Source: Peptococcaceae bacterium BRH_c8a (GTDB taxonomy: Bacteria > Bacillota > Desulfotomaculia > Desulfotomaculales > Desulfallaceae). From it: a DNA stretch of 64,000 nt. The stretch is from contig LADP01000003.1 of NCBI GenBank assembly GCA_000961575.1, forward strand, positions 124,001-188,000, in the 5' to 3' direction. The notes beneath the pieces are model-generated. The model did no database searches and had not been told where the DNA came from. It was given only the letters and a program-made list of their open reading frames with translations. Each line of letters opens with the position of its first letter. The first letter of the stretch is position 1. This document shows positions 1 to 64,000 of the stretch, piece after piece. The position numbers and the translations under genes were made by a program.

Positions 1-340
1 TTATCCAGCATAGTGCCTGTCTATGGTTTTTGTTTTATCTATTCTTGCTTCTGGGCCGAAGCCTGTCGCCTTTTCTTTAAACGTTACAAAAATATTTTTC
101 AAACCAGGATAACTTAAAATAGACTGGTGATTACTACCAATGCGATAAATTCATAGGTTACATCCAGAACGGTCGTTATCAGTTCTGAGAAATAACCTAC
201 TAAAAAAAGATGCTGTTAGGAGGTTACGGCAAATTTTAGCGCAGGTCTTTAAATAAAAAGTATAAGCTTGCATAAGGTTTTTATTGTTGTAAATAATAAA
301 TCCGATCAGCTAACGATTGATTTTGATGGAGGTGCAACAC
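1..340. other. Gene-free left edge
   Basis: No convincing gene is visible. On the minus strand an open stretch of about 49 codons ends with a stop at the very first bases. It has no ATG and no ribosome-binding site, so it could be the tail of a decayed gene or chance. The right part is AT-rich and should hold the promoter and leader of the coat-protein pair that starts at 341, but no promoter could be assigned with confidence. Confidence 0.4.
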
Positions 341-583
341 ATGTTATCTCAGATGGACGTAGCGCTGATGAAAAGCCATTTGATGGATCACCAGGCCGGC
401 ATCAACAAACTAAACGCCTACCTTGGCCAGGTGCGTGACCCACAACTTGCCCAGGCGCTACAACTGCAGCAGCAAACCATGCAAAGGCACTATCAAATTA
501 TGGTCGGTTTATTGCAAAACAGCGGCGGAACCCAGTATGCCATGAACCAACCCGTCACCCAAAGGAGTGGATTTTATGCTTGA
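341..583 (+). CDS. CotF-like spore coat protein (small, 80 aa)
   Basis: Small Met/Gln-rich protein resembling the helical repeat of the CotF/coat-protein family (ferritin-like helical bundles in Firmicutes spores). The start is ATG at 341 because GGAGGTG lies about 7 bases upstream; a TTG further upstream has no such signal. Motifs such as MKSHLMDHQAGINKLNAYLG and a Q-rich helix fit one half of a CotF domain. The stop overlaps the next gene by 8 bases, so the two are translationally coupled. Likely role: structural protein of the spore coat, made late in sporulation. The family assignment rests on composition and pattern only. Confidence 0.6.
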   Translation: MLSQMDVALMKSHLMDHQAGINKLNAYLGQVRDPQLAQALQLQQQTMQRHYQIMVGLLQNSGGTQYAMNQPVTQRSGFYA

Positions 584-833
584 TGAACGCACCATTGCCA
601 TCGACGTTATGACGATGGCCAAATATACCGCTGTTCTTAACCTGGAATCGGCCTTGAACATGAGTGATCCTCAAGCAAGACAGGCCCATCAAAGAATGAG
701 CCAGGATGATGCCCAAGTTGCAGACCAGCTGCATCAAATTCTGGTACAGCGGGGTTGGGATCAGCCTCTCCCAGCCAATCCTCAACAAACCCTGCAAGTT
801 GCCCAACAGTTTGCGGCCATGCCGCCCGCGTAA
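576..833 (+). CDS. CotF-like spore coat protein (85 aa)
   Basis: Second small helical protein of the pair. The start is ATG at 576, preceded by AAAGGAGTGG. It overlaps the end of the upstream gene. The sequence has a long amphipathic helix with Ala and Gln (YTAVLNLESALNMSDPQ) and ends in QQFAAMPPA, a tail style common in CotF-like coat proteins. Together the two genes look like a CotF protein split into two half-size subunits that may pair. The long hairpin at 946-1012 lies downstream and can end the transcript. The assignment is by pattern, without a database search. Confidence 0.6.
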   Translation: MLDERTIAIDVMTMAKYTAVLNLESALNMSDPQARQAHQRMSQDDAQVADQLHQILVQRGWDQPLPANPQQTLQVAQQFAAMPPA

Positions 834-945
834 ATTTTTTTTAGTGCTGGCACTTATGAATCCCGTTCCGTTTACCGATTGCTTGAACATCGGTGGCAAG
901 TGGTAGGCAATAAGTGATTATTCTATGGTTCAACCATATTAGTAA

Positions 946-1012
946 GGCCACACATCACCAGGCCCGGATTTGGTAATAACCTTTCGGGTTAGGCCTGGTC
1001 GTCATGTGTGGC
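946..1012. terminator. Long hairpin, probable bidirectional terminator
   Basis: Near-perfect inverted repeat with outer arms GGCCACACAT and ATGTGTGGC and inner arms ACCAGGCC and GGCCTGGT, around an inner CCCG/CGGG stem. It sits between the converging coat-protein pair (plus) and rsgI (minus), so it can stop both. The T-rich tail is modest (TTTATTG). Confidence 0.65.
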
Positions 1013-1064
1013 TTTATTGTTACATGCCCCGAATCCAGGTAAATTTGCTCCTTGGAGGGTGAGT

Positions 1065-2009
1065 TTATGGTTGTTGAGATTTCTGCATGCGGGTTTCATC
1101 GCTTTGTTCTATTTGGTGCTGCATGGTGAAGGGTTCCGCTTGAATGTTATCTTCTTGGTCATATTCATGTTTCCCCTCCATCACGGACGTGTCATTTGTA
1201 AGTGAATTGCCAGGGGTATTCATCATACCTCGCTGAGTCTCGGTATTCATATCCGGGTGCACTTGGACCATGCCCAAAAGCTCCTCCGGTGTAGTCCCTG
1301 CCCCTTCTAACGCCAATCTGATAGATGTATTCTTCAGCTGCTCGGCAGTAAGGGATAAACCATTGGACTTGCTTTGTTCCAGCACATAATACTGGCTGGC
1401 CGAAAGACCCAATTCACCGGCCTTCGCTATAAAACCCTTGTCATGGCGCGACATGACCATGAAAGGGGTTTTTTCACCGCTGTTCATACTGCTCAAAATA
1501 GCCTCTTTAAGTTTCTCCTCATCAATGTAGTGACTGCCGTCCTTTGTCATATCGGCAAAACTCATAATTATAATGCCATTGCCGTAATCATCCAGAACAC
1601 TTGCTTTGGATGCAATTACCGAAACCGCCTGGTATATATCATTGCCTTTAATGTCCGGTGCTGTCAGTTGACTGGTTCCTTTATATTTCATATCAGTGAC
1701 TCTGTTATCTCTGTCCAGCCAGAACTCTGCGCTGCTCTTATCCAGGTCTAAACTGAAATAGGCTTCCGCTGGTTGGGAAATAAGCGGGTTGGCCAATCCG
1801 AAAACTAAAAGCACAATTGCTGCGGCCGCAATCATCGTTTTCCACCCGGAAATGTTCCAGTGACGGGCTGAAGATAGGTTTTTGAGAAATAATACCTGGC
1901 CGACCTGATGACTTTTTCTGCGGGGTATGTAAATAAATTGCCCGTCTTCCGCATAAGTTACAGAACTGCGGCCATTAAACGACACGATAATTACTCTGGT
2001 CTTCTCCAT
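1065..2009 (-). CDS. rsgI: RsgI-like anti-sigma-I factor
   Basis: Membrane-anchored anti-sigma factor for SigI. Residues 1-50 match the RsgI N-terminal domain (RVIIVSFNGRSSVTYAEDGQ, then FIYIPRR). One transmembrane helix lies at about 58-78. An extracellular alpha/beta domain follows (AYFSLDLDKSSAEFWLDRD, typical of RsgI), then a hydrophilic Gln/Glu/Met-rich C-terminal tail. No carbohydrate-binding module is visible, unlike the polysaccharide-sensing RsgI proteins of cellulolytic clostridia. The start is ATG at 2009 with GGAGAGAAGG upstream; the frame is open further upstream, but that overlaps sigI. sigI ends inside the start of this gene (about 35 bases), so the pair is coupled. Length 314 aa. 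Confidence 0.85.
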   Translation of the reverse strand: MEKTRVIIVSFNGRSSVTYAEDGQFIYIPRRKSHQVGQVLFLKNLSSARHWNISGWKTMIAAAAIVLLVFGLANPLISQPAEAYFSLDLDKSSAEFWLDRDNRVTDMKYKGTSQLTAPDIKGNDIYQAVSVIASKASVLDDYGNGIIIMSFADMTKDGSHYIDEEKLKEAILSSMNSGEKTPFMVMSRHDKGFIAKAGELGLSASQYYVLEQSKSNGLSLTAEQLKNTSIRLALEGAGTTPEELLGMVQVHPDMNTETQRGMMNTPGNSLTNDTSVMEGKHEYDQEDNIQAEPFTMQHQIEQSDETRMQKSQQP

Positions 2010-2790
2010 AATCCTTCTCTCCTTGATAACCATAAAAATTGGTAAAACGTTTAAGCGGTGACAATATGGGGTCTGATAAGATGAGGGTAATGGCAATAAT
2101 GTATTTTCTGCCGCGCTCTATTATTTTTCGACTTAAACCTGTGGATGCACATAATAATTTAACCGGGACTTGACCATATTTTTGTAAATAATCCAACATA
2201 TCTGGGTTTCGGGACAATACAATCGCCGCTTGAAGCAGATTTTCCCGGGTGTCCCGGTGTTTGGGGGATACTTCCGGCAGTTGGCCAATATCTATTCCAT
2301 ATCCAACCAATAAACCTTGGTAGTAGGTTATTATGCCGACCAGGTTTTCCTTGGTCTGGTCATCATTATAGAGGCTTATTGATTTGGCATTGATTCCTGT
2401 TTTAAGCTCATTTTTTTCTTCAAAAGTTGAGGACAAGACTTCTTTTTCGAACTTGGCTTGATGCCTGAAGTAATCAATTAACCTTCTTTTTATTACAACC
2501 CCCGCAAAAGTGCTGAATTTGACATCCCCCGCAGTATCAAAGGCATCTATGGCTTCATTAAACGCAAGTAATCCAATGCTTAATTCATCATCGTTTTCCC
2601 AAATTAGATACCTTTTACAAACCTTTGAGCATATCTTGGCTATAAAGTGATAATGCTTTTTAATCAGCTTCTCACGACTTAGCGGATCCCCTTTCTGCGC
2701 GCTGGTTATTAGAGTATTTAAATTAAATAAAAACAACTTAATCAACCCCATTATATTTATCGAGAGCAAAACGAATTTTTGGGTAGGCAC
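1975..2790 (-). CDS. sigI: RNA polymerase sigma factor SigI
   Basis: Sigma-70-family factor of the SigI group. The region-2-like core is clear at about residues 45-110 (IAKICSKVCKRYL, then ELSIGLLAFNEAIDAFD, then FSTFAGVVIKRRLIDYFRHQ). The C-terminal region has a helix-turn-helix-like segment (VKLLCASTGLSRKIIERGRK). It is paired with its anti-sigma factor RsgI, which follows with overlap. The start is uncertain: GTG at 2790 gives 271 aa and ATG at 2751 gives 258 aa, and neither has a good ribosome-binding site. In other Firmicutes SigI responds to heat or envelope signals; the trigger here is unknown. Confidence 0.88.
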   Translation of the reverse strand: MPTQKFVLLSINIMGLIKLFLFNLNTLITSAQKGDPLSREKLIKKHYHFIAKICSKVCKRYLIWENDDELSIGLLAFNEAIDAFDTAGDVKFSTFAGVVIKRRLIDYFRHQAKFEKEVLSSTFEEKNELKTGINAKSISLYNDDQTKENLVGIITYYQGLLVGYGIDIGQLPEVSPKHRDTRENLLQAAIVLSRNPDMLDYLQKYGQVPVKLLCASTGLSRKIIERGRKYIIAITLILSDPILSPLKRFTNFYGYQGEKDYGEDQSNYRVV

Positions 2791-2806
2791 TTCCCGAAAA
2801 GTTAAA

Positions 2807-2832
2807 AAACCCTCATTATTGAAGGAGGGTTT
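2807..2832 (-). terminator. Hairpin with T-tract just upstream of sigI
   Basis: AAACCCTC and GAGGGTTT form a stem, followed on the minus strand by TTTTTT. It lies only about 17 bases before the GTG of sigI. Since the preceding gene already has its own terminator at 2964-2990, this one may act as an attenuator in the sigI leader or as a second terminator. Confidence 0.5.
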
Positions 2833-2963
2833 CTTTACTTTAGCAGTTTAATTTAACAATTTTGTCTCGTTTATGTGTCATTTTTGTAAACATTTTAGCA
2901 AAATTTAACTTTTGCAAAGATCATTCACCGCCCGCTTTTTTACCCGAGGTCAGTCGGGATTTT

Positions 2964-2990
2964 AAAAGGGGTGATTAGCTCACCCCTTTT
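2964..2990 (-). terminator. Rho-independent terminator of the 3007-3501 gene
   Basis: Perfect stem AAAAGGGGTGA / TCACCCCTTTT with a short loop, 17 bases after the stop codon, followed by T-rich sequence on the minus strand. Confidence 0.8.
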
Positions 2991-3006
2991 GGACTACCCG
3001 TTATAT

Positions 3007-3501
3007 TTAACTTCTCATCATGCCACCTTTTTCGGATTTCATTTTTGCGCCGGCCTGATGCATATCATCCGCATTGGGCATTGATTCATGCTGCCCAGCC
3101 ATCTTGTTATTCCTTGACATATCCTGATAAATCTCGTTCATTTTCTCCTGGTTTTGTTTATGCGTTTCTGCCATTTGCTCGGAAGTCTTGTCACCCATCA
3201 GTTGGGGCCCCGTTTTTGAGGCTTGGCTACCTTTTACACCGGCATCGCTGTGCTTACCCTTTTCTTTGGCGGTGTCTTGCCCGGCTTTCTGGCCGGCGGA
3301 ATTCTGTACCTTATGCTGATTGCTGTCCATTGCCTTAGTCATCGCATCCGAATCTTGCTGGTTCATATAAACCTGATGTTGGACTGATTTCGCGGGTGCA
3401 GTTTGACGTGTGCTGTCAAAAGTACCGGCGCTGGCAACACCAACCATTGCAGCACTCAGAGCTACAGTGCTTAGAGCAAGGAAAAACTTATTCTTCTTCA
3501 T
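3007..3501 (-). CDS. Exported hydrophilic Met/Gln/Lys-rich protein
   Basis: Not recognised. The first 25 residues form a classic signal peptide (MKKNKFFLALSTVALSAAMV, cleavage near ASA). The rest is low-complexity and charged, rich in Met, Gln, Lys, Asp and Gly, with no Cys and no predictable fold. It ends in KMKSEKGGMMRS. GGAGG-type sequence lies ahead of the ATG at 3501. It is a single-gene unit with its own terminator. Met- and Gln-rich exported proteins can be metal-binding or structural spore or envelope components, but nothing in the sequence settles this. Confidence 0.65.
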   Translation of the reverse strand: MKKNKFFLALSTVALSAAMVGVASAGTFDSTRQTAPAKSVQHQVYMNQQDSDAMTKAMDSNQHKVQNSAGQKAGQDTAKEKGKHSDAGVKGSQASKTGPQLMGDKTSEQMAETHKQNQEKMNEIYQDMSRNNKMAGQHESMPNADDMHQAGAKMKSEKGGMMRS

Positions 3502-3838
3502 TAATGTGCCTCCTTAATTACAACCCATATTTTTGGAAGGTCATTTTCCGGGCCCGGAAACTTACTTCCTCTTGGCATCTATCCTTTCGAAGTCGCGCTG
3601 CGATTTTGGAGGGTGTTAACTGATTATTTTATTAAGCATAGTGTTAATGACCGCAGCCATCCCAAACCGTAAATGAAAAAAACAAGCCGGTCATCGAAAT
3701 CCAGAGAAAAAGTGGATAATGGCAGCGGTTAGGGTAATCTTTGGCCAAATTAATAAGGCTGTGACGTGGAGGTCAACAGCCTTACTAATTTTAATGTTTG
3801 CTTTTTATTGATGTTCGCACGTCTTTAAACAAAGCCAC
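3502..3838. other. Intergenic region with one hairpin
   Basis: This ~340-bp gap holds the promoter and leader of the exported protein gene on its left and the hairpin at 3755-3783 on its right. No open frame with a ribosome-binding site was found in it. Confidence 0.5.
3755..3783 (-). terminator. Terminator hairpin after the Met-repeat protein
   Basis: Stem AAGGCTGTTGAC / GTCACAGCCTT (minus strand, one mismatch), followed by TATTAATTT. It lies about 55 bases after the stop of the 3839-4336 gene. Confidence 0.55.
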
Positions 3839-4336
3839 TTAATTTTTAGTGTTAATCGCCTCTTCCATAGCCGGGCGTACCCGGTTATCACCGGCCATAT
3901 CCCTGATTACCGGCTGCATTTCAGGGAGAGCCATCATTTCGATAAAATTCTTGCGCGCCTCGGGGGTGGACATAATCTGTGACATGGCTTGCCTCATCCT
4001 GGCGTCTTGCATCATGTCGATCATGGACTGCCTCATTTCAGGCTGCTGCATCGCGTCTATCATAGCCTGACGCATTTGCGGGGAACTCATAATATCCACC
4101 ATAGCGCGTCGGTTTTCCTGTGAGCCCATCATATTAGCCATATCGTCCCAATTGGTGGAATCGTGCATATAGTCCATCATGTAACCTTGCCCCTGCCCGT
4201 AACCCGGGCCTGCGCCCGGTCCCGGTGCGGGTTTGGCGTAACCGCCCCCCATCCAATACCGGGGACCGGCCATAGAACCGATCACTAAGCCCAACACAAG
4301 TGTGCCCAGTGCCGCTGCCCACCACCACTTTCTCAT
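3839..4336 (-). CDS. Membrane-anchored protein with Met-rich tandem repeats
   Basis: Not recognised as a named family. An N-terminal membrane anchor (about residues 4-23) is followed by a Gly/Pro/Tyr-rich linker (AKPAPGPGAGPGYGQGQGY). About five degenerate repeats of ~13 residues of the form M-[IV]-D-x-M-x-x-P-x-M-R-Q-A follow, for example MVDIMSSPQMRQA, MIDAMQQPEMRQS and MIDMMQDARMRQA. Such Met-rich helical repeats are seen in some Clostridia envelope proteins and could form a helical stack or bind metal, but this is inference. RBS-like GGAGG precedes the ATG at 4336. Confidence 0.65.
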   Translation of the reverse strand: MRKWWWAAALGTLVLGLVIGSMAGPRYWMGGGYAKPAPGPGAGPGYGQGQGYMMDYMHDSTNWDDMANMMGSQENRRAMVDIMSSPQMRQAMIDAMQQPEMRQSMIDMMQDARMRQAMSQIMSTPEARKNFIEMMALPEMQPVIRDMAGDNRVRPAMEEAINTKN

Positions 4337-4394
4337 ATCAAACCTCCATTCGTTCTTGTAGGGCGTTCTCAGGCTATTTTTTCACCCGCGCTGG

Positions 4395-5048
4395 TTATCT
4401 ATGTATAGCTTGTTTAGCTTTGTTGCGGTACATGGTTTCATCGGCCCGGCACAATAACACATCCGCAGTTTGCCCATCTTCCGGGTACACTGAAATGCCT
4501 GCCGAGATGCCTAATGGATATTTGTTGACCTGCTGCGCAACTGTTTTTTTAATTCTCTGTACCAGGCCGGCGCTTTGTGCTCTTGTTAAACCCGGACATA
4601 AAATCACAAACTCGTCCCCGCCAATACGTCCAACTACATCGGTGGAGCGGACATTGGCTGCAATTGTGTTGGCAATAATCTGCAAGGCGTAGTCCCCTTG
4701 CTCATGCCCGTACCGGTCATTGATTTGCTTGAACTTATCCACGTCAATAAATATTATAGATAGCATTGCACCGCTTTTATCTGCATGCGCAAGGTGCCTG
4801 TGCAGCATCTGAATCAGCATTCTGCGGTTGACCGCACCGGTTAGCGTATCAAAACTGGCCAGGTGGTTGATACGGTCATAAGTATAACCAATCCAAAGTC
4901 CAATGGGAATATAAAGCAAAGTTAATATATAAATAGGCCACATTTTCGGCATCAGGTAGCAGTAAGTGATACAAACAATAGCTATAGCTAATCCAATCAA
5001 GGTACCATAAAACTTACCTTTGTTTCTTTGATTAATTTTCATGTCCAA
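4395..5048 (-). CDS. Membrane diguanylate cyclase (GGDEF)
   Basis: Makes cyclic di-GMP from two GTP. Two transmembrane helices lie in residues 13-55, followed by a GGDEF domain from about residue 62. The active-site loop GGDEF is intact at 143-147, and the metal-binding segment FIDVDKFKQIND is present. The allosteric inhibitory site RxxD is present as RSTD at 134-137, five residues ahead of GGDEF, so feedback inhibition by c-di-GMP is likely. There is no large sensory domain; the short membrane part must sense or anchor. No downstream c-di-GMP effector is visible in this window. Confidence 0.9.
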   Translation of the reverse strand: MDMKINQRNKGKFYGTLIGLAIAIVCITYCYLMPKMWPIYILTLLYIPIGLWIGYTYDRINHLASFDTLTGAVNRRMLIQMLHRHLAHADKSGAMLSIIFIDVDKFKQINDRYGHEQGDYALQIIANTIAANVRSTDVVGRIGGDEFVILCPGLTRAQSAGLVQRIKKTVAQQVNKYPLGISAGISVYPEDGQTADVLLCRADETMYRNKAKQAIHR

Positions 5049-5193
5049 GCCCCCGTAAAAACTAATTTACAAGAAATTTATCAATTTATATTATAGTTGG
5101 TAGTAAAGATTTACTCCTAACGCTTGTTCTTCATATTCCGACAATTTCCTGCAGTAAAAAGACGTTATTGAGGAATGTTCGAAAAAAAGTAAA

Positions 5194-5214
5194 AGCCGGG
5201 AATATAACCCGGCT
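5194..5214 (-). terminator. Terminator after the SHOCT-domain gene
   Basis: Perfect stem AGCCGGG/CCCGGCT with a 7-base loop, followed on the minus strand by TTTTACTTTTTTTC. It lies about 65 bases after the stop at 5279. Confidence 0.8.
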
Positions 5215-5278
5215 AAGCTGGTCTAACAACGATATATTTCTTTAGGATTAAGAAAAGAGTAGTTAAAGCTCTGTTAGG

Positions 5279-5536
5279 TTACCCTCTTAATAAATCCTCT
5301 TTCATGCTGCTGAAATCTTCTTTGGAGATCTCGCCGCTGGCGTATCGTTTTTTCAGGACCAATAGCGGATCCGGTGCATCATATTCGCCAACGGACACTT
5401 TTTTTCTCCGTTCAAACAGGCTTAACCCCAAATAAACCACACCCACTATAATGAGCACCGGCAGGAGCATCGAAAACAGCATAGCTAAACTCCACAGCAG
5501 TGAACTGATGCCGTCGCCAAATCCAAATCCCATCAT
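5279..5536 (-). CDS. Small SHOCT-domain membrane protein
   Basis: An 85-aa protein with one or two hydrophobic helices (about residues 12-43) and a C-terminal SHOCT motif (DPLLVLKKRYASGEISKEDF). SHOCT (short C-terminal) segments are common at the ends of small bacterial membrane proteins; their role is not well known. A run of G just upstream of the ATG at 5536 (GGGGGGTAACTA in minus sense) serves as ribosome-binding site. It is a single gene with its own terminator. Confidence 0.8.
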   Translation of the reverse strand: MMGFGFGDGISSLLWSLAMLFSMLLPVLIIVGVVYLGLSLFERRKKVSVGEYDAPDPLLVLKKRYASGEISKEDFSSMKEDLLRG

Positions 5537-5716
5537 AATTAGTTACCCCCCCTTGGTGGTATTTTTTTTCATAGGTTAATCTTAAAAAAAAATCTTCACA
5601 AATCATTCTCAAAACTTTAACAAATATGTCACAATAAACGACGGAACTAGCAGTTTAAAAAACATTGACGGAGGGTAACATAAATTAACAATTGCTTGGT
5701 AAAGGGGAGTTTCTAT

Positions 5717-6421
5717 ATGGTTTTTCGGTTACGGAACAAAAATGCACGCAAAAAAGCTAAAAAAGAAGTAGCTGCTGAAAGAGAAGTAGTTATAGATAAA
5801 CCTATAAGGGAGCGCCAAGATTTAAAGCAAATTTTAGGTAATGAAAACGCCAATATAGAAAGTATTAGAGTCCGCTATGATTATGAACCGGCTGCCGAAC
5901 TTGCTCCTACCATTAATCAAACATTACAAGCAGAATCGACCAAAAGTTTGGTGGAAAAGGCTATTAATGATACTTTTCTAACTGGTGCCGTGGCGGGAAT
6001 ACTGGGCACGATTATTTTACACATACTTTCTTTTCTATGGCTAAACTTGGGGTTTATTAATACTACAACCATGCAGGTTTCGGGGGAGATTTTCCTTACC
6101 CCAGGTCAAATAAATACTTTGGCGGGGTTTTGGGTTAGTATTTTTGTCCATTTTGTAGTTGGTTCCGCGGGAGGAGTATTGCTGGCTTATTTCATGAGAT
6201 TTGCGGGTTATGATTTTTACTGGATCAAGGGTTTGGCATTAGCAGGGTTTATGCTGTTAATGGGCATGGGGCTTGTCATTGATGTAATGGGTATTGCGCC
6301 CCAAATGCGCCATAATGCCGTAGGAGTATTGTTCCATATTATCAGCTACATAGCTTATGGATTAGCAGTTGCTTATATTCTTTATAAATTTGCCAATATT
6401 AGAAAAGGCTTTAACAACTAA
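5717..6421 (+). CDS. Four-helix integral membrane protein of unknown function
   Basis: 234 aa. A basic N-terminus (RLRNKNARKKAKKEVAAERE) and a hydrophilic stretch of ~90 residues are followed by four transmembrane helices at about 90-115, 132-160, 168-190 and 200-225. The start is ATG at 5717 because AAAGGGGAG lies just upstream; an earlier GTG lacks that signal. The membrane part has the look of YqhR-like Firmicutes membrane proteins, but this is not firm. It stands alone, divergent from the SHOCT gene, and ends at a shared bidirectional terminator. Confidence 0.7.
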   Translation: MVFRLRNKNARKKAKKEVAAEREVVIDKPIRERQDLKQILGNENANIESIRVRYDYEPAAELAPTINQTLQAESTKSLVEKAINDTFLTGAVAGILGTIILHILSFLWLNLGFINTTTMQVSGEIFLTPGQINTLAGFWVSIFVHFVVGSAGGVLLAYFMRFAGYDFYWIKGLALAGFMLLMGMGLVIDVMGIAPQMRHNAVGVLFHIISYIAYGLAVAYILYKFANIRKGFNN

Positions 6422-6456
6422 AAAATTTAGATAACTAAACTCGCATAAGTTACATG

Positions 6457-6483
6457 ATATAGCCCGGATTTTCCGGGCTATAT
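6457..6483. terminator. Bidirectional terminator
   Basis: Perfect stem ATATAGCCCGGA/TCCGGGCTATAT between two converging genes (stops at 6421 plus and 6486 minus), with A/T-rich flanks on both sides. Confidence 0.85.
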
Positions 6484-6485
6484 CT

Positions 6486-6752
6486 TTATTCTTTGCGCAT
6501 TGATTGCTGCGCAGCCTGCTGCTGGTCGAAGGCCGCCTGGGTCATGTTTTCCATTTTAAATTGTGGTTCCTGGCCCTCGACATAGTTGACTCTGTTGGTC
6601 AGGTCCTGCACCATCTGGTCCAGTTTTTTAGTGAAACCCATGTACATCTGCTTGGCCATTGGGTCCTGGGTGCGATTGGCAAAAGTCTGAAATTGGCCAC
6701 TGGACATTTTCAACATGCCTAAAGCTTGATGTAGTTCTTTTCCGACAGTCAT
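6486..6752 (-). CDS. DUF1657-like small protein
   Basis: An 88-aa helical protein. The beginning (MTVGKELHQALGMLKMSSGQ) and the pattern TQDPMAKQMY plus the segment VEGQEPQFK resemble DUF1657 proteins, small proteins often found near spore-related genes (for example with the SpoVA group). RBS-like AGGAGGG precedes the ATG at 6752. No partner gene is adjacent. It is probably made in sporulation, judging from the family's usual context. Confidence 0.7.
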   Translation of the reverse strand: MTVGKELHQALGMLKMSSGQFQTFANRTQDPMAKQMYMGFTKKLDQMVQDLTNRVNYVEGQEPQFKMENMTQAAFDQQQAAQQSMRKE

Positions 6753-6865
6753 GTGAACCCTCCTTTTGTTTTCAATAGTGTTACATAATACAGCTATTTT
6801 TATTATTAGGGTTGGGTATCAAGCATAGTGATTATGTGGCAGGGTATTATAAAAAAGGTGATATC

Positions 6866-8740
6866 ATGAAACGTTTCGGTCTTTATTTATCTCTTGCATT
6901 AATTTTGTTTTTAATACTTGCCCCGCTTGTTGCGGTAAAGGAAGCTTTCAGCACGGGCAAGATACCCCGGGTTATCGACAGGCTGCACCTTAATACCGGC
7001 AACACCACCAGGTTGACCGAACAGGACTGGCCTTCAATGCAGCGTCTTGTTCTGAAGCAACGATATGACGGTGTTCAGGCGGATGCGGTGGTAGTGGTGG
7101 ATGCGGATGCCTGGCCGTTGGCATTGGCCTGCCAAAGTTTCAGTGCGGAACCATTAAAACTGCCGGTCATTTTATTTAAATCTACCGAGACCGCAATTAA
7201 TGAAGTCGTTACCAACATAAATAAGTGGTCACCACGGGGTTTGAACGAGTTTAACGGGGCAGATGTGCTGCTGGTCGGCGAAAATACTTCATCATTACAA
7301 AATGAACTGCAGCAAGGGGGACACAGCACTTTAGTTCTGACCAGCCCGGATATTTATAAGGCTATTGCATCTGTCAGGGATACGCTGCTAACAGCAGGCG
7401 CTAATAAAAGACAGGATCTAATTGTAGTTGGAGCCGACAACGTTAAATATGCTCTACCTGCGGCTGCCTGGATGGCCCGCCGCGGCACCCCGGTGCTGTT
7501 GGTTGAACGAGATAAGATACCGGATGCGACAAGCAAGGCCCTTGACGAAATTACCTCCAACAACATATATGTTTTAGCTCCCCCCAGCCAGGTAAGCAAC
7601 AGTGTGGTAAATGAGCTGCAAAAATGGGGACAAGTTACCAGAATAGGCGAGGAAGACCCGGCCGCGCATGCAGTATTCTTCGCCAGGTTCTACGATGAAA
7701 CAAACCGCTTTGGCTGGCAGGCCACCCAGGATACAGCCGAGGCGGCCCGTCACTACCTGCTGGGTTCAGTGACAGAAGACTGGCTTATGTTTTTAGCAGG
7801 AAACCAGCTATTTTCGGGCTCCAATTTTGGCCCTTTGTTATTTACGTCAGCGGACAAGCTGCCGGCCCAAACGGAAAAATTTTTATGGTCCACCACGCCG
7901 GACTGGTGGGTTACACCGGCCGAGGGGCCATTTAATCATACTTGGATTCTAGGCGAACCAACACAGATCTCCTATGCCGTGCAAGGCCGGGTGGATTTTA
8001 TTCAAGAACTGCGGGATTATCTGGACCAGGGTGACCAGGGTATTAGCGGCATTGAAGCCCTGGCCCTGGTGTGGTTTGCCCTGGCACTGGCTTGTGCCAT
8101 TTGGACCTGGTTTCATCTGTCCACCAGGTTAACTCAGATAGCTCCCTTTATGAAACTATCCTGGTTGTTAGTCATGTTGGTATTGGGCCCTGTTGGCCTG
8201 TGGTCATATTACATATGTTACCGCGGCTATAACCACCAGGTGGCCCTGGGCGAATTCCCCCGCCCGCTTTGGGTGCAAGTATTGTCAGCTACACTGGGAA
8301 CCGCTGGGTTTGGTATGTCCACAATGGTTACCGTGGCATTTTTGCTAGCCTATTTTGGCCTCCCACTTATTATTTTACAGGGTCCGTTGTTTTGGCTGGG
8401 CAGCCCCATGACCCAGTCCATTTTATGGTCGTACTTGGCGGCGCTGGCGGTTAATATTTTTATTTTTGTGCCCTTAATGCTTAGATCCAAGGAATCATCC
8501 ACTTACCGGGACACTGTACGCGACAACGCCCTTACAGTCTTTTTTAGTATGACTGCCATCAGCATCGGTATGATGGGGGCTATGTGGCTCATGCAGATGC
8601 GCGGTTTAACCGTGATGCCGGAAGAAGAGAACCTCATTTGGTGGGCTACCGTATGGGGTGCCAATGTCATCGGGCTTATCACCGGATACATCGGCAATTG
8701 GCCGCTGCTGGTAAGGGGCCGTAAGATCGGCACCATGTAG
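6866..8740 (+). CDS. Membrane protein with cell-wall-binding-repeat-like ectodomain and DUF4396-like helices
   Basis: 624 aa. The start is ATG at 6866, after AAAAAAGGTG. A signal anchor (residues 5-25) leads into a ~365-residue external part with alpha/beta units resembling cell wall binding repeat 2. The recurring motif, a hydrophobic strand plus loop plus helix, appears at VILFKSTETAINEV, VLLVERDKIPDATSK and LLFTSADKLPAQTE. From about residue 395 there are 6 or so transmembrane helices, the last ones with a DUF4396-like pattern (NALTVFFSMTAISIGMMG). It is the first gene of a three-gene plus-strand operon; the next gene carries the same ectodomain motif. Function unknown; a surface or envelope role is likely. 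Confidence 0.7.
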   Translation: MKRFGLYLSLALILFLILAPLVAVKEAFSTGKIPRVIDRLHLNTGNTTRLTEQDWPSMQRLVLKQRYDGVQADAVVVVDADAWPLALACQSFSAEPLKLPVILFKSTETAINEVVTNINKWSPRGLNEFNGADVLLVGENTSSLQNELQQGGHSTLVLTSPDIYKAIASVRDTLLTAGANKRQDLIVVGADNVKYALPAAAWMARRGTPVLLVERDKIPDATSKALDEITSNNIYVLAPPSQVSNSVVNELQKWGQVTRIGEEDPAAHAVFFARFYDETNRFGWQATQDTAEAARHYLLGSVTEDWLMFLAGNQLFSGSNFGPLLFTSADKLPAQTEKFLWSTTPDWWVTPAEGPFNHTWILGEPTQISYAVQGRVDFIQELRDYLDQGDQGISGIEALALVWFALALACAIWTWFHLSTRLTQIAPFMKLSWLLVMLVLGPVGLWSYYICYRGYNHQVALGEFPRPLWVQVLSATLGTAGFGMSTMVTVAFLLAYFGLPLIILQGPLFWLGSPMTQSILWSYLAALAVNIFIFVPLMLRSKESSTYRDTVRDNALTVFFSMTAISIGMMGAMWLMQMRGLTVMPEEENLIWWATVWGANVIGLITGYIGNWPLLVRGRKIGTM

Positions 8741-8752
8741 GGAGGTGGCGTT

Positions 8753-9973
8753 TTGAATTTTAACAGGCGTATGAACCATGTTCGCTGGGGTCTCGGCGCT
8801 GTCACCGCTTTGGCGGTTTTATTGCTGCTGGCGGTATTGTTCTACCGTCCCGATTACTACAAAGCCGAAAATGTAACCAATCCGGCACCGGTGCAAATAA
8901 CCCAAAACACGACCCGGGTGCCCGGTGAAGATGTTTTTCAGGTATCCGCGTCCATTGCACAAATCGTTTACCCGGCCACATTTGCGGATAATAAACCGAA
9001 CGCAGTTATTCTGGTCCCGCAGGGCGACTGGCGGCGTGCCCTGGCGGCAGTTAATCTGATTCATTTCCCTATTGATGCACCAATCCTATTCATTAAAGAA
9101 AATGAGATACCTGAAATAATAAAACAGGAAATCAAGCGGCTTGATCCGGAAGGGCTTTTTGTTGATGGGAATACCAAGGCTTATATAGTAGGTCCCGTTG
9201 AGCAAAAGGTTAAAGACGAACTGCGGGGAATGAAAATTAAATTCAGGCAGTTTGATGCCGTTAATGTGTATGAGTTGGCCGCTATGATTGACCAGTACCG
9301 GGCAACCATCAATTCCGACCATACAGATATGGTGATGATAGCTAATGAGAACGCTCCGGAGTTCTCCATATTCAGCGCCTCCTGGACTGCCCATGCGGGC
9401 AGCCCGACGTTTTTTGTTACGGATAATGAGGTACCTGAAGCCACTAAGATAGCTTTGAAACGCCGGGCTCAAGATGCATTTATTTACCTGCTGGGCAGTG
9501 AAGATGTGATATCAGCCGAAATTGCCGATGAACTGGCCCGGTATGGTCATGTGCAGCGTATTCCGGGTACAGATCCTTTTGGCATGTCCACCGGTTTTGC
9601 GGGCTATGCGGACTTTGGGCCCAACTTCGGATACTGGGTGGCCAAAACCATTCGCATGTTCGGTTGGGGCATCGCCGAAGCAGGCCATAATTTTATCTTG
9701 GTTAACCCCGCCCAGCCGGAAATGGCCGTGCCGGCGGGCATTCTTAGTCACCGGGGAAAACACGGGCCCATGCTTTTGGTGCAGGAAAATGCTATTCCAG
9801 AACCGGTGATGCGCTACCTGAAAATAGTACAACCCACTTACCTGAGCAGCCAGGAACAACTTTTTAACTTTGGCTGGATTATTGGCAGCCCGTCTGTAAT
9901 TGGTGAACAGGTGCAGATAGAAGCAGATAAACTATTGCAAGTTAAAATGCCTGAAAGTAGGGTTAAGGAGTAA
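8753..9973 (+). CDS. Anchored envelope protein with triplicated cell-wall-binding-repeat-like motif
   Basis: 406 aa. TTG start at 8753 directly after GGAGGTGG. One N-terminal membrane helix (about 12-30) is followed by an external region. Three units share a strand-loop-helix signature ending in [ED]-N-x-[IV]-P-E: ILFIKENEIPEIIKQ, TFFVTDNEVPEATKI and MLLVQENAIPEPVMR. Between them lie glycine-rich segments such as AYIVGPVEQ, YLLGSEDVI and WIIGSPSVIG, as in cell wall binding repeat 2 proteins. It follows the 624-aa protein by 12 bases and shares its domain, so the two probably act together at the envelope. No catalytic motif seen. Confidence 0.7.
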   Translation: MNFNRRMNHVRWGLGAVTALAVLLLLAVLFYRPDYYKAENVTNPAPVQITQNTTRVPGEDVFQVSASIAQIVYPATFADNKPNAVILVPQGDWRRALAAVNLIHFPIDAPILFIKENEIPEIIKQEIKRLDPEGLFVDGNTKAYIVGPVEQKVKDELRGMKIKFRQFDAVNVYELAAMIDQYRATINSDHTDMVMIANENAPEFSIFSASWTAHAGSPTFFVTDNEVPEATKIALKRRAQDAFIYLLGSEDVISAEIADELARYGHVQRIPGTDPFGMSTGFAGYADFGPNFGYWVAKTIRMFGWGIAEAGHNFILVNPAQPEMAVPAGILSHRGKHGPMLLVQENAIPEPVMRYLKIVQPTYLSSQEQLFNFGWIIGSPSVIGEQVQIEADKLLQVKMPESRVKE

Positions 9974-9980
9974 ATCGACA

Positions 9981-10448
9981 ATGGCCAAAATAGTTGCTTT
10001 ACTGCCGGATGATGTTGATGTAAGTGCTGTTGACCGGCAATTACAGGCCCGGAACATTTCCAACTACAGGGTTGTTGATGTTGCTGACGATTATGAACAG
10101 CACATCAGGCAAGAAGTCTTTTTAACCAGGCATGAAAAACGAGTAACTATTATCGGAGCACTAATGGGTGCCGCAGCGGGGGCTTTGCTTGTGGCCTGGC
10201 TGCTGCAAAATCATCCCTATGGTTTGGTAATTAGCCCCCTTTGGGCCAATACAATTTATTCATCCTTGTTTGTCGGCACCGGGATGGGGCTTGCCTTTGG
10301 TGCCTTATGGGCCGGGGCTTATGCCATTTCAAGACCGCTGCCCGAGGGACTTTTAGGTCACCAAATGATGATTATATTTTGCGACCCGGCGCAGCTGCGA
10401 GAGGCAAGAAATATAATCAGCCGGTACAACGCAATAAACCTTTTATGA
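9981..10448 (+). CDS. Small two-helix membrane protein of the same operon
   Basis: Not recognised. 155 aa: an N-terminal ~50-residue soluble part (MAKIVALLPDDVDVSAVDRQ), two transmembrane helices with small-residue packing (GALMGAAAGALLVAWLL and GTGMGLAFGALWAGAYAI), and a short soluble C-terminus that may fold with the N-terminal part. The two-helix core flanked by similar alpha/beta halves recalls general-stress-like membrane proteins. It starts 7 bases after the previous stop, so it is in the same operon as the two cell-wall-binding-repeat-like genes. Confidence 0.65.
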   Translation: MAKIVALLPDDVDVSAVDRQLQARNISNYRVVDVADDYEQHIRQEVFLTRHEKRVTIIGALMGAAAGALLVAWLLQNHPYGLVISPLWANTIYSSLFVGTGMGLAFGALWAGAYAISRPLPEGLLGHQMMIIFCDPAQLREARNIISRYNAINLL

Positions 10449-10554
10449 ACATCCAAACTTTGAAGCCATCCATTTTCGACTGTAATATAAGGCAATAAAT
10501 GATTAATTAAACTACTTCGTTGGCATTGCCTCCTTATGAATAAAAGCCTAGTTC

Positions 10555-10632
10555 CTTAGCGTACATGAAGTATGCCCTTTTCTTCGTTTATCGTGGTGCG
10601 GGACGCATGGTAATTCTGACTCCTGAGTCGTT
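10555..10632 (-). repeat. Intergenic repeat mosaic, reverse orientation (modules E and D)
   Basis: Contains, in reverse orientation, the same sequence as the element near 15040-15100 (TTTATCGTGGTGCGGGA, then TGGTAATTCTGA), followed by a short ACTCCTGA module. It fills the gap between the three-gene operon and the 10631 gene. Confidence 0.6.
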
Positions 10633-11293
10633 ATAATTTTTCTAGAATTAACCTGGTGATAAACTCTGCCGCCAGAATATCCTCCAGGGAGTTGCCGCTG
10701 GCGGCGACCACCGAAATTCCGGTACCCAGTTCCCGGGCCTTATCAACGGCCCGTTGAGCAGCAGCCCGTGCCGGAGCATGGCCTTTCTTATGCCTGGTTC
10801 TGGCCACGGTGCCCGTGATTACCGCGGGGGCGCCGGCAGTTAACGCTGCGTCAAAGGCTACCCCCCCGGTGCCCGTGGCGGCGATTAGCACCTTGCCTCG
10901 CAACTCGTAAAGCTTTACCGTTTCGGCCCCTAAATTGGGCAGCACGGCTTTAACGACGGCTCCTGCCCGCTGCAATCCAGCCACAGTTTTAGACATGCCC
11001 GCCAGCCGTTCCTTATCGGAACCTACCCGGGGTTCTCCCACCAGCACTATTCCGACACCCTTTGCCACCGCCAGTTTACCGGCTAGCTGCCCTATTTTGA
11101 ATGGGTTTACAGCCACCGGCGGTGTCGCCTTATCCGGGGCGGCGCCAAAAACAGCCAGCGCGCCCTCGTCCAGAGCGGCTTCCAGGGTGGTGGACATATC
11201 AATGATATCAACAATAACCACTACGTCCCCGCCGGCACCAGCTGCTGCGGCTCCGCTGGCGTTAACGGTCATTTTAACAATCGGTACGGTCAA
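10631..11293 (-). CDS. Conserved hypothetical protein with weak ComB-like pattern
   Basis: 220 aa, very rich in Ala, Gly and Val. The segment VVVIVDIIDMSTTLEAAL has the look of the start of 2-phosphosulfolactate phosphatase (ComB) proteins. The phrases VLIAATGTGGVAFDAAL and AVITGTVARTRHKK also fit an alpha/beta nucleotide- or phosphate-binding fold. The relation is weak and no catalytic set can be confirmed. It stands next to DUF3866 on the same strand but is separated from it by a small plus-strand gene. Ends in the repeat-containing region near 10620. Confidence 0.55.
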   Translation of the reverse strand: MTVPIVKMTVNASGAAAAGAGGDVVVIVDIIDMSTTLEAALDEGALAVFGAAPDKATPPVAVNPFKIGQLAGKLAVAKGVGIVLVGEPRVGSDKERLAGMSKTVAGLQRAGAVVKAVLPNLGAETVKLYELRGKVLIAATGTGGVAFDAALTAGAPAVITGTVARTRHKKGHAPARAAAQRAVDKARELGTGISVVAASGNSLEDILAAEFITRLILEKL

Positions 11294-11375
11294 TTTTTTA
11301 CCCTCGCTTATGGTATAACCATGTTTTAATCAGCATACTTATTTGGTAAATATTACATAGACAAAGGAGAATGAC

Positions 11376-11504
11376 ATGCGTTTATATGTAACCAGAAATG
11401 GATTTTTCTGCTGTGGTACGCCTAGAGAAGTATTAAAAATGCTGGCCCCGCTTTCCGGCACCCGCATTACTTTGAAGGAATACATCCACTCCTTACTGCA
11501 CTAG
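11376..11504 (+). CDS. Small conserved-looking protein, 42 aa
   Basis: A short frame with a strong ribosome-binding site (AAAGGAGA, 5 bases before ATG). The product begins MRLYVTRNGFFCCGTPREVL and ends KEYIHSLLH. It has two adjacent Cys and a balanced composition, unlike a random frame. It sits alone on the plus strand between minus-strand genes and ends 8 bases before the stop of the DUF3866 gene. Function unknown. Confidence 0.55.
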   Translation: MRLYVTRNGFFCCGTPREVLKMLAPLSGTRITLKEYIHSLLH

Positions 11505-11512
11505 GTAAAATT

Positions 11513-12601
11513 TCATTCCTTCCGGCGGTGCCGCGCGGCATAAATGCCTGCTGCTCCGGCCGCCAGGAAAAAGGCGGGATCTTGTTGTGGGGTGCGGCCC
11601 ATTGAGGTAACCTTTACCCCCTTGCTTTCCAGTTCCGTTAACGCTGAGCGGCCGTCCTGTGAAACTAGGGTATGTTTGTCCGGCGACCAGGCTTGCGCTA
11701 TCTGCTTTAAAATTATTTGGGACCAGGACGGGTTGTCTAGATCAGGCAGCACCACCGTGCAGGAAGTGAGGGCTATTTTGCCCAGGGCGGTGGCGGTGTG
11801 GTGGCTTAACCCCCGGTGCCTGTCTCTGGGGTCGGCGAAACTGATCCTGGGTATGGCTACCGGTGTGCCACCCAGGATGTTGACAGCATTGATGATTTCC
11901 CCCTGTTCCACCCCGGTGAACCCATACCGGGACGCGGTGCCCACAATCCCTGGCCCCATTGCTACGATAATCACATCAGCCTTGGCAGCAGCCACCGCGG
12001 TGAGCAGGGCGGAATAAACATTGACCGCTTCCCAGTCACCGCCAAAGGCGTGTCCGCAGGTGATGGTGGCATCCAATAGACTGCATTCTTTTAGCTGGTG
12101 CACAAGGTTGCTTAAATAAATCGGCAGGGCTGCCCCGTCGGTCATTATGTAAACTACCCGGGCCTGGCCATCGGAAGCTGACTTGATACCGGCCGCCGCC
12201 GGAGCCAGCACGCTGTGCAACTCGCCCACGACTACCGGGGTGCCTGCAAGTGAATCCGTGTTGCGGATGCTTTCGGCCCAGGGGCTTTCCGGTTCCTCGG
12301 CGGCCAGTACCTTTACCTGGGCGGGGCTGTAACGCATTTTCATAATATGACCGGCTGCACCGGTATCCCGTTCAGGGCGGGTTAGGTTGGCCATAACAAA
12401 ATGAGCACCGCCGGTTCCCAATTTTTTTGCCACCGCGGTGGTGTTTAAAATAACGTTGTCTCCTACCTCAACCGGGCCGGTCAGTCCATCGTAGTTATAT
12501 GCTTTTTGGTCACCTACGCCCGGTATGGCAGCGAGCAACTCAGTAAGGCCAATTCTTTTGTTTAATATTTGGGTCACTGAACCCTGCCTGATCCTGATCA
12601 A
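11513..12601 (-). CDS. DUF3866 family protein
   Basis: About 362 aa. Recognised by overall pattern: YNYDGLTGPVEVGDNVILNT, HFVMANL, the segment VVYIMTDGAALPIYLSNLV, ITCGHAFGGDWEAVNVYSAL and ADVIIVAMGPGIVGTASRYG, followed by RISFADPRDRHRGLSHHTATA. The family is widespread in Actinobacteria and Clostridia and has no known reaction. Conserved His/Asp residues (FADPRDRHRGLSHHT) suggest a ligand or metal site. TTG at 12601 is preferred because AAAGGAG lies 8 bases upstream; a TTG two codons earlier is too close to it. Downstream of the PepT-like peptidase in the same direction. Confidence 0.85.
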   Translation of the reverse strand: MIRIRQGSVTQILNKRIGLTELLAAIPGVGDQKAYNYDGLTGPVEVGDNVILNTTAVAKKLGTGGAHFVMANLTRPERDTGAAGHIMKMRYSPAQVKVLAAEEPESPWAESIRNTDSLAGTPVVVGELHSVLAPAAAGIKSASDGQARVVYIMTDGAALPIYLSNLVHQLKECSLLDATITCGHAFGGDWEAVNVYSALLTAVAAAKADVIIVAMGPGIVGTASRYGFTGVEQGEIINAVNILGGTPVAIPRISFADPRDRHRGLSHHTATALGKIALTSCTVVLPDLDNPSWSQIILKQIAQAWSPDKHTLVSQDGRSALTELESKGVKVTSMGRTPQQDPAFFLAAGAAGIYAARHRRKE

Positions 12602-12644
12602 AAGCAAAACTCCTTTGATACGATGCTTAAATAGACTTTGGGAA

Positions 12645-12670
12645 TGTCATCCTGAGCGTTAGCGAAGGAT
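12645..12670 (+). repeat. Intergenic repeat module C
   Basis: TGTCATCCTGAGCG followed by TTAGCGAAGGAT. One of at least eight copies in this window of a short dispersed motif with the consensus TGTCATCCTGAGCG-AGCGAAGGATCT. Confidence 0.8.
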
Positions 12671-12704
12671 GCCGCGCAGCATAACAATAAAAATTTATTA
12701 ATCT

Positions 12705-13832
12705 TTATTTTTTATCTTCTCCGGCGGCTTCTTTGATAATAGCCAGCACGTAGGAAGCCACGGCGCTCAGGTCTTCCACCCGGATGAATTCATCAGTGGT
12801 GTGCACTTTTTGCATCGCGATGCCCAGGTTGACGGCTGGAATACCATGATCATTAAACACGTGTGTATCGCTCCCGCCACCGGTGCCGCGAATAATCGGG
12901 TCAAGTCCCAGCTGCTCTGCCGTCCGTTTGGCCAGTTTTACCACAGCGGAATCTCCGGGAACGTGCATGGCCGGGTATATCGTGGCCACATCCAGAAGTA
13001 GTCTCGCACCTGATTCTTGGACTGCTTCCTTTAGGGTATCGCAAATGAGCTGGGTTTGCAGTACGCGCTTTTCGTCCTGCAGGCTTCTTGTTTCACCATG
13101 CAGGGTAACCCTGTCCGGTACAACGTTTATAGCTACACCGCCGGAAATGAGTCCGATGTTGACGGTGGTTTCCTCGTCTATGCGTCCCAACTGCATTTTA
13201 GCCACGGCGCGGGACGCCACTTGGATGGCGTTGATTCCGTGCTCGGGATTGATTCCGGCATGGGCCGCCTTGCCCAGCACTTCAGCTTTAATTTTATCCT
13301 GGGATGGCCCCCTGTTGACAATGGTGCCGGGAGGCCCGTCACAGTCCAGAACAAACCCCATATCAGCGGAAAGCAGGGAAAAATCCAGGTTTTTAGCGCC
13401 GGACAGCCCGGTCTCCTCGCAAATGGTGAAAACCAATTCCAGGTTGCCATGAGCTATTTTTTCTTGCTGCAGTACGGTGACCGCTTCAATCACTGCAGCG
13501 ATGCCGGCTTTGTCATCGGCTCCGAGCACCGTTTCACCTGCCGAGCTGATTATGCCGTTTTCCAGCACCGGTTTAATACCGCGCCCCGGCGTTATGGTAT
13601 CCATATGGGCACAGAACATCAATGTCGGTCCGTTAACGGTGCCTTTCATTCTAGCAATCAAGTTACCGGTTTCCGTGCCGGTTATCTTGGCAGCGTCGTC
13701 AGTAATAACTTCCATGCCAAGACTGGTAAGCTTATGTCTAAGAGTTTCAACCATTTGTCCCTCATGGCCGCTTTCGCTGTCCACCTGAACCAGTTCCATA
13801 AAATTGGACACTAACCGTTTTTCGTTTATCAA
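12705..13832 (-). CDS. PepT-like M20 family metallopeptidase
   Basis: 375 aa aminopeptidase of the M20/M28 type, close to tripeptidase T. Metal-site motifs in order: FCAHMDTITPG, GADDKAGIAAVIEA, CEETGLSGAKN, VLDCDGPPG and the late His in MQKVHTTDEFI. A dimerisation lid domain lies between GKAAHAGINPEHG and VVPDRVTLHGE. TTG at 13832 with AAAGGTGG upstream is the likely start (product MINEKRLVSNFMELVQ); an ATG at 13874 lies before the ribosome-binding site. Releases N-terminal residues from small peptides in the cytoplasm. Confidence 0.9.
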   Translation of the reverse strand: MINEKRLVSNFMELVQVDSESGHEGQMVETLRHKLTSLGMEVITDDAAKITGTETGNLIARMKGTVNGPTLMFCAHMDTITPGRGIKPVLENGIISSAGETVLGADDKAGIAAVIEAVTVLQQEKIAHGNLELVFTICEETGLSGAKNLDFSLLSADMGFVLDCDGPPGTIVNRGPSQDKIKAEVLGKAAHAGINPEHGINAIQVASRAVAKMQLGRIDEETTVNIGLISGGVAINVVPDRVTLHGETRSLQDEKRVLQTQLICDTLKEAVQESGARLLLDVATIYPAMHVPGDSAVVKLAKRTAEQLGLDPIIRGTGGGSDTHVFNDHGIPAVNLGIAMQKVHTTDEFIRVEDLSAVASYVLAIIKEAAGEDKK

Positions 13833-13888
13833 TGTAATACCACCTTTGGCAAGTACTTCCCTTAATATTAGCATAAAATGATGGCTTT

Positions 13889-13953
13889 GGTGCCAGGTGT
13901 TGCAAGTTGAAAGTTGCGTATTTTGCAGCTTTCAACTTGCAACACCTGGCACC
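13889..13953. repeat. Palindromic intergenic repeat A, copy 1
   Basis: A 65-bp inverted repeat with 25-bp perfect arms starting GGTGCCAGGTGTTGCAAGTT and a 15-base loop. It is the same element as at 55965 and 60053 but with the loop in opposite orientation. It lies 15 bases upstream of the longer possible start of the PepT-like gene. Confidence 0.9.
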
Positions 13954-13976
13954 TTACGTTAACGATCCGTTCTTTT

Positions 13977-14015
13977 ATTCTGACTACTGAATACTGACTC
14001 CTGACTCCTGAATTT
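13977..14015 (+). repeat. Intergenic repeat module D, copy 1
   Basis: ATTCTGACTACTGAATACTG followed by ACTCCTGACTCCTGAATTT. It directly follows palindrome A with a short spacer, and the same combination occurs at 15118-15216. Confidence 0.85.
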
Positions 14016-14019
14016 AAAA

Positions 14020-14874
14020 CTATTTGCCAGACTCTTTTTCCCGGCCCAATAGATCCAGGTAGTTAAGTACCGGGTTGGCTGAAATAATCCGGGTTAGAGA
14101 AAACTTTTCGGTAATCACATGCACCAGCAGCACCAGTACCAGGTATCCAACCCGGTAATAGCCATCCAGGGCAACTGCCGCGGTTATGCCTATGACTACG
14201 CCCAGGGTGTTGGAGCCGGCGTCCCCCATCATGGCCCGGGCTTTTAAATCCGCAGGTAAAAAGGCCAGCAAAGCGCCCAGAACTACAGCAACGGGAACGA
14301 TTTCCGGCTGCCCGATTAAAGACGGCAGCATGGCCAGGCAAAGCAGGATAAAAACTTTGCCCGCCCGGCCAGGCCGCAGATCAAACAGGTTTAACAGGTT
14401 TATGGACAGGGCAATAATCAGCGCACTGTCTATTATTCTCCATGGCTGGCCCGGAAAAAGCTGTGCGCCGAGGAAAAGGCCTAAAACTCCGCCCCCCAGC
14501 GCCTTGACGGCACCGGTGGTCAATCTGCCCTTAAGCAGGGCCTTAAAGTGGCCAAGCAGTCCCGATGTATCCCTGGCACCCCAAAAATCGTCCATTAATC
14601 CCAGACAGGTTGCCGCAGCCATAGCAAAGATGTAAAGCTGCAGCATGTCCCCTATGCCGGTAGGTGCTGCAACCAGCAGGGGTAATGAGGCGGGCAGTAC
14701 GGAGATAAAAAAAATAACCCCTGCCGACAGCGGGATATCCAAGCCTTTAAAATTGGGACGAGTAAAACCGCCGCCAACGATCATGGCCAGTACCTTATCC
14801 CGTACCAGCAGGGTCAGGGTAAATGCCAGCCCGAAACCGGCGGCGGCGTATATTGTTTCCGGTACCACTTGCAC
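14020..14874 (-). CDS. MraY-like glycosyl-1-phosphate transferase (glycosyltransferase family 4)
   Basis: 284-aa polytopic protein of the MraY/WecA superfamily, which moves a sugar-phosphate from a UDP-sugar to undecaprenyl phosphate. Visible signatures are LGLMDDFWGARD (catalytic Asp pair), SINLLNLFDLRPGRAGK and the cytoplasmic MMGDAGSNTLG. Around nine hydrophobic helices. It is shorter than MraY (about 320 aa) and lacks a clear HIHH motif, so the substrate may differ. It follows a GT2 gene and lies near steA/steB, suggesting an envelope polymer or division-linked function. Confidence 0.8.
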   Translation of the reverse strand: MQVVPETIYAAAGFGLAFTLTLLVRDKVLAMIVGGGFTRPNFKGLDIPLSAGVIFFISVLPASLPLLVAAPTGIGDMLQLYIFAMAAATCLGLMDDFWGARDTSGLLGHFKALLKGRLTTGAVKALGGGVLGLFLGAQLFPGQPWRIIDSALIIALSINLLNLFDLRPGRAGKVFILLCLAMLPSLIGQPEIVPVAVVLGALLAFLPADLKARAMMGDAGSNTLGVVIGITAAVALDGYYRVGYLVLVLLVHVITEKFSLTRIISANPVLNYLDLLGREKESGK

Positions 14875-15221
14875 AAAATCACCTCTGTATGTATGAAAAC
14901 CAGTATTCAGGAGTCAGGAGTCAGAATTTAGGAATCATGAATCAGAAAGCATTTTTCATAACAATTGTGCACCATAGAGGGCGGCTACCATGACTGTCAT
15001 CCTGTCATCCTGAGCGTAGCGAAGGATCTAGATCTTACTTCGTTCAGAATTACCACGCGTTCCCGCACCACGATAAATGAATACAACTTTCTGGTTGTAA
15101 GCTTTGCGCCGGGCTTTGGTGCCAGGTGTTGCAAGTTGAATTAACTTGCAACACCTGGCACCTTACCGGTTAACCGTTCTTTTATTCTGACTACTGAATA
15201 CTGACTCCTGACTCCTTCTTG
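14875..15221. repeat. Gene-free 347-bp region built from intergenic repeats
   Basis: Reading left to right it holds an inverted D module (14901-14947), a C module with a partly inverted second half (14995-15050), module E (15066-15097, CACCACGATAAATGAATACA), a shortened palindrome A (15118-15162) and a D module (15184-15216). Nothing in it looks coding. It separates the MraY-like gene from the GT2 gene. Confidence 0.8.
15118..15162. repeat. Palindromic intergenic repeat A, copy 2 (short form)
   Basis: The 45-bp version of the element: outer arms GGTGCCAGGTGTTGCAAGTT are perfect, but the inner loop section is reduced to GAATT. Located between module E and module D. Confidence 0.9.
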
Positions 15222-15899
15222 TTACTTAAGCACTGCCACCCGCAATAGAGTCCTGGTAATGTGCCAGAACTGCCTGCCCCGGTGGCGGAATCCTTTTAAA
15301 TCCCGGCCGGTTTCGGCGTGGGTCATCTGTACCGGCACTTCCAGTACCCGGTATCCCAGCCGGGCCGCCTTAATGGTCATGCCTACCTCGACACCGTATC
15401 CTGAAGCAAAAGGATAAACACTGTCCAGCACCTGGCGAGTCATGGCTCTTTGTCCGGAAAGCGGTGATTTCATAACCTGACCGGTAAATACAAGAATCCC
15501 CCAGCGGGCCAAACCTTTAACCAGACCGAAACCACCCTTGCGGCGCGGCGGCGGAAACTGGGCCACGGTCATGTCCGCCCGCCCTGTAAGCACCGGCTCC
15601 AGCAATAGCCCGGCATCGGATGCAGAAGTACCCAAGTCACCGTCCAGAAGCAGGTAAATGTCCGCTGACGCCGATTGTACGCCAATATTAAGAGCCGCTC
15701 CCTTACCGGCGTTTTTTTCCAGGGTCATCACCCTGGCCCCGGCCCGGGCAGCCAATACAGCTGTGTTATCACTGGATGCATCATCTACCACTAATACCTC
15801 TGTAACCGATGGTGTCTTAACCAGCGCCGTTACAGTTTCGAAAATGAATTCGGCTTCGTTATAAGCCGGTACTATGGCGGTTACCTTTTTGTGGGACAT
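15222..15899 (-). CDS. Glycosyltransferase family 2 (DPM1-like)
   Basis: 225 aa. An N-terminal nucleotide-sugar-binding GT-A fold is clear: VTAIVPAYNEAEFIFETV, EVLVVDDASSDNT and the metal-binding motif LLLDGDLGTS. The later segment FASGYGVEVGMTIKAARLGY and VPVQMTHAETGRDLKGFRHR fit polyprenyl-phosphate glycosyltransferases. No transmembrane helix of its own. It transfers a sugar to a lipid or polymer acceptor; the exact substrate cannot be read. Follows steB by 17 bases and is probably in the steA-steB operon. Confidence 0.85.
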   Translation of the reverse strand: MSHKKVTAIVPAYNEAEFIFETVTALVKTPSVTEVLVVDDASSDNTAVLAARAGARVMTLEKNAGKGAALNIGVQSASADIYLLLDGDLGTSASDAGLLLEPVLTGRADMTVAQFPPPRRKGGFGLVKGLARWGILVFTGQVMKSPLSGQRAMTRQVLDSVYPFASGYGVEVGMTIKAARLGYRVLEVPVQMTHAETGRDLKGFRHRGRQFWHITRTLLRVAVLK

Positions 15900-15916
15900 G
15901 TACCTTCACCTTCTAT

Positions 15917-16807
15917 TTATCTGGGGATATTTAATCCATCCCAGTTTACTTCGGGCAGCAGCATCTGGGCAGAGGATTTAATTCCGTAATTGCCGGGCTG
16001 CCCGCCTAAAGCCAGCACCATCGCCAACTGGCCAGGTGCGGTGTCTATATTGTCAATGGTACTAACGTGTTTACGCTGGTAATCCTTAACATAAGAAAAG
16101 TTAACATCGGTCTCTTCCACGCAAAGCACCGGTATATTTAAGTCCTGGAAGTAATCTATGGTATGCAGGTCAAATTGCATATCCCGCTTATCATCACCGT
16201 AACCACCGCCAACAATAATCAGGCCGTCTACCGGTATACCGTAATCGCCGGATGTTTTAATGACGCCGTGTTCCTTTAAGGTTTCAAAAAACACTTCTTT
16301 ATCGCCGCTGTTAATACCGGCCGCCACCTCGGCAGCCAGTTTAGGGGTCTGCTTGCCGGGGTCGGTTTCCTCCCAGCCCAGCACGGCGAAAAGATCGTCC
16401 AGTGTCTCATGGTTATCATAAATATTATTGATGGAAGTAACCGAGGTAACCTGACCGCCGGCATCGTTAATAATGCGTGTAATTTCCGGTGGAAATCCAA
16501 AAGTGTTTAGTTCTATCAATGCAAAATTTTTATTCTCCAAACGTCCGGCCACCAGTACGGGAATAACTTCTTTTTCAAATTGTTTGTGAATACCCGAGTC
16601 AACCTCTAAAGCACTCGCTTTGGCCTGAATTGATTCGTTGGTCTCCCGCATGGACTGTAGCTGGTTCTCCAGTCTGTCGGTAACCTGTTTTTGATATTCA
16701 ATTAAGGTGTCGTTGCCTAACATGGTACTGCCGATTAAAATTCCTATGCCCAACGCCAAAAAAACAGCCACCAGCGAGGCAATATGGTACTTGTAATCAA
16801 TAATCAT
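15917..16807 (-). CDS. steB: SteB/MctB-like membrane protein
   Basis: 296 aa. N-terminal transmembrane helix (YHIASLVAVFLALGIGILIG), then a coiled coil (about 30-75, rich in Gln and Glu), then an external alpha/beta domain with VAGRLENKNFALIELNTFG and GLIIVGGGYGDD. This is the layout of the copper transporter MctB (DUF3186) family. In Actinobacteria and Clostridia the gene pairs with steA, and the pair acts in cell division/envelope integrity. Here it follows steA by 10 bases. The copper link in the family name is not supported by visible metal motifs here. Confidence 0.8.
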   Translation of the reverse strand: MIIDYKYHIASLVAVFLALGIGILIGSTMLGNDTLIEYQKQVTDRLENQLQSMRETNESIQAKASALEVDSGIHKQFEKEVIPVLVAGRLENKNFALIELNTFGFPPEITRIINDAGGQVTSVTSINNIYDNHETLDDLFAVLGWEETDPGKQTPKLAAEVAAGINSGDKEVFFETLKEHGVIKTSGDYGIPVDGLIIVGGGYGDDKRDMQFDLHTIDYFQDLNIPVLCVEETDVNFSYVKDYQRKHVSTIDNIDTAPGQLAMVLALGGQPGNYGIKSSAQMLLPEVNWDGLNIPR

Positions 16808-16817
16808 TTTATTTCTC

Positions 16818-17954
16818 CTAAATCCCCGTTAATATCCTGAATTGAATGATCAGCAGGCGCAATAATTCACGGGTTGACGGTGATATCACAATTACAGCGA
16901 CCACCGGGAGCAAGGCGGCTATAAATATGGGTGCCAGATCCTTAACCCGTGGTTTGCTTTTATACAACCTGCTTACCCCTTTGGCGTCTACGAGGATGGG
17001 CCCCACCTTGGCCCGGACCAGAAATGTGCTGGCCATACCTTTGCGTCCTTTTTCCAAAAAGTCGATCATGTTCGAATGCGTTCCCACCGCCACTATCAAT
17101 TCAGCGCCCAGTTCGTAGGCCATTAGCATAGCAATGTCCTCACTGGTGCCGGGGGCTGCAAAAACAAGTCCCGGCAGACCCATTTGCTGGAGCCGGTCCA
17201 TGCCTGGCGCCCTGCCATTAGGGTAGGCGTGCACCACCAGTTCCGAGCCGCCCGCTAACACGCTGTCGCTGACGCTGTCCATGTCCCCGACGATAATATC
17301 CGGCTGCAGTCCGAATTCCGTCAGGGCGTCTGCACCACCGTCAACCCCGATGATTACCGGCTTCATTTCATCAATGTAAGACTTAATGGCTTTTAAATCT
17401 TCTTTGTAGTTTTTACCACGCACCACAATTAAAGCATGCCTGCCGTCAAAGGAGGTTTTAACCTGCGGAATCTCAAATTCATTGCAGATTAGGCCTATTT
17501 CATGGCGGGCATATTCCATAGTGTTTTCAATAAATCGCGATAGTTCGGCTTCCAGGTTGGCTTTAGTCGATTTCATGTGTTCTTTAATCAAATTAACGGT
17601 CAGCTCTTGCCCACATGCCAGTTCGCGGCCGTTTATGTTAACCGTGCTGCCCCTTATTTCTATTTCCTGTCCTTCAGTCAACAGCGTAAAAAGCTCACCA
17701 TGCGGGCAGTCCAGCAGTTTAACTCCTGATTCAACCAGGCGTATTGGACCTTCATTAGGATAATTTTCACTCATGGAAGGCGAAACGTTAATAACTGCCT
17801 TAACCCTTGCCTCTACTAATGCATTGGCAGCCACTTCATCAAGGTCGGCGTGGTCGATCACAGCTATATCACCCGGTTGAATTCTTTTAACCAGATCTTT
17901 TGTTCGCTTATCCAGTTTAACCGGTCCTTTAATCACTGTGCTTTTGATTTCCAT
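16818..17954 (-). CDS. steA: SteA, putative cytokinetic ring protein
   Basis: 378 aa. Its N-terminal domain includes IQPGDIAVIDHADLDEVAAN. A thiamin-pyrophosphokinase-like domain follows (VIIGVDGGADALTEFG, then PDIIVGDMDSVSD). The C-terminus has a membrane helix (APIFIAALLPVVAVIVISP). In Corynebacterium SteA is placed at the division septum with SteB. Whether it has any nucleotide-binding activity is unknown. First gene of the steA-steB-GT2 group. ATG at 17954 is preferred over the GTG one codon earlier. It lies just downstream of spo0A, which has its own terminator. Confidence 0.85.
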   Translation of the reverse strand: MEIKSTVIKGPVKLDKRTKDLVKRIQPGDIAVIDHADLDEVAANALVEARVKAVINVSPSMSENYPNEGPIRLVESGVKLLDCPHGELFTLLTEGQEIEIRGSTVNINGRELACGQELTVNLIKEHMKSTKANLEAELSRFIENTMEYARHEIGLICNEFEIPQVKTSFDGRHALIVVRGKNYKEDLKAIKSYIDEMKPVIIGVDGGADALTEFGLQPDIIVGDMDSVSDSVLAGGSELVVHAYPNGRAPGMDRLQQMGLPGLVFAAPGTSEDIAMLMAYELGAELIVAVGTHSNMIDFLEKGRKGMASTFLVRAKVGPILVDAKGVSRLYKSKPRVKDLAPIFIAALLPVVAVIVISPSTRELLRLLIIQFRILTGI

Positions 17955-18042
17955 CACCCGCCTTAATTAAAACCATTTTACAATTTTTGTTCATAAGCGT
18001 CAAGATTTAGGCTTTTATGTCATAAATAACTTAATGTAAAAA

Positions 18043-18066
18043 AAACCTGACCCTTAAGCCAGGTTT
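18043..18066 (-). terminator. Terminator of spo0A
   Basis: Stem AAACCTG/CAGGTTT around GCTTAAGGGT, followed on the minus strand by a run of eight T. 63 bases after the spo0A stop. Confidence 0.85.
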
Positions 18067-18128
18067 AGATAATCCAAAGCACAACAATGAGAACATGAAA
18101 ACAAATCTATCTAACTAATGCAATAAGC

Positions 18129-18896
18129 TTAACTTACTTTAGATTCGATTCTCAATTTGTCGGCTACCATGGCTATAAACTCAGAATTAGTAGGTTTAAC
18201 GCGTTCAAGGTTAATTGTATAACCGAAGAACTTAGTCATCATCTCCACATTACCCCGATCCCAGGCCAGCTCAATGGCATGTCTAATTGCTCGTTCCACG
18301 CGGCTGGGAGTGGTCTGGTATTTTTGGGCGATAGCCGGATATAATTCCTTGGTTACCGCGCCTAAAAGGTTAACATCCTCAATAACTTCCAGGATGGCAT
18401 CCCTCAGGTAGTGGTAACCTTTAATATGAGCCGGAACACCCATTTCATGAATTATGTTAGTCACAGCAACGTCCAGGCTTTTAGGCTTGGACACCGAGAT
18501 GTACTGGGAAGGCTTAAAACCTCCCGTAAGCTGTTTAATTCTGGTTGCCAGCACCGCAAAGTCAAAAGGTTTTAAGATATAATAGTCTGCCCCCAACTCC
18601 ACGGCTTTTTGGGTGATGCTCTCCTGTCCGAATGCAGTTAAAATTATGACCTTGGGCCTATGACTTGTTGAATTTTCACATAACTTCTCCAGGACGCCAA
18701 TACCGTCTAGGTGCGGCATAATTACATCCAGGACCAACACGTCTGGTAATTGTTCTTTAATAATTTCAAGGGCTTCGATACCATTATAAGCTACACCGGT
18801 GATTTTCAATTCATCTTGTTGTGAGAGAAAATCCTTCAAAAGCTCGCAAAATTCTTTGTTATCGTCTGCTATTACCACCTTTGTTACAGTTTTCAT
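18129..18896 (-). CDS. spo0A: Sporulation master regulator Spo0A
   Basis: 255 aa response regulator that commits cells to sporulation. Receiver domain 1-125 has the acidic pair D11/D12 (IADDNKEF), phosphoacceptor D57 in [13 protein letters not shown], a conserved Thr/Ala region (VIILTAFGQ) and Lys109 (YILKPFDF). The C-terminal Spo0A DNA-binding domain is intact, with the recognition helix region [18 protein letters not shown] and the family hallmark [23 protein letters not shown]-like AGGAGGCGGG lies ahead of the ATG. The gene follows spoIVB, as in most Firmicutes. Confidence 0.98.
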
Positions 18897-18947
18897 GAAA
18901 ATTCCCGCCTCCTAAAAATTTGCTATTATTTCTCTATGATACATTCT

Positions 18948-18954
18948 TTCGACG
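18948..18954 (-). promoter_or_regulatory. Candidate 0A box in the spo0A leader
   Basis: Minus-strand CGTCGAA, one mismatch from the Spo0A site TGTCGAA, about 52 bases before the spo0A start. GAATG follows 2 bases downstream, recalling a sigma-H -10. Autoregulation is known for spo0A in Bacillus; here it is only suggested by the match. Confidence 0.35.
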
Positions 18955-19029
18955 GAGGCGGAATTACTCCTTTAATTTATTTTACTATATTTGTTAATTA
19001 TTAACAATTTTACTCCCTAAATATACAAA

Positions 19030-20376
19030 TTAACTGGCTATATTTTCATCTTTCTTAATATTTATAAGATTTACTTCCATTAACATATTTTCTGCTGCTA
19101 CTCCGTAACCCCGGGTGGGGTCGTTGATAAAAACATGGGTAACGGCTCCGGCAAGCCGGCCGTCTTGAATAATGGGACTTCCGCTCATACCTTGAATGAT
19201 ACCACCGGAGCGTTTCAGCAAGGCCGGATCTGTTACCCTGATAATCATATCTTTGCCTTGCTCATCGCCGGTTATAACTTTCTCTATATAGATGTTAAAT
19301 TTTTCGATTTTGTTCCCTTGCAAAACAGTTAAAATTTCTGCGGGTCCTTCACTAATGTGGTACTTCATAGCCACAGGAATGGGCTCGGCGTAATATGAAT
19401 TGGCTATATCCTTATCCAGGCGGCCAAATATACCGTGTTGTGTGTTTTTATCTATACTGCCAATAATATCTCTGTTTCCTTTAAATACACCCAATTTTTC
19501 ACCTGGTTGACCCTTGCGGCCCGGGTGCAAATCTTTAACTGACGCATCTACGATCCTTCCATCTCTTAAATTAACGGTTTGGCCACTGTTATTATCTGCT
19601 ATTATGTGACCCAACGCTCCATATATTTGGCTTTGCGGCTCATAGAATGTCATCGTTCCCACACCAGCTGCAGTACCTTTTATAAATAAACCTACCCGGA
19701 AACGGCCGGTTTTGTCACACAGTACGGGGTCGACTTTCATTTGGATGGTTTTATCTCCATGTTTAACTAACAGTATAATATCATTACCTTTATTACCGCA
19801 TTTATCGATTAAATCCTGTAACTGGCTTTCATTTTGAACCTTTACCCCATTAGCTTTCAATATTACATCCCCTGCGGATATGCCGGCATTGCGGGCGGGA
19901 AAATATTTTTTTCCATCCGATAACACCGGGGCTTCACCAACCACAACCACCCCCTCGGAGTGCATCAGTATGCCAATAGAATGTCCTCCCGGGACAACCT
20001 GGGGTGAAGTTACCACGTTGACGGTCATCCGATGCAGGGGTAAAAAACCAAACAACCTCATTTGCATTTCCAGCTGGCCTGGCTTGAGTGCCACCGGGGT
20101 TGTATCACCCGCTGTAAAGGTTAATTCCCGGTAATTGTTACCGCCGGCTGAAAAAAAAGCACCCGCCGAGCGCAGGTGAAAAGTAATATTCCTGCTTATT
20201 GGCCCTGGTAATTCCCTGCCGGTGGTAATTTCATCGCCTACCCTGACTAACTGCTGGTAGGGCAGAAAATTATGCCATGCCGAATACATCGACATGAATG
20301 AAATGGTTAGTGCAAATACTACAATAAATACTGCTCCGAAACGTCTGGATACACTGCTGGGTTTCAGGCGGCACAC
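19030..20376 (-). CDS. spoIVB: SpoIVB signalling protease (S55)
   Basis: 448 aa. Secreted by the forespore to trigger processing of pro-sigma-K. An N-terminal membrane anchor (about 13-32) is followed by a PDZ domain (SIGILMHSEGVVVVGEAPVL through AGISAGDVILKANGVKVQN) and an S55 serine protease domain. The catalytic His is in YGALGHIIAD and the catalytic Ser, about residue 398, in IQGMSGSPIIQ. Family length is about 425-450. The start is not fully certain: the GTG at 20376 overlaps GGGAGGTG, so the real start could be a few codons downstream. Upstream of spo0A in the same direction. Confidence 0.95.
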   Translation of the reverse strand: MCRLKPSSVSRRFGAVFIVVFALTISFMSMYSAWHNFLPYQQLVRVGDEITTGRELPGPISRNITFHLRSAGAFFSAGGNNYRELTFTAGDTTPVALKPGQLEMQMRLFGFLPLHRMTVNVVTSPQVVPGGHSIGILMHSEGVVVVGEAPVLSDGKKYFPARNAGISAGDVILKANGVKVQNESQLQDLIDKCGNKGNDIILLVKHGDKTIQMKVDPVLCDKTGRFRVGLFIKGTAAGVGTMTFYEPQSQIYGALGHIIADNNSGQTVNLRDGRIVDASVKDLHPGRKGQPGEKLGVFKGNRDIIGSIDKNTQHGIFGRLDKDIANSYYAEPIPVAMKYHISEGPAEILTVLQGNKIEKFNIYIEKVITGDEQGKDMIIRVTDPALLKRSGGIIQGMSGSPIIQDGRLAGAVTHVFINDPTRGYGVAAENMLMEVNLINIKKDENIAS

Positions 20377-20427
20377 CTCCCTTTAATTAAGTTGTATAAG
20401 TTGTAAATTTGATCGAAAAGTAGATTG

Positions 20428-20499
20428 TGTCATTGATATGAAATCTGTCATTGATATGAAATCTGTCATTGATATAAAATCTTTCATTGATATGAAATC
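20428..20499 (+). repeat. Tandem repeat, four copies of an 18-mer
   Basis: Unit TGTCATTGATATGAAATC, repeated four times with one or two base changes. The following C module begins with the same TGTCATT, so the tandem array may have grown from its edge. Confidence 0.9.
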
Positions 20500-20580
20500 T
20501 GTCATTCTGAGCGCAGCGAAGAATCTTAAAGATTAGATCCTTCGCTACGCTCAGGATGACAAGACGCTCAGGATGACAAG
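20500..20580. repeat. Head-to-head pair of C modules
   Basis: TGTCATTCTGAGCGCAGCGA followed by AGAATC, then a short centre, then the reverse complement GATCCTTCGCTACGCTCAGG with ATGACA, plus a partial extra copy. Forms a long stem. Confidence 0.85.
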
Positions 20581-20766
20581 CTTAATTTTGAAAAAGGATT
20601 CGGTGCCCGCGGGGTTAATATTATTAAATTTGCCTTCCGATAGTGTATTTATTCCGCCCTGTTGTGCCGTACATTGGCATGTGCGCTGGTTATAAAGGCC
20701 GGCGCTGCGTTGTAACATATTGAAAAAGCTCCGGGGAATAAAAAAAGAATAGTGTCTTAAAAACAG

Positions 20767-20793
20767 AAAAACCGCGTTAAAAACGCGGTTTTT
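20767..20793 (-). terminator. Terminator of recN
   Basis: Perfect stem AAAAACCGCGTT/AACGCGGTTTTT with a 3-base loop; on the minus strand the T-tract continues as TTTTTCTGTTTTT. About 80 bases after the recN stop. Confidence 0.85.
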
Positions 20794-20874
20794 GATACAA
20801 AAAACAGTGCTAAGAAACTGCCAATTAAAGTTTTATGTTACTATTCAGGCATCCATTCAGGTTTTCCTAACCAA

Positions 20875-22551
20875 CTACTTAATCATTTTGCGTACGTAAC
20901 CAGCCAACAGTTCAGAATTTTCGTCCCCACCCAGCATCCGGTTAAGTTCCCTAATCCTTGCTTCACCGTCTAGCTTTTTCACACTGGTAACCGTGCGGTC
21001 AGCCGCAATCGATTTTTGTACCAGGTAGTGGGTGGTAGCGCAGGCGGCTACAATAGCGGCGTGGGTGATACTGATGATTTGCCTGTGCTCGCTTAACCGG
21101 TCGAGTTTTTCGGCCATTGTATGGATGGTTCGCCCACCGATGCCGGCATCAATTTCATCGAACACCAAGGTTGCAGTGTCATCGGCAAGGGCCAATATGG
21201 TTCTTAGGGCCAGCATGACCCTGGATAATTCCCCGCCGGAGGCAGTCCTGGAAAGCGGCCGCAGCGGCTCGCCCGGGTTGGGGGAAAACAAAAATTGCAT
21301 TTTATCACTGCCGGTCGAGGATGGTTCACCGCAAGTTAATGCAACGGTAAAATTAATTTGCATCATGGCCAGTTCCTGTAATTCCCGTTTAATTTCCCTT
21401 TCCAACTGCCGGGCGGCTTTTTCCCTTAATAAACTGGTTTGAGTCGCCAGTTCGTGGTAGATTCTTTCTTTTTCCTCTACCTGGGCCTGCATTCCGGCGG
21501 CATCGGTTTCAGCAGCCAGCAATTCTTCCAGCTCCGCCGCCGCGTTGTCCCGGTACTCTAAAATTCCGGCCAAACTGTCGGCATACTTTCTTTTTAAGCG
21601 TTCGACCAGAGCCAGTCTGTCTTGAACAAAATTTAACTCTTCCGGGCCAATATCCATGTTTTCCCGATAAACAGCAATGTCCCGGGCCGTGTCTTCCACC
21701 AAACAAAGGGCCGAATATAGGTTGTCCAGACAGTTCTTTACCTTGGGTAGGTAGTTGCAAAGTTCATCCAAATCCTGCCTGGCTTCGCCCAGCAGATCCA
21801 CTGCCGCCGGGCAGTGCCCCTGGCCCTGGTGAATTTTTTGCAAGACAGACTCGGCTAGTTGGCCAATTTTTTCTGCATTGGCCAGCCTGTTTCTTTTTTC
21901 GTACAGCACCGTCTCATCTTCTCCAACCAGGGAGGCAGAATCAATCTCCTTAATCTGAAATTTAAGGGTGTCTACACGTTGTCGTCTTTCCCTATTTCCA
22001 GAGTTAATGGCATCGCGTTTGCCTACGGCCGCGCGCCAATCGCGGAATGCTTGCCCCGCTTGAGCCACCATAGCCGTTAATTCCAGCCCGCCGTATCTGT
22101 CCAGCAGCAAAAGTTGTTTTTCCGACACCAGCAAGGACTGCTGCTCGTGCTGCCCGTGCATATCGACCAACAGCCCGGCCAGCTCACGAAAAACGCCCAG
22201 GTTGACAATGCGCCCGTTAACGCGGCAAATATTACGGCCCTGCCGGTTTAGTTCACGGGTCAAAATTAATAATTCTTCCCCGGTATCACCAGCCGCCAGG
22301 CCGCATTCGGTTAATTTTCGGGCCATCGTTTCGTTTTTGGCAGTGTCAAAACTGGACTGCACCAAAGCCCGTTCCCGGCCGGTTCTAATCAGGTCGGCCT
22401 GGCATCGCCCGCCCAATGATACATTAAGTGCTTGCACCAAAATAGTTTTGCCTGCTCCGGTTTCGCCGGACAGCACGTTAAACCCGGCGCCAAAATCCAG
22501 CTCCAGCTTGTCCACCAAACCAAAGTTTTCTATGTACAGAGAAACCAGCAC
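20875..22551 (-). CDS. recN: DNA repair ATPase RecN
   Basis: 558-aa SMC-like ATPase acting early in double-strand break repair. Walker A GETGAGKT lies at 29-36, with long coiled-coil-forming arms in the middle. The ABC signature ASGGELSRVMLAL and Walker B TLVFDEIDAGIGG are in the C-terminal half, followed by the His switch region IISITHAAIVAA (the usual Q is A). Length matches the family. The start codon is 6 bases after the argR stop, so the two are co-transcribed, as in many Firmicutes. Confidence 0.97.
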   Translation of the reverse strand: MLVSLYIENFGLVDKLELDFGAGFNVLSGETGAGKTILVQALNVSLGGRCQADLIRTGRERALVQSSFDTAKNETMARKLTECGLAAGDTGEELLILTRELNRQGRNICRVNGRIVNLGVFRELAGLLVDMHGQHEQQSLLVSEKQLLLLDRYGGLELTAMVAQAGQAFRDWRAAVGKRDAINSGNRERRQRVDTLKFQIKEIDSASLVGEDETVLYEKRNRLANAEKIGQLAESVLQKIHQGQGHCPAAVDLLGEARQDLDELCNYLPKVKNCLDNLYSALCLVEDTARDIAVYRENMDIGPEELNFVQDRLALVERLKRKYADSLAGILEYRDNAAAELEELLAAETDAAGMQAQVEEKERIYHELATQTSLLREKAARQLEREIKRELQELAMMQINFTVALTCGEPSSTGSDKMQFLFSPNPGEPLRPLSRTASGGELSRVMLALRTILALADDTATLVFDEIDAGIGGRTIHTMAEKLDRLSEHRQIISITHAAIVAACATTHYLVQKSIAADRTVTSVKKLDGEARIRELNRMLGGDENSELLAGYVRKMIK

Positions 22552-22557
22552 CGCCAG

Positions 22558-23013
22558 TTACCTCCCGGCTAAAGAAACAAATTTTCGCATTACCGTGGGG
22601 GTGATTTTTTTGGGTTTGGTAATCACCAGGATAGTGTCGTCACCGGCTACAGTGCCGATTATTTCCGGCCACTCGGCGTTGTCAATGGCTGAAGCCACCC
22701 CCTGGGCTTCCCCGGGTAAAGTTTTTATAATTACCAGATTCTCGCTGCTGTCCATGGAAACCACCGAACTCCTGAACAAACGTTTAATGCGGTCGTCATT
22801 TTTATGGTTTACCGTATCACCGGGCAGCGCGTATCGGGACACCCCGGCACCGCCGGGCACTTTAATCAAGCCCAGTTCCTTGATATCCCGAGAAATTGTA
22901 GCTTGAGTGACCTTAAACCCGGCTTTATTTAGTTCCTGAACCAGTTCGTCCTGGGTACTGATATCTTTTTCCTTGATGATTTCAACAATCTGTTTGCTGC
23001 GCCAGGTCTTCAT
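22558..23013 (-). CDS. argR: Arginine repressor ArgR
   Basis: 151 aa. Winged helix-turn-helix domain (about 1-70) with QDELVQELNKAGFKVTQATI and SRDIKELGLIKVP, then the hexamerisation and arginine-binding domain (EIIGTVAGDDTILVI). Controls arginine biosynthesis and catabolism genes with arginine as co-effector. The ATG at 23013 gives the normal N-terminus KTWRSKQIVEIIKEKDI; it overlaps the preceding methyltransferase gene by about 30 bases. An upstream in-frame start would add 7 residues. recN follows directly. Confidence 0.95.
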   Translation of the reverse strand: MKTWRSKQIVEIIKEKDISTQDELVQELNKAGFKVTQATISRDIKELGLIKVPGGAGVSRYALPGDTVNHKNDDRIKRLFRSSVVSMDSSENLVIIKTLPGEAQGVASAIDNAEWPEIIGTVAGDDTILVITKPKKITPTVMRKFVSLAGR

Positions 23014-23608
23014 CTTTGGCAATCGCCCTTTCAATTAAAATCAGGTAGGGGGCGTGTTCGGCCCGGTTGGCAAACTGCACTTTAAGGACACCAAAAACCT
23101 GTGGGTTTAGGCTGCTGGTCATGTTCTGCACAGCCCGGCTTTCGTCCAAAGCACCGCTGTGCCCCGTATACACTACCACGGCAATTCGTCCACCCGGCTT
23201 AAGCAGCTCAACAGCGGTGTTTAGAGCGGTTACAGTTGTGTCCGGCCGAGTGAATAAGGCATGGTCGCCGCCGGGCAAGTAACCCAGGTTGAATAAAAAA
23301 GCATCCACCGGTTCGGTCAAGTGCAAAGCCATAGCTTCGTGTCCCGCCCGGATTAACACCACTCGATCTTGCAGGCCCGCTTCTTTTAACCGGGTGCCGG
23401 TAACATCAAGGGCGGCGGATTGAATGTCAAAAGCGTAGACTTTTCCGCCGGTACCCACTCGGCCGGCCAAAAACAGGGTGTCGTTACCGTTGCCTGCTGT
23501 TGCGTCCACCGCCAGGCAGCCGTCATGCAGTACTGCAGCCACAAAATTTTGAGCCAGCAAGACGGCATTCCCCTTAACGCCTGCAAATCGGGTTGGCGGA
23601 TTAGCCAT
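22982..23608 (-). CDS. Class I SAM-dependent methyltransferase (YtqB-like)
   Basis: 208 aa. SAM-binding motif I is VDATAGNGNDTLFLA, acidic motif VYAFDIQ, and the motif IV region is AFLFNLGYLPGGDH, the hallmark of the putative rRNA methylase YtqB/PF06962 group. The later Tyr in VVVYTGHSG fits too. The family methylates RNA, probably tRNA or rRNA. ATG at 23608 starts right at the nadK stop and is preceded by AAAAGGGAG. It lies between nadK and argR. Confidence 0.88.
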   Translation of the reverse strand: MANPPTRFAGVKGNAVLLAQNFVAAVLHDGCLAVDATAGNGNDTLFLAGRVGTGGKVYAFDIQSAALDVTGTRLKEAGLQDRVVLIRAGHEAMALHLTEPVDAFLFNLGYLPGGDHALFTRPDTTVTALNTAVELLKPGGRIAVVVYTGHSGALDESRAVQNMTSSLNPQVFGVLKVQFANRAEHAPYLILIERAIAKDEDLAQQTDC

Positions 23609-23609
23609 T

Positions 23610-24482
23610 TTACCCAATCTCCCTTTTAATGTCGCCTTCATTAAACTTTTCTCTCAAGATATCAAAAAATGTTTGGTTATTTAGTTTAATAAACCTGGCC
23701 CGGCAGTTTGATCTTTTAACCCTTACAATATCACCATACTGCAGGTGCGTGCCCAACTGCCCGTCTACTGTCAGCATTACTTCCCCCAGACTCGATTGCA
23801 GGGTTACTTGCACTTCACTGTCCGGAGGAATAACCAGTGGCCTGGCCCACAGAGCGTGGGGACAGATCGGTGTAAAAAGGAGTAGATCCAGGTCAGGTAC
23901 CACCAACGGTCCTCCGGCTGAAAGTGAATAAGCTGTAGAACCGGTGGGAGTAGCAATAATCACACCGTCTGCATGATAAGTGTTAAAATGCCGCCGGTCT
24001 ACCGTGGTATCCAGAATAATCAACCGGGCAAAAGCCCCCTTGGTAATGACGGCGTCGTTAAGTCCCATTAGCGGCAGGGAAGCTTTATTATCCCTAATTA
24101 CGCTAGCCTCAAGCATCATTCTTTCTTCTATGTAATACTCCCCGGCCAGCAGCAGCTCAAGTGCTTTAAACAAATGGGGCACGTCCACCTCGGTCAAAAA
24201 CCCCAGCCGACCCATGTTGACCCCAAAGACCGGCACTCTGGATGGTGCAGCCAGGCGGGCACTGTTTAACAGGGTGCCGTCACCACCCAGCACCATCAGG
24301 CAGTCAGACCGGCTAACCAGTTCCCTGCGCGGGCATGATCCATTGGACCAGTTAGTCCTTTCCGCGCATTCGTCGTCCACCAGCATATTCACGCCGCGAC
24401 CGGCCAGCCAGGTATGGATATCTTCCAGCAAGCCAGTAATTCTATCTTTTTTCAGGTTGGATATCAGACCAATGGTCTTCAA
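23610..24482 (-). CDS. nadK: NAD kinase
   Basis: Phosphorylates NAD to NADP with ATP. The kinase signature GGDGTLLNSARLA is intact, followed by FGVNMGRLGFLTEVD and the NAD-site segments GLNDAVITKG, YHADGVIIATPTGSTAYSLS and GGPLVVPDLD. 290 aa, normal length. TTG start at 24482 with GGGGAGGG upstream. Sits between tlyA and the methyltransferase in a long minus-strand run typical of Clostridia. Confidence 0.97.
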   Translation of the reverse strand: MKTIGLISNLKKDRITGLLEDIHTWLAGRGVNMLVDDECAERTNWSNGSCPRRELVSRSDCLMVLGGDGTLLNSARLAAPSRVPVFGVNMGRLGFLTEVDVPHLFKALELLLAGEYYIEERMMLEASVIRDNKASLPLMGLNDAVITKGAFARLIILDTTVDRRHFNTYHADGVIIATPTGSTAYSLSAGGPLVVPDLDLLLFTPICPHALWARPLVIPPDSEVQVTLQSSLGEVMLTVDGQLGTHLQYGDIVRVKRSNCRARFIKLNNQTFFDILREKFNEGDIKREIG

Positions 24483-24534
24483 GTTTCCGCCCTCCCCGTG
24501 CCTTGCTATTCCGCTTAGTGTGTGCCTAGATTCA

Positions 24535-25458
24535 TTAGTTGGTTTCCGTCCCCGGCAGCAATTTATGAGGCCAGTTGTCTATTTGATGGGCTCTTTCAAC
24601 CACCCGGTCAAGCATTGCATCCACTTTAGTTGGGGACATTCCTATACCGATTCCTTTATCGGAGGTGTGTCCCCTTTCCTCTGCTAGGGACATTCCAATT
24701 CCTATACCGGTATCGGATGAGGTATCTGTTTTCTTAAAATGAACCAAATATTCTATATTCCCTTCGGGGCCTTTCACCGGTGAGTGGTCGGCGCCCAACA
24801 CCAGCGCGCCGCAACCGGTAATGGAACGAACCACTTTATCCAGTACCTGTCTGTGTACGGCAGGATCTTTAACCACGCCTTTTTTACCCACATTTTCCCG
24901 GCCTGCCTCGAACTGGGGCTTAACCAGGGTTACTCCCTCATAATAGTGTAGCAGGTAATCTAGCCGGGGCAGCACCAGAGTTAGAGAGATAAATGAAACA
25001 TCAACCGTTACGAAGTCAGGGCGGCCCAGGGTAAAGATATCTTGCTCCAGGTGGCGGATGTTGGTGCGTTCCAATACCACCACCCGCGGGTCAGTGCGCA
25101 GCGACCAGGCCATCTGGCCATACCCAACATCAACAGCGTAAACCCTGGCTGCGCCGTTTTGCAGGGCGCAATCGGTGAATCCTCCGGTGGAGGCACCCAC
25201 GTCCAGCATCACCCTGCCCCGCAGGTCAATATTAAAAGACTGCAGTGCCCGGGCCAGTTTATAACCGCCCCGGCTTACGTAAGGCATTTTTTCCTTGACT
25301 TCAATGACCGGGTTATCATCAATTTGATGACCCGGCTTGGTGACCACATTGCCGTTTACTTTAATGTCTCCGGCCATAACAGCCGCCCGGGCCTTTTCCC
25401 TACTGGTGAATAACCCCTTTTGCACCAGCAACAGATCCAACCTGGTTTTGCTAGCCAA
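24535..25458 (-). CDS. tlyA: TlyA-type rRNA 2'-O-methyltransferase with an in-frame repeat insertion
   Basis: About 307 aa. N-terminal S4 RNA-binding domain (about 3-60: LDLLLVQKGLFTSREKAR), then a FtsJ-like SAM domain with MLDVGASTGGFTDCALQNGA. Methylates 16S/23S rRNA cytidines. TTG at 25458 overlaps the dxs stop and has GGAGGG upstream; the alternative GTG at 25473 lies on the ribosome-binding site. The C-terminus carries a ~30-residue insert with two copies of GIGIGMS separated by LAEERGHTSDK. It is encoded by two DNA repeats (24632-24648 and 24687-24709) and is not part of the usual domain; the normal tail (VDAMLDRVVERAHQID) resumes after it. Confidence 0.93.
   Translation of the reverse strand: MASKTRLDLLLVQKGLFTSREKARAAVMAGDIKVNGNVVTKPGHQIDDNPVIEVKEKMPYVSRGGYKLARALQSFNIDLRGRVMLDVGASTGGFTDCALQNGAARVYAVDVGYGQMAWSLRTDPRVVVLERTNIRHLEQDIFTLGRPDFVTVDVSFISLTLVLPRLDYLLHYYEGVTLVKPQFEAGRENVGKKGVVKDPAVHRQVLDKVVRSITGCGALVLGADHSPVKGPEGNIEYLVHFKKTDTSSDTGIGIGMSLAEERGHTSDKGIGIGMSPTKVDAMLDRVVERAHQIDNWPHKLLPGTETN
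24632..24722. repeat. Repeat inserted within the tlyA coding sequence
   Basis: Two direct copies of GGGACATTCC...TATACCG about 55 bases apart, the first also able to form a hairpin with GGTGTGTCCC. They keep the reading frame open and add the double GIGIGMS peptide near the C-terminus of TlyA. Confidence 0.7.
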
Positions 25459-25459
25459 A

Positions 25460-27391
25460 TCAACGCCCTCCACTGAGCTTGACTATCCTGGCGCACCGTT
25501 TTTGGTGCGGTTTAATCATACCCAGAGCAGTATCAGCTATAAAATCCGGGGACAGTCCGTATTTTTCACGCAGCAACGGCTGGCTGCCGTGCTCCACAAA
25601 AATATCCGGAATACCCAGGCATTTAACCTTAATTTCATTTAGCATTCCTCCGGCAGCTGTGTTGCTAAGAAGCTCCAAAACGGCAGAGCCAAATCCACCT
25701 GCCAACATGTTTTCTTCCACTGTGATCAGTCGTCCGGTGCGCCTAGCGTGATGGATAATGCATTCGGCATCCAGAGGCTTTACGAACCTGGCGTTAATTA
25801 CCGTTGACGATACACCAGCGTCCTGAAGCATTTCAGCAGCTCTAACAGCTACCGGCACCATGTTGCCCACAGCCAGGATAGTAACGTCCTTGCCTTCGGT
25901 AATCACTTCCGCCTTACCCCAGGGGATTTCAGTCCACTGCTGTCCCAGGGCCACGCCGAGTCCGGTTCCTCGCGGGTAACGCAGTGCGCATGGCCCTTCG
26001 GCATTTAAAGCGGTGTACAGCATATCCTGAACTTCTTTTTCATTGGTGGGAGCCAGTATATTTATATTGGGCAACGGGCGGAGAAACGACAGATCGAACA
26101 ACCCGTGGTGGGTGGGACCGTCATCGCCGACAATTCCGGCCCGGTCGATGGCAAAAACCACCGGCAGGTTCTGCAAACAAACGTCGTGGATAATCTGGTC
26201 GTAAGCCCGCTGCAAAAACGTAGAGTACACAGCCACCACCGGTTTGAGGCCGGCTTTGGCCAGCCCTGCCGCCAGCGTCACGGCATGCTGTTCAGCAATA
26301 CCCACATCGTAAAAACGCCCGGGAAAATGATGAGCAAAATCGGCCAGGCCGGTGCCGCTGCACATCGCCGCGGTGATAGCCACAATCCGGTGATCTTGCT
26401 CGGCCAGCCGCACCAGTGTACTTCCGAACACTTCGGTGTATGTGCTGGTGTCGCTGCTTTTAATGCAGGTGCCAGATTTAACGTCAAAAGGCCCAATGCC
26501 ATGAAACATGTCTGCTTTTTCCACGGCCGGGGCGTATCCTTTACCCTTTTCAGTAATCACGTGTACCAAAACCGGCCCGCCCAGGGTTTTAGCCTGTTCA
26601 AGGGTGTTAATCATCGATGGAATGTTATGCCCGTTTATCGGACCCAGGTAAGTAAAGCCAAGTTCCTCGAAAATAATTCCCGGTACCAAAAAATATTTTA
26701 GGCTATCCTTAAACCGCTCGGCAAACTTAAGCACGGTGGAGCCGATGGAAGGGATGCGTTTCATTAACTGTTCAAATTCGTCCTTGCCCTTGGAGTACTT
26801 GGGGTCGGTTCTAATTCTGGTTAAATACCCAGACATAGCGCCCACGTTATGGGAGATGCTCATTTCATTGTCATTAAGCACTACGATCAGGTCGGTATTT
26901 AGGTGCCCGGCGTGGTTTAAGGCTTCAAAAGCCATTCCACCTGTCATAGCCCCGTCGCCAATTACCGCCACAACGGAGTTCTTATCACCTTTGAGATCTC
27001 TGGCCAGAGCCAAGCCCAGGGAAGCAGATATTGATGTACTACTGTGACCCGTGGTAAAAGCATCGTGTTCGCTTTCATCGGGCCGGGGGAAACCGCTTAA
27101 ACCACCGTAACGGCGCAGGGTATGAAACTTTTCCCGTCTGCCGGTAACCAGTTTATGCACATAGCTTTGATGGCCGACATCCCAAATGATTTTGTCCCGG
27201 GGGGTCTGAAAAACCCGGTGCAGGGCCAACGTTAATTCTACAACGCCAAGATTAGGCGCCAGGTGGCCGCCGTTGACGGCCACGGTATTTATAATAGTTT
27301 GTCTTATTTCCACAGCAAGCTGTTCCAGTTGGGTCATATTTAGATTTTGCAAGTCCTGCGGAGAATTAATATGTTCTAAAAAACCGCCCAA
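25460..27391 (-). CDS. dxs: 1-deoxy-D-xylulose-5-phosphate synthase
   Basis: First enzyme of the MEP isoprenoid pathway: pyruvate plus glyceraldehyde 3-phosphate to DXP, thiamin-PP dependent. 643 aa, normal. Signatures: [40 protein letters not shown] (TPP site), [54 protein letters not shown] start at 27391 with GAGGGTGA upstream. It is preceded by oapA and followed by tlyA with a stop/start overlap. IspA upstream in the same direction uses pathway products. Confidence 0.97.
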
Positions 27392-27426
27392 TTAATCACC
27401 CTCATTGCTACTGACTACTGTTTTTA

Positions 27427-27993
27427 TTATTTCTTTACCACCCTGATACCAGTTATTCCGCTAACCGTTGCGATTAAGCGGCCGACAAAAAAAATAACGT
27501 CGTTGGGGCGGCTAAGGGCTATCTTTTTGCCGAACGCCTTGCCGCCCACGGTAAGAGCGGCAATGAAAGCCGTAATCAACATGTTCAATGTGGACAGGTT
27601 CAATTCCTCCCACATTTGAATAATCTGCAGAACCAGAGCAATACCTAAAGCACCGCTAACGGTGCCGGCAATGTCACCTACCACATCGTTGGCAATATTG
27701 GCCACCCGGTCTGCGTTGCGGATTAAAAAAACGCTCTCATGGGCGCCTTTAATCCGCTTGGAGGCCTTGGCATGGAAAGGTTTTTCATCTGCCGCCGCCA
27801 CCGATGTGCCCACCAGATCAGAGGTAATACCGACAAAGATAATCATAATTAAGAAAATAAAAGATAATATGGGGCTGTTTAAAGCGCGGGCAAAAAATTC
27901 AGATAATAGGAAAAATAGCGCGGCGATGATAAAAGAAATAAAACCGACAAATATTACGAACTTGCCGGAAACTGTAGACTTATTATTTTTCAA
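27427..27993 (-). CDS. oapA: OLE-associated membrane protein OapA
   Basis: 188 aa with about four transmembrane helices (FVIFVGFISFIIAALFFLL, then SFIFLIMIIFVGITSDLVG, and two more near 110 and 135-150) and a basic loop (KPFHAKASKRIKGAHESV). It is encoded directly after the large structured RNA at 28062-28650 and before dxs, exactly the place where oapA lies in OLE RNA-bearing Firmicutes. OapA binds OLE RNA and brings it to the membrane. TTG start at 27993 with GGAGAGG upstream. Named from context, RNA neighbour and topology. Confidence 0.85.
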   Translation of the reverse strand: MKNNKSTVSGKFVIFVGFISFIIAALFFLLSEFFARALNSPILSFIFLIMIIFVGITSDLVGTSVAAADEKPFHAKASKRIKGAHESVFLIRNADRVANIANDVVGDIAGTVSGALGIALVLQIIQMWEELNLSTLNMLITAFIAALTVGGKAFGKKIALSRPNDVIFFVGRLIATVSGITGIRVVKK

Positions 27994-28061
27994 CTGATCC
28001 TCTCCACGGTTTAAATCCCTTGGTATTTAATCGTCGTAACCTGGTATTTAGTATGTATACT

Positions 28062-28650
28062 GACAAGTGACAACGATACGGGTAAATGTTGTGGCTTAGG
28101 TCCAGCAGGTTTTCCCAATTCCATACCGGTTGTCGCCAAACCGGCGGTTTCCCTTTAAACGGAATCCCGGATCGTCACCGAGTCCGTGGCTGAATTACCA
28201 CTTAGTCCACACTATAATCCCCGTATCGTCACAATTTCTCATCGTACAGCCTAGGAGTTTTCCTCTACAGGATTACCTTTTTTTAGCCTCTTTTGCAGTG
28301 ACGGTTTAAACCCGCAGCATATAGGGTAAGGGCCCTTACACCAGTATGCCGCTTAATGGACCTCCACCGGCACCACTCAAGGCAGGCTACACTGCACGCA
28401 GCTTTCCCCACATGCAGGTTTATACCCGAGCCATAGTCGTATAACTAATACTCCCACGCACACGGGTCTCCGCGGGGGCAGGGTCAACGCCCACATGCCA
28501 TTGCGGGTCGCCCCGCCCCCTTAACTCCCAGTACCGACCCCCAACTGGGCGTCAGCAGCCAGCACCAGGAACTTCATTGATGTGCCCTTAACGGATTTTT
28601 AGGCCCGCCTTCAAAAAAGGGTTCCCGACTAGGATACTGTGTCACTTGTC
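28062..28650 (-). ncRNA. ole: OLE RNA (ornate, large, extremophilic)
   Basis: A GC-rich ~590-nt stretch with no usable reading frame, between ispA and oapA/dxs on the minus strand. The ends pair: GACAAGTGAC at the 5' end (28650-28641) with GTCACTTGTC at the 3' end (28071-28062). Several internal short inverted repeats fit a highly folded RNA. Size, neighbours and downstream OapA match the known OLE class of anaerobic and alkaliphilic Firmicutes, which forms a membrane-linked ribonucleoprotein tied to stress tolerance. Exact ends are estimated from the terminal stem. Confidence 0.88.
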
Positions 28651-28674
28651 CAAAAAATTATTATATCATTAAAA

Positions 28675-28703
28675 ATTATAGCATGCCGCCATATCGGCGG
28701 CAA
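28675..28703 (-). promoter_or_regulatory. Promoter of OLE RNA
   Basis: Minus strand: -35 TTGCCG (28703-28698), spacer of exactly 17, -10 TATAAT (28680-28675). Transcription would begin about 17 bases before the terminal stem of the OLE RNA. The spacer holds an imperfect GCCGCC/GGCGGC hairpin, possibly a residue of the ispA terminator. Confidence 0.65.
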
Positions 28704-28808
28704 ATGTCTATTATGACTTCTTATCATCAATTATGACCCCTAAAGACTGTTTTCAATACAGGCAACCGTTTTATTATCAATTATCTAACGCGGTCAGGCT
28801 CTTAACTA

Positions 28809-29699
28809 CTATTGGTTGCGATTAATTACGAATTGGACGAGTCCGCGCAGGAATTGGGCTTCTGAGCCAAAGCTGTTTAGTGACGACAGCGCCGTTTCGG
28901 CGGCTTCGGTGGCTTTTTGCCTAGCGGCATCCAGGCCGAACAATGCGGGATAGGTTGCTTTTTGATTCCTCTGGTCGCTGCCCACCGGTTTGCCGATGAT
29001 TTGCTCATCCCCCACCACATCCAGAATATCGTCTACGATTTGAAAAGCCAGCCCCAGGCTATTGGCATAATCGGTCAGTTTTTGCAACTGCGCCTCGGAG
29101 GCACCGGATAATATGGCCCCGGCGCGTACTGAAACCCTAATTAAAGCCCCGGTTTTACGGGTATGGATGTACTCCAGCATATCTTCGTCAACAGTATCGC
29201 CCTCCGAAGCCAGGTCTACCACCTGACCGCCAATTAGACCCTGGGTTCCGGCGGCTTGAGCCAGTTCGGAAATCACCCGCACCACCCGTTCCGGAGCAAC
29301 GCCGGCGCTTTGCGGCAGTTGGGCCAAAACATTAAAAGACGACGTGAGCAGGGCGTCACCCGCTAAAATAGCCATTGCTTCACCAAAGGCCCTGTGGCAG
29401 GTGGGTTGACCCCGGCGCAGGTCGTCGTTGTCCATAGCGGGCAAATCGTCGTGCACCAGTGAGTACGTATGTAATAGTTCAACAGCGCAGGCGGCAGGCA
29501 TTACCGTTTCTGTGTTGCCCCCCACCGCTTCAGCCCCGGCCAGCACCAGGATTGGCCGCAGCCTTTTACCACCGGCGAATACGCTATACCGGACAGCCTG
29601 GTGAATGGCTGGCGGGTACGCGTTCACGGATGGCAGACACTGGTCCAGCGCCTTGTTTACCACTTTTGCCCGCTCGGCCAGTTCATCCCTGAAGTTCAT
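28809..29699 (-). CDS. ispA: Farnesyl/geranylgeranyl diphosphate synthase
   Basis: Chain-elongating prenyltransferase, 296 aa. First Asp-rich motif LVHDDLPAMDNDDLRRG (DDxxxxD form, typical of bacterial FPP synthase), second motif FQIVDDILDVVGD, plus GGKRLRPILVLAGAEAVGG and the Lys/Gln segment HTRKTGALI. Uses IPP and DMAPP made through Dxs. The start lies 3 bases from the xseB stop, so they are one operon. OLE RNA follows downstream. Confidence 0.95.
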   Translation of the reverse strand: MNFRDELAERAKVVNKALDQCLPSVNAYPPAIHQAVRYSVFAGGKRLRPILVLAGAEAVGGNTETVMPAACAVELLHTYSLVHDDLPAMDNDDLRRGQPTCHRAFGEAMAILAGDALLTSSFNVLAQLPQSAGVAPERVVRVISELAQAAGTQGLIGGQVVDLASEGDTVDEDMLEYIHTRKTGALIRVSVRAGAILSGASEAQLQKLTDYANSLGLAFQIVDDILDVVGDEQIIGKPVGSDQRNQKATYPALFGLDAARQKATEAAETALSSLNSFGSEAQFLRGLVQFVINRNQ

Positions 29700-29701
29700 G
29701 G

Positions 29702-29932
29702 TTAGAGCTCCTCTTCCTTGATTACCGGGTTCCCGTCGCTGTCTTCCATCAGGATGCTGATATGTTTTTCAGCTTGTTCCAGCTTTTTAGAGCACTGCCT
29801 GGTAAGCTGGATACCTTCGGCAAACAGCTGCAGAGATTCTTCAAGGGGCAGGTTGCCTTCTTCCAGCTTGTTAACTAGAATTTCAAGCCTTTCCAGGGCT
29901 TCTTCAAAAGCCATGTTCTTTTGTTCGCTCAT
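29702..29932 (-). CDS. xseB: Exodeoxyribonuclease VII small subunit
   Basis: 76 aa, typical size. The family core FEEALERLEILVNKLEEGNL followed by PLEESLQLFAEGIQL is fully present, then an acidic tail. It assembles with XseA (at 31617) into the ssDNA-degrading exonuclease VII. Unusually for such operons, fchA, folD and a repeat-hairpin lie between xseA and xseB here. Confidence 0.95.
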   Translation of the reverse strand: MSEQKNMAFEEALERLEILVNKLEEGNLPLEESLQLFAEGIQLTRQCSKKLEQAEKHISILMEDSDGNPVIKEEEL

Positions 29933-29963
29933 TAATAATTATCTCCAAACTCCAGTTTTTTAA

Positions 29964-30034
29964 GGGTCAGACTCTTTAGTTATAACCTATTGCCCAATTA
30001 TAGCCAATAAGTTGGTAACCAAAAAGCCTGACCC
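29964..30034. repeat. Hairpin repeat of family B, copy 1
   Basis: Outer arms GGGTCAGACTCTTTAGTTAT and (reverse) GGGTCAGGCTTTTTGGTTAC pair imperfectly, with ATTG-type loop between. Lies between fchA and xseB on the minus strand; may act as a terminator or processing site. Confidence 0.75.
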
Positions 30035-30048
30035 CAAAATACTACAAC

Positions 30049-30681
30049 CTATTTCATCCGCTCTTGTACCACAGCCACGGCCTTGTCTTTCAATTCTTTG
30101 GCCATTGCTACCATTTGCTCTTTTTCCGCTAAAATATTTTTAACGTATTCTTCGTCCTTAACCATTGGGATGTTAATGTCCACGCTAAGAAGCACTCCGT
30201 TTAGCGACGCTTCACATACGTAAGCAGCCACGCCGGCATCGCTGATGGCCATCGTGTTGCCAATTTTGGCTAGTTTGTCGGTTATAACCAATGCATCCAG
30301 CAGCGTCCTGGCAATTTCCATGGGAGTATCAGTGGCCTTTTTCAACGCTTTCTGCATTTGTTCTTCCCGCTTGGCCTTCTCTTCATCGGTGGTTTTAGGT
30401 AAACGATATACGTCCATAAACTTACCAAAGGCCGCTATATCGGCTGCCACCAGTTTTTCCAGCTGGTTTATGATAAAATAGGCGGCGCCGGTGATTTCCT
30501 TAACTTCGGGTTCTACATCCTTAAATTTGGGCCGGCCAACGGTAAGGTTGCCTACCATAGCTGTCATGGCCACACCTAGGGTGCCCACTAGAGCAGAAAC
30601 GCTGCCGCCGCCCGGAGTGGGCGCGTCGGATGCGGATACCGCCACTACCTTACGAAACGAAAAATCATAAATCTCGCTCAC
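30049..30681 (-). CDS. fchA: Methenyltetrahydrofolate cyclohydrolase-like protein (FchA)
   Basis: 210 aa, FTCD cyclodeaminase/cyclohydrolase family. Typical start with PTPGGGSVSALVGTLGVAMT and MVGNLTVGRPKFKD, followed by helices with DIAAFGKFMDVYRLPK. It opens methenyl-THF to formyl-THF, or forms it from formimino-THF. Directly downstream of folD, which does a similar reaction, so it gives the one-carbon pathway extra capacity as in acetogens and sulfate reducers. GTG start at 30681 with AAGAGGTGATATA upstream. Confidence 0.92.
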   Translation of the reverse strand: MSEIYDFSFRKVVAVSASDAPTPGGGSVSALVGTLGVAMTAMVGNLTVGRPKFKDVEPEVKEITGAAYFIINQLEKLVAADIAAFGKFMDVYRLPKTTDEEKAKREEQMQKALKKATDTPMEIARTLLDALVITDKLAKIGNTMAISDAGVAAYVCEASLNGVLLSVDINIPMVKDEEYVKNILAEKEQMVAMAKELKDKAVAVVQERMK

Positions 30682-30699
30682 TATATCACCTCTTTTTTA

Positions 30700-30735
30700 G
30701 AATTCAGAATTCAGGAGTCAGAATTCAGTAGACTC
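30700..30735. repeat. Intergenic repeat module D between folD and fchA
   Basis: GAATTCAGAATTCAGGAGTC followed by AGAATTCAGTAGACTC, reverse-orientation D-type sequence. It fills the short gap between the two folate genes. Confidence 0.7.
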
Positions 30736-31589
30736 TATGCTAATCCCTGCAGTTTAATGGCTTTAAGAACGTTTTTCTGGATTAGCACTGTGGTCAGGCT
30801 GCCTACGCCGCCCGGTACGGGGCTGATGGCGCCGGCTACTTCTTTGGCGTTTTCAAAATCTACGTCTCCGCAAATGCCGCCGCCCTCAGCGGGGTTAATC
30901 CCGGCATCAACCACAATAGCGCCAGGTTTAATCATATCGGCGGTCACCATTTTAGCTCTACCAACAGCAGCGATGACAATATCGGCCTGCCTGGTGTGGT
31001 AGCCAAGATCCTGGGTTTTGGTATGGCACACAGTTACGGTGGCGTTCTGGTTCAGCATCATGAAAACCAGCGGTTTGCCCACGGTTTCGCCGCGGCCCAC
31101 GATAACAGCGTTTTTACCTTTGATATCAAAGCCCGAACGCAGCATCACTTCAATGCAGCTTTCCGGGGTGGCCGGGAACAGGCCTTCGCCGCCGCTAAGA
31201 ATATAACCCCGGTTGATGGGGTGCGAGCCGTCTACGTCTTTCTTGGGATTAACGGCTTCCAATACAACTTTTTTGTCCATGCCCTTGGGCAGCGGCAGTT
31301 CAATCATAATGCCGTGCACTTTGGGGTCTTTATTCCAGCCGTCGATAGTAGCCAGCACTTCTTCCACGGGGGTGGTGCCGGGCATGGTGACCAGTTCAAA
31401 TTCAATACCAACGTTACTGCATGATTTTTCCTTGGAACGGGCGTAAACCACCGAAGCCGGATCGTCACCAACCAGCAGAACGCTAAGCTTGGGAACGATA
31501 CCTTTATCCCGCAACGCAGCTACATCTGCCTTGACTTCCGCCCTGATGGTTGCCGCAATAGCTTTGCCATCAATAAGAGTTGCAGCCAT
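30735..31589 (-). CDS. folD: Bifunctional methylene-THF dehydrogenase/cyclohydrolase FolD
   Basis: 284 aa, normal length. Substrate-site region VVYARSKEKSCSNVGIEFEL includes the catalytic Lys, then DVDGSHPINRGYI, TPESCIEVMLRSG and the NADP-site VGRGETVGKPLVFMML, and PGGVGSLTTVLIQKNVL near the C-terminus. Interconverts methylene-, methenyl- and formyl-THF. AGGAGG lies ahead of the ATG at 31589. Follows xseA; fchA follows it. Confidence 0.97.
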   Translation of the reverse strand: MAATLIDGKAIAATIRAEVKADVAALRDKGIVPKLSVLLVGDDPASVVYARSKEKSCSNVGIEFELVTMPGTTPVEEVLATIDGWNKDPKVHGIMIELPLPKGMDKKVVLEAVNPKKDVDGSHPINRGYILSGGEGLFPATPESCIEVMLRSGFDIKGKNAVIVGRGETVGKPLVFMMLNQNATVTVCHTKTQDLGYHTRQADIVIAAVGRAKMVTADMIKPGAIVVDAGINPAEGGGICGDVDFENAKEVAGAISPVPGGVGSLTTVLIQKNVLKAIKLQGLA

Positions 31590-31616
31590 TATATATCCTC
31601 CTATTTATCTTTAATT

Positions 31617-32816
31617 TCATGTCTTCGTTTCATCAACCCGGCAGGCCAACTTGCCCTGATGCAGATGCACCTTAATTTGATCGCCGGGTTTAACTAGAGC
31701 CGCATTCTGTAACACCTTGCCGTCAGGCCCGGTGGTGTAACTGTAACCCCTGGAAAGGGTGGCCAGGGGGCTTAAAGCATTTAACCGGCCAGCCAGCAGA
31801 GCCAGTCGGCTTTGGACACTGCGCATGCTTTCGCCGGCAGCACGTCTCATTTGCTTTTCATGCCAGTCCAAAACTTGCCGGCGCTGGTCGCAAATAACTG
31901 CCACCGGCCTGGATATAGCCCTGCTGGCACTGCAGCGATCCAGACGCTGTCTGTACAAGCCTGTTTTGTGTTTGATGCTTCGGGTCAATCTGACCCGAAG
32001 CATCATTATGTTCCTTTTTATTTCCGCGCGGTCGGGAACCGCTATTTCCGCCGCTGCCGACGGAGTAGGCGCCCTTAAGTCGGCAACCATATCGGCAATG
32101 GTGAAATCGGTCTCGTGCCCCACGGCAGATATTATGGGTATCTGCGAGGCGGCTATGCTCCGAGCCACCAACTCGGTATTAAAGGTCCAGAGTTCCTCCA
32201 GGGAACCGCCGCCGCGACCTACTATCAAAAGGTCTACATTCTCGGTGCGGTTAAAGAGGGTAATAGCCCTGACCACCTCGGCGGGAGCATTATCGCCCTG
32301 AACTGCTACCGGAGCCAGGTAAATCTGTACCATCGGCCAGCGGCGGCGCAAAATATTAAGTATATCCCGTACTGCGGCGCCTGTTGGCGAGGTTACAATG
32401 CCAATACACCGGGGAAAACGGGGCAGGTTTTGCTTGCGCCCGGTGTCAAAAAGACCTTCAGCAGCCAGCTTCGCTTTAAGCTTTTCAAAAGCGGCGTAAA
32501 GTGCTCCTGCTCCATCAGGCTCAATTTCCTCGGCGTAAAGCTGGTACTGTCCGTCTCTTTCGAAGACCGTCACGTAACCACGTACCCGTACGGCCATGCC
32601 GTTATCCGGTTTAAACCGCAACAGCCTGGCCCGGGAACGGAACATTACTGTTCGGATACTGGAATTGCTGTCCTTCAAGGTAAAGTAAACATGCCCCGAA
32701 GCAGCCTGCTTAAAGTTGGAGATTTCCCCCTTGACCCACAGGTTGGCAAGTTTACTGTCACCTTCCAGCAATCCCTTAATATAGCTGGTTAAATCGTGTA
32801 CTGATAAAACACTCAT
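31617..32816 (-). CDS. xseA: Exodeoxyribonuclease VII large subunit
   Basis: 399 aa. N-terminal OB-fold (LWVKGEISNFKQAASGHVYF), then the catalytic core with RCIGIVTSPTGAAVRDIL, LIVGRGGGSLEELWTFN and SAVGHETDFTIADMVADLRA, all present, then a helical C-terminal part and the end motif LATLSRGYSYTTGPDGKV. Works with XseB. It starts 28 bases after the nfnB stop and likely belongs to the same transcript or a short leader. Confidence 0.96.
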   Translation of the reverse strand: MSVLSVHDLTSYIKGLLEGDSKLANLWVKGEISNFKQAASGHVYFTLKDSNSSIRTVMFRSRARLLRFKPDNGMAVRVRGYVTVFERDGQYQLYAEEIEPDGAGALYAAFEKLKAKLAAEGLFDTGRKQNLPRFPRCIGIVTSPTGAAVRDILNILRRRWPMVQIYLAPVAVQGDNAPAEVVRAITLFNRTENVDLLIVGRGGGSLEELWTFNTELVARSIAASQIPIISAVGHETDFTIADMVADLRAPTPSAAAEIAVPDRAEIKRNIMMLRVRLTRSIKHKTGLYRQRLDRCSASRAISRPVAVICDQRRQVLDWHEKQMRRAAGESMRSVQSRLALLAGRLNALSPLATLSRGYSYTTGPDGKVLQNAALVKPGDQIKVHLHQGKLACRVDETKT

Positions 32817-32844
32817 CTTAACTCCGTTACATATTCCAATAATT

Positions 32845-34257
32845 TTATTTGCTGCTCAGATATTCGTGGATGGAGTTGGCCGCGGTACGGCCCGCACCCA
32901 TAGCCAGGATAACAGTAGCTGCACCGGTAACCACGTCGCCGCCGGCATATACGCCGGGTTTGGAGGTGGCGGCCTTCTCGTCGGCCACAATGTTGCCACG
33001 CTTGGTCAGTTCCAGTCCCTTGGTGGTTCTGGGAACCAGCGGGTTGGGGCCCTGGCCGATGGCTACAACTACAGTGTCAATATCCATAAGAAACTCAGAG
33101 CCTTCAATGGCTACCGGACGGCGTCTGCCGGAAGCGTCGGGTTCGCCAAGTTCGTACTTCAGACACTTCATACCGGTGACCCAGCCATCTTCGTTCTGGA
33201 CGATTTCTGTCGGGGAGGTCAGGAACGCAAACTTGACGCCCTCTTCCTCGGCGTGTTCGGCCTCTTCTTTACGGGCCGGCAGTTCTTCATGAGAACGGCG
33301 GTAAACAATATAGGATTCCTCGGCGCCCAGGCGCAGTGCAGTACGGGCAGAGTCCATAGCCACGTTACCGCCGCCTAAAACGGCAACCTTTTTACCCAGT
33401 TTAATGGGTGTATCACAATCGGGGAATTGGTAAGCCTTCATCAGGTTGGTACGGGTTAAAAATTCATTGGCGGAGTAAACACCGCAGGCGTTTTCGCCGG
33501 GGATATTCATAAAGTAGGGTAGGCCGGCGCCGGTGCCGATGTATACGGCATCAAAACCCTGTTCTTCCATAAGAGCATCAACAGTGGTAAACTTGCCCAC
33601 CACCGAGTTAACTTCTATTTCCACACCAATTTTTCTAAGGTTTTCAACTTCAGCCTGCACTACAGCCTTGGGCAGTCTGAACTCGGGGATGCCGTACATC
33701 AGCACGCCGCCCGCCACGTGCAGGGCCTCAAACATAACCACTTTGTGACCAAGTTTGGCCAGGTCGGCAGCGCAGGTCAAACCACCAGGGCCGGAACCAA
33801 CAATGGCCACTCTTTTACCGGTGGGGGGAGCAACTTCAGGCACTTTCACACCGGTGGCAAGTTCCCAGTCGGCGCAGAAACGCTCGATACGACCGATCCC
33901 AACCGGATCATGCTTTTTACCCAGGGTGCAATATTTTTCGCACTGGGCTTCCTGGGGGCAAACCCGACCGCAAACTGCGGGCAGGGCGTTCTTTTCTTTA
34001 ATTTTAGAAATGGCACCGGTAAAATCGCCTTCGGCTACTAAACCGATAAACGCGGGGATGTCCACTTCAACAGGGCAACCTTGGCGGCAGGGCTCTTTTC
34101 TGCACTGCAGGCAACGCTTGGCTTCGTCAATAACCGTTTCCTGGGTGTAACCAGTGGCCACTTCGCTAAAGTTCTTGGCCCTTACCAGGGCATCCTGAGC
34201 CGGCATGGGGTTCTTGACCGGTTTAATTTCCTTTTTAGGTTTCTTAGCTTCAGTCAT
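32845..34257 (-). CDS. nfnB: NfnB, large subunit of NADH-dependent ferredoxin:NADP oxidoreductase
   Basis: 470 aa glutamate-synthase-small-subunit-like flavoprotein. N-terminal iron-sulfur motifs CLQCRKEPCRQGCPVEVDIP and CGRVCPQEAQCEKYC hold two 4Fe-4S clusters. FAD and NAD(P)-binding segments follow (VAIVGSGPGGLTCAADLAKL and VAVLGGGNVAMDSARTALRL). With the adjacent NfnA it makes the electron-bifurcating complex that couples NADPH, NADH and ferredoxin. As a lone protein it could be read as glutamate synthase beta, but the paired NfnA points to Nfn. Start overlaps the nfnA stop (TAATG). Confidence 0.93.
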   Translation of the reverse strand: MTEAKKPKKEIKPVKNPMPAQDALVRAKNFSEVATGYTQETVIDEAKRCLQCRKEPCRQGCPVEVDIPAFIGLVAEGDFTGAISKIKEKNALPAVCGRVCPQEAQCEKYCTLGKKHDPVGIGRIERFCADWELATGVKVPEVAPPTGKRVAIVGSGPGGLTCAADLAKLGHKVVMFEALHVAGGVLMYGIPEFRLPKAVVQAEVENLRKIGVEIEVNSVVGKFTTVDALMEEQGFDAVYIGTGAGLPYFMNIPGENACGVYSANEFLTRTNLMKAYQFPDCDTPIKLGKKVAVLGGGNVAMDSARTALRLGAEESYIVYRRSHEELPARKEEAEHAEEEGVKFAFLTSPTEIVQNEDGWVTGMKCLKYELGEPDASGRRRPVAIEGSEFLMDIDTVVVAIGQGPNPLVPRTTKGLELTKRGNIVADEKAATSKPGVYAGGDVVTGAATVILAMGAGRTAANSIHEYLSSK

Positions 34258-35117
34258 TATTTAGCACCTCCGCATCCGGAACCACATTTGCATACGTGAT
34301 GTTCCATGGCTTTTTGTTCTTTGTCCCTAAAGATACCGCCACGGCGGCTAAGTTCAAACCAGTCTACATCGTGGCCGTCAAATTCGGGGCCATCCACGCA
34401 AACAAACTTGGTGGCGCCAGCAATAGATACCCGGCAGCAACCGCACATACCGGTGCCGTCTACCATTGTGGCGTTTAGGCTGACAACGGTTTTAACTCCG
34501 TATTCTTTGGTCAGGTTGCAAACTGCCCGCATCATGGGCTGGGGTCCGATAGCCAGCACCAGGGGGATGTTCTCTTTACCTTTGGCTTCGATGATTTCCT
34601 TTAAGACATCGGTAACAAAACCTTTACGTACGTAACTGCCATCATCAGTGGTAACCTGCAGTTCCGAGCAAGCATCGCGCATTTTGTCTTCCCAGAAAAG
34701 CAGATCGCCGGACCGGGAACCAATAATGCCAATAACATTGTTGCCGGCTTCTTTAAGATCACGCGCGATGGGATGTACCGGAGCAATACCCACGCCGCCG
34801 CCTACAACTACCACGGTGCCGTCAAACTTTTCTATATGCGAAGGCTCGCCCAGGGGGCCGACAAAATCCTTGATATAGTCGCCCACTTCCATCTGGCCCA
34901 GTTGCGTGGTTGTTTTGCCTACTTCTTGGAAAACAATCGTAATGGTGCCCTTTTCCCGATCATAATCAGCGATGGTCAGCGGAATCCGCTCGCCCTCTTC
35001 GTGGATCCGAAGAATGATGAATTGACCGGACTTGCAGCTTTTGGCCACTTTTGGTGCTTCAACAACTAATTCTTTGATAATTGGTGAGAATACTTGTTTC
35101 TCTAAAATTTTGTACAT
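34257..35117 (-). CDS. nfnA: NfnA, small subunit of NADH-dependent ferredoxin:NADP oxidoreductase
   Basis: 286 aa. An FAD-binding ferredoxin-reductase-like domain (RIPLTIADYD), a nucleotide-binding half (VVVVGGGVGIAPVHPIARDL, then GSRSGDLLFWEDKMRD) and a 2Fe-2S cluster motif near the C-terminus (DGTGMCGCCRVSI, then KFVCVDGPEFDGH). The tail has four more Cys-like positions (HHVCKCGSGCGG), longer than some homologues. Forms Nfn with the downstream NfnB. GGGGAGGGG lies upstream of the ATG. A perfect dyad lies 86 bases upstream. Confidence 0.93.
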   Translation of the reverse strand: MYKILEKQVFSPIIKELVVEAPKVAKSCKSGQFIILRIHEEGERIPLTIADYDREKGTITIVFQEVGKTTTQLGQMEVGDYIKDFVGPLGEPSHIEKFDGTVVVVGGGVGIAPVHPIARDLKEAGNNVIGIIGSRSGDLLFWEDKMRDACSELQVTTDDGSYVRKGFVTDVLKEIIEAKGKENIPLVLAIGPQPMMRAVCNLTKEYGVKTVVSLNATMVDGTGMCGCCRVSIAGATKFVCVDGPEFDGHDVDWFELSRRGGIFRDKEQKAMEHHVCKCGSGCGGAK

Positions 35118-35202
35118 ATTTAAACTTTTCCCCTCCCCTATGAGATTTTGCGAAGCCAGACTTAATTATATATTTCTAGGCCAAGCATATGATTCCTTCT
35201 GC

Positions 35203-35234
35203 ATTGTTCATTAATGACCGAATTAATGAACAAT
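35203..35234. promoter_or_regulatory. Perfect 13-bp dyad upstream of nfnAB
   Basis: ATTGTTCATTAAT and ATTAATGAACAAT around the 6-base loop GACCGA. On the minus strand a TATAAT follows about 45-50 bases downstream, before nfnA. Position suits an operator. It is only loosely like the redox-repressor Rex site (TTGTTAA-N4-TTAACAA), so the binding protein is unknown. Confidence 0.5.
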
Positions 35235-35247
35235 TTTTTAAAAAAAT

Positions 35248-35274
35248 AAAACGGCCCAATTAAAGAACCGTTTT
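35248..35274 (-). terminator. Hairpin with T-tract between nfnA and nusB
   Basis: AAAACGG/CCGTTTT around a T/A-rich loop, followed on the minus strand by ATTTTTTT. About 40 bases after the nusB stop, so it ends the nusB transcript. Confidence 0.75.
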
Positions 35275-35312
35275 TTGTGTAATTTGATCTGATATTTTTT
35301 TTGTACATTTTG

Positions 35313-35732
35313 TTACTGAGTCACTTTTTGTTTTTCTTGCGCCACTTTGCCTAAGATGCCGTTAATAAATTTACTGGATTGATCACCACAGAATTTCTTG
35401 GCAATTTCAACGGCTTCGTTAATTGAGACATTATAAGGTGTACCCGGGTCGTAAAAAATTTCGTACAGAGCCATCCGCAGTATACTACGGTCTACTGCGG
35501 CTATGCGTTCCAGTTTCCAGTCCCGGCTTAACCGGCTTATTTCAGAGTCCAGTTCAGGCAACTTATCAATGGTCCCTAACACTAGGTGACGGGCAAAATT
35601 CAAATCCCGAACCTCGATATTAATATTTAATTTTTCCTGCAAGTGTTGGAATGCGTCATCCACATCCATTTTGCCCACGTCTACCTGGTAAAGCACTTGC
35701 ATTGCAGATTCTCTGGCTTTTCTTCTGCTCAT
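35313..35732 (-). CDS. nusB: Transcription antitermination factor NusB
   Basis: 139 aa. Begins with the family pattern MSRRKARESAMQVLYQ and contains SRDWKLERIAAVDRSILRMA, then YEIFYDP and INEAVEIAKKFCGDQSSKF, ending VNGILGKVA-like (INGILGKVA). Helps rRNA transcription antitermination with NusE. ATG at 35732 is chosen by AAAGGT upstream; the frame is open further but lacks another signal. Downstream of the Asp23/AmaP/DUF2273 group, the usual Firmicutes order. Confidence 0.95.
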   Translation of the reverse strand: MSRRKARESAMQVLYQVDVGKMDVDDAFQHLQEKLNINIEVRDLNFARHLVLGTIDKLPELDSEISRLSRDWKLERIAAVDRSILRMALYEIFYDPGTPYNVSINEAVEIAKKFCGDQSSKFINGILGKVAQEKQKVTQ

Positions 35733-35745
35733 ATAGTACCTTTCG

Positions 35746-35964
35746 TCACCTTTCTCCCAGCAAGCGCAAAATCTTGTCCCTAATATCCACCCGGTCGTCC
35801 AACTGCTTACCTGCCAGGTAACCCAAAACCACACAGATGGCTACAAAAAATGTCTTCAAAACACCAAATAAAATTATCGAAATGCCTACGGCCAAACCAG
35901 CCACCGCACCAAGTATTTTGCCCCGGTGCAGCGTAATCCATTCTATGACAAGATGTTTGTCCAT
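35746..35964 (-). CDS. DUF2273 membrane protein
   Basis: 72 aa with two hydrophobic helices: HRGKILGAVAGLAVGISIIL and VLKTFFVAICVVLGYLAGKQ, ending in the charged DDRVDIRDKILRLLGER. DUF2273 proteins are a standard part of asp23/amaP envelope-stress operons. ATG at 35964 has GGGAGTGG upstream. Sits between amaP and nusB, only 13 bases from each. Confidence 0.88.
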   Translation of the reverse strand: MDKHLVIEWITLHRGKILGAVAGLAVGISIILFGVLKTFFVAICVVLGYLAGKQLDDRVDIRDKILRLLGER

Positions 35965-35977
35965 GCTAGGCCACTCC

Positions 35978-36511
35978 CTATTCCACCCTGTTTTTGCGGC
36001 TGGTGAAGCTTTCCACAGCCACCCGCACCTCGTGTACCGCAATGCCGGCCACGTTCAATACGCTGTCCCTAACCTGCTGCTGAATGTCTTTGGACAGCGC
36101 CGGCACGTTAATATCCGGGGAGACGTTTATGTTCATATGCATATTAATACCCTGGGGAGCGGAAACAACCTTGGCCCGGACATCCCTAACCCCATTAATG
36201 GGGGAAACCACTTTTTCAGCCAACGACTCGATGGCGGTCAAAGAAACGCGTACATCGCCTAGTTCACCGTCCTGAACCACCGCCTGTTTTTTACGTTCGA
36301 TAACTAATCCTTTCCAAAACAACCGGACACCAATTAGCACGTACAGGCCACCCAAAATCCACAAAATTTCTTGTTGCCCGGGTAAGGCCGCCTCTCGCAT
36401 CAGTTCATTAAACGGCTCCTGCCATCCGGCAAAAAAAGCTGCCAAAGCAAGAAACAGCAGTGTAGTTGTTAAAGTGTATAATAATAGTATTCCACGATCT
36501 AACGGCCCCAT
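35978..36511 (-). CDS. amaP: AmaP, membrane anchor of Asp23
   Basis: 177 aa. Two transmembrane helices (residues about 6-28 and 48-66), then a soluble Asp23-like tail containing GDVRVSLTAIESLAEKVVSP and MNINVSPDINVPALSKDIQQ and ending in VHEVRVAVESF. In Staphylococcus AmaP holds Asp23 at the membrane. Here it lies directly downstream of the asp23-like gene and upstream of DUF2273. Confidence 0.9.
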   Translation of the reverse strand: MGPLDRGILLLYTLTTTLLFLALAAFFAGWQEPFNELMREAALPGQQEILWILGGLYVLIGVRLFWKGLVIERKKQAVVQDGELGDVRVSLTAIESLAEKVVSPINGVRDVRAKVVSAPQGINMHMNINVSPDINVPALSKDIQQQVRDSVLNVAGIAVHEVRVAVESFTSRKNRVE

Positions 36512-36549
36512 AACGAGTCTTGCCCCCTGTTTATCTTCGCAAGTCTTCT

Positions 36550-36951
36550 TTATTTTACTCTGGTTTCTTCCTCGCCGGTTTCGTTTGCAAATGCCACGCC
36601 TTGCACGTTTACGTTTACTTCGACTACCCTAAGGCCGGTCATTTTTTCAATGGAGGTTTTTACTGCGCTCTGAATAGTGGCTGCTACGTCGGGAATGCGT
36701 GAACCATAGTCAACTATAATGGAAAGGTCGACGGCGGTTTCTGTTTCGCCAACCTCAACTTTAACACCTGTTGATAAATTTTTACGTCCCAGGCGTTCTG
36801 CGATACCGCCTACCACGCCGCCGCTCATACTGGAAACACCGGTCACTTCGGTGGCGGCCATCCCGGCAATGATGCGTACAACTTCTTCTGCCACACGTAT
36901 GGAGCCGAGGGTGTTTTTTTCTTCCCGTACGTTCGAATCCTGTTGTTCCAC
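36550..36951 (-). CDS. Asp23/Gls24 family envelope stress protein
   Basis: 133 aa. Core pattern GSIRVAEEVVRIIAGMAATE, VTGVSSMSGG, GVKVEVGETETAVDLSIIVD, YGSRIPDVAATIQSAVKTSI and VVEVNVNVQGV, all typical. Forms a membrane-linked network with AmaP in other Firmicutes. GTG start at 36951 with AGGAGG upstream. First gene of the asp23-amaP-DUF2273-nusB group with its own promoter. Confidence 0.95.
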   Translation of the reverse strand: MEQQDSNVREEKNTLGSIRVAEEVVRIIAGMAATEVTGVSSMSGGVVGGIAERLGRKNLSTGVKVEVGETETAVDLSIIVDYGSRIPDVAATIQSAVKTSIEKMTGLRVVEVNVNVQGVAFANETGEEETRVK

Positions 36952-36980
36952 ACTATAACCTCCTTTTAACCGTTTAATAC

Positions 36981-37009
36981 ATTATACCAAACGAGGAAAA
37001 ATACCGCAA
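36981..37009 (-). promoter_or_regulatory. Promoter of the asp23-amaP-nusB group
   Basis: Minus-strand -35 TTGCGG (37009-37004), 17-base spacer, -10 TATAAT (36986-36981). The -35 lies inside the hairpin 36997-37025, so the promoter and the upstream terminator overlap. Confidence 0.65.
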
Positions 37010-37025
37010 TTAACTGCGGTATTTT
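36997..37025 (-). terminator. Hairpin upstream of the asp23 promoter
   Basis: AAAATACCGCA/TGCGGTATTTT with a T-tract on the minus strand. Second stop signal for transcripts coming from accC, shared with the asp23 promoter region. Confidence 0.7.
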
Positions 37026-37059
37026 GTGGTAAATCAATTATTTAGTTAATTTCTGATAA

Positions 37060-37082
37060 AAAAAGCCCTTGGTGAGGGGTTT
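37060..37082 (-). terminator. Terminator after accC and the palindromic element
   Basis: On the minus strand CCCCTCACCAAGGG forms a short stem followed by CTTTTTTTAT. It lies directly at the edge of the 180-bp palindromic element and shares bases with it. Confidence 0.6.
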
Positions 37083-37255
37083 GGTGTTATCTACAGGATG
37101 CGACTCGCCATTAAACTTGAACGAGCTCATTCGCCTCCGGGCGCCGGAGAACTCGCGCCCTGCGGGCACGAAAGTCTAGCTCCGGCGCTTATCCTTCGGC
37201 TCTCTCGCTCTTTGAACTAAGCTCCTATGCATCCCTTCCGATAACACCAAACCCC
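37076..37255. repeat. 180-bp nested palindromic element
   Basis: Outer arms GGGGTTTGGTGTTATC (37076-37091) and GATAACACCAAACCCC (37240-37255) are perfect. Inside, GGATGC/GCATCC pair, then GCGCCGGAG (37141-37149) with CTCCGGCGC (37180-37188), then GCCC/GGGC. It folds into one long branched stem. No reading frame of note. It lies between accC and asp23. Confidence 0.75.
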
Positions 37256-37271
37256 ATTAGATAGTTTTTAG

Positions 37272-38621
37272 TCAACTGCCCCCGAGGATGCGGCGTTGGA
37301 TGAAGTTGGTGTATACTTCGCCGCGGCGGAAGAAGGCGTTGCGTAGGATGCGGCGGTGGAACGATACCGTGGTTTTGATACCTTCCAGGTGCAATTCATC
37401 CAGTGCCCTGAGCATTCTGGCCATCGCTTCGTCACGATCCCGGCCCCACACAATCAATTTACCCAGCATGGAATCGTAGTTCGGGGGCACTTGCCACCCG
37501 GCAAACAGCGCGCTGTCCAGGCGCACCCCCGGCCCGCCCGGGGGCTGAAAGGCTGTTATTGTACCCGGGCTGGGAGCAAAATTACGGTCGGGATCTTCGG
37601 CGTTGATGCGGCATTCAATAGCCCAGCCGTTAAATTGAATATCAGCCTGGCCAAACCCCAGTTCTGCGCCGGCGGCAATGCGGATTTGTTCCTTGACCAG
37701 ATCCAGTCCGGTGACCATTTCGGTGACTGGGTGTTCCACCTGGATTCTGGTGTTCATCTCAATAAAGTAATAATTACCGTGTTTATCCAGCAAAAACTCA
37801 ACCGTGCCGGCGCTGTGATAATTAACTGCTTGGGCCGCTTTAACCGCGGTTTCACCCAGGAGCGCACGCAGCTTATCGTCCACCGCCACGGAAGGTGATT
37901 CCTCAATCATCTTCTGGTTGCGGCGCTGGATGGAGCAGTCCCGCTCGCCCAGGTGAATCACGTTCCCGTACTGGTCGGCCAGTACCTGAATTTCAATGTG
38001 CCGGGGTTCCTCCACATATTTTTCCAGGTAGATTTCGCCGCTGCCGAAAGCAGCAGTAGCTTCAGTTCGGGCAGTCATGATGCCTTTAAGCAACTCTTCT
38101 TCGCACTGGGCCACCCGCATGCCTTTACCGCCGCCACCATAAGAAGCTTTAATCAGCACCGGGTAACCAATTTCCTTCGCCACCTGCAACGCCTGGTCGG
38201 CATCGTTAATTAACCCCTCCGAACCCGGCACCACCGGCACACCGGATGCCTGCATGGTTTCCCGGGCTTGCACCTTGTTGCCCATCAGCCGCATGGCTTC
38301 CACCGGAGGACCGATGAACACTATCCGGTTGGCGGCGCACAACTCGGCAAAACGATCATTTTCAGACAGGAAGCCGTAACCCGGGTGGATGGCCTCCGCC
38401 CCGGTCACCAAGGCAGCGCTGATGATGTTGGCTATATTCAGGTAACTGCGGCCGGGAGGCGGCGGCCCTATACACAGTGCTTCGTCAGCCATGCGCACAT
38501 GCAAGCTGTCGCGGTCGGCTTCCGAAAACACCGCCACCGTCTTAATGTTCAATTCCCGGCAGGCCCTAATAATGCGGATGGCTATTTCGCCCCGATTGGC
38601 GATCAGTATCTTATCGAACAT
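37272..38621 (-). CDS. accC: Biotin carboxylase subunit (AccC/PycA)
   Basis: 449 aa ATP-grasp enzyme that carboxylates biotin on the carrier domain. Motifs: [83 protein letters not shown] and [12 protein letters not shown]. It is the partner of the upstream PycB-AccB fusion protein (stop 12 bases away), so it most likely serves as the biotin carboxylase of a two-subunit pyruvate carboxylase; use in acetyl-CoA carboxylase cannot be ruled out. Confidence 0.93.
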
Positions 38622-38632
38622 TGTTAAGTCAC

Positions 38633-40495
38633 CTAGTCCTCTTTAATTACCAGCAACGGCTGGCCGTACTCCACAGACTGACTATTTTCCGCCAGGACTT
38701 TAACCACTATGCCGGATACATCCGCTTCGATTTCATTCATCAGTTTCATGGCTTCAATGATGCACAGGGTTTGCCCTTTTTCCACCCGGCTGCCCACTGC
38801 CACGAAGGGGGCGGCATCGGGGGCGGGGGCGCTGTAAAACGTACCCACCATAGGTGACTTAATCTCGTATCCGGTTTCCTCTTCTTCTACAACGGCCGCT
38901 GCTGTTAGGGGAATTTCGGTGGCTGTTTTGGATTCGGTCACGTTAGCAGCCTGCTCTCTGTTACCCCCTAAAGCCCCGTTTTTCCTGATAGCCAGATTTA
39001 TACCGTCCTGTGTGAAGGTTAGTTCTGCAATATCGGTTTGATTAATCAGGCTTACCAGTTCCTTAATTTGCTGCAAATCCATATTGGCGTCCTCCTCTGA
39101 CGAGCCGATAGCGGCCAATTCTAATTTACCAGGTTTAGTTATTACCGGGGTGGTTTCACCGGCAGGGCGATTGCCGCCCTCTTTATATTTTAAAAACACT
39201 TGCGGTAAAACAGCGTAGGATATCACGTCTTCTTCCGAATCAGCCAACAGCTTAATCTCGTCCCGGGCTTTAGCCATCCGTGGTTCTAACAGGTCGGCGG
39301 GCCGGCAGGTGACCGGTTCGCCGTCCCCCAGTACCCGTCTGGCCACTAGTGAATCAAGCGGCGCCGGAGGCTTGCCGTACAGACCCTTGATATAGGCTTT
39401 AACCTCACCGGGAATAAGTTTGTATCTTTCACCCGTCAACACGTTAAGCACGGCCTGAGTGCCTACAATTTGGCTGGTGGGCGTCACCAGCGGCGGGTAG
39501 CCCAGTTCCCTGCGCACCCGGGGTATTTCCTCCAATACAGCCGGCAGCAGGTGCAGCGATTTTTGCTGTTCAAGTTGGGACACCAGATTGGTAATCATGC
39601 CGCCGGGCACCTGGTGCTCAAACACTTTCATGTCGTTGATGCGGGTTACACCGCGCTCCAAGCCCTTATGCCGGCGCAGTTGTTCAAAGTAATCGGCAAT
39701 TTCAAACAACAGGTGGATATCCAGACCGGTATCGTAAGGAGTATTCTCCAGCGCCCTGACCACGGTCTCCACCGGGGGTTGAGAAGCGCCAAAAGCCAGC
39801 GGTACCGAAGCCGTGTCTATCACATCCACCCCGGCCTCCACCGCTTTAAGGTAGGTGGCCAGGGCCAACCCGCCGATGTAGTGGCTGTGTAATTGCACCG
39901 GAAGGCCGGGGTCTTCCTTAAGTTGTTTAATCAGTTCATACGCCCGGTGGGGAGTGAGCAATCCGGCCATGTCTTTGACGCAGATGGAGTCTGCTCCCAA
40001 TTCGGCCAGTTTAACGGCGGTTGACAGGTAATGTTCAGTGGTGTGCACCGGGCTTACCGTATACACTACTGCTGCCTGGATATGCGCGCCGGCCTTTTTG
40101 CCTGCCCGGATGGCTGTTTCCATGTTGCGGATATCATTCAGGGCATCAAAAATCCGGATGATGTCGATCCCGTTTTCCACCATCTTGGAAACGAATGCTT
40201 CGACCACATCATCCGGATAATGCTGGTACCCAACTAGCGATTGTCCTCGCAGCAGCATCTGGAGTGGCGTTCGTCGAATCACCCGTTTTAAAGTTTTTAA
40301 CCGCTGCCAGGGGTTCTCATTAAGAAAACGCAGGCAGACGTCGAAGGTGGCACCGCCCCAAACTTCAAGGGAATGGTACCCCACCGCATCAATTTTTTCC
40401 ACCACGGGCAGCATATCTTCAGTGTGCATTCGGGTGGCCCACAAACTTTGGTGACCATCTCGCAGGGTAGTATCAGTAATTTTAACCGCCGGCAT
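38633..40495 (-). CDS. pycB: Pyruvate carboxylase B-subunit fused to a complete biotin carrier (AccB)
   Basis: 620 aa. Residues 1-460 form a carboxyltransferase of the PycB/OadA type: [54 protein letters not shown] and [20 protein letters not shown]. Residue 472 begins a full AccB protein ([20 protein letters not shown]) with a long linker and the biotin site [15 protein letters not shown] Shine-Dalgarno GAGGAGG sits 8 bases before the in-frame internal ATG at 39082, so a free ~149-aa AccB may also be made. Carboxylates pyruvate to oxaloacetate with AccC. The upstream region has a promoter and two dyads. Confidence 0.92.
39080..39097 (-). promoter_or_regulatory. Internal ribosome-binding site and start for AccB
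   Basis: Minus strand GAGGAGG (39097-39091) then 8 bases, then ATG (39082-39080), in frame with the fusion. The product from here would be a complete biotin carboxyl carrier protein of about 149 aa. The Glu-Glu pair encoded by GAGGAG may be coincidence, but spacing and strength are ideal. Confidence 0.55.
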
Positions 40496-40538
40496 AATAA
40501 TCTCTCCATTTTCGCGTCTACTTTCCTTAACAATAAAA

Positions 40539-40566
40539 AATACAGGTTACTGTAACAACCTGTATT
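40539..40566 (-). promoter_or_regulatory. Dyad at the pycB promoter
   Basis: AATACAGGTT/AACCTGTATT with an 8-base loop. Its right arm overlaps a -10 TATAAT (40569-40564), with a -35 TTTAGA (40592-40587) at a spacing of 17. On the minus strand the left arm runs into TTTTTT, so it could also be the spoIIIA-side terminator or an attenuator. Operator or terminator cannot be told apart from sequence. Confidence 0.5.
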
Positions 40567-40606
40567 ATATAATTAATTTTTCAATATCTAAATACATTCC
40601 AGTCAA

Positions 40607-40639
40607 GTATACATAATATCTGTCAGATATTATGTATAC
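40607..40639. promoter_or_regulatory. Perfect 16-bp dyad upstream of pycB
   Basis: GTATACATAATATCTG, one base, CAGATATTATGTATAC: a 33-bp perfect palindrome about 110 bases before the pycB start and just upstream of its candidate -35. Such exact dyads without a T-tract suggest a protein-binding site. Confidence 0.6.
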
Positions 40640-40662
40640 AGTACTACATCTGTAAATCCAAG

Positions 40663-40706
40663 CGGGACGATTCAAGTCAAGAACCGTACCCGACTTGAAC
40701 CGTCCC
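40663..40706. repeat. Hairpin with GGGACG/CGTCCC ends
   Basis: GGGACGATTCAAGTC and GACTTGAACCGTCCC pair with one offset base. It contains the GGGACGGTTC core also found within the hairpin at 54068. Lies just after the spoIIIAH stop. Confidence 0.65.
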
Positions 40707-40723
40707 CAATTTTGATCACCAGG

Positions 40724-41350
40724 TTAGCTTGAGCCGGGTCTGGTGATGATAATGATGTTTTCCCCTTCCACGCCGGTGTTTTTGGCAACCATTTCAATTA
40801 TGCCGATGTGGTCGTCTTCGGTGGCCGGGATGTTGCCTTCCTGCACCACCACGGTGACGGTTTGGCCGTCCAGGAAAACGGCGGCATCGCTGAAGCCTTT
40901 AGCGCGGATTAGGCTTTCCAGCTCCATTTCCTTGGATATGCTGTTACTCAGGTGCAGCAGCCTTTCGTGGGCGGTCTTACGAACATCTTCATCTGCGTTC
41001 GGGGAGGCCAGTACCTCGCGCATGGTTTCCATCTCCATGCCCCGGGCCCGTTCCCTTTCCATGCGGTATTCCACAAAATACGCCGAACCGCCGTTATTGC
41101 CGGTGGTAAGATTTTCGACGGGTTCGGGATCGGCCTGCATTGTGTAATCAACCGGTGTGCCGCCGCCTAGCGGTTTATCGCTCTCCTGGGTCGCATCCCC
41201 GCCTAATGTGGCGGAGGCCGCCGGTTTATCACGCCAGTTGGCCAGTCTTTCAGTCAGACCGCCAAACCCCAAAACGCAAAAAGCTATACCGGCCAGCGCC
41301 AGCAGGGCCAAGGCTATGTCTGTACGTCTAATTCTAATCACCTTAATCAA
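40724..41350 (-). CDS. spoIIIAH: Stage III sporulation protein SpoIIIAH
   Basis: About 208 aa. N-terminal membrane helix (DIALALLALAGIAFCVLGFG), a variable linker, then the YscJ/FliF-like ring domain with YFVEYRMERERARGMEMETM, LIRAKGFSDAAVFLDGQTVT and the end segment GVEGENIIIITR. It pairs with SpoIIQ across the intermembrane space in the feeding-tube channel. The start is either TTG at 41350 (ideal spacing from GGGGTG) or GTG at 41359. Last gene of the spoIIIA cluster. Confidence 0.93.
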   Translation of the reverse strand: MIKVIRIRRTDIALALLALAGIAFCVLGFGGLTERLANWRDKPAASATLGGDATQESDKPLGGGTPVDYTMQADPEPVENLTTGNNGGSAYFVEYRMERERARGMEMETMREVLASPNADEDVRKTAHERLLHLSNSISKEMELESLIRAKGFSDAAVFLDGQTVTVVVQEGNIPATEDDHIGIIEMVAKNTGVEGENIIIITRPGSS

Positions 41351-41351
41351 C

Positions 41352-41966
41352 CTAGTCACCCCTTTTCATGTTCATCACAACTATCTTGTGCGGCTGGATC
41401 CCCAGAGCTACCTGCACCGCCCGGAAAAGGTCGGCCTTGACCACGGGCTCCCTGGCCCCCTCGGCCACTACCAGCACCCCGGCCACTTCCGGGGCCACTT
41501 CCCGCTTGACAACCGGCTTTTCCTGCCCCTGACTGCTACCCGTAATTACCACGATGCTGGAACCGGTGTTTTCAGTTATTTCCCTGGTGCCCCCGTTCTG
41601 GTCTTCTTCCATAGTGGTTTTAAGTCCGGTATCACTATTGATGGCGTAATCGTTATGGGTGGAAGTAGCCAGTTGGATAGTCACTTCAACCCGTCCGGCA
41701 CCTGAGATTTGTTCCAGCATGCGCTGTAGTTCGGTGGCTATTTCCTTTTCCTCGGCGGTCATCAGGGAATTAACGGCCGAAAAATCCGTGCTTTCCCCGT
41801 ACCGGTCGGTCTGGCCGCCCGCAGGGGCTCTGTCCGTTTCCGCCACCTGGTCACCCGACCCCGTTCCGCCCAGCAGCATCAATGCAATGCCCAGTAACGC
41901 CGCTCCCATTAAGAGCCAGAATTTTTTGTTCCTGGGATTTAGCAACTCCCCCCGGTTCACATTCAT
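41352..41966 (-). CDS. spoIIIAG: Stage III sporulation protein SpoIIIAG
   Basis: About 204 aa. One membrane helix (KKFWLLMGAALLGIALMLLG), then the ring-forming domain: LQRMLEQISGAGRVEVTIQL, VVKREVAPEVAGVLVVAEGA and VVKADLFRAVQVALGIQPHK, all family hallmarks. SpoIIIAG makes a large ring in the mother-cell membrane. ATG at 41966 with GAGGGG close upstream. Next to AF and overlapping AH. Confidence 0.95.
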   Translation of the reverse strand: MNVNRGELLNPRNKKFWLLMGAALLGIALMLLGGTGSGDQVAETDRAPAGGQTDRYGESTDFSAVNSLMTAEEKEIATELQRMLEQISGAGRVEVTIQLATSTHNDYAINSDTGLKTTMEEDQNGGTREITENTGSSIVVITGSSQGQEKPVVKREVAPEVAGVLVVAEGAREPVVKADLFRAVQVALGIQPHKIVVMNMKRGD

Positions 41967-41978
41967 CACCCCTCATAA

Positions 41979-42623
41979 TTATTGAAACTCTATGTGCACC
42001 TGCTCCCGCTGCAGGTTATAGAAATTGGCCACCAGCCCGGCTATATCAGACGCAGCCTGCATTTCAGTTGCGGTTGGCTGTACACCGGCGCCGCCGGGTT
42101 TATCTGCTCCCGGGGTGCTGATGATTACCGGTTGGATGCCCGACCCGTCCGGCCCGGCGTTATCTTCGGTGGTTGGCGTGGGCGACTGATTAACGCCGCT
42201 GGAACAAAAGACCGTAATGCCGCTGATTTCATTAGTGTTCTCATGCAGCTGAACGCTGGCGTCAACCACCTGCAGGTCGTTGTTTAGGGCGGCCAGGGAC
42301 ATCACTTGCCGGGCTATGCCCCGGCCGTATTGCTGCGCTGCTTCCTGGCGGTTGGCATCTGAAAGGGATTGGCCCGCCGCCATAATATCTTCCAGCGGCA
42401 CCGGATGATAACCGGACGGAGCCTCGGTGACATCGGGTATATCCCGCAGCAAGTCGCTGTTAATAACCCCGGCCACGCTTTGCAACACCGCCACGATAAT
42501 TAACAATCCCATCACCATTTTTACATAACGGCGCATGTCCCCCTGAGGCAGCAGCATCTCCAAAAACACCGCCAGGATGACTATCACCACAATGGTTTGA
42601 ATTAATTGACGCAGTACGTCCAT
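41979..42623 (-). CDS. spoIIIAF: Stage III sporulation protein SpoIIIAF
   Basis: 214 aa. Two N-terminal membrane helices (IQTIVVIVILAVFLEMLLPQ and VKMVMGLLIIVAVLQSVAG), with GDMRRYVKMVMGLL typical of the family, then a soluble C-terminal domain with a Pro/Gly/Asp-rich stretch and NFYNLQREQVHIEFQ at the end. A 225-bp gap with repeats separates it from spoIIIAE, which is unusual for a normally tight operon. Confidence 0.92.
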   Translation of the reverse strand: MDVLRQLIQTIVVIVILAVFLEMLLPQGDMRRYVKMVMGLLIIVAVLQSVAGVINSDLLRDIPDVTEAPSGYHPVPLEDIMAAGQSLSDANRQEAAQQYGRGIARQVMSLAALNNDLQVVDASVQLHENTNEISGITVFCSSGVNQSPTPTTEDNAGPDGSGIQPVIISTPGADKPGGAGVQPTATEMQAASDIAGLVANFYNLQREQVHIEFQ

Positions 42624-42654
42624 AGTAGCCCCCCGCCAAAAATGTCCAAGTCCG

Positions 42655-42814
42655 TGTCATTCTGAATGAAACGAACTGCAATGAAGAATCTATACCTGTA
42701 CCACGATAAACGAATACAACTTACCGCGCTGTATTCATGGTAATAGCTAAGTATGTCATCCTGAGCGTAGCGAAGGATCTGAGCTTTAGATTCTTCACTA
42801 CGTTCAGAATGACA
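42655..42814. repeat. C and E repeat modules within the spoIIIA cluster
   Basis: A C-like module (42655-42691), module E (42700-42722, ACCACGATAAACGAATACAA) and an inverted C pair (42754-42814) fill the gap between spoIIIAE and spoIIIAF. They could form a strong hairpin in the transcript. Confidence 0.85.
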
Positions 42815-42847
42815 GGATTCGTGTATTTATAGCAATGACAGGCTTTA

Positions 42848-44056
42848 TCAATGCAGCATTACCGTAAAGTTACCCATCCCCACTACGATGGCGATGGTGA
42901 AAAAGAACAGCAGCCCTACCATAGCCACAGCGGCAAACACAGTAATCAGGTTATTGCCCAAGGCGTTTAAACAGTCGCTGATGTTATCCTCGCCCACGGG
43001 CTGGATAACGGCGCCGGCCAGTTTATAAATGAAGGCCATAGTAATAATCTTAACTAGCGGCACCACCACTATCAGGGCTATGATTAACACCCCGGCAATC
43101 CCGACGGCGTTTTTCATCAGCAGTGACGAGCGGATAATCGCGCCCAGAGCGTCGCTAAACACCCCGCCCACCACGGGAATGAAAGTGTCGGTGGCAAACT
43201 TGGCGGTGCGGTAAGTCAAGCTGTCACCTACCGCGCCAGCCACCCCCTGAATAGCCATCACCCCCAGGAAGATGGTGCTCATAAGGCCCATCAGCCCCAT
43301 CGCCACCCCTTTTAGCAGTCCCGCCATCCGTGAGACCTGAAACTCCTTGGACAAACCGCTGACGATTTCCAGCACGGCAGCAAAAAATATTAGAGGCAGA
43401 ACCACGTTTTTCATGATGGTGCCGAAGGCCGTGATGGTGATAAACACCAGGGGATGAAATATGGCCGCTGAAGTGATGCCGCCCACAGCCACCAAGAGGG
43501 TCAACAAAAGCGGCAGCAGCGCCTGCATAAACACCACCATCTTGTCCACTACATCCCGGCCCAGTTGCACCGCCAGTCCGAAGGAACCCACCGCCATTGT
43601 CACCAGTACCATGTACGCCACCATATGGGTGAGCTGCCCGGTGGTGCCCTTCTCAAAGGCACCGGTCAGGTTATGCAGCACCGCACAGATGATGGCCAGC
43701 ACCACCAGTTTGGCCAGCAGCGTGGAGTTAGCCACCACTTCCCGGAAAATGTATTGCAGTGACTGGTTGAAAATTTCCCCGGGCTGCAGGGGGATATCCC
43801 CCTTAGCCAATCCAACTATCAGCGATTTGATGTCGCTTTCGGGCAGCGCCTCCTGTATTTCCATGTCCATCCGGTTAACCAGGCGTTGAATTTCAACCAT
43901 ATCCAAGTCGTTAACCCGAGTGTCCCACTCAACTGGAGACTCCGGCGCAGCCACGGCCAGGGTCGGCGCTGTGCTTAAAAAGATAAATAATACCAGCAAG
44001 AATAAATGTAACGGTTTTTTATGGGGGCCGGCTTTTCGATCGCTTTTTAAAGGCAT
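42848..44056 (-). CDS. spoIIIAE: Stage III sporulation protein SpoIIIAE
   Basis: 402 aa polytopic membrane protein. Begins with a signal/anchor (LHLFLLVLFIFLSTAPTLAV), then a periplasmic stretch and about eight helices, with YMVLVTMAVGSFGLAVQLGR, HPLVFITITAFGTIMKNVVL and FSDALGAIIRSSLLMKNAVG as recognisable segments. The likely transport or export component of the SpoIIIA complex. Follows AD by 49 bases. Confidence 0.94.
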   Translation of the reverse strand: MPLKSDRKAGPHKKPLHLFLLVLFIFLSTAPTLAVAAPESPVEWDTRVNDLDMVEIQRLVNRMDMEIQEALPESDIKSLIVGLAKGDIPLQPGEIFNQSLQYIFREVVANSTLLAKLVVLAIICAVLHNLTGAFEKGTTGQLTHMVAYMVLVTMAVGSFGLAVQLGRDVVDKMVVFMQALLPLLLTLLVAVGGITSAAIFHPLVFITITAFGTIMKNVVLPLIFFAAVLEIVSGLSKEFQVSRMAGLLKGVAMGLMGLMSTIFLGVMAIQGVAGAVGDSLTYRTAKFATDTFIPVVGGVFSDALGAIIRSSLLMKNAVGIAGVLIIALIVVVPLVKIITMAFIYKLAGAVIQPVGEDNISDCLNALGNNLITVFAAVAMVGLLFFFTIAIVVGMGNFTVMLH

Positions 44057-44105
44057 CTGTACCTTTTTTACTTTTATAGCTGCAGCCAGGTTAATCCCCC
44101 CTTCG

Positions 44106-44492
44106 TCACGGTATCAGCCGCAGCAGTGCCTGTAGTACGGCAACCACAATAGGCACCGCCAGCACCAGCACCAGCACCTTGGCCGCCAGTTCCACTTTAA
44201 TGGCGATGGCCCCCTGGTCCGCATCCCGGCAAATCTGGGCAATAAAGTCGGCTATGTAGGCGATGCCGATAATCTTCAACAACGTGCCCAGGTAAACTGA
44301 GCTGATGTTGGCCTGTCCCGCCAACTGGCGTAAAACGTCGACGATAGCCCCTATTTTGGTCAACACCAGCAGGAAAATAGTGACGCCGACGAATATGCTC
44401 AGCAGCATGGCCAGGGGCGGTTTTTGGGTTTTCAGGATCATCGCCAGCACCGCCCCGGTCAGGGCGATACCGGAAATTTGCAGTATATCCAT
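44106..44492 (-). CDS. spoIIIAD: Stage III sporulation protein SpoIIIAD
   Basis: 128 aa with four membrane helices. Family pattern: IALTGAVLAMILKTQKPPLA, then LLVLTKIGAIVDVLRQLA, IIGIAYIADFIAQICRDADQ and the final LVLVLAVPIVVAVLQALLRL. Part of the SpoIIIA channel between mother cell and forespore. Follows AC by 12 bases. Confidence 0.96.
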   Translation of the reverse strand: MDILQISGIALTGAVLAMILKTQKPPLAMLLSIFVGVTIFLLVLTKIGAIVDVLRQLAGQANISSVYLGTLLKIIGIAYIADFIAQICRDADQGAIAIKVELAAKVLVLVLAVPIVVAVLQALLRLIP

Positions 44493-44504
44493 GCCACCAC
44501 CCGC

Positions 44505-44708
44505 CTAAAAGAGTTTAAAAACCGATTTCACCTCGTCGAAAAGGGTACCCAGCATCTGGATTACCATCACCAGCACCACGGCGATACCAGTCAGGGTGAC
44601 TGCTAAACCATAGTCTTCCTTGCCCGAGTTTTTCAGGACCATGCTGGCCACAGCCACCAAGATGCCGATGCCGGCAATTTTAAAGATCAGGTCAATGTTT
44701 TGGCCCAT
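44505..44708 (-). CDS. spoIIIAC: Stage III sporulation protein SpoIIIAC
   Basis: 67 aa, two membrane helices: FKIAGIGILVAVASMVLKNS and LTGIAVVLVMVIQMLGTLFD, ending EVKSVFKLF, as in the family. ATG at 44708 with AAAGGAGG upstream. Separated from spoIIIAB by 587 bp holding a long heptamer array, so it may have its own promoter or rely on transcription through the array. Confidence 0.95.
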   Translation of the reverse strand: MGQNIDLIFKIAGIGILVAVASMVLKNSGKEDYGLAVTLTGIAVVLVMVIQMLGTLFDEVKSVFKLF

Positions 44709-44738
44709 TGGTACGCCTCCTTTTTTTATACAAGAATT

Positions 44739-45097
44739 CAGTAGTCAGTAGTCAGTAGTCAGTAGTCAGTAGTCAGTAGTCAGTAGTCAGTAGTCAGTAG
44801 TCAGTAGTCAGTAGTCAGTAGTCAGTAGTCAGTAGTCAGTAGTCAGTAGTCAGTAGTCAGTAGTCAGTAGTCAGTAGTCAGTAGTCAGTAGTCAGTAGTC
44901 AGTAGTCAGTAGTCAGTAGTCAGTAGTCAGTAGTCAGTAGTCAGTAGTCAGTAGTCAGTAGTCAGTAGTCAGTAGTCAGTAGTCAGTAGTCAGTAGTCAG
45001 TAGTCAGTAGTCAGTAGTCAGTAGTCAGTAGTCAGAGTCAGTAGTCAGTAGTCAGTAGTCAGTAGTCAGTAGTCAGTAGTCAGTAGTCAGTAGTCAG
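44739..45097 (+). repeat. Tandem array of about 51 CAGTAGT heptamers
   Basis: About 359 bp of near-perfect 7-bp repeats, with one unit shortened to CAGAGT near 45035. On the minus (coding) strand it reads ACTGACT with period 7, the same core as in the dispersed D modules (CTGACTACTGA). It sits between spoIIIAB and spoIIIAC. Copy number may vary between cells or strains. Confidence 0.97.
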
Positions 45098-45162
45098 AGC
45101 AATTATCTCCCTACCAGACCCGACAGTTAATAAAAATTTACAGCGCTATGTCATCGTTTTTA

Positions 45163-45224
45163 TGTCATTCTGAACGAAGTGAAGAATCTTTCTTTAAGAT
45201 CCTTCGCTAGCGCTCAGGATGACA
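45163..45224. repeat. Inverted pair of C modules
   Basis: TGTCATTCTGAACGAAGTGA followed by AGAATC, a short centre, then GATCCTTCGCTAGCGCTCAG with GATGACA. Lies just right of the heptamer array. Confidence 0.85.
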
Positions 45225-45295
45225 ACCCTAAAGCTCAATTTCATTCTGTTGTTTTATTCGGTTTTCCCATTCTGACTACTGACTACTGCCTCTCC

Positions 45296-45814
45296 TTAAT
45301 ACAGTGCCAGCACGATAATCAGCCCGCCCAACAGACCCACGTAATTCCATAACTTAACGTTTTTGGACGCTGTTTCTTCGGCTCGGGCCTGGGCCATTTT
45401 AAGCTGTTCCAGGGTCAGGCGCAGGTGTTTGGCCTGGTCATCGCGGTCGGAAATGCCCAGGTTGTGGCCCAGGCTATTTAAAATGCCCAGATCCCCTCGA
45501 TCAAGGGTGCTGCCGGTACGGTATCTATCCAGAGCAGCGCTCCAGGCCTGTCTGGCCGATGTACCCCGAGTGGTTTGTAATTCTTTAGCCGCATGGGCAA
45601 AGAATGAAGAGACCCGGGCATCCACCCTCTCAGCGATGCCGGAAAGCGCATCGGGCAGGGGAGTGGCCGCGTAGGTAATTTCCGTTTCCAACATCTGCAG
45701 CGCCGTCATGAACTGCCTCAGTTCCACCGGACGGCGGGCGTAACTTCTAGATACGTGCCAACCGGCATAACCGCAGGCCGATACCAGCAAAATAGCCCCA
45801 ATTAACTTGATCAT
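45296..45814 (-). CDS. spoIIIAB: Stage III sporulation protein SpoIIIAB
   Basis: About 172 aa with an N-terminal membrane helix (KLIGAILLVSACGYAGWHVS), a helical domain (VELRQFMTALQMLETEITYA, then TPLPDALSGIAER) and a C-terminal membrane helix (VGLLGGLIIVLALY). The GspF-like helical bundle supports the analogy with secretion systems. ATG at 45814 is chosen by GGAGGTG upstream. Overlaps or abuts spoIIIAA. Confidence 0.94.
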   Translation of the reverse strand: MIKLIGAILLVSACGYAGWHVSRSYARRPVELRQFMTALQMLETEITYAATPLPDALSGIAERVDARVSSFFAHAAKELQTTRGTSARQAWSAALDRYRTGSTLDRGDLGILNSLGHNLGISDRDDQAKHLRLTLEQLKMAQARAEETASKNVKLWNYVGLLGGLIIVLALY

Positions 45815-45819
45815 CAGTA

Positions 45820-46818
45820 TCACCTCCGGGGCATTACTTCGTTCCCGTAAAGAATTTTTTCCACCGTCCCCACACCACGGGAGCGTCCCAACAACACAAA
45901 CCGCTGGATCATGTTCAGCTGCAGCAGATATTTAAGAGCCGGCCGATTAGTCAGCTCGCGCATGGAGGAGGCGTGAATGGTAACGATGATACGTACGCCG
46001 GCGTTAAAAACTTCCTCCAGCGCTGCAATATCCTCCATTTTCCCAATTTCGTCGGTCACAATGATATCCGGCGACATGGACCGCAACAACATCATCATGC
46101 CCTGAGCCTTGGGGCACCCGTCCAACACATCTGTACGCACGCCCACGTCCATTTGCGGCACGCCCCGGTAACAGCCGGCAATCTCGGATCGCTCGTCCAC
46201 CAGGCCCACCGTCCGGCCGGGATAATTTAGCTGCGGTACACCACTGCTGGCCAACCGCACCAGATCGCGCAGCAAGGTGGTTTTGCCACAGCGAGGCGGT
46301 GAAAAAATCACAGTATGGTGAATGTTTGCCGCTGGCTGATCCAGCAAACGCGGCAGCAGCGCAGCGGCAGACCCTTTAATCTCTCGACCGATGCGAATGT
46401 TTAGCCCGGATAGGTATTTAAGTGTTTTAACCTGCCCGTTTTCCAACACCGCCCGGCCTGTAAGGCCTACCCGGTGCCCGCCGGGGAGGGTGATATACCC
46501 GTTTCTTAACTCTTCCTCCAGGGCATAAACCGAGGAACCGCTGATGTTTTGAATCACTTTTTCCATGTCGTCCCCGCTGGTTATGTAAGCGCTTTCGGGT
46601 ATTGAGTCGGGCTGTCCGTCCCGGCGCAGGAAAAAATCCTGTCCTCCCGCCCCCAACATCAGGGGCCTGTCCCGCCGCAATCTAATTTCCTCCAACCGGG
46701 CCAGAATGTGGTCGGGCAGCCTGGCGATCATTTTCTCCAGGTTGGCCGGCAGTACCGGCAGCACCTCATCCCAACCTCGGCTGTGCGTACCCGGCTTGAC
46801 CTGAACCACGCCGTTCAT
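45820..46818 (-). CDS. spoIIIAA: Stage III sporulation protein SpoIIIAA (ATPase)
   Basis: About 332 aa, RecA/GspE-like ATPase thought to drive the SpoIIIA channel. Walker A VIFSPPRCGKTTLLRDLVRL, Walker B SPDIIVTDEIGKMED, LVDERSEIAGCYRGVPQMDV, VRTDVLDGCPKAQGMMMLLR and IVTIHASSMREL. ATG at 46818 is chosen by AGGAGGA upstream; the frame is open a little further. First gene of the cluster. Confidence 0.96.
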   Translation of the reverse strand: MNGVVQVKPGTHSRGWDEVLPVLPANLEKMIARLPDHILARLEEIRLRRDRPLMLGAGGQDFFLRRDGQPDSIPESAYITSGDDMEKVIQNISGSSVYALEEELRNGYITLPGGHRVGLTGRAVLENGQVKTLKYLSGLNIRIGREIKGSAAALLPRLLDQPAANIHHTVIFSPPRCGKTTLLRDLVRLASSGVPQLNYPGRTVGLVDERSEIAGCYRGVPQMDVGVRTDVLDGCPKAQGMMMLLRSMSPDIIVTDEIGKMEDIAALEEVFNAGVRIIVTIHASSMRELTNRPALKYLLQLNMIQRFVLLGRSRGVGTVEKILYGNEVMPRR

Positions 46819-46952
46819 CAGTTTGTTCCTCCTAATCATCTAAACTGCTAACTATCCAAAATAGGCTAGATCATTCTTCTATATCAAAATGTTTATGGAC
46901 ATAATTGGTAAAATATGCCCGGTGTGTGAAATAAAAAAGTGGTTAAAAAAAA

Positions 46953-47016
46953 GAGCCAGGCTCTTAACTTACTAACTTATTTGCAAACGCAAACAAATTA
47001 ATAGGTTAAGAGCCTG
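46953..47016. terminator. Family-B hairpin, acts as terminator for the 47078 gene
   Basis: AGGCTCTTAACCTATTAATT-type stem with GTTTGC/GCAAAC near the loop, followed on the minus strand by a run of nine T. A second small hairpin GGGGAC/GTCCCC lies at 47048-47069. Related by its GGGTCAGGC arm to 29964, 51728 and 54068. Confidence 0.75.
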
Positions 47017-47077
47017 ACCCCCAAAAGAGTCCCCGCTATAGTGGTCAGGGGACGTCGGGAATGTCCCCCAACTTATA

Positions 47078-48763
47078 TTACAGCTCGTAAGGCCAGGCCT
47101 GCAGGCCGCCTTCCATGTATTTTACATTGGTAAAGCCAGCACCAATCAAGGTGCGCAGGGCTTCGTAACTTCTAGTGCCCAGGGCGCAAATGGCGATAAT
47201 TTCCTTGTCCCGGGGTACTTCATCAATTTTCTCGCGCAGGTCGCCCAGCACCACCAGTTTAACCCGGTCGTCTTTCAGGTGGCGCATCTGGAACTGCGGC
47301 TCAGTGCGTACGTCCAGGATCACCATATCGTCACCGCGGTCCATTTTTGCCTTGAACTCATCCACGGTGATGGTCTTGGCCAGCCCGGCCACTTTATTGC
47401 GCACAATATTAGCGGTGTGGGTAGTCAGATCGATAGGCGTGGAGAAAGGCGGCGCATAACCCAAATCCACCTCAGCCAGCTGTTCCACATTGGCACCCAT
47501 AGAAATGGCAGTAGCCACCACGTCAATGCGCTTAACCGCATCGCCAGGGCCAAGAGCCTGGGCGCCCAAAACCTTGCCCGAGTCTTCTTCAGTGATTAAC
47601 TTCATTAACACCAGGCCGTGATCCGGGTGATAGTGGGTGCGGTCAAAGGCGTGGTTGATTGCGGTAACAGTTTTGTAACCCAGGTCGTGGGCCTGTTTTT
47701 CACTCAGGCCGGTGCGGCCGATGTTAAATCCCATAGTGTGCAGTACCGAGGTGCCCAACACGCCGCGGAAAACGGATTTGCCGCCGGCCAAGTTGTCTCC
47801 CACCACGCGACCCTGCCGGTTGGCGTAAGTGGCCATCGGCATGAACATTTTCTTTTCACTAATTAGGTGAGTGGTTTCGGCGCAGTCACCCAGGGCATAA
47901 ATGTCGGGGTCGTTGGTCTGCAGATATTCGTTGACTGCAATGGCCCCGGTTGTACCGATAGTAATATCGGCCTGGCGGGCCAACTCCACGTTAGGCCGCA
48001 CGCCCACAGAAACTACAACCAACTCGGCGTCTATTTCACCATTGTCTGTAACCACGGAGGCGACGTTGCCGTCTTCATCGCCAGTTAGTTTAAGCACTTT
48101 GGTGCCCAGCAGAAATTCAATACCCTGGTCAGTCAGCTTTTTGGCCAACACCCGGGCCATATCTTCATCCAGCATAACCGGTAGAATTTGATTCTGCAGT
48201 TCCACCACCGAGCAGAACATATGCAGTTTCATTAGCGCGTCTGCGGTTTCCAGGCCAATCAGGCCGGCGCCCACGATGACCGCCTCGCCGCCTTCCATGT
48301 CGCCCAGGTACTCTTTAATCTGCTGGGCATCATCCGGGTGGTTAAGCTTGAAGACGCCTTTTAAATCCAATCCCTCGATAGGCGGCACAAAGGGCGAGGC
48401 ACCGGTGGCCAGCACTAGTTTATCGTAGGGGACGGCGTACTTTTCGCCGGTCTCCAAATTTTCTACGTGCACTTCTTTCTTGGCCCGGTCAATGGATTTG
48501 GCTTCGGTGCGGGTTACAACCCGGCAGCCTTTTTCGCGCCAAAAATACTCTTCGTTTCTAATCACTCCGTAAGTGGTCTCAAACAGGTGATTAAACTTTT
48601 GTACCTCGCCGGACAGGTAAAATGGCATGCCACATCCTGCATAGGAGATTAGGCCGCCCATTTCAATGATGGTAATTTCCGCGTCCGGGGCAACGCGACG
48701 GGCCCTGGCCGCGGCTTTGGGACCCGCTGCCACGCCGCCGATAATAACAATTTTTTGGCTCAT
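47078..48763 (-). CDS. CoA-disulfide reductase-like flavoprotein with C-terminal rhodanese domain
   Basis: 561 aa. FAD/NAD-binding disulfide reductase part (1-450): IVIIGGVAAGPKAAARARRV, the active-site Cys in ISYAGCGMPFYLSG, VIVGAGLIGLETADALMKL, IYALGDCAETTHL. The rhodanese-like part starts near 465 (VDEFKAKMDRGDDMVILDVR) and has the active-site Cys in AICALGTRSYEALR. Such CoADR-Rhd/Npsr enzymes act on CoA-disulfides or CoA-persulfides and on sulfur. In this setting a role in sulfur or polysulfide redox balance is likely. Single gene with terminators. Confidence 0.9.
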   Translation of the reverse strand: MSQKIVIIGGVAAGPKAAARARRVAPDAEITIIEMGGLISYAGCGMPFYLSGEVQKFNHLFETTYGVIRNEEYFWREKGCRVVTRTEAKSIDRAKKEVHVENLETGEKYAVPYDKLVLATGASPFVPPIEGLDLKGVFKLNHPDDAQQIKEYLGDMEGGEAVIVGAGLIGLETADALMKLHMFCSVVELQNQILPVMLDEDMARVLAKKLTDQGIEFLLGTKVLKLTGDEDGNVASVVTDNGEIDAELVVVSVGVRPNVELARQADITIGTTGAIAVNEYLQTNDPDIYALGDCAETTHLISEKKMFMPMATYANRQGRVVGDNLAGGKSVFRGVLGTSVLHTMGFNIGRTGLSEKQAHDLGYKTVTAINHAFDRTHYHPDHGLVLMKLITEEDSGKVLGAQALGPGDAVKRIDVVATAISMGANVEQLAEVDLGYAPPFSTPIDLTTHTANIVRNKVAGLAKTITVDEFKAKMDRGDDMVILDVRTEPQFQMRHLKDDRVKLVVLGDLREKIDEVPRDKEIIAICALGTRSYEALRTLIGAGFTNVKYMEGGLQAWPYEL

Positions 48764-48951
48764 TCTCTACGACACCCACCTTTTCGGTTGTTTTTACGCC
48801 GGGTGCGGCGTTAGAGTCAGCGCCCGACTGTTGTAAATAATGACATTCGAAAAGCTGAATAAATTTTAATTGGAAATAGCTCATAAAGTCAAGGACGGGC
48901 TTGATAAAAAATGCTCGCCAGTTGGATATTCCGGTGTCCGAGCAAAAAAAA

Positions 48952-48971
48952 ACGGCAGTCTTCGCTGCCGT
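48952..48971 (-). terminator. Terminator of the 49006 gene
   Basis: Stem ACGGCAG/CTGCCGT, six-base loop, followed on the minus strand by TTTTTTTTG. About 35 bases after the stop. Confidence 0.9.
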
Positions 48972-49005
48972 AGGCCTTCTATGTTTGCAAAATTTTTGTT
49001 TGCTA

Positions 49006-49431
49006 TTACAGGTCTTCTTCCACCCGGTTCTCCATGCCTTCCGGTTCGTCCGCAGACTCGAAGGTGTCGTCGTTCACAAATACTACCTCGTCGCAATTGG
49101 GGCAGGTCACTTCAATTACATCTTCGTCATCAACGATGTCGGGCTCGAATAACACTGTTTCCCCGCAGCGCGGGCAATCCACCTCGATGTACTCCTCCAT
49201 GTTTTCTTCCTCATTCAAATCACTTTCCAGGGCATACAGGTCGTCGTCAATGGTCTCGATGTAGTCCTCCAGTTGTTCCTGGGAGTCCTCCAGTTCAGAT
49301 ACCGTTTCTGCGAAGTCATCCAAGACGCTGATAATGCTGTTTAGCAATCTGCCCTCTTTGGTGTTGGCATCCAACTCCATCCCGTTTGACAGCCCCTGCA
49401 GGTAGGCCACTTTCGACTTCAGATCGGACAT
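49006..49431 (-). CDS. CD1247-type protein with zinc-ribbon-like domain
   Basis: 141 aa. N-terminal helical region (KSKVAYLQGLSNGMELDANT, KEGRLLNSIISVLDDFAETV) typical of the CD1247 N-terminal domain family, an acidic linker, then a zinc ribbon: CPRCGETVLFEPD and CPNCDEVVFVND with four Cys in CxxC pairs. Strongly acidic. Function unknown. Start and ribosome-binding site (AAGGGGG) lie in a hairpin with the end of efp. Confidence 0.85.
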   Translation of the reverse strand: MSDLKSKVAYLQGLSNGMELDANTKEGRLLNSIISVLDDFAETVSELEDSQEQLEDYIETIDDDLYALESDLNEEENMEEYIEVDCPRCGETVLFEPDIVDDEDVIEVTCPNCDEVVFVNDDTFESADEPEGMENRVEEDL

Positions 49432-49435
49432 GAAA

Positions 49436-49515
49436 AAACCCCCTTATGGTTAGTGCGAGATACCAAATTGTACAAGTTATCAGTACGGCACTAGTATCTC
49501 ACTTTTTGGGGGTTT
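49436..49515 (-). terminator. Large hairpin between efp and the CD1247-type gene
   Basis: Minus strand: outer arms AAACCCCC and GGGGGTTT, inner arms AGTGAGATAC and GTATCTCGCACT. It begins 9 bases after the efp stop and ends in TTTTTT, so it terminates efp. Its right arm is also the ribosome-binding site of the following gene (start at 49431), which the stem would hide. Confidence 0.7.
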
Positions 49516-49523
49516 CTAAACAT

Positions 49524-50081
49524 TTATGCCCGCTTAATATAGTGACCGGTGCGGGTGTCTATTTGCAGCACATCACCGATGTTAATAAAAAAAGGCACCT
49601 GTACAACGTAACCGGTTTCCAGCGTGGCCGGCTTGGAACCACCCGAGGCGGTGTCGCCCTTGATGCCGGGTGCGGTCTCCACCACTTCCAGTTCCACAAA
49701 GTTGGGAATGTCTACACCAATAGAGCGTTCCTGGAACGTTAGCAGTTTGATGACCATATTCTCTTTAAGATACTTAATGGTATCGCCCAGTTCTTCACTG
49801 CTCATGCTGAACTGGTCAAATGTTTCCATGTCCATAAAGTTGTATTGTTTGCCGTCATTGTAAAGATACTGCGCCTCTCTGTGCTCAATCCGCGCCTTGG
49901 GGAATTTTTCGCCGGCGTTAAACGTTCTGTCAATTACAGCGCCGGTGCGTACATTTCTCAGCTTGGACCGGACAAACGCAGCACCTTTGCCAGGTTTAAC
50001 GTGCTGAAAATCCACAACCTGGTAAACGTCACCTTCAATTTCAATGGTTAATCCGGTGCGAAACTCGTTGGTTGATACCAT
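49524..50081 (-). CDS. efp: Elongation factor P
   Basis: 185 aa, complete. KOW-like N-domain with the modification loop [12 protein letters not shown] (Lys in PGKG), then [40 protein letters not shown] and a final [20 protein letters not shown]. Relieves ribosome stalling at poly-proline. AGGAGG-type site ahead of the ATG. Just downstream of the Xaa-Pro peptidase, a common pairing. Confidence 0.98.
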
Positions 50082-50122
50082 TATCTCCGCCTCCTTAAAT
50101 CCGCTTTAATTAATTAAAATCG

Positions 50123-51196
50123 TTAAGAGATTACCAAAAGGGCATCCTTGGGTGAGTTGGTGAGCAGGCGGCAGCCGTTTTGTTCCACGACCACGCTGTC
50201 CTCAATGCGCACTCCGCCGCGCCCCGGCAGGTAGATGCCCGGTTCCACAGTGACCACCATGCCGGCTTCAAGGACAGTGTCATCCCGGGCGGACAAGCGG
50301 GGCGCTTCGTGCACCGCCAGGCCGACGCCGTGACCGGTGCCGTGGCCGAAGTACTCACCATAGCCATGCGCTTCAATAACATCGCGGGCGGCCTTGTCTA
50401 CCGAACTGGCGCTAACCCCGGCTTTAACCGCCTTTAAACCGGCGTGCTGGGCCTCTAGCACTATGTAATAAATCTTTTCCATCTCCGGCGGCGCAGCACC
50501 CACCGTCACCGTCCTGGTCATGTCGGAACAGTAATGTTCCATAATGACCCCGAAATCCAGCGTCAGGATATCGCCTTCCCCAATCACCCGGTCGGAAGCT
50601 TCACCATGCGGCAGGGACGCCCGGGGGCCCGAGGCCACAATAAAGGGGAACGATGTTCCAGAGGCCCCCTGATGCCGCATGAATATTTCCAGCTCCAACG
50701 AAACAGCTATTTCAGTGATCCCGGGCTTTATAAACCCGCAGATATATTCAAATCCCCGGTCCAGCATAGCCATAGATTTGGCAATGGCAGCCAGTTCAGA
50801 CCGGTCTTTAACCCGGCGTAATTTTTCCACCGCTCCGTCCAGCGGCACCAATTCAACGCCGGGCAGTTTATCTCCCAGGGTGTTGTACATCGTGTAATTA
50901 ATAAAGTCGCCTTCAAAGGCCAGAGTGCGCAAGCCGATATCTTCCCGCATGGCGGCCAACTTTTCCACCAGAGTGTCGGTAACCCGGGCTACCTGCAGAT
51001 GGGGGCTTTGTTCCCGGGCCTGCTCGATGTAGCGAAAATCGGTACAGATAAAAGAATCGTCCGCTGTAATCAGCAAAGCGCCGGTGTCACCGGTAAAACC
51101 GCTTAAATAGTAACGGTTTTCGGGCTGCATCACCAGCATGGCGTCAATGCCCTTTTCGGCCAGCAGGCCGCCTATTTTAGCTACGCGTTTTTTCAT
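50123..51196 (-). CDS. Xaa-Pro peptidase (M24 family)
   Basis: 357 aa. N-terminal creatinase-like domain (MQPENRYYLSGFTGDTGALL), then a pita-bread catalytic domain: PHGEASDRVIGEGDILTLDF, YCSDMTRTVTVG, GHGTGHGVGLAVHEAPRLS and the late Glu in VVTVEPGIYLPGRGGVRIED. Metal ligands Asp, Asp, His, Glu, Glu all visible. Cleaves X-Pro bonds in peptides. Overlaps aroQ by 4 bases and precedes efp. Confidence 0.95.
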   Translation of the reverse strand: MKKRVAKIGGLLAEKGIDAMLVMQPENRYYLSGFTGDTGALLITADDSFICTDFRYIEQAREQSPHLQVARVTDTLVEKLAAMREDIGLRTLAFEGDFINYTMYNTLGDKLPGVELVPLDGAVEKLRRVKDRSELAAIAKSMAMLDRGFEYICGFIKPGITEIAVSLELEIFMRHQGASGTSFPFIVASGPRASLPHGEASDRVIGEGDILTLDFGVIMEHYCSDMTRTVTVGAAPPEMEKIYYIVLEAQHAGLKAVKAGVSASSVDKAARDVIEAHGYGEYFGHGTGHGVGLAVHEAPRLSARDDTVLEAGMVVTVEPGIYLPGRGGVRIEDSVVVEQNGCRLLTNSPKDALLVIS

Positions 51197-51657
51197 TCCG
51201 TACCCTCCGCACCCGCAAAAACAGCGTCCCGGGCCAGCGCTACCGCGGCTTGCAGGGCCAGTATATACCCTTGCGGGCCCAGGCCCACGATTTGCCCGGC
51301 GGCCACCGGTGCAATTACCGAGTGATGCCTAAACTCTTCCCGGGCATGAATATTGGACAGGTGCACCTCAATGACCGGAATGCCGATGGCGGCCACCGCA
51401 TCCCGCAGAGCGTAACTGTAATGGGTGAAGGCACCGGGATTAAAGATCACAGCCGCACACTCGTCTATGGCGGCATGCAGCTTGTCCAGCAACGCCCCCT
51501 CATGGTTCGACTGGTAGAAATCCAAATCCACATCCAGCTCACCGGCCATGAAAAGAAGGCTTTCATTAATATCCTCCAGCCTGACCGAACCGTAGACACT
51601 CGGTTCCCGCTGTCCCAACAGATTCAGGTTGGGCCCGTTTAAAACTAAAATTTTCAT
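51193..51657 (-). CDS. aroQ: 3-dehydroquinate dehydratase, type II
   Basis: 154 aa, third step of the shikimate pathway. MKILVLNGPNLNLLGQREPS, FYQSNHEGALLDKLHAAIDE, IFNPGAFTHYSYALRDAVAA, VIEVHLSNIHAREEFRHHSV and IAPVAAGQIVGLGPQGYILA cover all active-site segments. ATG at 51657 with GAGGTGG upstream. Followed by the peptidase and efp as in other Clostridia. Confidence 0.97.
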   Translation of the reverse strand: MKILVLNGPNLNLLGQREPSVYGSVRLEDINESLLFMAGELDVDLDFYQSNHEGALLDKLHAAIDECAAVIFNPGAFTHYSYALRDAVAAIGIPVIEVHLSNIHAREEFRHHSVIAPVAAGQIVGLGPQGYILALQAAVALARDAVFAGAEGTE

Positions 51658-51727
51658 ATCTATTAACCACCTCAAAAAACACTGGCAATATTTTAACATA
51701 AATGCAGTACTATGAAAACTATTCAAG

Positions 51728-51816
51728 AGGGGGTCAGGCCTGTCCTAACTATACTAACTACAATATCATAATATTAAATTTTTATAGTTAGTATAGTTAG
51801 GACAGGCCTGACCCCC
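51728..51816. repeat. Family-B hairpin, copy with long perfect arms
   Basis: GGGGGTCAGGCCTGTCCTAA and onwards pairs perfectly with its reverse complement about 35 bases away (TTAGGACAGGCCTGACCCCC), with CTATACTAACTA/TAGTTAGTATAG inside. Located between aroQ and pmbA. Confidence 0.9.
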
Positions 51817-51819
51817 TTT

Positions 51820-53160
51820 TTACCCGCTGATGCTCATGCGGGAGATGCGCAGGGTGGGCGCGCCTTTGCCGCCGAAGAACTGCAGGTCGCTGCCTACGGC
51901 ATCAACGTTTTTGATAACATCCATAATATTGCCGGCCACGGCCAGGCCCCGCACCGGGTGGCTCAGCTTGCCGTTTTCTATCCACAGGCCCGAGGCGCCG
52001 AATGAAAAATCGCCGGAAATGGGGTTGGCGGTGTGCAGCCCCATCACTTCAGTGATGTAAAGGCCGCTGTTTACCTCGCTGATGATCTGCTCCTGGCTGA
52101 CGCTGCCGGGTTGCAGAAAGAAGTTCGTGGTACCCACTTCCGGTGTCCCCTTAAAAGAGCCCCGGACGCCGTTTCCGGTGGACTGCACACCGTCTTTGGC
52201 GGCGGTATATGTATTGTGCAGAAAACATTGTAGTACACCCTTTTGAATCAGCACTGTTTTGGATGTGGGCACCCCTTCACCGTCAAAGGGCGCTGAGGCA
52301 ATACCATTGGCCAGGGTACCGTCGTCCACGACATTAAACAGCTCCGAGGCCACCTGTTGGCCCACCTTGCCGGCAAACAAAGAGCGTCCCTTTTGCACGG
52401 CCTCGGCGGAAAGCGCCGGCGCAACTACTCCTAAAAACCCGGTGGCAATGTAAGGATCCAGCACCACTGTGGCCTGCTGCGTGCTGCCTGGTTTGGCGCC
52501 CAGCATGCGCACCGCACGGTGGGCCGCTTCTTTACCCAGCCGGACGGGGTCCAAATCTTTAAACAGCAGGGTGTAGTCCAGGGCAAAACCGGTCTGGCTG
52601 TCTTCCCCGCTGCCGGCCACCAGGGCAATGTACATACCGCAGTATGCTCCCGAGTACTGCAGTGAGATGCCGTGGGAATTGACCAGAATTACTTCGGCCT
52701 CACCGTCCTGGTAGGTAGAACTTTCAATAACACTAACCCGCTGGTCAAAGCTGCGGGCTTCTTTTTCCATGTTCCGGGCCATTTCAATTTTATGCTCGAC
52801 GGTGGCCGCTTTAATTGACGGATCATAAAGGTCCATTTGAGGGTAGGAAGGTGACGGTTGGGGCAGCGTACGCCGGGGGTCGGGCTCGGCGCTGCGGGCG
52901 TTGGCCATAGCCTGGGTGACCATCTCGTCCACGGCAGTGTCACCAAGGTCGGTGGTAAAAGCAAAACCAGTCCGGCCTTCATTAAACACCCGGATGCCCA
53001 AACCCCGGTCTCCGGCCAGTTTCATTGTTTCCACTTCACCATTGCGCACTTCAATAACCAATTCTTTGCCGTTGCTAAGATACGACTCGGCCATCCCGGC
53101 GCCCATCTGCAACGCTTTGTGTACTGCGTTTTCAGCAGTTACTTTGAATCCGGATTCCAT
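51820..53160 (-). CDS. pmbA: PmbA/TldE family protein
   Basis: 446 aa partner of TldD. Typical pattern: VRNGEVETMKLAGDRGLGIR, VFNEGRTGFAFTTDL, SYPQMDLYDPSI, VEHKIEMARNMEKEARSFD and at the end GNIMDVIKNVDAVGSD. PmbA-type subunits lack the metal-binding HExxxH that TldD has, as is the case here. TldD/PmbA together cut peptides or modified precursors. Upstream signals and tldD are at 56-57 kb, so the pair is split by about 3 kb. Confidence 0.92.
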   Translation of the reverse strand: MESGFKVTAENAVHKALQMGAGMAESYLSNGKELVIEVRNGEVETMKLAGDRGLGIRVFNEGRTGFAFTTDLGDTAVDEMVTQAMANARSAEPDPRRTLPQPSPSYPQMDLYDPSIKAATVEHKIEMARNMEKEARSFDQRVSVIESSTYQDGEAEVILVNSHGISLQYSGAYCGMYIALVAGSGEDSQTGFALDYTLLFKDLDPVRLGKEAAHRAVRMLGAKPGSTQQATVVLDPYIATGFLGVVAPALSAEAVQKGRSLFAGKVGQQVASELFNVVDDGTLANGIASAPFDGEGVPTSKTVLIQKGVLQCFLHNTYTAAKDGVQSTGNGVRGSFKGTPEVGTTNFFLQPGSVSQEQIISEVNSGLYITEVMGLHTANPISGDFSFGASGLWIENGKLSHPVRGLAVAGNIMDVIKNVDAVGSDLQFFGGKGAPTLRISRMSISG

Positions 53161-53259
53161 AGCGGTTTATTTCGCTCCTTTCAGTTACGTTAGTATAATT
53201 CAATGAAAAATAAACTATTCCTTTTTGTGCCAGGGTTAAATGGGTAATAAAAACAGAAA

Positions 53260-53278
53260 AACTGCCATTTAGGCAGTT
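53260..53278 (-). terminator. Terminator of the 53277 gene
   Basis: AACTGCC/GGCAGTT stem that begins at the stop codon itself and runs into TTTTCTGTTTTTATT on the minus strand. Confidence 0.8.
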
Positions 53279-53492
53279 AATGCATGAAACATGTGCTAGT
53301 GGTCAGAGCAATTATTTCTTTTAACTTAACCGGCGCCAGTTCCTGCACCGAAACCTCCACCACCGAGTTGGGGTCCAGCATGGCCAAAATAGCCACTTTT
53401 TCCCCGGTATGCTGGGCTGTGTAAAACCCAATAATACAAAAGCTAGCCTCCGCGCCGTCAATTTTTCTGGTGACTATATCACCGATCTTCAT
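53277..53492 (-). CDS. Small protein with YabG N-terminus-like beta domain
   Basis: 71 aa. The beginning (MKIGDIVTRKIDGAEASFCI) resembles the first segment of the sporulation protease YabG, but the protease part is absent. The rest (YTAQHTGEKVAILAMLDPNS) suggests a small beta barrel. GGGGGT precedes the ATG. Possible stand-alone domain or a truncated relative; function unknown. Confidence 0.6.
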   Translation of the reverse strand: MKIGDIVTRKIDGAEASFCIIGFYTAQHTGEKVAILAMLDPNSVVEVSVQELAPVKLKEIIALTTSTCFMH

Positions 53493-53776
53493 TAATAAAA
53501 TACCCCCTGAAGGAAGTATGCTGTGAACCGGAAACAGTTTTGAGACCTTCCGGCCGCTCTTTATCTAATCCCTTTTCTCCGCCTTTCATTTACAGCATAT
53601 GCCCCGGTACCGGGAGTTGTGCCATCAAATAATTGTCAGTTGCGTAGAATTGACCACAGAAATGTTTTTACCTAAATTGTTAAAATATGACTGTTTAATG
53701 AATATTTTTTCGTTTTTTAGCCAAAATATTAACTACAATGAATTAGTATGAAAAAAGTTACCGAGGTGATGAAAAA

Positions 53777-54052
53777 GTGGATTTAAGTTTTCAAAGCATA
53801 GCTAAAACCGACTGGCAAACCTGGAAAAGTTACCTGCGCCAAGCAATGGAATTTGCCGAGGAACTGGGCATTCCCCGGGACAAGGTGCAAAACATGGCTC
53901 ACCAGGTGGGTGAAGTGCTGGCCCAAAACGTGCCCCCGGCCAACCCGGAGCAGCAAGCTTTAAAGGAGTTATGGATGGTGGCAGACCAAAACGAGCGGCA
54001 GGTGCTGTCCCGGTTGATGACCAAAGTGGTAAACCAGCAGCACGCTGTGTAA
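53777..54052 (+). CDS. DUF3243 family protein
   Basis: 91 aa, helical. Pattern DWQTWKSYLRQAMEFAEELG, AHQVGEVLAQNVPPANPEQQ and LKELWMVADQNERQVLSRLM matches the DUF3243 family of small Firmicutes proteins. GTG start at 53777 with GAGGTGATG upstream. It is a lone plus-strand gene between minus-strand blocks; a 280-bp region upstream holds its promoter but nothing else recognised. Confidence 0.85.
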   Translation: MDLSFQSIAKTDWQTWKSYLRQAMEFAEELGIPRDKVQNMAHQVGEVLAQNVPPANPEQQALKELWMVADQNERQVLSRLMTKVVNQQHAV

Positions 54053-54067
54053 TCCACTAAAACCTCA

Positions 54068-54120
54068 GGGTCAGGCTTTTGTGTCAGGGGGACGGTTCCT
54101 TTGACACAAAAAGCTGACCC
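54068..54120. repeat. Family-B hairpin with GGGGACGGTTCC core
   Basis: GGGTCAGGCTTTTGTGTC pairs with GACACAAAAAGCTGACCC, and the loop holds AGGGGGACGGTTCCTTT. It can serve as terminator for the converging genes on both sides (stops at 54052 and 54128). Confidence 0.85.
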
Positions 54121-54127
54121 CATATCT

Positions 54128-54604
54128 TTAATCGGCAATAGCATTGAGAATATCCAAAAATTTCTCAATGCTTTCTTTTATTTGTTTTGATGTAGATTCC
54201 ATATTATTAATTAGTCTTTCCATCTTGCTCCATTCAAGTTCAAAACCATACAGGTTACGAAAGCGGTGCCGAAAACTCAGATACTCTTGTATTTGTGCCG
54301 CCAGTGGAGCATCTATAACTGCAGGTCTTTTATAAGGAATGTCAAGGGTCATCTGCTCCAATAGCTGCCTGTGCCAACCTTCGTTCTTGGGAACTGTTTG
54401 GTCTATATCCCTGGCAACACTGATAAATATTTTTTCTATTCCGGAATAAAAGTCGTGTAAAATAGAAGCAATTGCCCTAACTCTTATGTTATCAATTTTA
54501 AGTTCCTTCATCCTGATTGTCGTTTTTAGTTCTTCCACTAGTGTCTCAAGGTTTAATAGTTCCCTGCGTATCCTAACCTCCAGTAAAACCAAACCCGGGG
54601 TCAC
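54128..54604 (-). CDS. HepT-like protein (toxin of a nucleotidyltransferase pair)
   Basis: 158 aa, helical. The end of the protein has the pattern YLSFRHRFRNLYGFELEWSK, matching the HepT-like ribonuclease group where the usual sequence is FRH-x-YGFEL; here the conserved His of R-x4-6-H is Asn (FRNLYG). The segment RVRAIASILHDFYSGIEKIF is also typical. Overlaps the start of the gene before it (54601). The loss of His may mean an inactive toxin or a variant active site. Confidence 0.75.
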   Translation of the reverse strand: MTPGLVLLEVRIRRELLNLETLVEELKTTIRMKELKIDNIRVRAIASILHDFYSGIEKIFISVARDIDQTVPKNEGWHRQLLEQMTLDIPYKRPAVIDAPLAAQIQEYLSFRHRFRNLYGFELEWSKMERLINNMESTSKQIKESIEKFLDILNAIAD

Positions 54605-54966
54605 AATTCAACACCCCCTTTTTGGATATATTCCCGCACTTCCGGTTCAATATTTTCCAGTTCCACCAGGTCAAAGTCAAAAGGCACCAGGATGTCCATT
54701 ACTTCAGAATATAGCTTCCAAAAATTCACTTGATTATTCAAGCCGGAAACAGCTATATCAATGTCTGAGTGCTCCATAAAATTTTCTTCCCGGAGTAAAG
54801 ATCCAAAAAGAAAAACTTTACAATTATAAGTATGCTTAAGGTGAGCAGCAGCCTGTCTCACCTTGTTGTTGGCCAGCTTGTACCGCAGGGCCAGTTGTCG
54901 TTCTTCCTCTTTTTTGTAATTGCGCCAACCAGACCGGTATTCGGCTAGCTTTTTGGGAGTAATCAA
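54601..54966 (-). CDS. MntA-like nucleotidyltransferase antitoxin
   Basis: 121 aa with the minimal nucleotidyltransferase signature KVFLFGSLLREENFMEHSDI then DIAVSG (GS-x13-DxD). In MntA/HepT systems this enzyme AMPylates the HepT toxin to silence it. Gene order antitoxin first, toxin second, with a 4-base overlap. The N-terminus (about 1-45) is a basic helical extension. Confidence 0.8.
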   Translation of the reverse strand: MITPKKLAEYRSGWRNYKKEEERQLALRYKLANNKVRQAAAHLKHTYNCKVFLFGSLLREENFMEHSDIDIAVSGLNNQVNFWKLYSEVMDILVPFDFDLVELENIEPEVREYIQKGGVEL

Positions 54967-55060
54967 ATAAACACTTCCAATTTAAAACATTATTGTAAAT
55001 TCATTATACTTGAAATTGATTAGTATAACAATGGCGGATCGAATCATGCTTTTGTGTTTT

Positions 55061-55819
55061 CTACAGCCCTGACAGACTCATATACCAAGTGATAATTCGT
55101 TGCCCGTAGAAGACGGCAACTAGTGCGCCCAGGGCCAGGTACGGGCCGAAGGGAACGGCGTCTTTGCGGCCCTTAATTTTGGTGACCAGCAGTAAAATGC
55201 CGGCTATGCCGCCGATCAAGAACGACAGGAACAGGGCGACGGCTACACCCTGCCAGCCCAGAAAAAGGCCCATCACCGCGCTTAATTTGATATCGCCGCC
55301 CCCCATGCCGCCCTTAGACACAACAGCTATGGCCAGCAGCAACAAACCGGCGGCAAAAAATCCTATCAACCCGCTGATTAGATCACTGATTGAGGTTAAA
55401 AATATGAGCGGTAAACCCAAAATTGTACCCACCACCAGTATTTCGTCCGGGATAATCCGGTGGTGGATGTCAACTACCGATACCGAGACCAGCACCGCCA
55501 GGAATACCCACATAGAAGCGGTATGCCAACTTATGCCCCAAGTGATGTAGGCGGCCAGGAAAAGCAATGCCGTTATAAGTTCCACCAAAGGGTACTGGGC
55601 AGAGATTTGGCTACCACAGTGCCGGCAACGCCCCCGCAGGAATACGTAACTGAGTATGGGTACTAAATCCAGTACACCAAGCTTGTTGCCACACCCCGGG
55701 CAGTGGGAGGGCTTGTACACCACCGACTCCTCCCGCGGCAGGCGATAGATGCAAACGTTTAGAAAACTGCCGATACAGGCGCCCAGCAGAAAAACAAATA
55801 TTTCGTTTAGGTAGGCCAT
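55061..55819 (-). CDS. pilD: Prepilin peptidase (PilD/GspO type)
   Basis: About 252 aa membrane aspartic protease and N-methylase. N-terminal zinc motif HCPGCG then CRHCGSQ. Aspartic sites VSVVDIHHRIIPDE and GGMGGGDIKLSAVMGLFLGW, and about seven helices. It cuts and methylates pilin-like precursors such as those at 58-61 kb. ATG at 55819 is preferred; GAGGG upstream. Lies 5' of the TA pair on the same strand, apart from the pilin cluster by tldD and HicAB. Confidence 0.95.
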   Translation of the reverse strand: MAYLNEIFVFLLGACIGSFLNVCIYRLPREESVVYKPSHCPGCGNKLGVLDLVPILSYVFLRGRCRHCGSQISAQYPLVELITALLFLAAYITWGISWHTASMWVFLAVLVSVSVVDIHHRIIPDEILVVGTILGLPLIFLTSISDLISGLIGFFAAGLLLLAIAVVSKGGMGGGDIKLSAVMGLFLGWQGVAVALFLSFLIGGIAGILLLVTKIKGRKDAVPFGPYLALGALVAVFYGQRIITWYMSLSGL

Positions 55820-55902
55820 AGCTAAAATCAAACCCTCTTTGCTAAACTTGTCTAAGATTATATTTCAATCGGTTAAATATCTACTTAAAAAGCCAGACCG
55901 CG

Positions 55903-56029
55903 TGTCATTCTGAATGAAACGAAGTGCAATGAATAATAAACGAATAACTTTCTGGTTGGGCTTTGGTGCCAGGTGTTGCAAGTTGAAAGCTGCAAAATAC
56001 GCAACTTTCAACTTGCAACACCTGGCACC
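55903..56029. repeat. Intergenic repeat mosaic (C, E and palindrome A)
   Basis: C-like module at 55903-55934, E-like module at 55935-55960 (AATAAACGAATAACTTTCTG) and the 65-bp palindrome A at 55965-56029. Lies between tldD and pilD. Confidence 0.9.
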
Positions 56030-56041
56030 TTACCCGTGTTA

Positions 56042-57436
56042 TTACTCCCCGTGTCCCGTGCCGCCTACTACCAGTTCCCTGATTTTCAGCGTAGGCTGGG
56101 CGTCGCTGACCGGCACACCTTGGCCGTCTTTGCCGCAGGTGCCGATGGTGAATCCCAGGTCGTTGCCCACTGCTTCAACTATATTTAGCACTTCCGGGCC
56201 GTTGCCGGTGAGAGTGGCACCGCGAACCATCGGGCCGACCTCGCCGCCAGTGATTAAAAACCCTTCGGCTACGTCAAAGACAAAATCCCCGGTGGTGGTG
56301 TTCACCTGCCCGCCGCCCATCTTGGTCACCAGCAGGCCGTTACCGGTCTCCCGGATAATCTTTTGCGGGTCTTCGGTGCCGGCGGCAATATAAGTGTTGC
56401 CCATGCGCGGAATCGGCTTGTGCTGGTAGGATTCCCGCCGGCCGTGGCCGTTGGGTTCCACACCCTCCTTCCGGGCGGTAATGCGGTCATACAGGAAATC
56501 TTTCAGCACACCGTTTTCAATCAGCACCACTTTGCGGGACGGCACACCTTCGTCGTCAAAACTGTAAGAGCCGTATTGATCCTGAATGGTAGCGTCATCA
56601 ACCACGGTAACGCAGTCCGCGGCTACCTTCTGGCCTATCTTGCCGGCATATACAGACAACCCTTTTTGCACCAAGTCGGCTTCCAAACCGTGGCCGCAGG
56701 CTTCGTGCACCATAGTACCCCCGGCCTCGCCGGCCAGCACCACCGGCATTTTGCCCGCCGGGGCAGGCTTGGCTGTAAGCATCTGCACCGCCCGTTTGGC
56801 TGCCGCGGCACCGATCTCCTCGGGTCGCTTACGTTCCAGCAGTTCAAAGCCGCTGTGGCTGCCCACGGCCTCGTAGCCGGTTTGAATAATTGCCCCTTCG
56901 GCTGCGATGGCCTGCACCATCAGCCGGGTACGCACCCGTTCCTCTTCCACGTATTCGCCATTGCTGTTGGCCATAATAATGTTCTGCACAACGTCGCCGT
57001 AGCCCACCATAACCTGCTTAATCTTATCCCGGTCTACCGCCCGGGCGGCTTCGTCGGCTGCTTTCACAGCCTTAACCTTATCATCGGTGTTAACCTTATC
57101 CGGCATGCGGCCAATGTTAAAGGTAACCGAAGGCTCAAGTTGCCGCAGCTCCGGGTTAATCTCTCCCTGGCCGCCCGATACGGCATGGCTGACAATACGC
57201 GCCGCCTCCACCAGGCCCTCCCGGCTGAGGTCGTTGGTATAACCGTAGGCAGTGTTGTCACCAGACAGCACCCTAATGCCCGCGCCGTTTTCAATACCGG
57301 AATGAATGCGTTCAATCTTTCCGTCTTCGCAGCCGATGCCGGTGGCCCGCCTATACTCAATAAAAATGTCGGCAAAATCGCCGCCCCTAGACATCGCTTG
57401 TTGCAACACTTCTTGAATTACCGTTTTTTCCACCAC
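56042..57436 (-). CDS. tldD: TldD metalloprotease
   Basis: 464 aa. Zinc-binding HExxxH is present (GTMVHEACGHGLEADLVQKG). Other segments: IEYRRATGIGCEDGKIERIH, VRVLSG-like (IRVLSGDNTAYGYTNDL), YGSYSFDDEGVPSRKVVLIE, PRMGNTYIAAGTEDPQKIIR and FTIGTCGKDGQGVPVSD at the C-terminus. Forms the active enzyme with PmbA (51820). Known substrates in other bacteria are modified peptides such as microcin B17 and antitoxin CcdA; two TA pairs lie beside it here, but a link is not shown. Confidence 0.95.
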   Translation of the reverse strand: MVEKTVIQEVLQQAMSRGGDFADIFIEYRRATGIGCEDGKIERIHSGIENGAGIRVLSGDNTAYGYTNDLSREGLVEAARIVSHAVSGGQGEINPELRQLEPSVTFNIGRMPDKVNTDDKVKAVKAADEAARAVDRDKIKQVMVGYGDVVQNIIMANSNGEYVEEERVRTRLMVQAIAAEGAIIQTGYEAVGSHSGFELLERKRPEEIGAAAAKRAVQMLTAKPAPAGKMPVVLAGEAGGTMVHEACGHGLEADLVQKGLSVYAGKIGQKVAADCVTVVDDATIQDQYGSYSFDDEGVPSRKVVLIENGVLKDFLYDRITARKEGVEPNGHGRRESYQHKPIPRMGNTYIAAGTEDPQKIIRETGNGLLVTKMGGGQVNTTTGDFVFDVAEGFLITGGEVGPMVRGATLTGNGPEVLNIVEAVGNDLGFTIGTCGKDGQGVPVSDAQPTLKIRELVVGGTGHGE

Positions 57437-57563
57437 TGATATCCACCATCCATTAACATGATAGTTAATAATATTCTTCCCGGTAGTATTATTTATACTT
57501 TTACCCAGGATATCCTTGCCATATATAGCTGGGGTGTAAATAATTTTTGTTATCTCTAATCAA

Positions 57564-57592
57564 TTTGACACGTATAAAAACACGTGTTATTA
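57564..57592 (+). promoter_or_regulatory. Promoter and operator of hicAB
   Basis: -35 TTGACA (57564-57569), 17-base spacer, -10 TATTAT (57587-57592). The spacer holds two ACACGT copies 12 bases apart (57567-57572 and 57579-57584), the second forming the palindrome CACGTG. The layout suits autoregulation by the HicB antitoxin. Confidence 0.7.
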
Positions 57593-57619
57593 TTTTTTCA
57601 GTTTAAGGGGTGAGGTAAG

Positions 57620-57817
57620 TTGAAATCTTATTCATCAAAAAAAATCATCAGGATGCTTAGAAAAGATGGTTGGTATTATGTGAATTCCGTCGGAGATCAC
57701 TATCACTTTAAGCACCCTACGAAAGAAGGAAAAGTTACCGTTACTCACCCCCAGAAAGATTTACCTAAAAAGACCGTCTTAAGCATATTGGCGCAAGCAA
57801 AAATTAGTATTGATTAA
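57620..57817 (+). CDS. hicA: HicA mRNA interferase toxin
   Basis: 65 aa with the dsRBD-like HicA fold: SSKKIIRMLRKDGWYYVNSV, the catalytic His segment GDHYHFKHPTKEGKVTV and HPQKDLPKKTVLSILAQAKI. TTG start at 57620 after GGTGAGGTAAG. Toxin first, antitoxin second, as in most hicAB pairs. Cleaves mRNA when free. Confidence 0.95.
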   Translation: MKSYSSKKIIRMLRKDGWYYVNSVGDHYHFKHPTKEGKVTVTHPQKDLPKKTVLSILAQAKISID

Positions 57818-57848
57818 TTAAACTATCTTCTCTATGGAGGTTAAAAAT

Positions 57849-58256
57849 ATGAAAGATCATTATATATTTCCCGCCATATTTGACTTTGCCGATGACGGGA
57901 TTTCCATGGAATTTCCTGATTTGCCCGGATGCCTACCCAGCGCCCACACTGTTGACGATGCAGTAAAAAATGCCAAAGAAGCCTTGGCTTTGCATTTATA
58001 TAATATGGAGCTTGATAACGAAACAATACCCATGCCAACACCCATAGGGCAGCTAAAACCAGAAAAGAACCAGGCTATATTGTTTGTTGAAGTATGGATG
58101 CCCCTTTATAGAAGTGCAATAGAAAACAAAGCCGTAAAGAAAACTTTGACCGTGCCAAAATGGTTAAACGATCTGGCCGAAAAAGAGAATATTAACTTTT
58201 CTCATGTGTTACAAGAAGCACTAAAACGTAATTTGGGGATTAATAATAAAAGTTAA
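57849..58256 (+). CDS. hicB: HicB antitoxin
   Basis: About 135 aa. N-terminal partial RNase H-like domain (YIFPAIFDFADDGISMEFPD, LPGCLPSAHTVDDAVKNAKE), then a DNA-binding ribbon-helix-helix/helix part (KKTLTVPKWLNDLAEKENIN). ATG at 57849 with TGGAGG upstream. Its stop overlaps the stop of the pilin-like gene on the other strand. Confidence 0.93.
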   Translation: MKDHYIFPAIFDFADDGISMEFPDLPGCLPSAHTVDDAVKNAKEALALHLYNMELDNETIPMPTPIGQLKPEKNQAILFVEVWMPLYRSAIENKAVKKTLTVPKWLNDLAEKENINFSHVLQEALKRNLGINNKS

Positions 58257-59413
58257 AATACCGGGTATTGTTCCTGCCAATCGACTATTTTCGTCTTGAT
58301 GGGTATAAAATCCTCTATTGGATACAGATTCTCCTGGTGATAAATGTAGACGGGTTCATAATCGATACTGCAACCAAAATCCAAGCCCGTAACGCAGGCC
58401 GAGCCGTACAGTGCCGCACCGCCCAGAGCCTGCAGGGAACCACCGGCCAGAATGTTGGCATAGACGGTATAATCCTGGATATCCACATTACCCAGGGCTA
58501 CCAGGGCCAGCATTCCGGTGGCCGGTTCCGGCACCAGGTCGCCCGCCACAGTGATACTGCCGGTGGCAAATAACAGCGCCGAACCACAGTAACTACCGCC
58601 AATGGTAATGTCACCGTCCACAAAGTAGATGCCGTCATACGCGGTAACCGGCCCTGAACCTTCACCATCAGGCGCACCGTCGTCCCAGTAGGTACCAAAA
58701 GAAGTATCTAAGACATAAACCTCACCGTAAGCTTCGGCATTAATCCTGTAAACATCCTCATTCGGTTCCGGAAACGGCGGAATAAACAAATAACCGGCCC
58801 GTTTAATGCCGCTCCAGGTACCGGTTATATCACCGCTGGTGTATACCCCACCATTTACCACCGTTGTCTCGGCTAATCTGGCCACCCCGTTGATCAGCAA
58901 ATCCCCGTCCAGTACCAGGGTGTCTTCAAGATCCAAGCTTGCCGGAGCGTTGGGCAGCACGGTCAGCCCCCGGAGATAATCACCGGCCTCAAATACCCCT
59001 ACTGTAGACTGCAATGTCTTTTGGCCCGCCGATACGCCCTCGCCCGTGCTTTGCCGGCCCACCGATTCTAAATGCAAAGAGGTGCCAATATCCTCGGCGT
59101 ACTTTTGGGCTTGCACCTCATAAGAGGCCTGGTCTGCCCATTCCGTGGCTGCAAATACAATTACCGCATCGGTAACCGTACCCGCCATAGGGAAGTTGGC
59201 ATACCAAAGCGGCTCGCCTTTAATCCTGGCCAGCGCAGCCTCTATACCGGCCTCGGCTGCATTAAGCGCATTTAAAAAGTATTCTTCTTTAACCACATTT
59301 TGCTGCTGATGCCGGGTCAGTGTGCCCAGTGTAAATGCAAGCACCAATATAACCAGCATCACCATCAGCACCAGTAACAAAGCATACCCATCCCTGGTTG
59401 ACAACTTTTGCAT
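58253..59413 (-). CDS. PilX-like type IV pilus-associated protein
   Basis: 386 aa. N-terminal hydrophobic helix (DGYALLLVLMVMLVILVLAF) followed by NALNAAEAGIEAALARIKGE, the pattern of PilX-type minor components, which lack the usual Glu5. The rest is a long beta-rich part with repeating GDI/GDL turns (LVLDGDLLINGVARLAETTV and ILAGGSLQALGGAALYGSA), as in self-assembling beta-helix proteins. Last gene of the four-gene pilin group. Its stop overlaps hicB's. Confidence 0.75.
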   Translation of the reverse strand: MQKLSTRDGYALLLVLMVMLVILVLAFTLGTLTRHQQQNVVKEEYFLNALNAAEAGIEAALARIKGEPLWYANFPMAGTVTDAVIVFAATEWADQASYEVQAQKYAEDIGTSLHLESVGRQSTGEGVSAGQKTLQSTVGVFEAGDYLRGLTVLPNAPASLDLEDTLVLDGDLLINGVARLAETTVVNGGVYTSGDITGTWSGIKRAGYLFIPPFPEPNEDVYRINAEAYGEVYVLDTSFGTYWDDGAPDGEGSGPVTAYDGIYFVDGDITIGGSYCGSALLFATGSITVAGDLVPEPATGMLALVALGNVDIQDYTVYANILAGGSLQALGGAALYGSACVTGLDFGCSIDYEPVYIYHQENLYPIEDFIPIKTKIVDWQEQYPVF

Positions 59414-59430
59414 AATTCAACAGCTCCCGG

Positions 59431-59940
59431 TTAATTTCTTAACCTGACAGTAGTACTAACTTCCCTGCTGCCGCTGCGGCCCTTTTCCCCGGTGAGAGTG
59501 ACAGTGAGCACCTCGACGCCGGCACCATCAAGAGCCGACACGACCTGGATCTTGTGCACATACCTAACCACCGGGTTATTGCCCTGCCCGTCAACGGCCC
59601 GAATAAGCTGTTTGGCCGACTCGCTGTCGCCGCTGGTGCTGATGTGATAGCTAATCGTGCGGCCTGTCCCGGTTGATTTAAAAGCCAACCGGCCGCCGTT
59701 GGCCTCGGTAAAAGATTTAAATTCCGCGGCCATGCGCATCTCCCGAGACAGCCTGTTTAAGCCCACTCTTAAATTTTCCGCCACTTCTGCCCGGTCCCGG
59801 TTGGTGTTATACGTGTTCAACCCGTAGGCCAAAAAGGTATTGATGGTGCCAAACACGATGCCAATTAGCAAAAGGGAGACAATCAATTCCACCAAGGTTA
59901 CACCTTTTTGGTTTTTAACTGTGACCTTAATGTATTTCAT
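59431..59940 (-). CDS. PilW-like prepilin-type protein
   Basis: 169 aa. Type III-style prepilin N-terminus KNQKG then VTLVELIVSLLLIGIVFGTI, cut by PilD after Gly, with Glu5 kept. Soluble part with GLNRLSREMRMAAEFKSF and TGTGRTISYHIS, typical of PilW-like minor pilins. Followed by the PilX-like gene after 17 bases; preceded by a 200-bp repeat mosaic that may split the operon. Confidence 0.85.
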   Translation of the reverse strand: MKYIKVTVKNQKGVTLVELIVSLLLIGIVFGTINTFLAYGLNTYNTNRDRAEVAENLRVGLNRLSREMRMAAEFKSFTEANGGRLAFKSTGTGRTISYHISTSGDSESAKQLIRAVDGQGNNPVVRYVHKIQVVSALDGAGVEVLTVTLTGEKGRSGSREVSTTVRLRN

Positions 59941-59980
59941 AGCTTGGCATCCACCTACCCTGAAAAAATGACTTCAGGCC

Positions 59981-60117
59981 TGTCATCCTGAGCGCAGCGA
60001 AGGAGCGTACCTGCACCACGATAAACGAATATAACTTTCTGGTTGGGCTTTGGTGCCAGGTGTTGCAAGTTGAAAGCTGCAAAATACGCAACTTTCAACT
60101 TGCAACACCTGGCACCT
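59981..60117. repeat. Intergenic repeat mosaic in the pilin cluster (C, E, A)
   Basis: C module 59981-60005, E module 60015-60046 (CACCACGATAAACGAATATA) and palindrome A 60053-60117. Same order and spacing as at 55903-56029, and nearly identical bases through E and A. Confidence 0.9.
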
Positions 60118-60140
60118 TACCGGTTCCCAACTTCAAATCT

Positions 60141-60515
60141 TTATCTTCTCGCCCGGGCTCCGGTGACCGAAACGGTTTTTTCACTGCCCGAGCTCGGATC
60201 CGGGTAATAAACAATAACCAAGATATTCTTTAAACCGCTCATTGCTTGATCTTCCTCCACCTGAACCGCAAAATTAAAAGAACCGAATGGCACGGGAAAA
60301 CTTTCCCTGTCCATCGGCCCAATGTCCTCGTATCGATATGATGTCATCTCTTCCAGTTTACCCTGGGCCAGTTCCAGCGCGGTAAGCCTGTTTGCCGCGC
60401 CTTCCGACTGCCTTGCTGAAAAGATTAATGACAAACTCAGCGGAGCCACTATAATGCTTAACAAAGCAAACGACAACAAAACTCCGACCAAGATATAACC
60501 CCGGTTGTTACTCAT
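60141..60515 (-). CDS. PilV-like prepilin-type protein without Glu5
   Basis: About 124 aa. The start SNNRG then YILVGVLLSFALLSIIVAPL is a pilin-like signal helix in which the fifth mature residue is Gly instead of Glu. The body (AANRLTALELAQGKLEEMTS) is like PilV/GspI-type minor pilins. ATG at 60515 is chosen by GGTGATG upstream. Loss of Glu5 would affect methylation and self-assembly and fits a tip or initiator-like subunit. Confidence 0.75.
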   Translation of the reverse strand: MSNNRGYILVGVLLSFALLSIIVAPLSLSLIFSARQSEGAANRLTALELAQGKLEEMTSYRYEDIGPMDRESFPVPFGSFNFAVQVEEDQAMSGLKNILVIVYYPDPSSGSEKTVSVTGARARR

Positions 60516-60533
60516 GTGCATCACCACAAAAAA

Positions 60534-61007
60534 TTAATCCCGCCCGGTGGGTGGTGCGTCACTTATTCTGGTACGACCGGTCACCGGAGCAACAATAACA
60601 TACATATACTTGCCGGACTGCCGGCTGTTCAAGCTAATATGGCCGCCGGCGGTAGGTGCTCCCCGGGCAGAAAACCTAAGCACGTCGTATTGAAAATTTG
60701 TCAGCACCAAATCCACACCGCCAGGCATAACCACTTCGTGGTATGCTGCCGGCCTTAATTGGTCAACAACCCGATATTTCTCAGAGGCCCGGTAAAAATT
60801 AACACGGTAATTCACAGACTCATTGACCAACGCGTCCTGCCCCGCCGAACGAATTTCCTGCTGCAGCTGCAGGCAGGCAGACTCAAGCCGGCAGTTAGCC
60901 AGGTAATTGCCCATTGCCGGCACGGCAATAGCTAAAACAATGCCTAATAAAGCAATCACGACCAACAATTCAATCAGCGAGAAACCAGTGCGTTTATTCG
61001 ATTCCAT
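60534..61007 (-). CDS. GspH/FimT-type pseudopilin
   Basis: About 157 aa. Signal RTG then FSLIELLVVIALLGIVLAIA (Glu5 present), followed by NCRLESACLQLQQEIRSAGQ, the usual GspH/FimT layout, with a beta-rich C-terminus. First gene of the minus-strand minor-pilin group (FimT, PilV, PilW, PilX types). ATG at 61007 assumed; no clear ribosome-binding site. Confidence 0.85.
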   Translation of the reverse strand: MESNKRTGFSLIELLVVIALLGIVLAIAVPAMGNYLANCRLESACLQLQQEIRSAGQDALVNESVNYRVNFYRASEKYRVVDQLRPAAYHEVVMPGGVDLVLTNFQYDVLRFSARGAPTAGGHISLNSRQSGKYMYVIVAPVTGRTRISDAPPTGRD

Positions 61008-61147
61008 ATCATACAACCAGTACTATATTTTTAAATTATCATAATATTTCAACAACAAGCAAATATTTCCTGCCGAACTTCAAAAAAACTTTACACAATT
61101 TAACATAATTATCAATTTGTTGCCATAACTGCAATTTTACATCCTAT

Positions 61148-61164
61148 CATAATACAGTATTATG
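61148..61164 (+). promoter_or_regulatory. CcpC-like dyad upstream of citrate synthase
   Basis: CATAATACAGTATTATG, a perfect palindrome of 8+1+8 about 75 bases before the start. It contains ATAA-N7-TTAT, the site form bound by the LysR-type regulator CcpC at citrate synthase and aconitase genes of Bacillus. No ccpC is in the window. Confidence 0.5.
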
Positions 61165-61238
61165 AACGCCCGTCAGAAGGATAACCATCAAACAATGTAG
61201 TAGTTATTAACACAGAACGTATGAAGAGGTGAAAATAC

Positions 61239-62594
61239 ATGTTAAAAGAATATGAATACCGAGTATTAGACAAACTATCCAGCCTGGCCGAAAAGCGCAA
61301 CGTGCTCGAGGCCGCATTGTTTGATAAATACCAGGTAAAACGGGGGCTCCGCGATAGTGACGGCCGGGGCGTCCTGGTCGGCTTAACCGAAATCGGCGAG
61401 GTACATGCCTACATCGTGGATGAAAACGATATCATTCCCGTTCCCGGCCGGCTTATGTACCGGGGCTATGACATTAAAGACTTAATCGATGGCTGTCTTA
61501 GCGACGACCGTTTTGGTTTTGAAGAAACTTGCTACCTGCTGCTTTTTGGCGGCTTGCCCAGTAGAAATGAACTCAGCGATTTTGAACAGATCCTGAGTTC
61601 CTATCGCGATCTGCCCGAGCATTTTGTCCGGGACATGATCTTAACCTCGCCTAGTAACGATATTATGAACCAACTGGCCCGAAGTGTTTTAGCGCTGTAT
61701 AGTTTTGATAACCGGGCCGATGACACTGCCATAAACAATGTATTAAAACAATGTATCAAGCTAATCGCCTGTTTTCCCACGATGGCGGTTTACGGTTACC
61801 AGGCTTTTGCCCGTTACTACGCTAACCAGAGTTTATATATTCACAGCCCGCAAATTGAACTAAGCACCGCGGAAAATATTTTGCACATGCTCAGACCCGA
61901 TAGCCAATACACCAAACTCGAAGCAAGGCTATTAGACCTGGCCCTAATCCTGCACGCTGAGCACGGCGGCGGTAACAATTCATCTTTCGTCACCCATGTG
62001 GTCACTTCGTCAGGTACAGATACCTATTCTTCCACAGCCGCTTCGCTGGGTTCCCTTAAGGGGCCACGGCATGGCGGGGCGAATATTAAAGTGATTCAAA
62101 TGTTTGATGATATGAAACAAAAATTAAGGGATTGGCAAGACGATGAGGAAATCGAAAACCACCTGCTTAAAATAGTTAACAAGCAGGCCTTTGACCACAC
62201 CGGCCTAATTTACGGTATTGGCCATGCTGTTTACTCAGTATCCGACCCCAGGGCGGTTATATTTAAGGAACATGTGGCCGAACTGGCCAGGGAAAAGGGT
62301 ATGCAGGATGAATATAACCTTTATAACAAGGTTGAGGAAATTGCACCTAAAGTTGTATCCAAGGGCCATCGACTACAAAGAGGTGTCAGTGCTAATATCG
62401 ATTTTTATTCCGGTTTTGTTTATCGCATGCTGGACATCCCACCGGAATTGTATACGCCTCTCTTTGCCATCTCCAGAATTTCAGGCTGGAGTGCACACAG
62501 AATTGAGGAGATTGTCAACGCCGGTAAAATCATCAGGCCGGCCTACAAGTGCGTGTCGCCAAGGCGCAGTTATACCGCTATGAACATGCGTTAG
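61239..62594 (+). CDS. Citrate synthase
   Basis: 451 aa. Condenses acetyl-CoA and oxaloacetate. Key segments: GRLMYRGYDIKDLIDG, LILHAEHGGGNNSSFVTHVV (catalytic His), GSLKGPRHGGANIKVIQMFD, the third motif IYGIGHAVYSVSDPRAVIFK and ANIDFYSGFVYRMLDI (catalytic Asp). A ~60-residue N-terminal extension is typical of the Clostridia form. AAGAGGTG lies upstream of ATG. Uses oxaloacetate from the PycB/AccC route. A dyad lies upstream and a terminator downstream. Confidence 0.95.
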   Translation: MLKEYEYRVLDKLSSLAEKRNVLEAALFDKYQVKRGLRDSDGRGVLVGLTEIGEVHAYIVDENDIIPVPGRLMYRGYDIKDLIDGCLSDDRFGFEETCYLLLFGGLPSRNELSDFEQILSSYRDLPEHFVRDMILTSPSNDIMNQLARSVLALYSFDNRADDTAINNVLKQCIKLIACFPTMAVYGYQAFARYYANQSLYIHSPQIELSTAENILHMLRPDSQYTKLEARLLDLALILHAEHGGGNNSSFVTHVVTSSGTDTYSSTAASLGSLKGPRHGGANIKVIQMFDDMKQKLRDWQDDEEIENHLLKIVNKQAFDHTGLIYGIGHAVYSVSDPRAVIFKEHVAELAREKGMQDEYNLYNKVEEIAPKVVSKGHRLQRGVSANIDFYSGFVYRMLDIPPELYTPLFAISRISGWSAHRIEEIVNAGKIIRPAYKCVSPRRSYTAMNMR

Positions 62595-62646
62595 GCCTAT
62601 CCCCTTCTCCCATGTTTAATGGTTCCATGACTGTTTTCTCAAAAAA

Positions 62647-62694
62647 GACCCCAGGGACTTAGGATTGCTCCTTGTCCGCTGGGGTTTCTTTTTA
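62647..62694 (+). terminator. Terminator of citrate synthase
   Basis: GACCCCAG/CTGGGGTTTC with a 24-base inner part (some pairing AGGGAC/GTCC), followed by TTCTTTTTAC. Confidence 0.75.
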
Positions 62695-62736
62695 CAGAGG
62701 TTCCTGCTATTCGGAAGACTGTCGATGCCTTATTAA

Positions 62737-64000
62737 TCAGTTGTTTATATACACCGTTGCGGACGCTATTCCACCACAACCATCACTTATTTCATACGTA
62801 AAGCTGTCTGGTCCGGTGTAGTCTGCTACGTTATATCTTAAAGAGTCACCTTCCTGGGAAACTGCCCCATAAATACCCTGGGTGAATCCTGTTATTGACA
62901 GCGTATCTCCATCTACATCTGAATCATTAACAAATACGTCAATAAGCGCTGTATATACACTACCGCCTGATATTAACACTGTATTACCATAGTCATCCAC
63001 TGCCACCGGTACATCATTCACAGGATTTATTGTTACATTAACCGTTGTTGTCGCTATGCCCCCATTACCATCACTTATTACATATGTGAAGCTGTCTGCT
63101 CCGTTGTAGTTGGGATTTGGGGTATATCTTAAACCAATCCCTTCCGGTGAAACTATTCCTTTAATCCCTTGCGTAAAGCTTAATATAGATAGTGTATCTC
63201 CATCGATATCTATATCATTGGCTAATACATATATCAACACATTACTGTCTTCATTTAACGATTCACAGTCTCCTACCGCCTCCGGGAAGGTATTCACGTT
63301 AATTGCCTGGGTTGTACTTACTCCACTTACTGTATGACTAATTACGATCTCAGTAACCGCTGTACCCAATGCTGTTCCTGCTGCCGGTGTTGTAGTAATG
63401 CCCGCTGTTGCAAAGTCTGCCAATACTACATCTTCCGTGCTTGCATCTGATTTAGTCAGGGTTACTCCCAAACCCGTCAAGTCTAAATTCTCTCCTTCAG
63501 CATAGGCTACTTTATTTGGAGCTGTTTTAACTGTAATTCCGGTCACTATTACTTCTTCCACTACAACTTCTTCCACTGCAACGGTTACGGTTACCGCCTT
63601 GGCCGGCATTGTGAAAGTATAGCTTGCTCCTTCTGCTACTTCTGTTGTTGCAATACTTCCACTGTCCGTATCTGTAACCGTGACTGACTTGAACAGCTTG
63701 CCAGACTCAATATTAGAAATAGTCAAGGATACGACCGCCCCCGCTGCTGCTTCAACGGCGGGGTCAGTAGTTACAGTCGCCGTTCCACCTGCTACATTTA
63801 TGGCAATGCCATATTTGGTCACTTCAACGGTAAAGGTTATTACAAACGACTCACTTACACCGTTGTCAGCTGTAATATCCACACTTGCCGTGTAGCTGCC
63901 AACTGCCAGACCATCCTTTGGTACCAATGTAAAGGTTGTTGATGCGGTAGTACTATTAAGCGTTGTGTCTACCGGCTGGGTAACTGTAAAACTGCCTGCA
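62737..64000 (-). CDS. C-terminal part of a large repetitive surface protein
   Basis: At least 421 residues; the frame is open to the window edge, so the 5' end is missing. From the N-side: Ig-like repeats (SYTASVDITADNGVSESFVI, SLTISNIESGKLFKSVTVTD), a bacterial Ig-like part with ITVKTAPNKVAYAEGENLDL and LGVTLTKSDASTEDVVLADF, and at the end two cadherin-like units of about 95 residues with NDIDIDGDTLSILSFTQGI / NDSDVDGDTLSITGFTQGI and DSFTYVISDGNGGIATTTV. Asp-rich loops suggest calcium binding. It ends at YINN with no cell-wall sorting signal. Confidence 0.85.
   Translation of the reverse strand, partial: AGSFTVTQPVDTTLNSTTASTTFTLVPKDGLAVGSYTASVDITADNGVSESFVITFTVEVTKYGIAINVAGGTATVTTDPAVEAAAGAVVSLTISNIESGKLFKSVTVTDTDSGSIATTEVAEGASYTFTMPAKAVTVTVAVEEVVVEEVIVTGITVKTAPNKVAYAEGENLDLTGLGVTLTKSDASTEDVVLADFATAGITTTPAAGTALGTAVTEIVISHTVSGVSTTQAINVNTFPEAVGDCESLNEDSNVLIYVLANDIDIDGDTLSILSFTQGIKGIVSPEGIGLRYTPNPNYNGADSFTYVISDGNGGIATTTVNVTINPVNDVPVAVDDYGNTVLISGGSVYTALIDVFVNDSDVDGDTLSITGFTQGIYGAVSQEGDSLRYNVADYTGPDSFTYEISDGCGGIASATVYINN

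Follow-up and report, generated by a model that had tools for sequence, protein, structure and literature searches.

The locus considered here lies in a 64,000-nucleotide stretch of the genome of Peptococcaceae bacterium BRH_c8a (the window) and raises the question of what two related envelope proteins do together when both carry a CWB2 fold, whose only known role is cell-wall anchoring, and one is fused to a DUF4396 membrane domain. The answer favoured, at a little under an even chance, is that these two proteins (P1 and P2) and a third (P3) form a membrane-anchored complex, tied to DUF1657 in spore formers, which deals with a soft metal on the outer side of the cytoplasmic membrane, copper being the likeliest.

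Gene anatomy and fold of the trio

P1, P2 and P3 are three adjacent open reading frames on the forward strand, separated by intergenic gaps of 12 and 7 bases. P1 (6866 to 8740, 624 residues) has an N-terminal anchor at residues ~6-24, a degenerate three-module CWB2 ectodomain (~44-383) and about six C-terminal helices, as judged from hydropathy and a low-confidence model; its DUF4396 domain spans residues 469-620 (8270 to 8725, forward strand). P2 (8753 to 9973, 406 residues, with a TTG start) combines a single N-terminal anchor, one helix at ~12-30 by hydropathy, with a complete three-module CWB2 fold. Directly after it comes P3 (9981 to 10448, 155 residues), a small membrane protein with about two helices by hydropathy. 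This anatomy is firm, and it agrees with an earlier note on this DNA that had described two adjacent related proteins, one with six C-terminal helices and one with a single anchor, followed in the operon by a two-helix protein; the note had missed the N-terminal anchor of P1. Its suggestion of a cell-wall-binding-repeat-like ectodomain joined to a DUF4396-like membrane part is borne out by Pfam, where P1 matched both DUF4396 (52.9 bits, cut-off 27) and CWB2 (26.0 bits, cut-off 24.9). P2 matched CWB2 at 39.5 bits against the same cut-off. DUF4396 was also above its cut-off in all four of the other P1 proteins scanned, and Pfam found no CWB2 match in the P2 of Pontibacter or in the P1 proteins of genomes G317 and G191. 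The Pfam scan of the window's P3 gave sub-threshold matches only, with no family above cut-off and no match to ActD, the Alternative Complex III subunit to which a haloarchaeal P3, that of Halobaculum (locus L070, 11663-12169), was matched at 22.7 bits, below the cut-off of 25.7.

The earlier note had also claimed three copies in each of the two proteins of a related motif, with the form [LF][LF]VxxNx[IV]PE in the second protein. The observation is real: a relaxed form occurs three times in P2 and twice in P1, and either count was reached by none of 2000 shuffles. The strict form is found twice in P2, at 220 and 341, the third copy at 112 being LFIKENEIPE with I replacing V. The motif is the strand-loop-helix part of the CWB2 module. 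The ectodomains of P1 and P2 are homologous over their whole length of ~350 residues, with 24% identity and an E-value of 1e-28 by BLASTP and 9e-59 by profile-profile comparison.

An AlphaFold2 model of P2, made from four sequences and with a pLDDT of 70.7 and a pTM of 0.73 (four further models scored near 50), matched Clostridioides difficile Cwp6, SlpA and Cwp8 with Z scores of 28.9-31.6 over 300-321 residues; the top match had a Z of 31.6 over 308 residues, the next structure scored 5.1, and Foldseek concurred. The same eight CWB2 entries were matched by the model of the P1 ectodomain (Z 20.4-21.8, next 7.2), a poor model with a pLDDT of 48.8, interpreted in its ectodomain only, whose alignment contained P2 rows that may help the match. 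The earlier note had held that its idea would fail if the motif copies differed in fold; as far as these models go, both ectodomains match the same structures and the copies do not appear to differ.

Distribution of the trio and its DUF1657 neighbour

A gene-neighbourhood survey, put forward in the earlier note as a check on the trio, found that the genes stay together. P1, P2 and P3 were kept together in all ten loci with a full-length P1, seven of them in six Bacillota genomes, two on haloarchaeal plasmids and one on a Pontibacter plasmid, and the order P1-P2-P3 was found in 7/7 Bacillota loci. The distribution is patchy. Searches of 113 genomes from the class and 398 from the phylum gave a full-length P1 in three and five respectively (six genomes and seven loci altogether), and a separate search for P3 matched 6 of the 398, namely the five with P1 and a marginal sixth, G449 (9e-4). 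Among 72,556 plasmid records 25 were matched, which yielded the three further trio loci in Halobaculum roseum, Halomicrobium urmianum and Pontibacter actiniarum. The classes of G226 (2/3 genomes matched) and G317 (1/10) gave only members already known. A search of the contigs of named genomes found one trio locus, in a metagenome-assembled genome of Desulfoscipio geothermicus, which belongs to the same family but another genus and carries the trio at 87% protein identity; the trio was absent from the other three genomes of the window's own genus. The window genome and the Desulfoscipio locus can be aligned only over the DUF1657 gene and the trio (6457-10446, 84.6%), which, with the patchy distribution, suggests that four genes may have moved horizontally as a unit. 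A phage or virus origin of the trio was considered and rejected, there being no relative in viral contigs or phages.

Within the genome itself the trio is part of a 9.4 kb block (1068 to 10455) with a second copy on contig C39 at 91.6% identity. The block also holds genes for RsgI-like, SigI-like, GGDEF and SHOCT proteins and, at 3839-4336 on the reverse strand, for a short, Met-rich, GerD-like protein with repeated RQxMxxxM-like units and a GerD core domain match of 40.9 bits (cut-off 29.5).

The DUF1657 gene (6486 to 6752, reverse strand, 88 residues, assigned by Pfam) is divergent from P1. Its equivalent adjoins the trio in 7/7 Bacillota loci, divergent from P1 in five and beside P3 in two. 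The probability of its placement there by chance in all six genomes is negligible, and the family was found in 0/14 control genomes. DUF1657 is, according to PMC10126465, a domain of 2Duf, a DUF1657/DUF421 protein linked to spore wet-heat resistance. The association points to the spore in Bacillota, and it underlies the strongest of the alternatives, that trio and DUF1657 are made in the developing spore and strengthen or organise its membrane, as 2Duf does for wet-heat resistance, with no role in metal handling. The GerD-like gene inside the duplicated block would suit such a complex, as would some CWB2-only relatives without signal peptides, which lie near GerP-like or coat-like genes (named by eye). 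However, haloarchaea and Bacteroidota form no endospores and have the same trio. The likeness to spoVA2mob and 2Duf operons is also confined to the DUF1657 gene present beside the trio at all seven Bacillota loci, as a scan of 13 further window ORFs around the trio (1065 to 15899) found neither SpoVA nor DUF421. Nor was there a clear sporulation promoter in the five divergent intergenic regions; a sigma-G-like pattern occurred in one of them, that of the C39 copy, and was rejected as evidence. A purely spore-related complex is rather unlikely. A metal-handling complex and a spore role may nevertheless both be true.

Two of the CWB2-only proteins that lack a signal peptide, at L066 9511-10722 and L068 9239-10672, have by eye a LysM-like C-terminal stretch and are possible spore-coat proteins.

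Module histidines and copper neighbourhoods

The three CWB2 modules of P2 (9002 to 9193, 9326 to 9496 and 9686 to 9886, all on the forward strand) each carry a conserved histidine. These are His104 in the first (codon 9062-9064), His214 in the second (9392-9394) and His333 in the third (9749-9751), which also contains His312 (9686-9688) and His337 (9761-9763). Among 23 aligned P2 and CWB2-only proteins His104, His214 and His337 were each present in 22, His333 in 21 and His312 in 20; this alignment, of which a 22-row version was also made, includes a partial row for Paenibacillus cellulositrophicus and leaves out G412, Geobacillus CX412 and the near-duplicates G290, G166, G287, G483, G311, G232 and G465. 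In a module-to-module alignment His104, His214 and His333 share one column, at which none of 20 ordinary CWB2 modules from other genomes has a histidine. This near-invariant histidine, at an equivalent position in every module, is a new feature of P2 and its single-gene relatives; P1 has none of the three. In SlpA the core bundle on the pseudo-threefold axis is made of helices, one from each module (PMC8881574), and from the SlpA helix numbering we infer that the histidine-bearing helix end of P2 is that of the core-bundle helix. The model is weak here, with a pLDDT below 50 at 284-312 and 333-337, so that histidine positions in this histidine-rich part are poorly predicted. The P2-like lipoproteins of Alkalihalophilus and Paenibacillus end in an HGGH-type sequence.

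With C. difficile SlpA, Cwp6 and Cwp8 (CWB2, PF04122) P2 shares three modules in one triangular prism, and it differs from them in its one conserved histidine per module and its membrane anchor; the CWB2 of the trio is, moreover, fused to or paired with DUF4396 and present in archaea and Bacteroidota. C. difficile CWB2 proteins bind PSII. By analogy P1 and P2 might link the membrane with an anionic polymer of the cell wall, and the full CWB2 fold of P2 and the Pfam CWB2 matches of both proteins are what such a role would predict. The label 'cell-wall-binding' in the earlier note is right as to fold and family and doubtful as to function. Haloarchaeal and Bacteroidota hosts are without Gram-positive wall polymers, and with the trio occurring in archaea and in one Gram-negative lineage, wall anchoring alone fits poorly. 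P1 and P2 are also both anchored in the membrane already, and the conserved histidines are foreign to all 20 ordinary modules. Wall anchoring is improbable.

A role in copper handling is suggested by the company that DUF4396 (PF14342) keeps. On plasmids DUF4396 genes adjoin genes for cueR, copA, cupredoxin or four-helix copper proteins, and in both such proteins scanned (L075 4809-6749 and L085 5791-7749) the domain was fused to a multicopper oxidase. In the literature searched, a single paper mentions the family by name, in a metal-resistance island (PMC7760498), and the family seems to merit a name as one of copper loci. P1 shares with these copper-locus proteins the membrane domain and its Met-rich helix, SMxxxxxGM, but has a CWB2 ectodomain where they have either an oxidase or a tail rich in His and Met. 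HCxAGD, found in 7/7 of the standalone or oxidase-fused copper-locus members aligned, occurs in 0/10 P1 proteins.

Comparison of eight target stretches with eight control stretches from the same plasmids revealed copper or heavy-metal genes in 8/8 and 2/8 respectively (Fisher 0.0035). Both positive controls were on the Halobaculum and Pontibacter plasmids, which makes the copper association weak for those two trio plasmids; copper-handling genes lie at 3/3 plasmid trio loci, two of which are on plasmids with metal genes in the control stretch too. Further annotated regions were read outside the eight control-matched records. A heavy-metal ATPase and a cupredoxin were found in Hymenobacter monticola and Hymenobacter 5317J-9, a DUF4396-oxidase fusion in R. 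phaseoli, a multicopper oxidase in Paenibacillus Cedars and ArsR only in Deinococcus; the records of Geobacillus CX412 and pSymA carried no annotation.

Among the single-gene relatives of P2, the gene for the Alkalihalophilus lipoprotein directly follows copZ-copA, and the CWB2-only gene of P. cellulositrophicus adjoins a heavy-metal ATPase, with ArsR also in the region. In 5/18 genomes and 3/8 families a CWB2-only gene and a heavy-metal ATPase are no more than 5 kb apart (chance ~2e-4), whereas the other 13 genomes have none within that distance and some have the gene near spore genes instead. At all seven Bacillota trio loci, that of the window among them, no heavy-metal ATPase was found at a distance of up to 10 kb (one contig, that of G111, measures just 14.6 kb); the closest one lies 12 kb away, at the C39 copy. 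The function proposed for the trio is read from its relatives. In a literature search that covered neither subscription papers nor preprints, no title among the matches listed dealt with CWB2 and copper together, and no paper was found for 'cell wall-binding repeat' with 'copper resistance'.

A putative metal-handling complex and its meaning

Three features fit the metal-handling reading, which is the one preferred: the histidine pattern, the membrane domain with its Met-rich helix and the gene neighbourhoods of the outgroups. P2 would be a CWB2 prism of three modules, with its one conserved histidine per module at the same place, which comparison with SlpA puts at the end of a core-bundle helix; together with His312 and His337 the three could make a candidate metal site. 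P1 would be a histidine-poor CWB2 partner, through whose Met-rich DUF4396 helix the metal could be passed on or sensed at the membrane, and P3 a further, small partner in the membrane. Joined to the DUF1657 gene in spore formers, the unit may there serve the spore envelope. The least probable alternative is an envelope sensor, in which the P1-P2 pair would detect a surface signal and exert control by way of a regulator associated with it. In its favour, the duplicated block holds SigI/RsgI-like and GGDEF genes, and two-component genes lie beside two CWB2-only genes (by eye); against it, regulators do not accompany the trio consistently at the other loci.

A wider proposal, which is decidedly tentative, is that the CWB2 prism serves as a metal-binding scaffold across bacteria and archaea, with a three-histidine copper site on the pseudo-threefold axis coupled to the Met-rich DUF4396. 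The trio would then represent an undescribed extracytoplasmic copper-handling complex, recruited with DUF1657 by spore formers. If metal handling by the trio is correct, a domain routinely annotated as 'cell wall-binding repeat' would be a metal site in this lineage and many annotations would mislead; DUF4396 would gain a function, and a mobile envelope module would be linked to the tolerance of metals and perhaps also to the resistance of spores. A conserved CWB2-DUF4396 trio common to archaea, Bacteroidota and spore formers needs an explanation beyond wall anchoring even if it proves to have no metal role.

Follow-up and report, generated by a model that had tools for sequence, protein, structure and literature searches.

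The window analyzed here, a 64,000-nt stretch of contig LADP01000003.1 from Peptococcaceae bacterium BRH_c8a, carries on its minus strand, in order, an ispA-type gene, a long noncoding stretch, a gene for a 188-aa protein, dxs, a gene for an FtsJ/S4 methyltransferase, and an NAD-kinase-like frame named from its sequence only (Table 1). The initial annotation had assigned the noncoding stretch to OLE RNA, and a covariance-model search bore this out: the Rfam OLE model RF01071, which has a gathering score of 50 bits, matched over its full length with 516.2 bits (E = 1.7e-148), and was the sole Rfam match within the window. The position proposed for it, between ispA and a helical membrane protein with dxs further downstream, was likewise confirmed, and its proposed extent, 28062-28650, lay within the model match but fell slightly short of it at both ends. 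The description of this stretch as about 590 nt, GC-rich and noncoding held for the last property, as no long reading frame was found in any of the six frames (longest stop-free run, 69 codons), but only weakly for the second, the GC content being 52% as compared with 49% for the window and 35% for the upstream spacer. The BRH_c8a genome contains a single OLE copy, which agrees at every one of the 173 columns whose conservation reaches 97% or more among 145 other OLE RNAs; by its sequence, it is an ordinary, complete, and well-preserved member of the known RNA class. OLE itself ranks with the largest bacterial RNAs for which no biochemical function is known.

Table 1. Features of the ole-oapA locus of BRH_c8a, with positions counted from the first nucleotide of the window.
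Feature	Position	Strand	Basis
ispA-type polyprenyl synthase, next upstream of OLE	28809..29699	-	Pfam PF00348
Predicted OLE promoter, TTGCCG-N17-TATAAT, TG before the -10 (extended -10, TGCTATAAT)	28675..28703	-	sequence
OLE RNA (RF01071), full length, model 1-616	28051..28661	-	cmscan and conserved columns
Closing helix, 5' arm	28641..28651	-	covariation, 146 sequences
P3-type helices closing domain 1 (5 + 8 pairs), 5' arms	28613..28627	-	consensus fold
Hairpin with conserved CUAAAAAU A-rich loop (L4)	28590..28609	-	consensus helix, columns 61-80
Self-complementary P9 loop GUAAGGGCCCUUAC	28326..28339	-	sequence
P3-type helices, 3' arms	28268..28283	-	consensus fold
Closing helix, 3' arm	28061..28071	-	covariation, 146 sequences
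oapA, 188 aa, TTG start, DxxxD motif DVVGD	27427..27993	-	co-occurrence, adjacency, motif, fold
dxs, gene after oapA	25460..27391	-	Pfam

The fold was assessed in an alignment of 146 OLE RNAs, whose sequences came from the relatives, from sampling across the phylum, and from named Bacillota loci. The pairing ends noted at the outset (GACAAGTGAC and GTCACTTGTC, at 28062-28071 and 28642-28651) proved to belong to an 11-pair closing helix in the RNAalifold consensus. This helix covaries, with 87.5% of cells paired as against a mean of 65.6% and a maximum of 68.0% when the 3' letters were exchanged between sequences, and 35-58% in slid registers; because the OLE sequences are related, the shuffle serves as a guide and not as a probability. 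The closing helix is missing from the Rfam structure line for RF01071 and is probably the published P1, which PMC12265935 counts among the domain 2 stems. The P3-type helices were paired in 92.6% of cells, compared with a shuffled maximum of 70.9%. A fixed P3 length was considered as support for a membrane-spanning P3 and was rejected: length was nearly constant for the P3 arms (134-146 of the 146 sequences), but also for the closing helix (146) and for an 11-pair helix at columns 446-456 (137), so that length fails to single out P3.

Like the known OLE RNAs, for example those of Halalkalibacterium halodurans, Clostridium acetobutylicum, and C. botulinum, the BRH_c8a RNA combines a full-length model match, the closing helix, and the P3 helices with an A-rich L4, a long P9 bearing a self-complementary loop, and a gene beside oapA among isoprenoid genes. 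It differs from them in being known here from sequence alone, and from the H. halodurans RNA in that its P6 arm lacks an exact CCUCCU, which counts against the interpretation favored below. In published OLE structures the L4 loop is a dimer contact (PMC12286853), and L9.3 of P9 is the kissing contact in cryo-EM dimers (PMC12286853; PMC12265935). Long P9 loops without GGCC occur at four other loci (L146, L160, L198, and L147) and carry other palindromes (CUGCAG, GGCGCC), as expected if the loop self-pairs between two RNAs.

The neighboring protein, annotated initially as a four-helix OapA, is OapA, as judged by co-occurrence, adjacency, motif, and fold, and is a multi-helix, putative membrane protein, although its predicted model has more than four helical segments. 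It is 32-76% identical to 15 other OapA proteins, and D59, G62, N102, D103, G106, and D107 are invariant in the 16 diverse proteins, including the NDxxGD/DxxxD motif (D103, D107); DxxxD is typical of OapA (PMC11332333). It also resembles known OapA in the location of its gene directly downstream of OLE, in a basic PFHAKASKRIKGA segment, and in a CNNM-like predicted fold. The AlphaFold2 model (pLDDT 82.6) aligned with the CNNM/CorB membrane domain 7m1t over 127 residues (Z 13.8, rmsd 2.0), as against a Z of 8.0 at best for unrelated helical chains, which repeats a published result for H. halodurans OapA. Searches of the sequence against Pfam (E 0.001), NCBIfam, and the sequences of solved structures gave nothing relevant. 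The predicted fold resembles the membrane domain (CNNM, PF01595) present in MpfA/CorB/CorC, whereas the protein differs from these in its lack of a CNNM sequence match at E 0.001, in its lack of CBS or CorC_HlyC domains, and in its length of only 188 aa.

Homologs of the other known partners are encoded elsewhere in the genome, specifically OapB (G000:C14:29459-29761, matching the solved OapB 7k9b with E = 3.1e-13), OapC/YbxF (G000:C14:12812-13039, matching YbxF 4lck/3v7e with E of about 1e-16), and bS21. With OapA, these make the known RNP gene set complete, and BRH_c8a thereby contributes one typical, complete set; the OapB, OapC, and bS21 genes are not universal among OLE-bearing genomes. 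Genomes with OLE tend not to have MpfA (PMC11332333); in contrast, BRH_c8a has OLE plus two MpfA-type proteins (CorC_HlyC, 435 and 448 aa), which also counts against the favored interpretation. Among 60 relatives, all 20 CorC_HlyC-bearing genomes were OLE-positive and none of the OLE-negative genomes carried the domain, but as the latter number only five, the pattern is simply noted here and does not refute the published anticorrelation. Four nearly complete genomes (G040, G049, G053, and G057) are without OLE, OapA, and CorC_HlyC, and run contrary to a simple exchange of OLE for MpfA.

The promoter proposed immediately before OLE is present, and comparison with relatives revealed that the site is conserved far above chance. 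A perfect TGnTATAAT was located in the 120 nt before the conserved motif at the OLE 5' end in 57 of 74 loci (shuffled mean 0.94, maximum 3), and TTTG preceded the TG by 14 or 15 nt in about 47 of the 74. When the named Bacillota loci were added, TGnTATAAT was found in 103 of 143 OLE loci, including those of Lentibacillus, Bacillus, Clostridium, and Acetobacterium, compared with 0, 0, 2, 2, and 3 at five control positions within those loci; the promoter thus generally accompanies ole in the genomes sampled. Judging from these motifs, transcription of ole looks to start independently throughout the sampled Bacillota, and a conserved dedicated promoter would mean that production of OLE does not depend solely on the gene cluster. 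Term searches within a set of OLE papers yielded no report of a dedicated ole promoter.

No terminator was found between OLE and oapA, which suggests read-through into oapA followed by 3' processing. In one family (L010, L014, L018, and L085), the stretch from OLE to oapA contains a hairpin of the GGGCTGCT...AGCAGCCC kind that lacks a T run and is possibly a processing site. The BRH_c8a promoter spacer contains an inverted repeat (TGCCGCC-GATAT-GGCGGCA, 28684-28702), for which the roles of operator and of ispA terminator were weighed and rejected. Its arms are kept in G003 but broken in two genomes of the same genus (G001 and G002), and the minus strand has no T run after it; the repeat is therefore probably incidental.

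OLE and OapA were recovered from 55 and 54 of the 60 relatives, respectively, and both were missing in five, one of which (G030) is only 57% complete. Given this distribution and a copy that is typical, the earlier suggestion that the BRH_c8a RNA extends the OLE sequence range is weak. The only mismatch between the two, an apparent case of OLE without OapA (G018), was rejected, as the RNA is cut by a contig end with its 5' part intact. In 70 of 75 loci the gene immediately following OLE is oapA, and OLE sequence, in a few cases a partial or weak match, lies upstream of 78 of 80 OapA loci from Bacillota genomes. One OapA locus, from Desulfosporosinus metallidurans (L149), had no OLE in its 2.5-kb flanks and may be another unlinked case.

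Four relatives within the order of BRH_c8a (G019, G044, G052, and G025) have their only OLE on a different contig from oapA, and a fifth, G034, has a second OLE in addition to the oapA-linked one; these five RNAs group together as a single clade (FastTree support 1.0). G019 retains the gene order ispA-oapA-dxs-methyltransferase-NAD kinase, but OLE is cleanly gone, with the ispA and oapA frames touching (L204, 2149-3661) and no OLE detected there by Rfam; the OLE located elsewhere in this genome is accompanied by a promoter-like site and by a terminator of 11 pairs, AAAGCAACCCTAAAAGGGTTGCTTT-ATT. At the unlinked OLE of G025, a simple scan found a promoter-like site but no OLE-strand terminator. 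P9 of the moved type, measurable in three sequences, is 39-44 nt long in these, as against about 78, and has no GGCC loop, resembling 'variant 1' of the literature, in which P7-P9 are shorter (PMC11332333). The presence of OLE away from oapA in this clade indicates that linkage is not required. It is reasonably likely that ole in Bacillota is a unit of its own, with a conserved extended -10 and the capacity to work unlinked, that one clade has moved it and has a short P9 without the self-complementary loop, and that G034 holds both types. Two results of the comparison with about 140 relatives deserve to be retained: the conservation of the promoter and the existence of the unlinked clade.

Taken as a whole, the stretch is very probably a full-length OLE RNA, made from its own promoter and partnered by OapA in a dimeric, membrane-associated stress RNP. 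The placement of OLE directly upstream of oapA, adjacent in most loci and with no intervening terminator, would also suit a leader controlling oapA and dxs in cis instead of a free-standing RNA. However, the unlinked cases speak against a role exclusively in cis: four relatives have their sole OLE away from oapA, and in G019 ispA-oapA-dxs stands without OLE, which is present elsewhere with a promoter-like site and a terminator of its own. As the literature also describes OLE as stable, abundant, and working with proteins, a leader is highly unlikely.

A somewhat better case, though still an improbable one, can be made for OLE being only cut from a long transcript begun upstream of ispA, with the TATAAT accidental, since the H. 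halodurans gene cluster is described as one polycistronic RNA (PMC12265935). Against this origin stand the excess of TGnTATAAT over the control positions, the fixed spacing of TTTG in most loci, and the promoter-like sites retained by unlinked OLE copies. Decay to a non-functional copy, for which no supporting evidence was found beyond the report of defective OLE genes in some OapA-lacking genomes (PMC11332333), can be given almost no credence in view of the intact conserved columns and the intact OapA.

For the favored interpretation, that of a free-standing OLE RNP, a mechanism can be carried over from the work on H. halodurans. A sigma-A-type extended -10 promoter would start full-length OLE, and transcription would probably continue through oapA and dxs, with the 3' end of the RNA probably produced by cutting, as reported for H. 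halodurans. The RNA would fold with paired ends and could dimerize via the A-rich L4 loop and the self-complementary P9 loop, the CNNM-like OapA may hold it at the cell membrane, and OapB, OapC/YbxF, and bS21 may join as further partners. By analogy, such a particle would aid in coping with alcohol, cold, high Mg2+, and poor carbon sources. Genomes in which OLE and oapA are apart, or which hold two OLE types, make it possible to test directly whether OLE acts in trans and whether the P9 kissing contact is needed. In G034 (L074, 4894-5489; L028), one of the two OLE lineages is oapA-linked and the other is antisense between rpmA and Spo0B-like/obgE, neighbors that were named from sequence.
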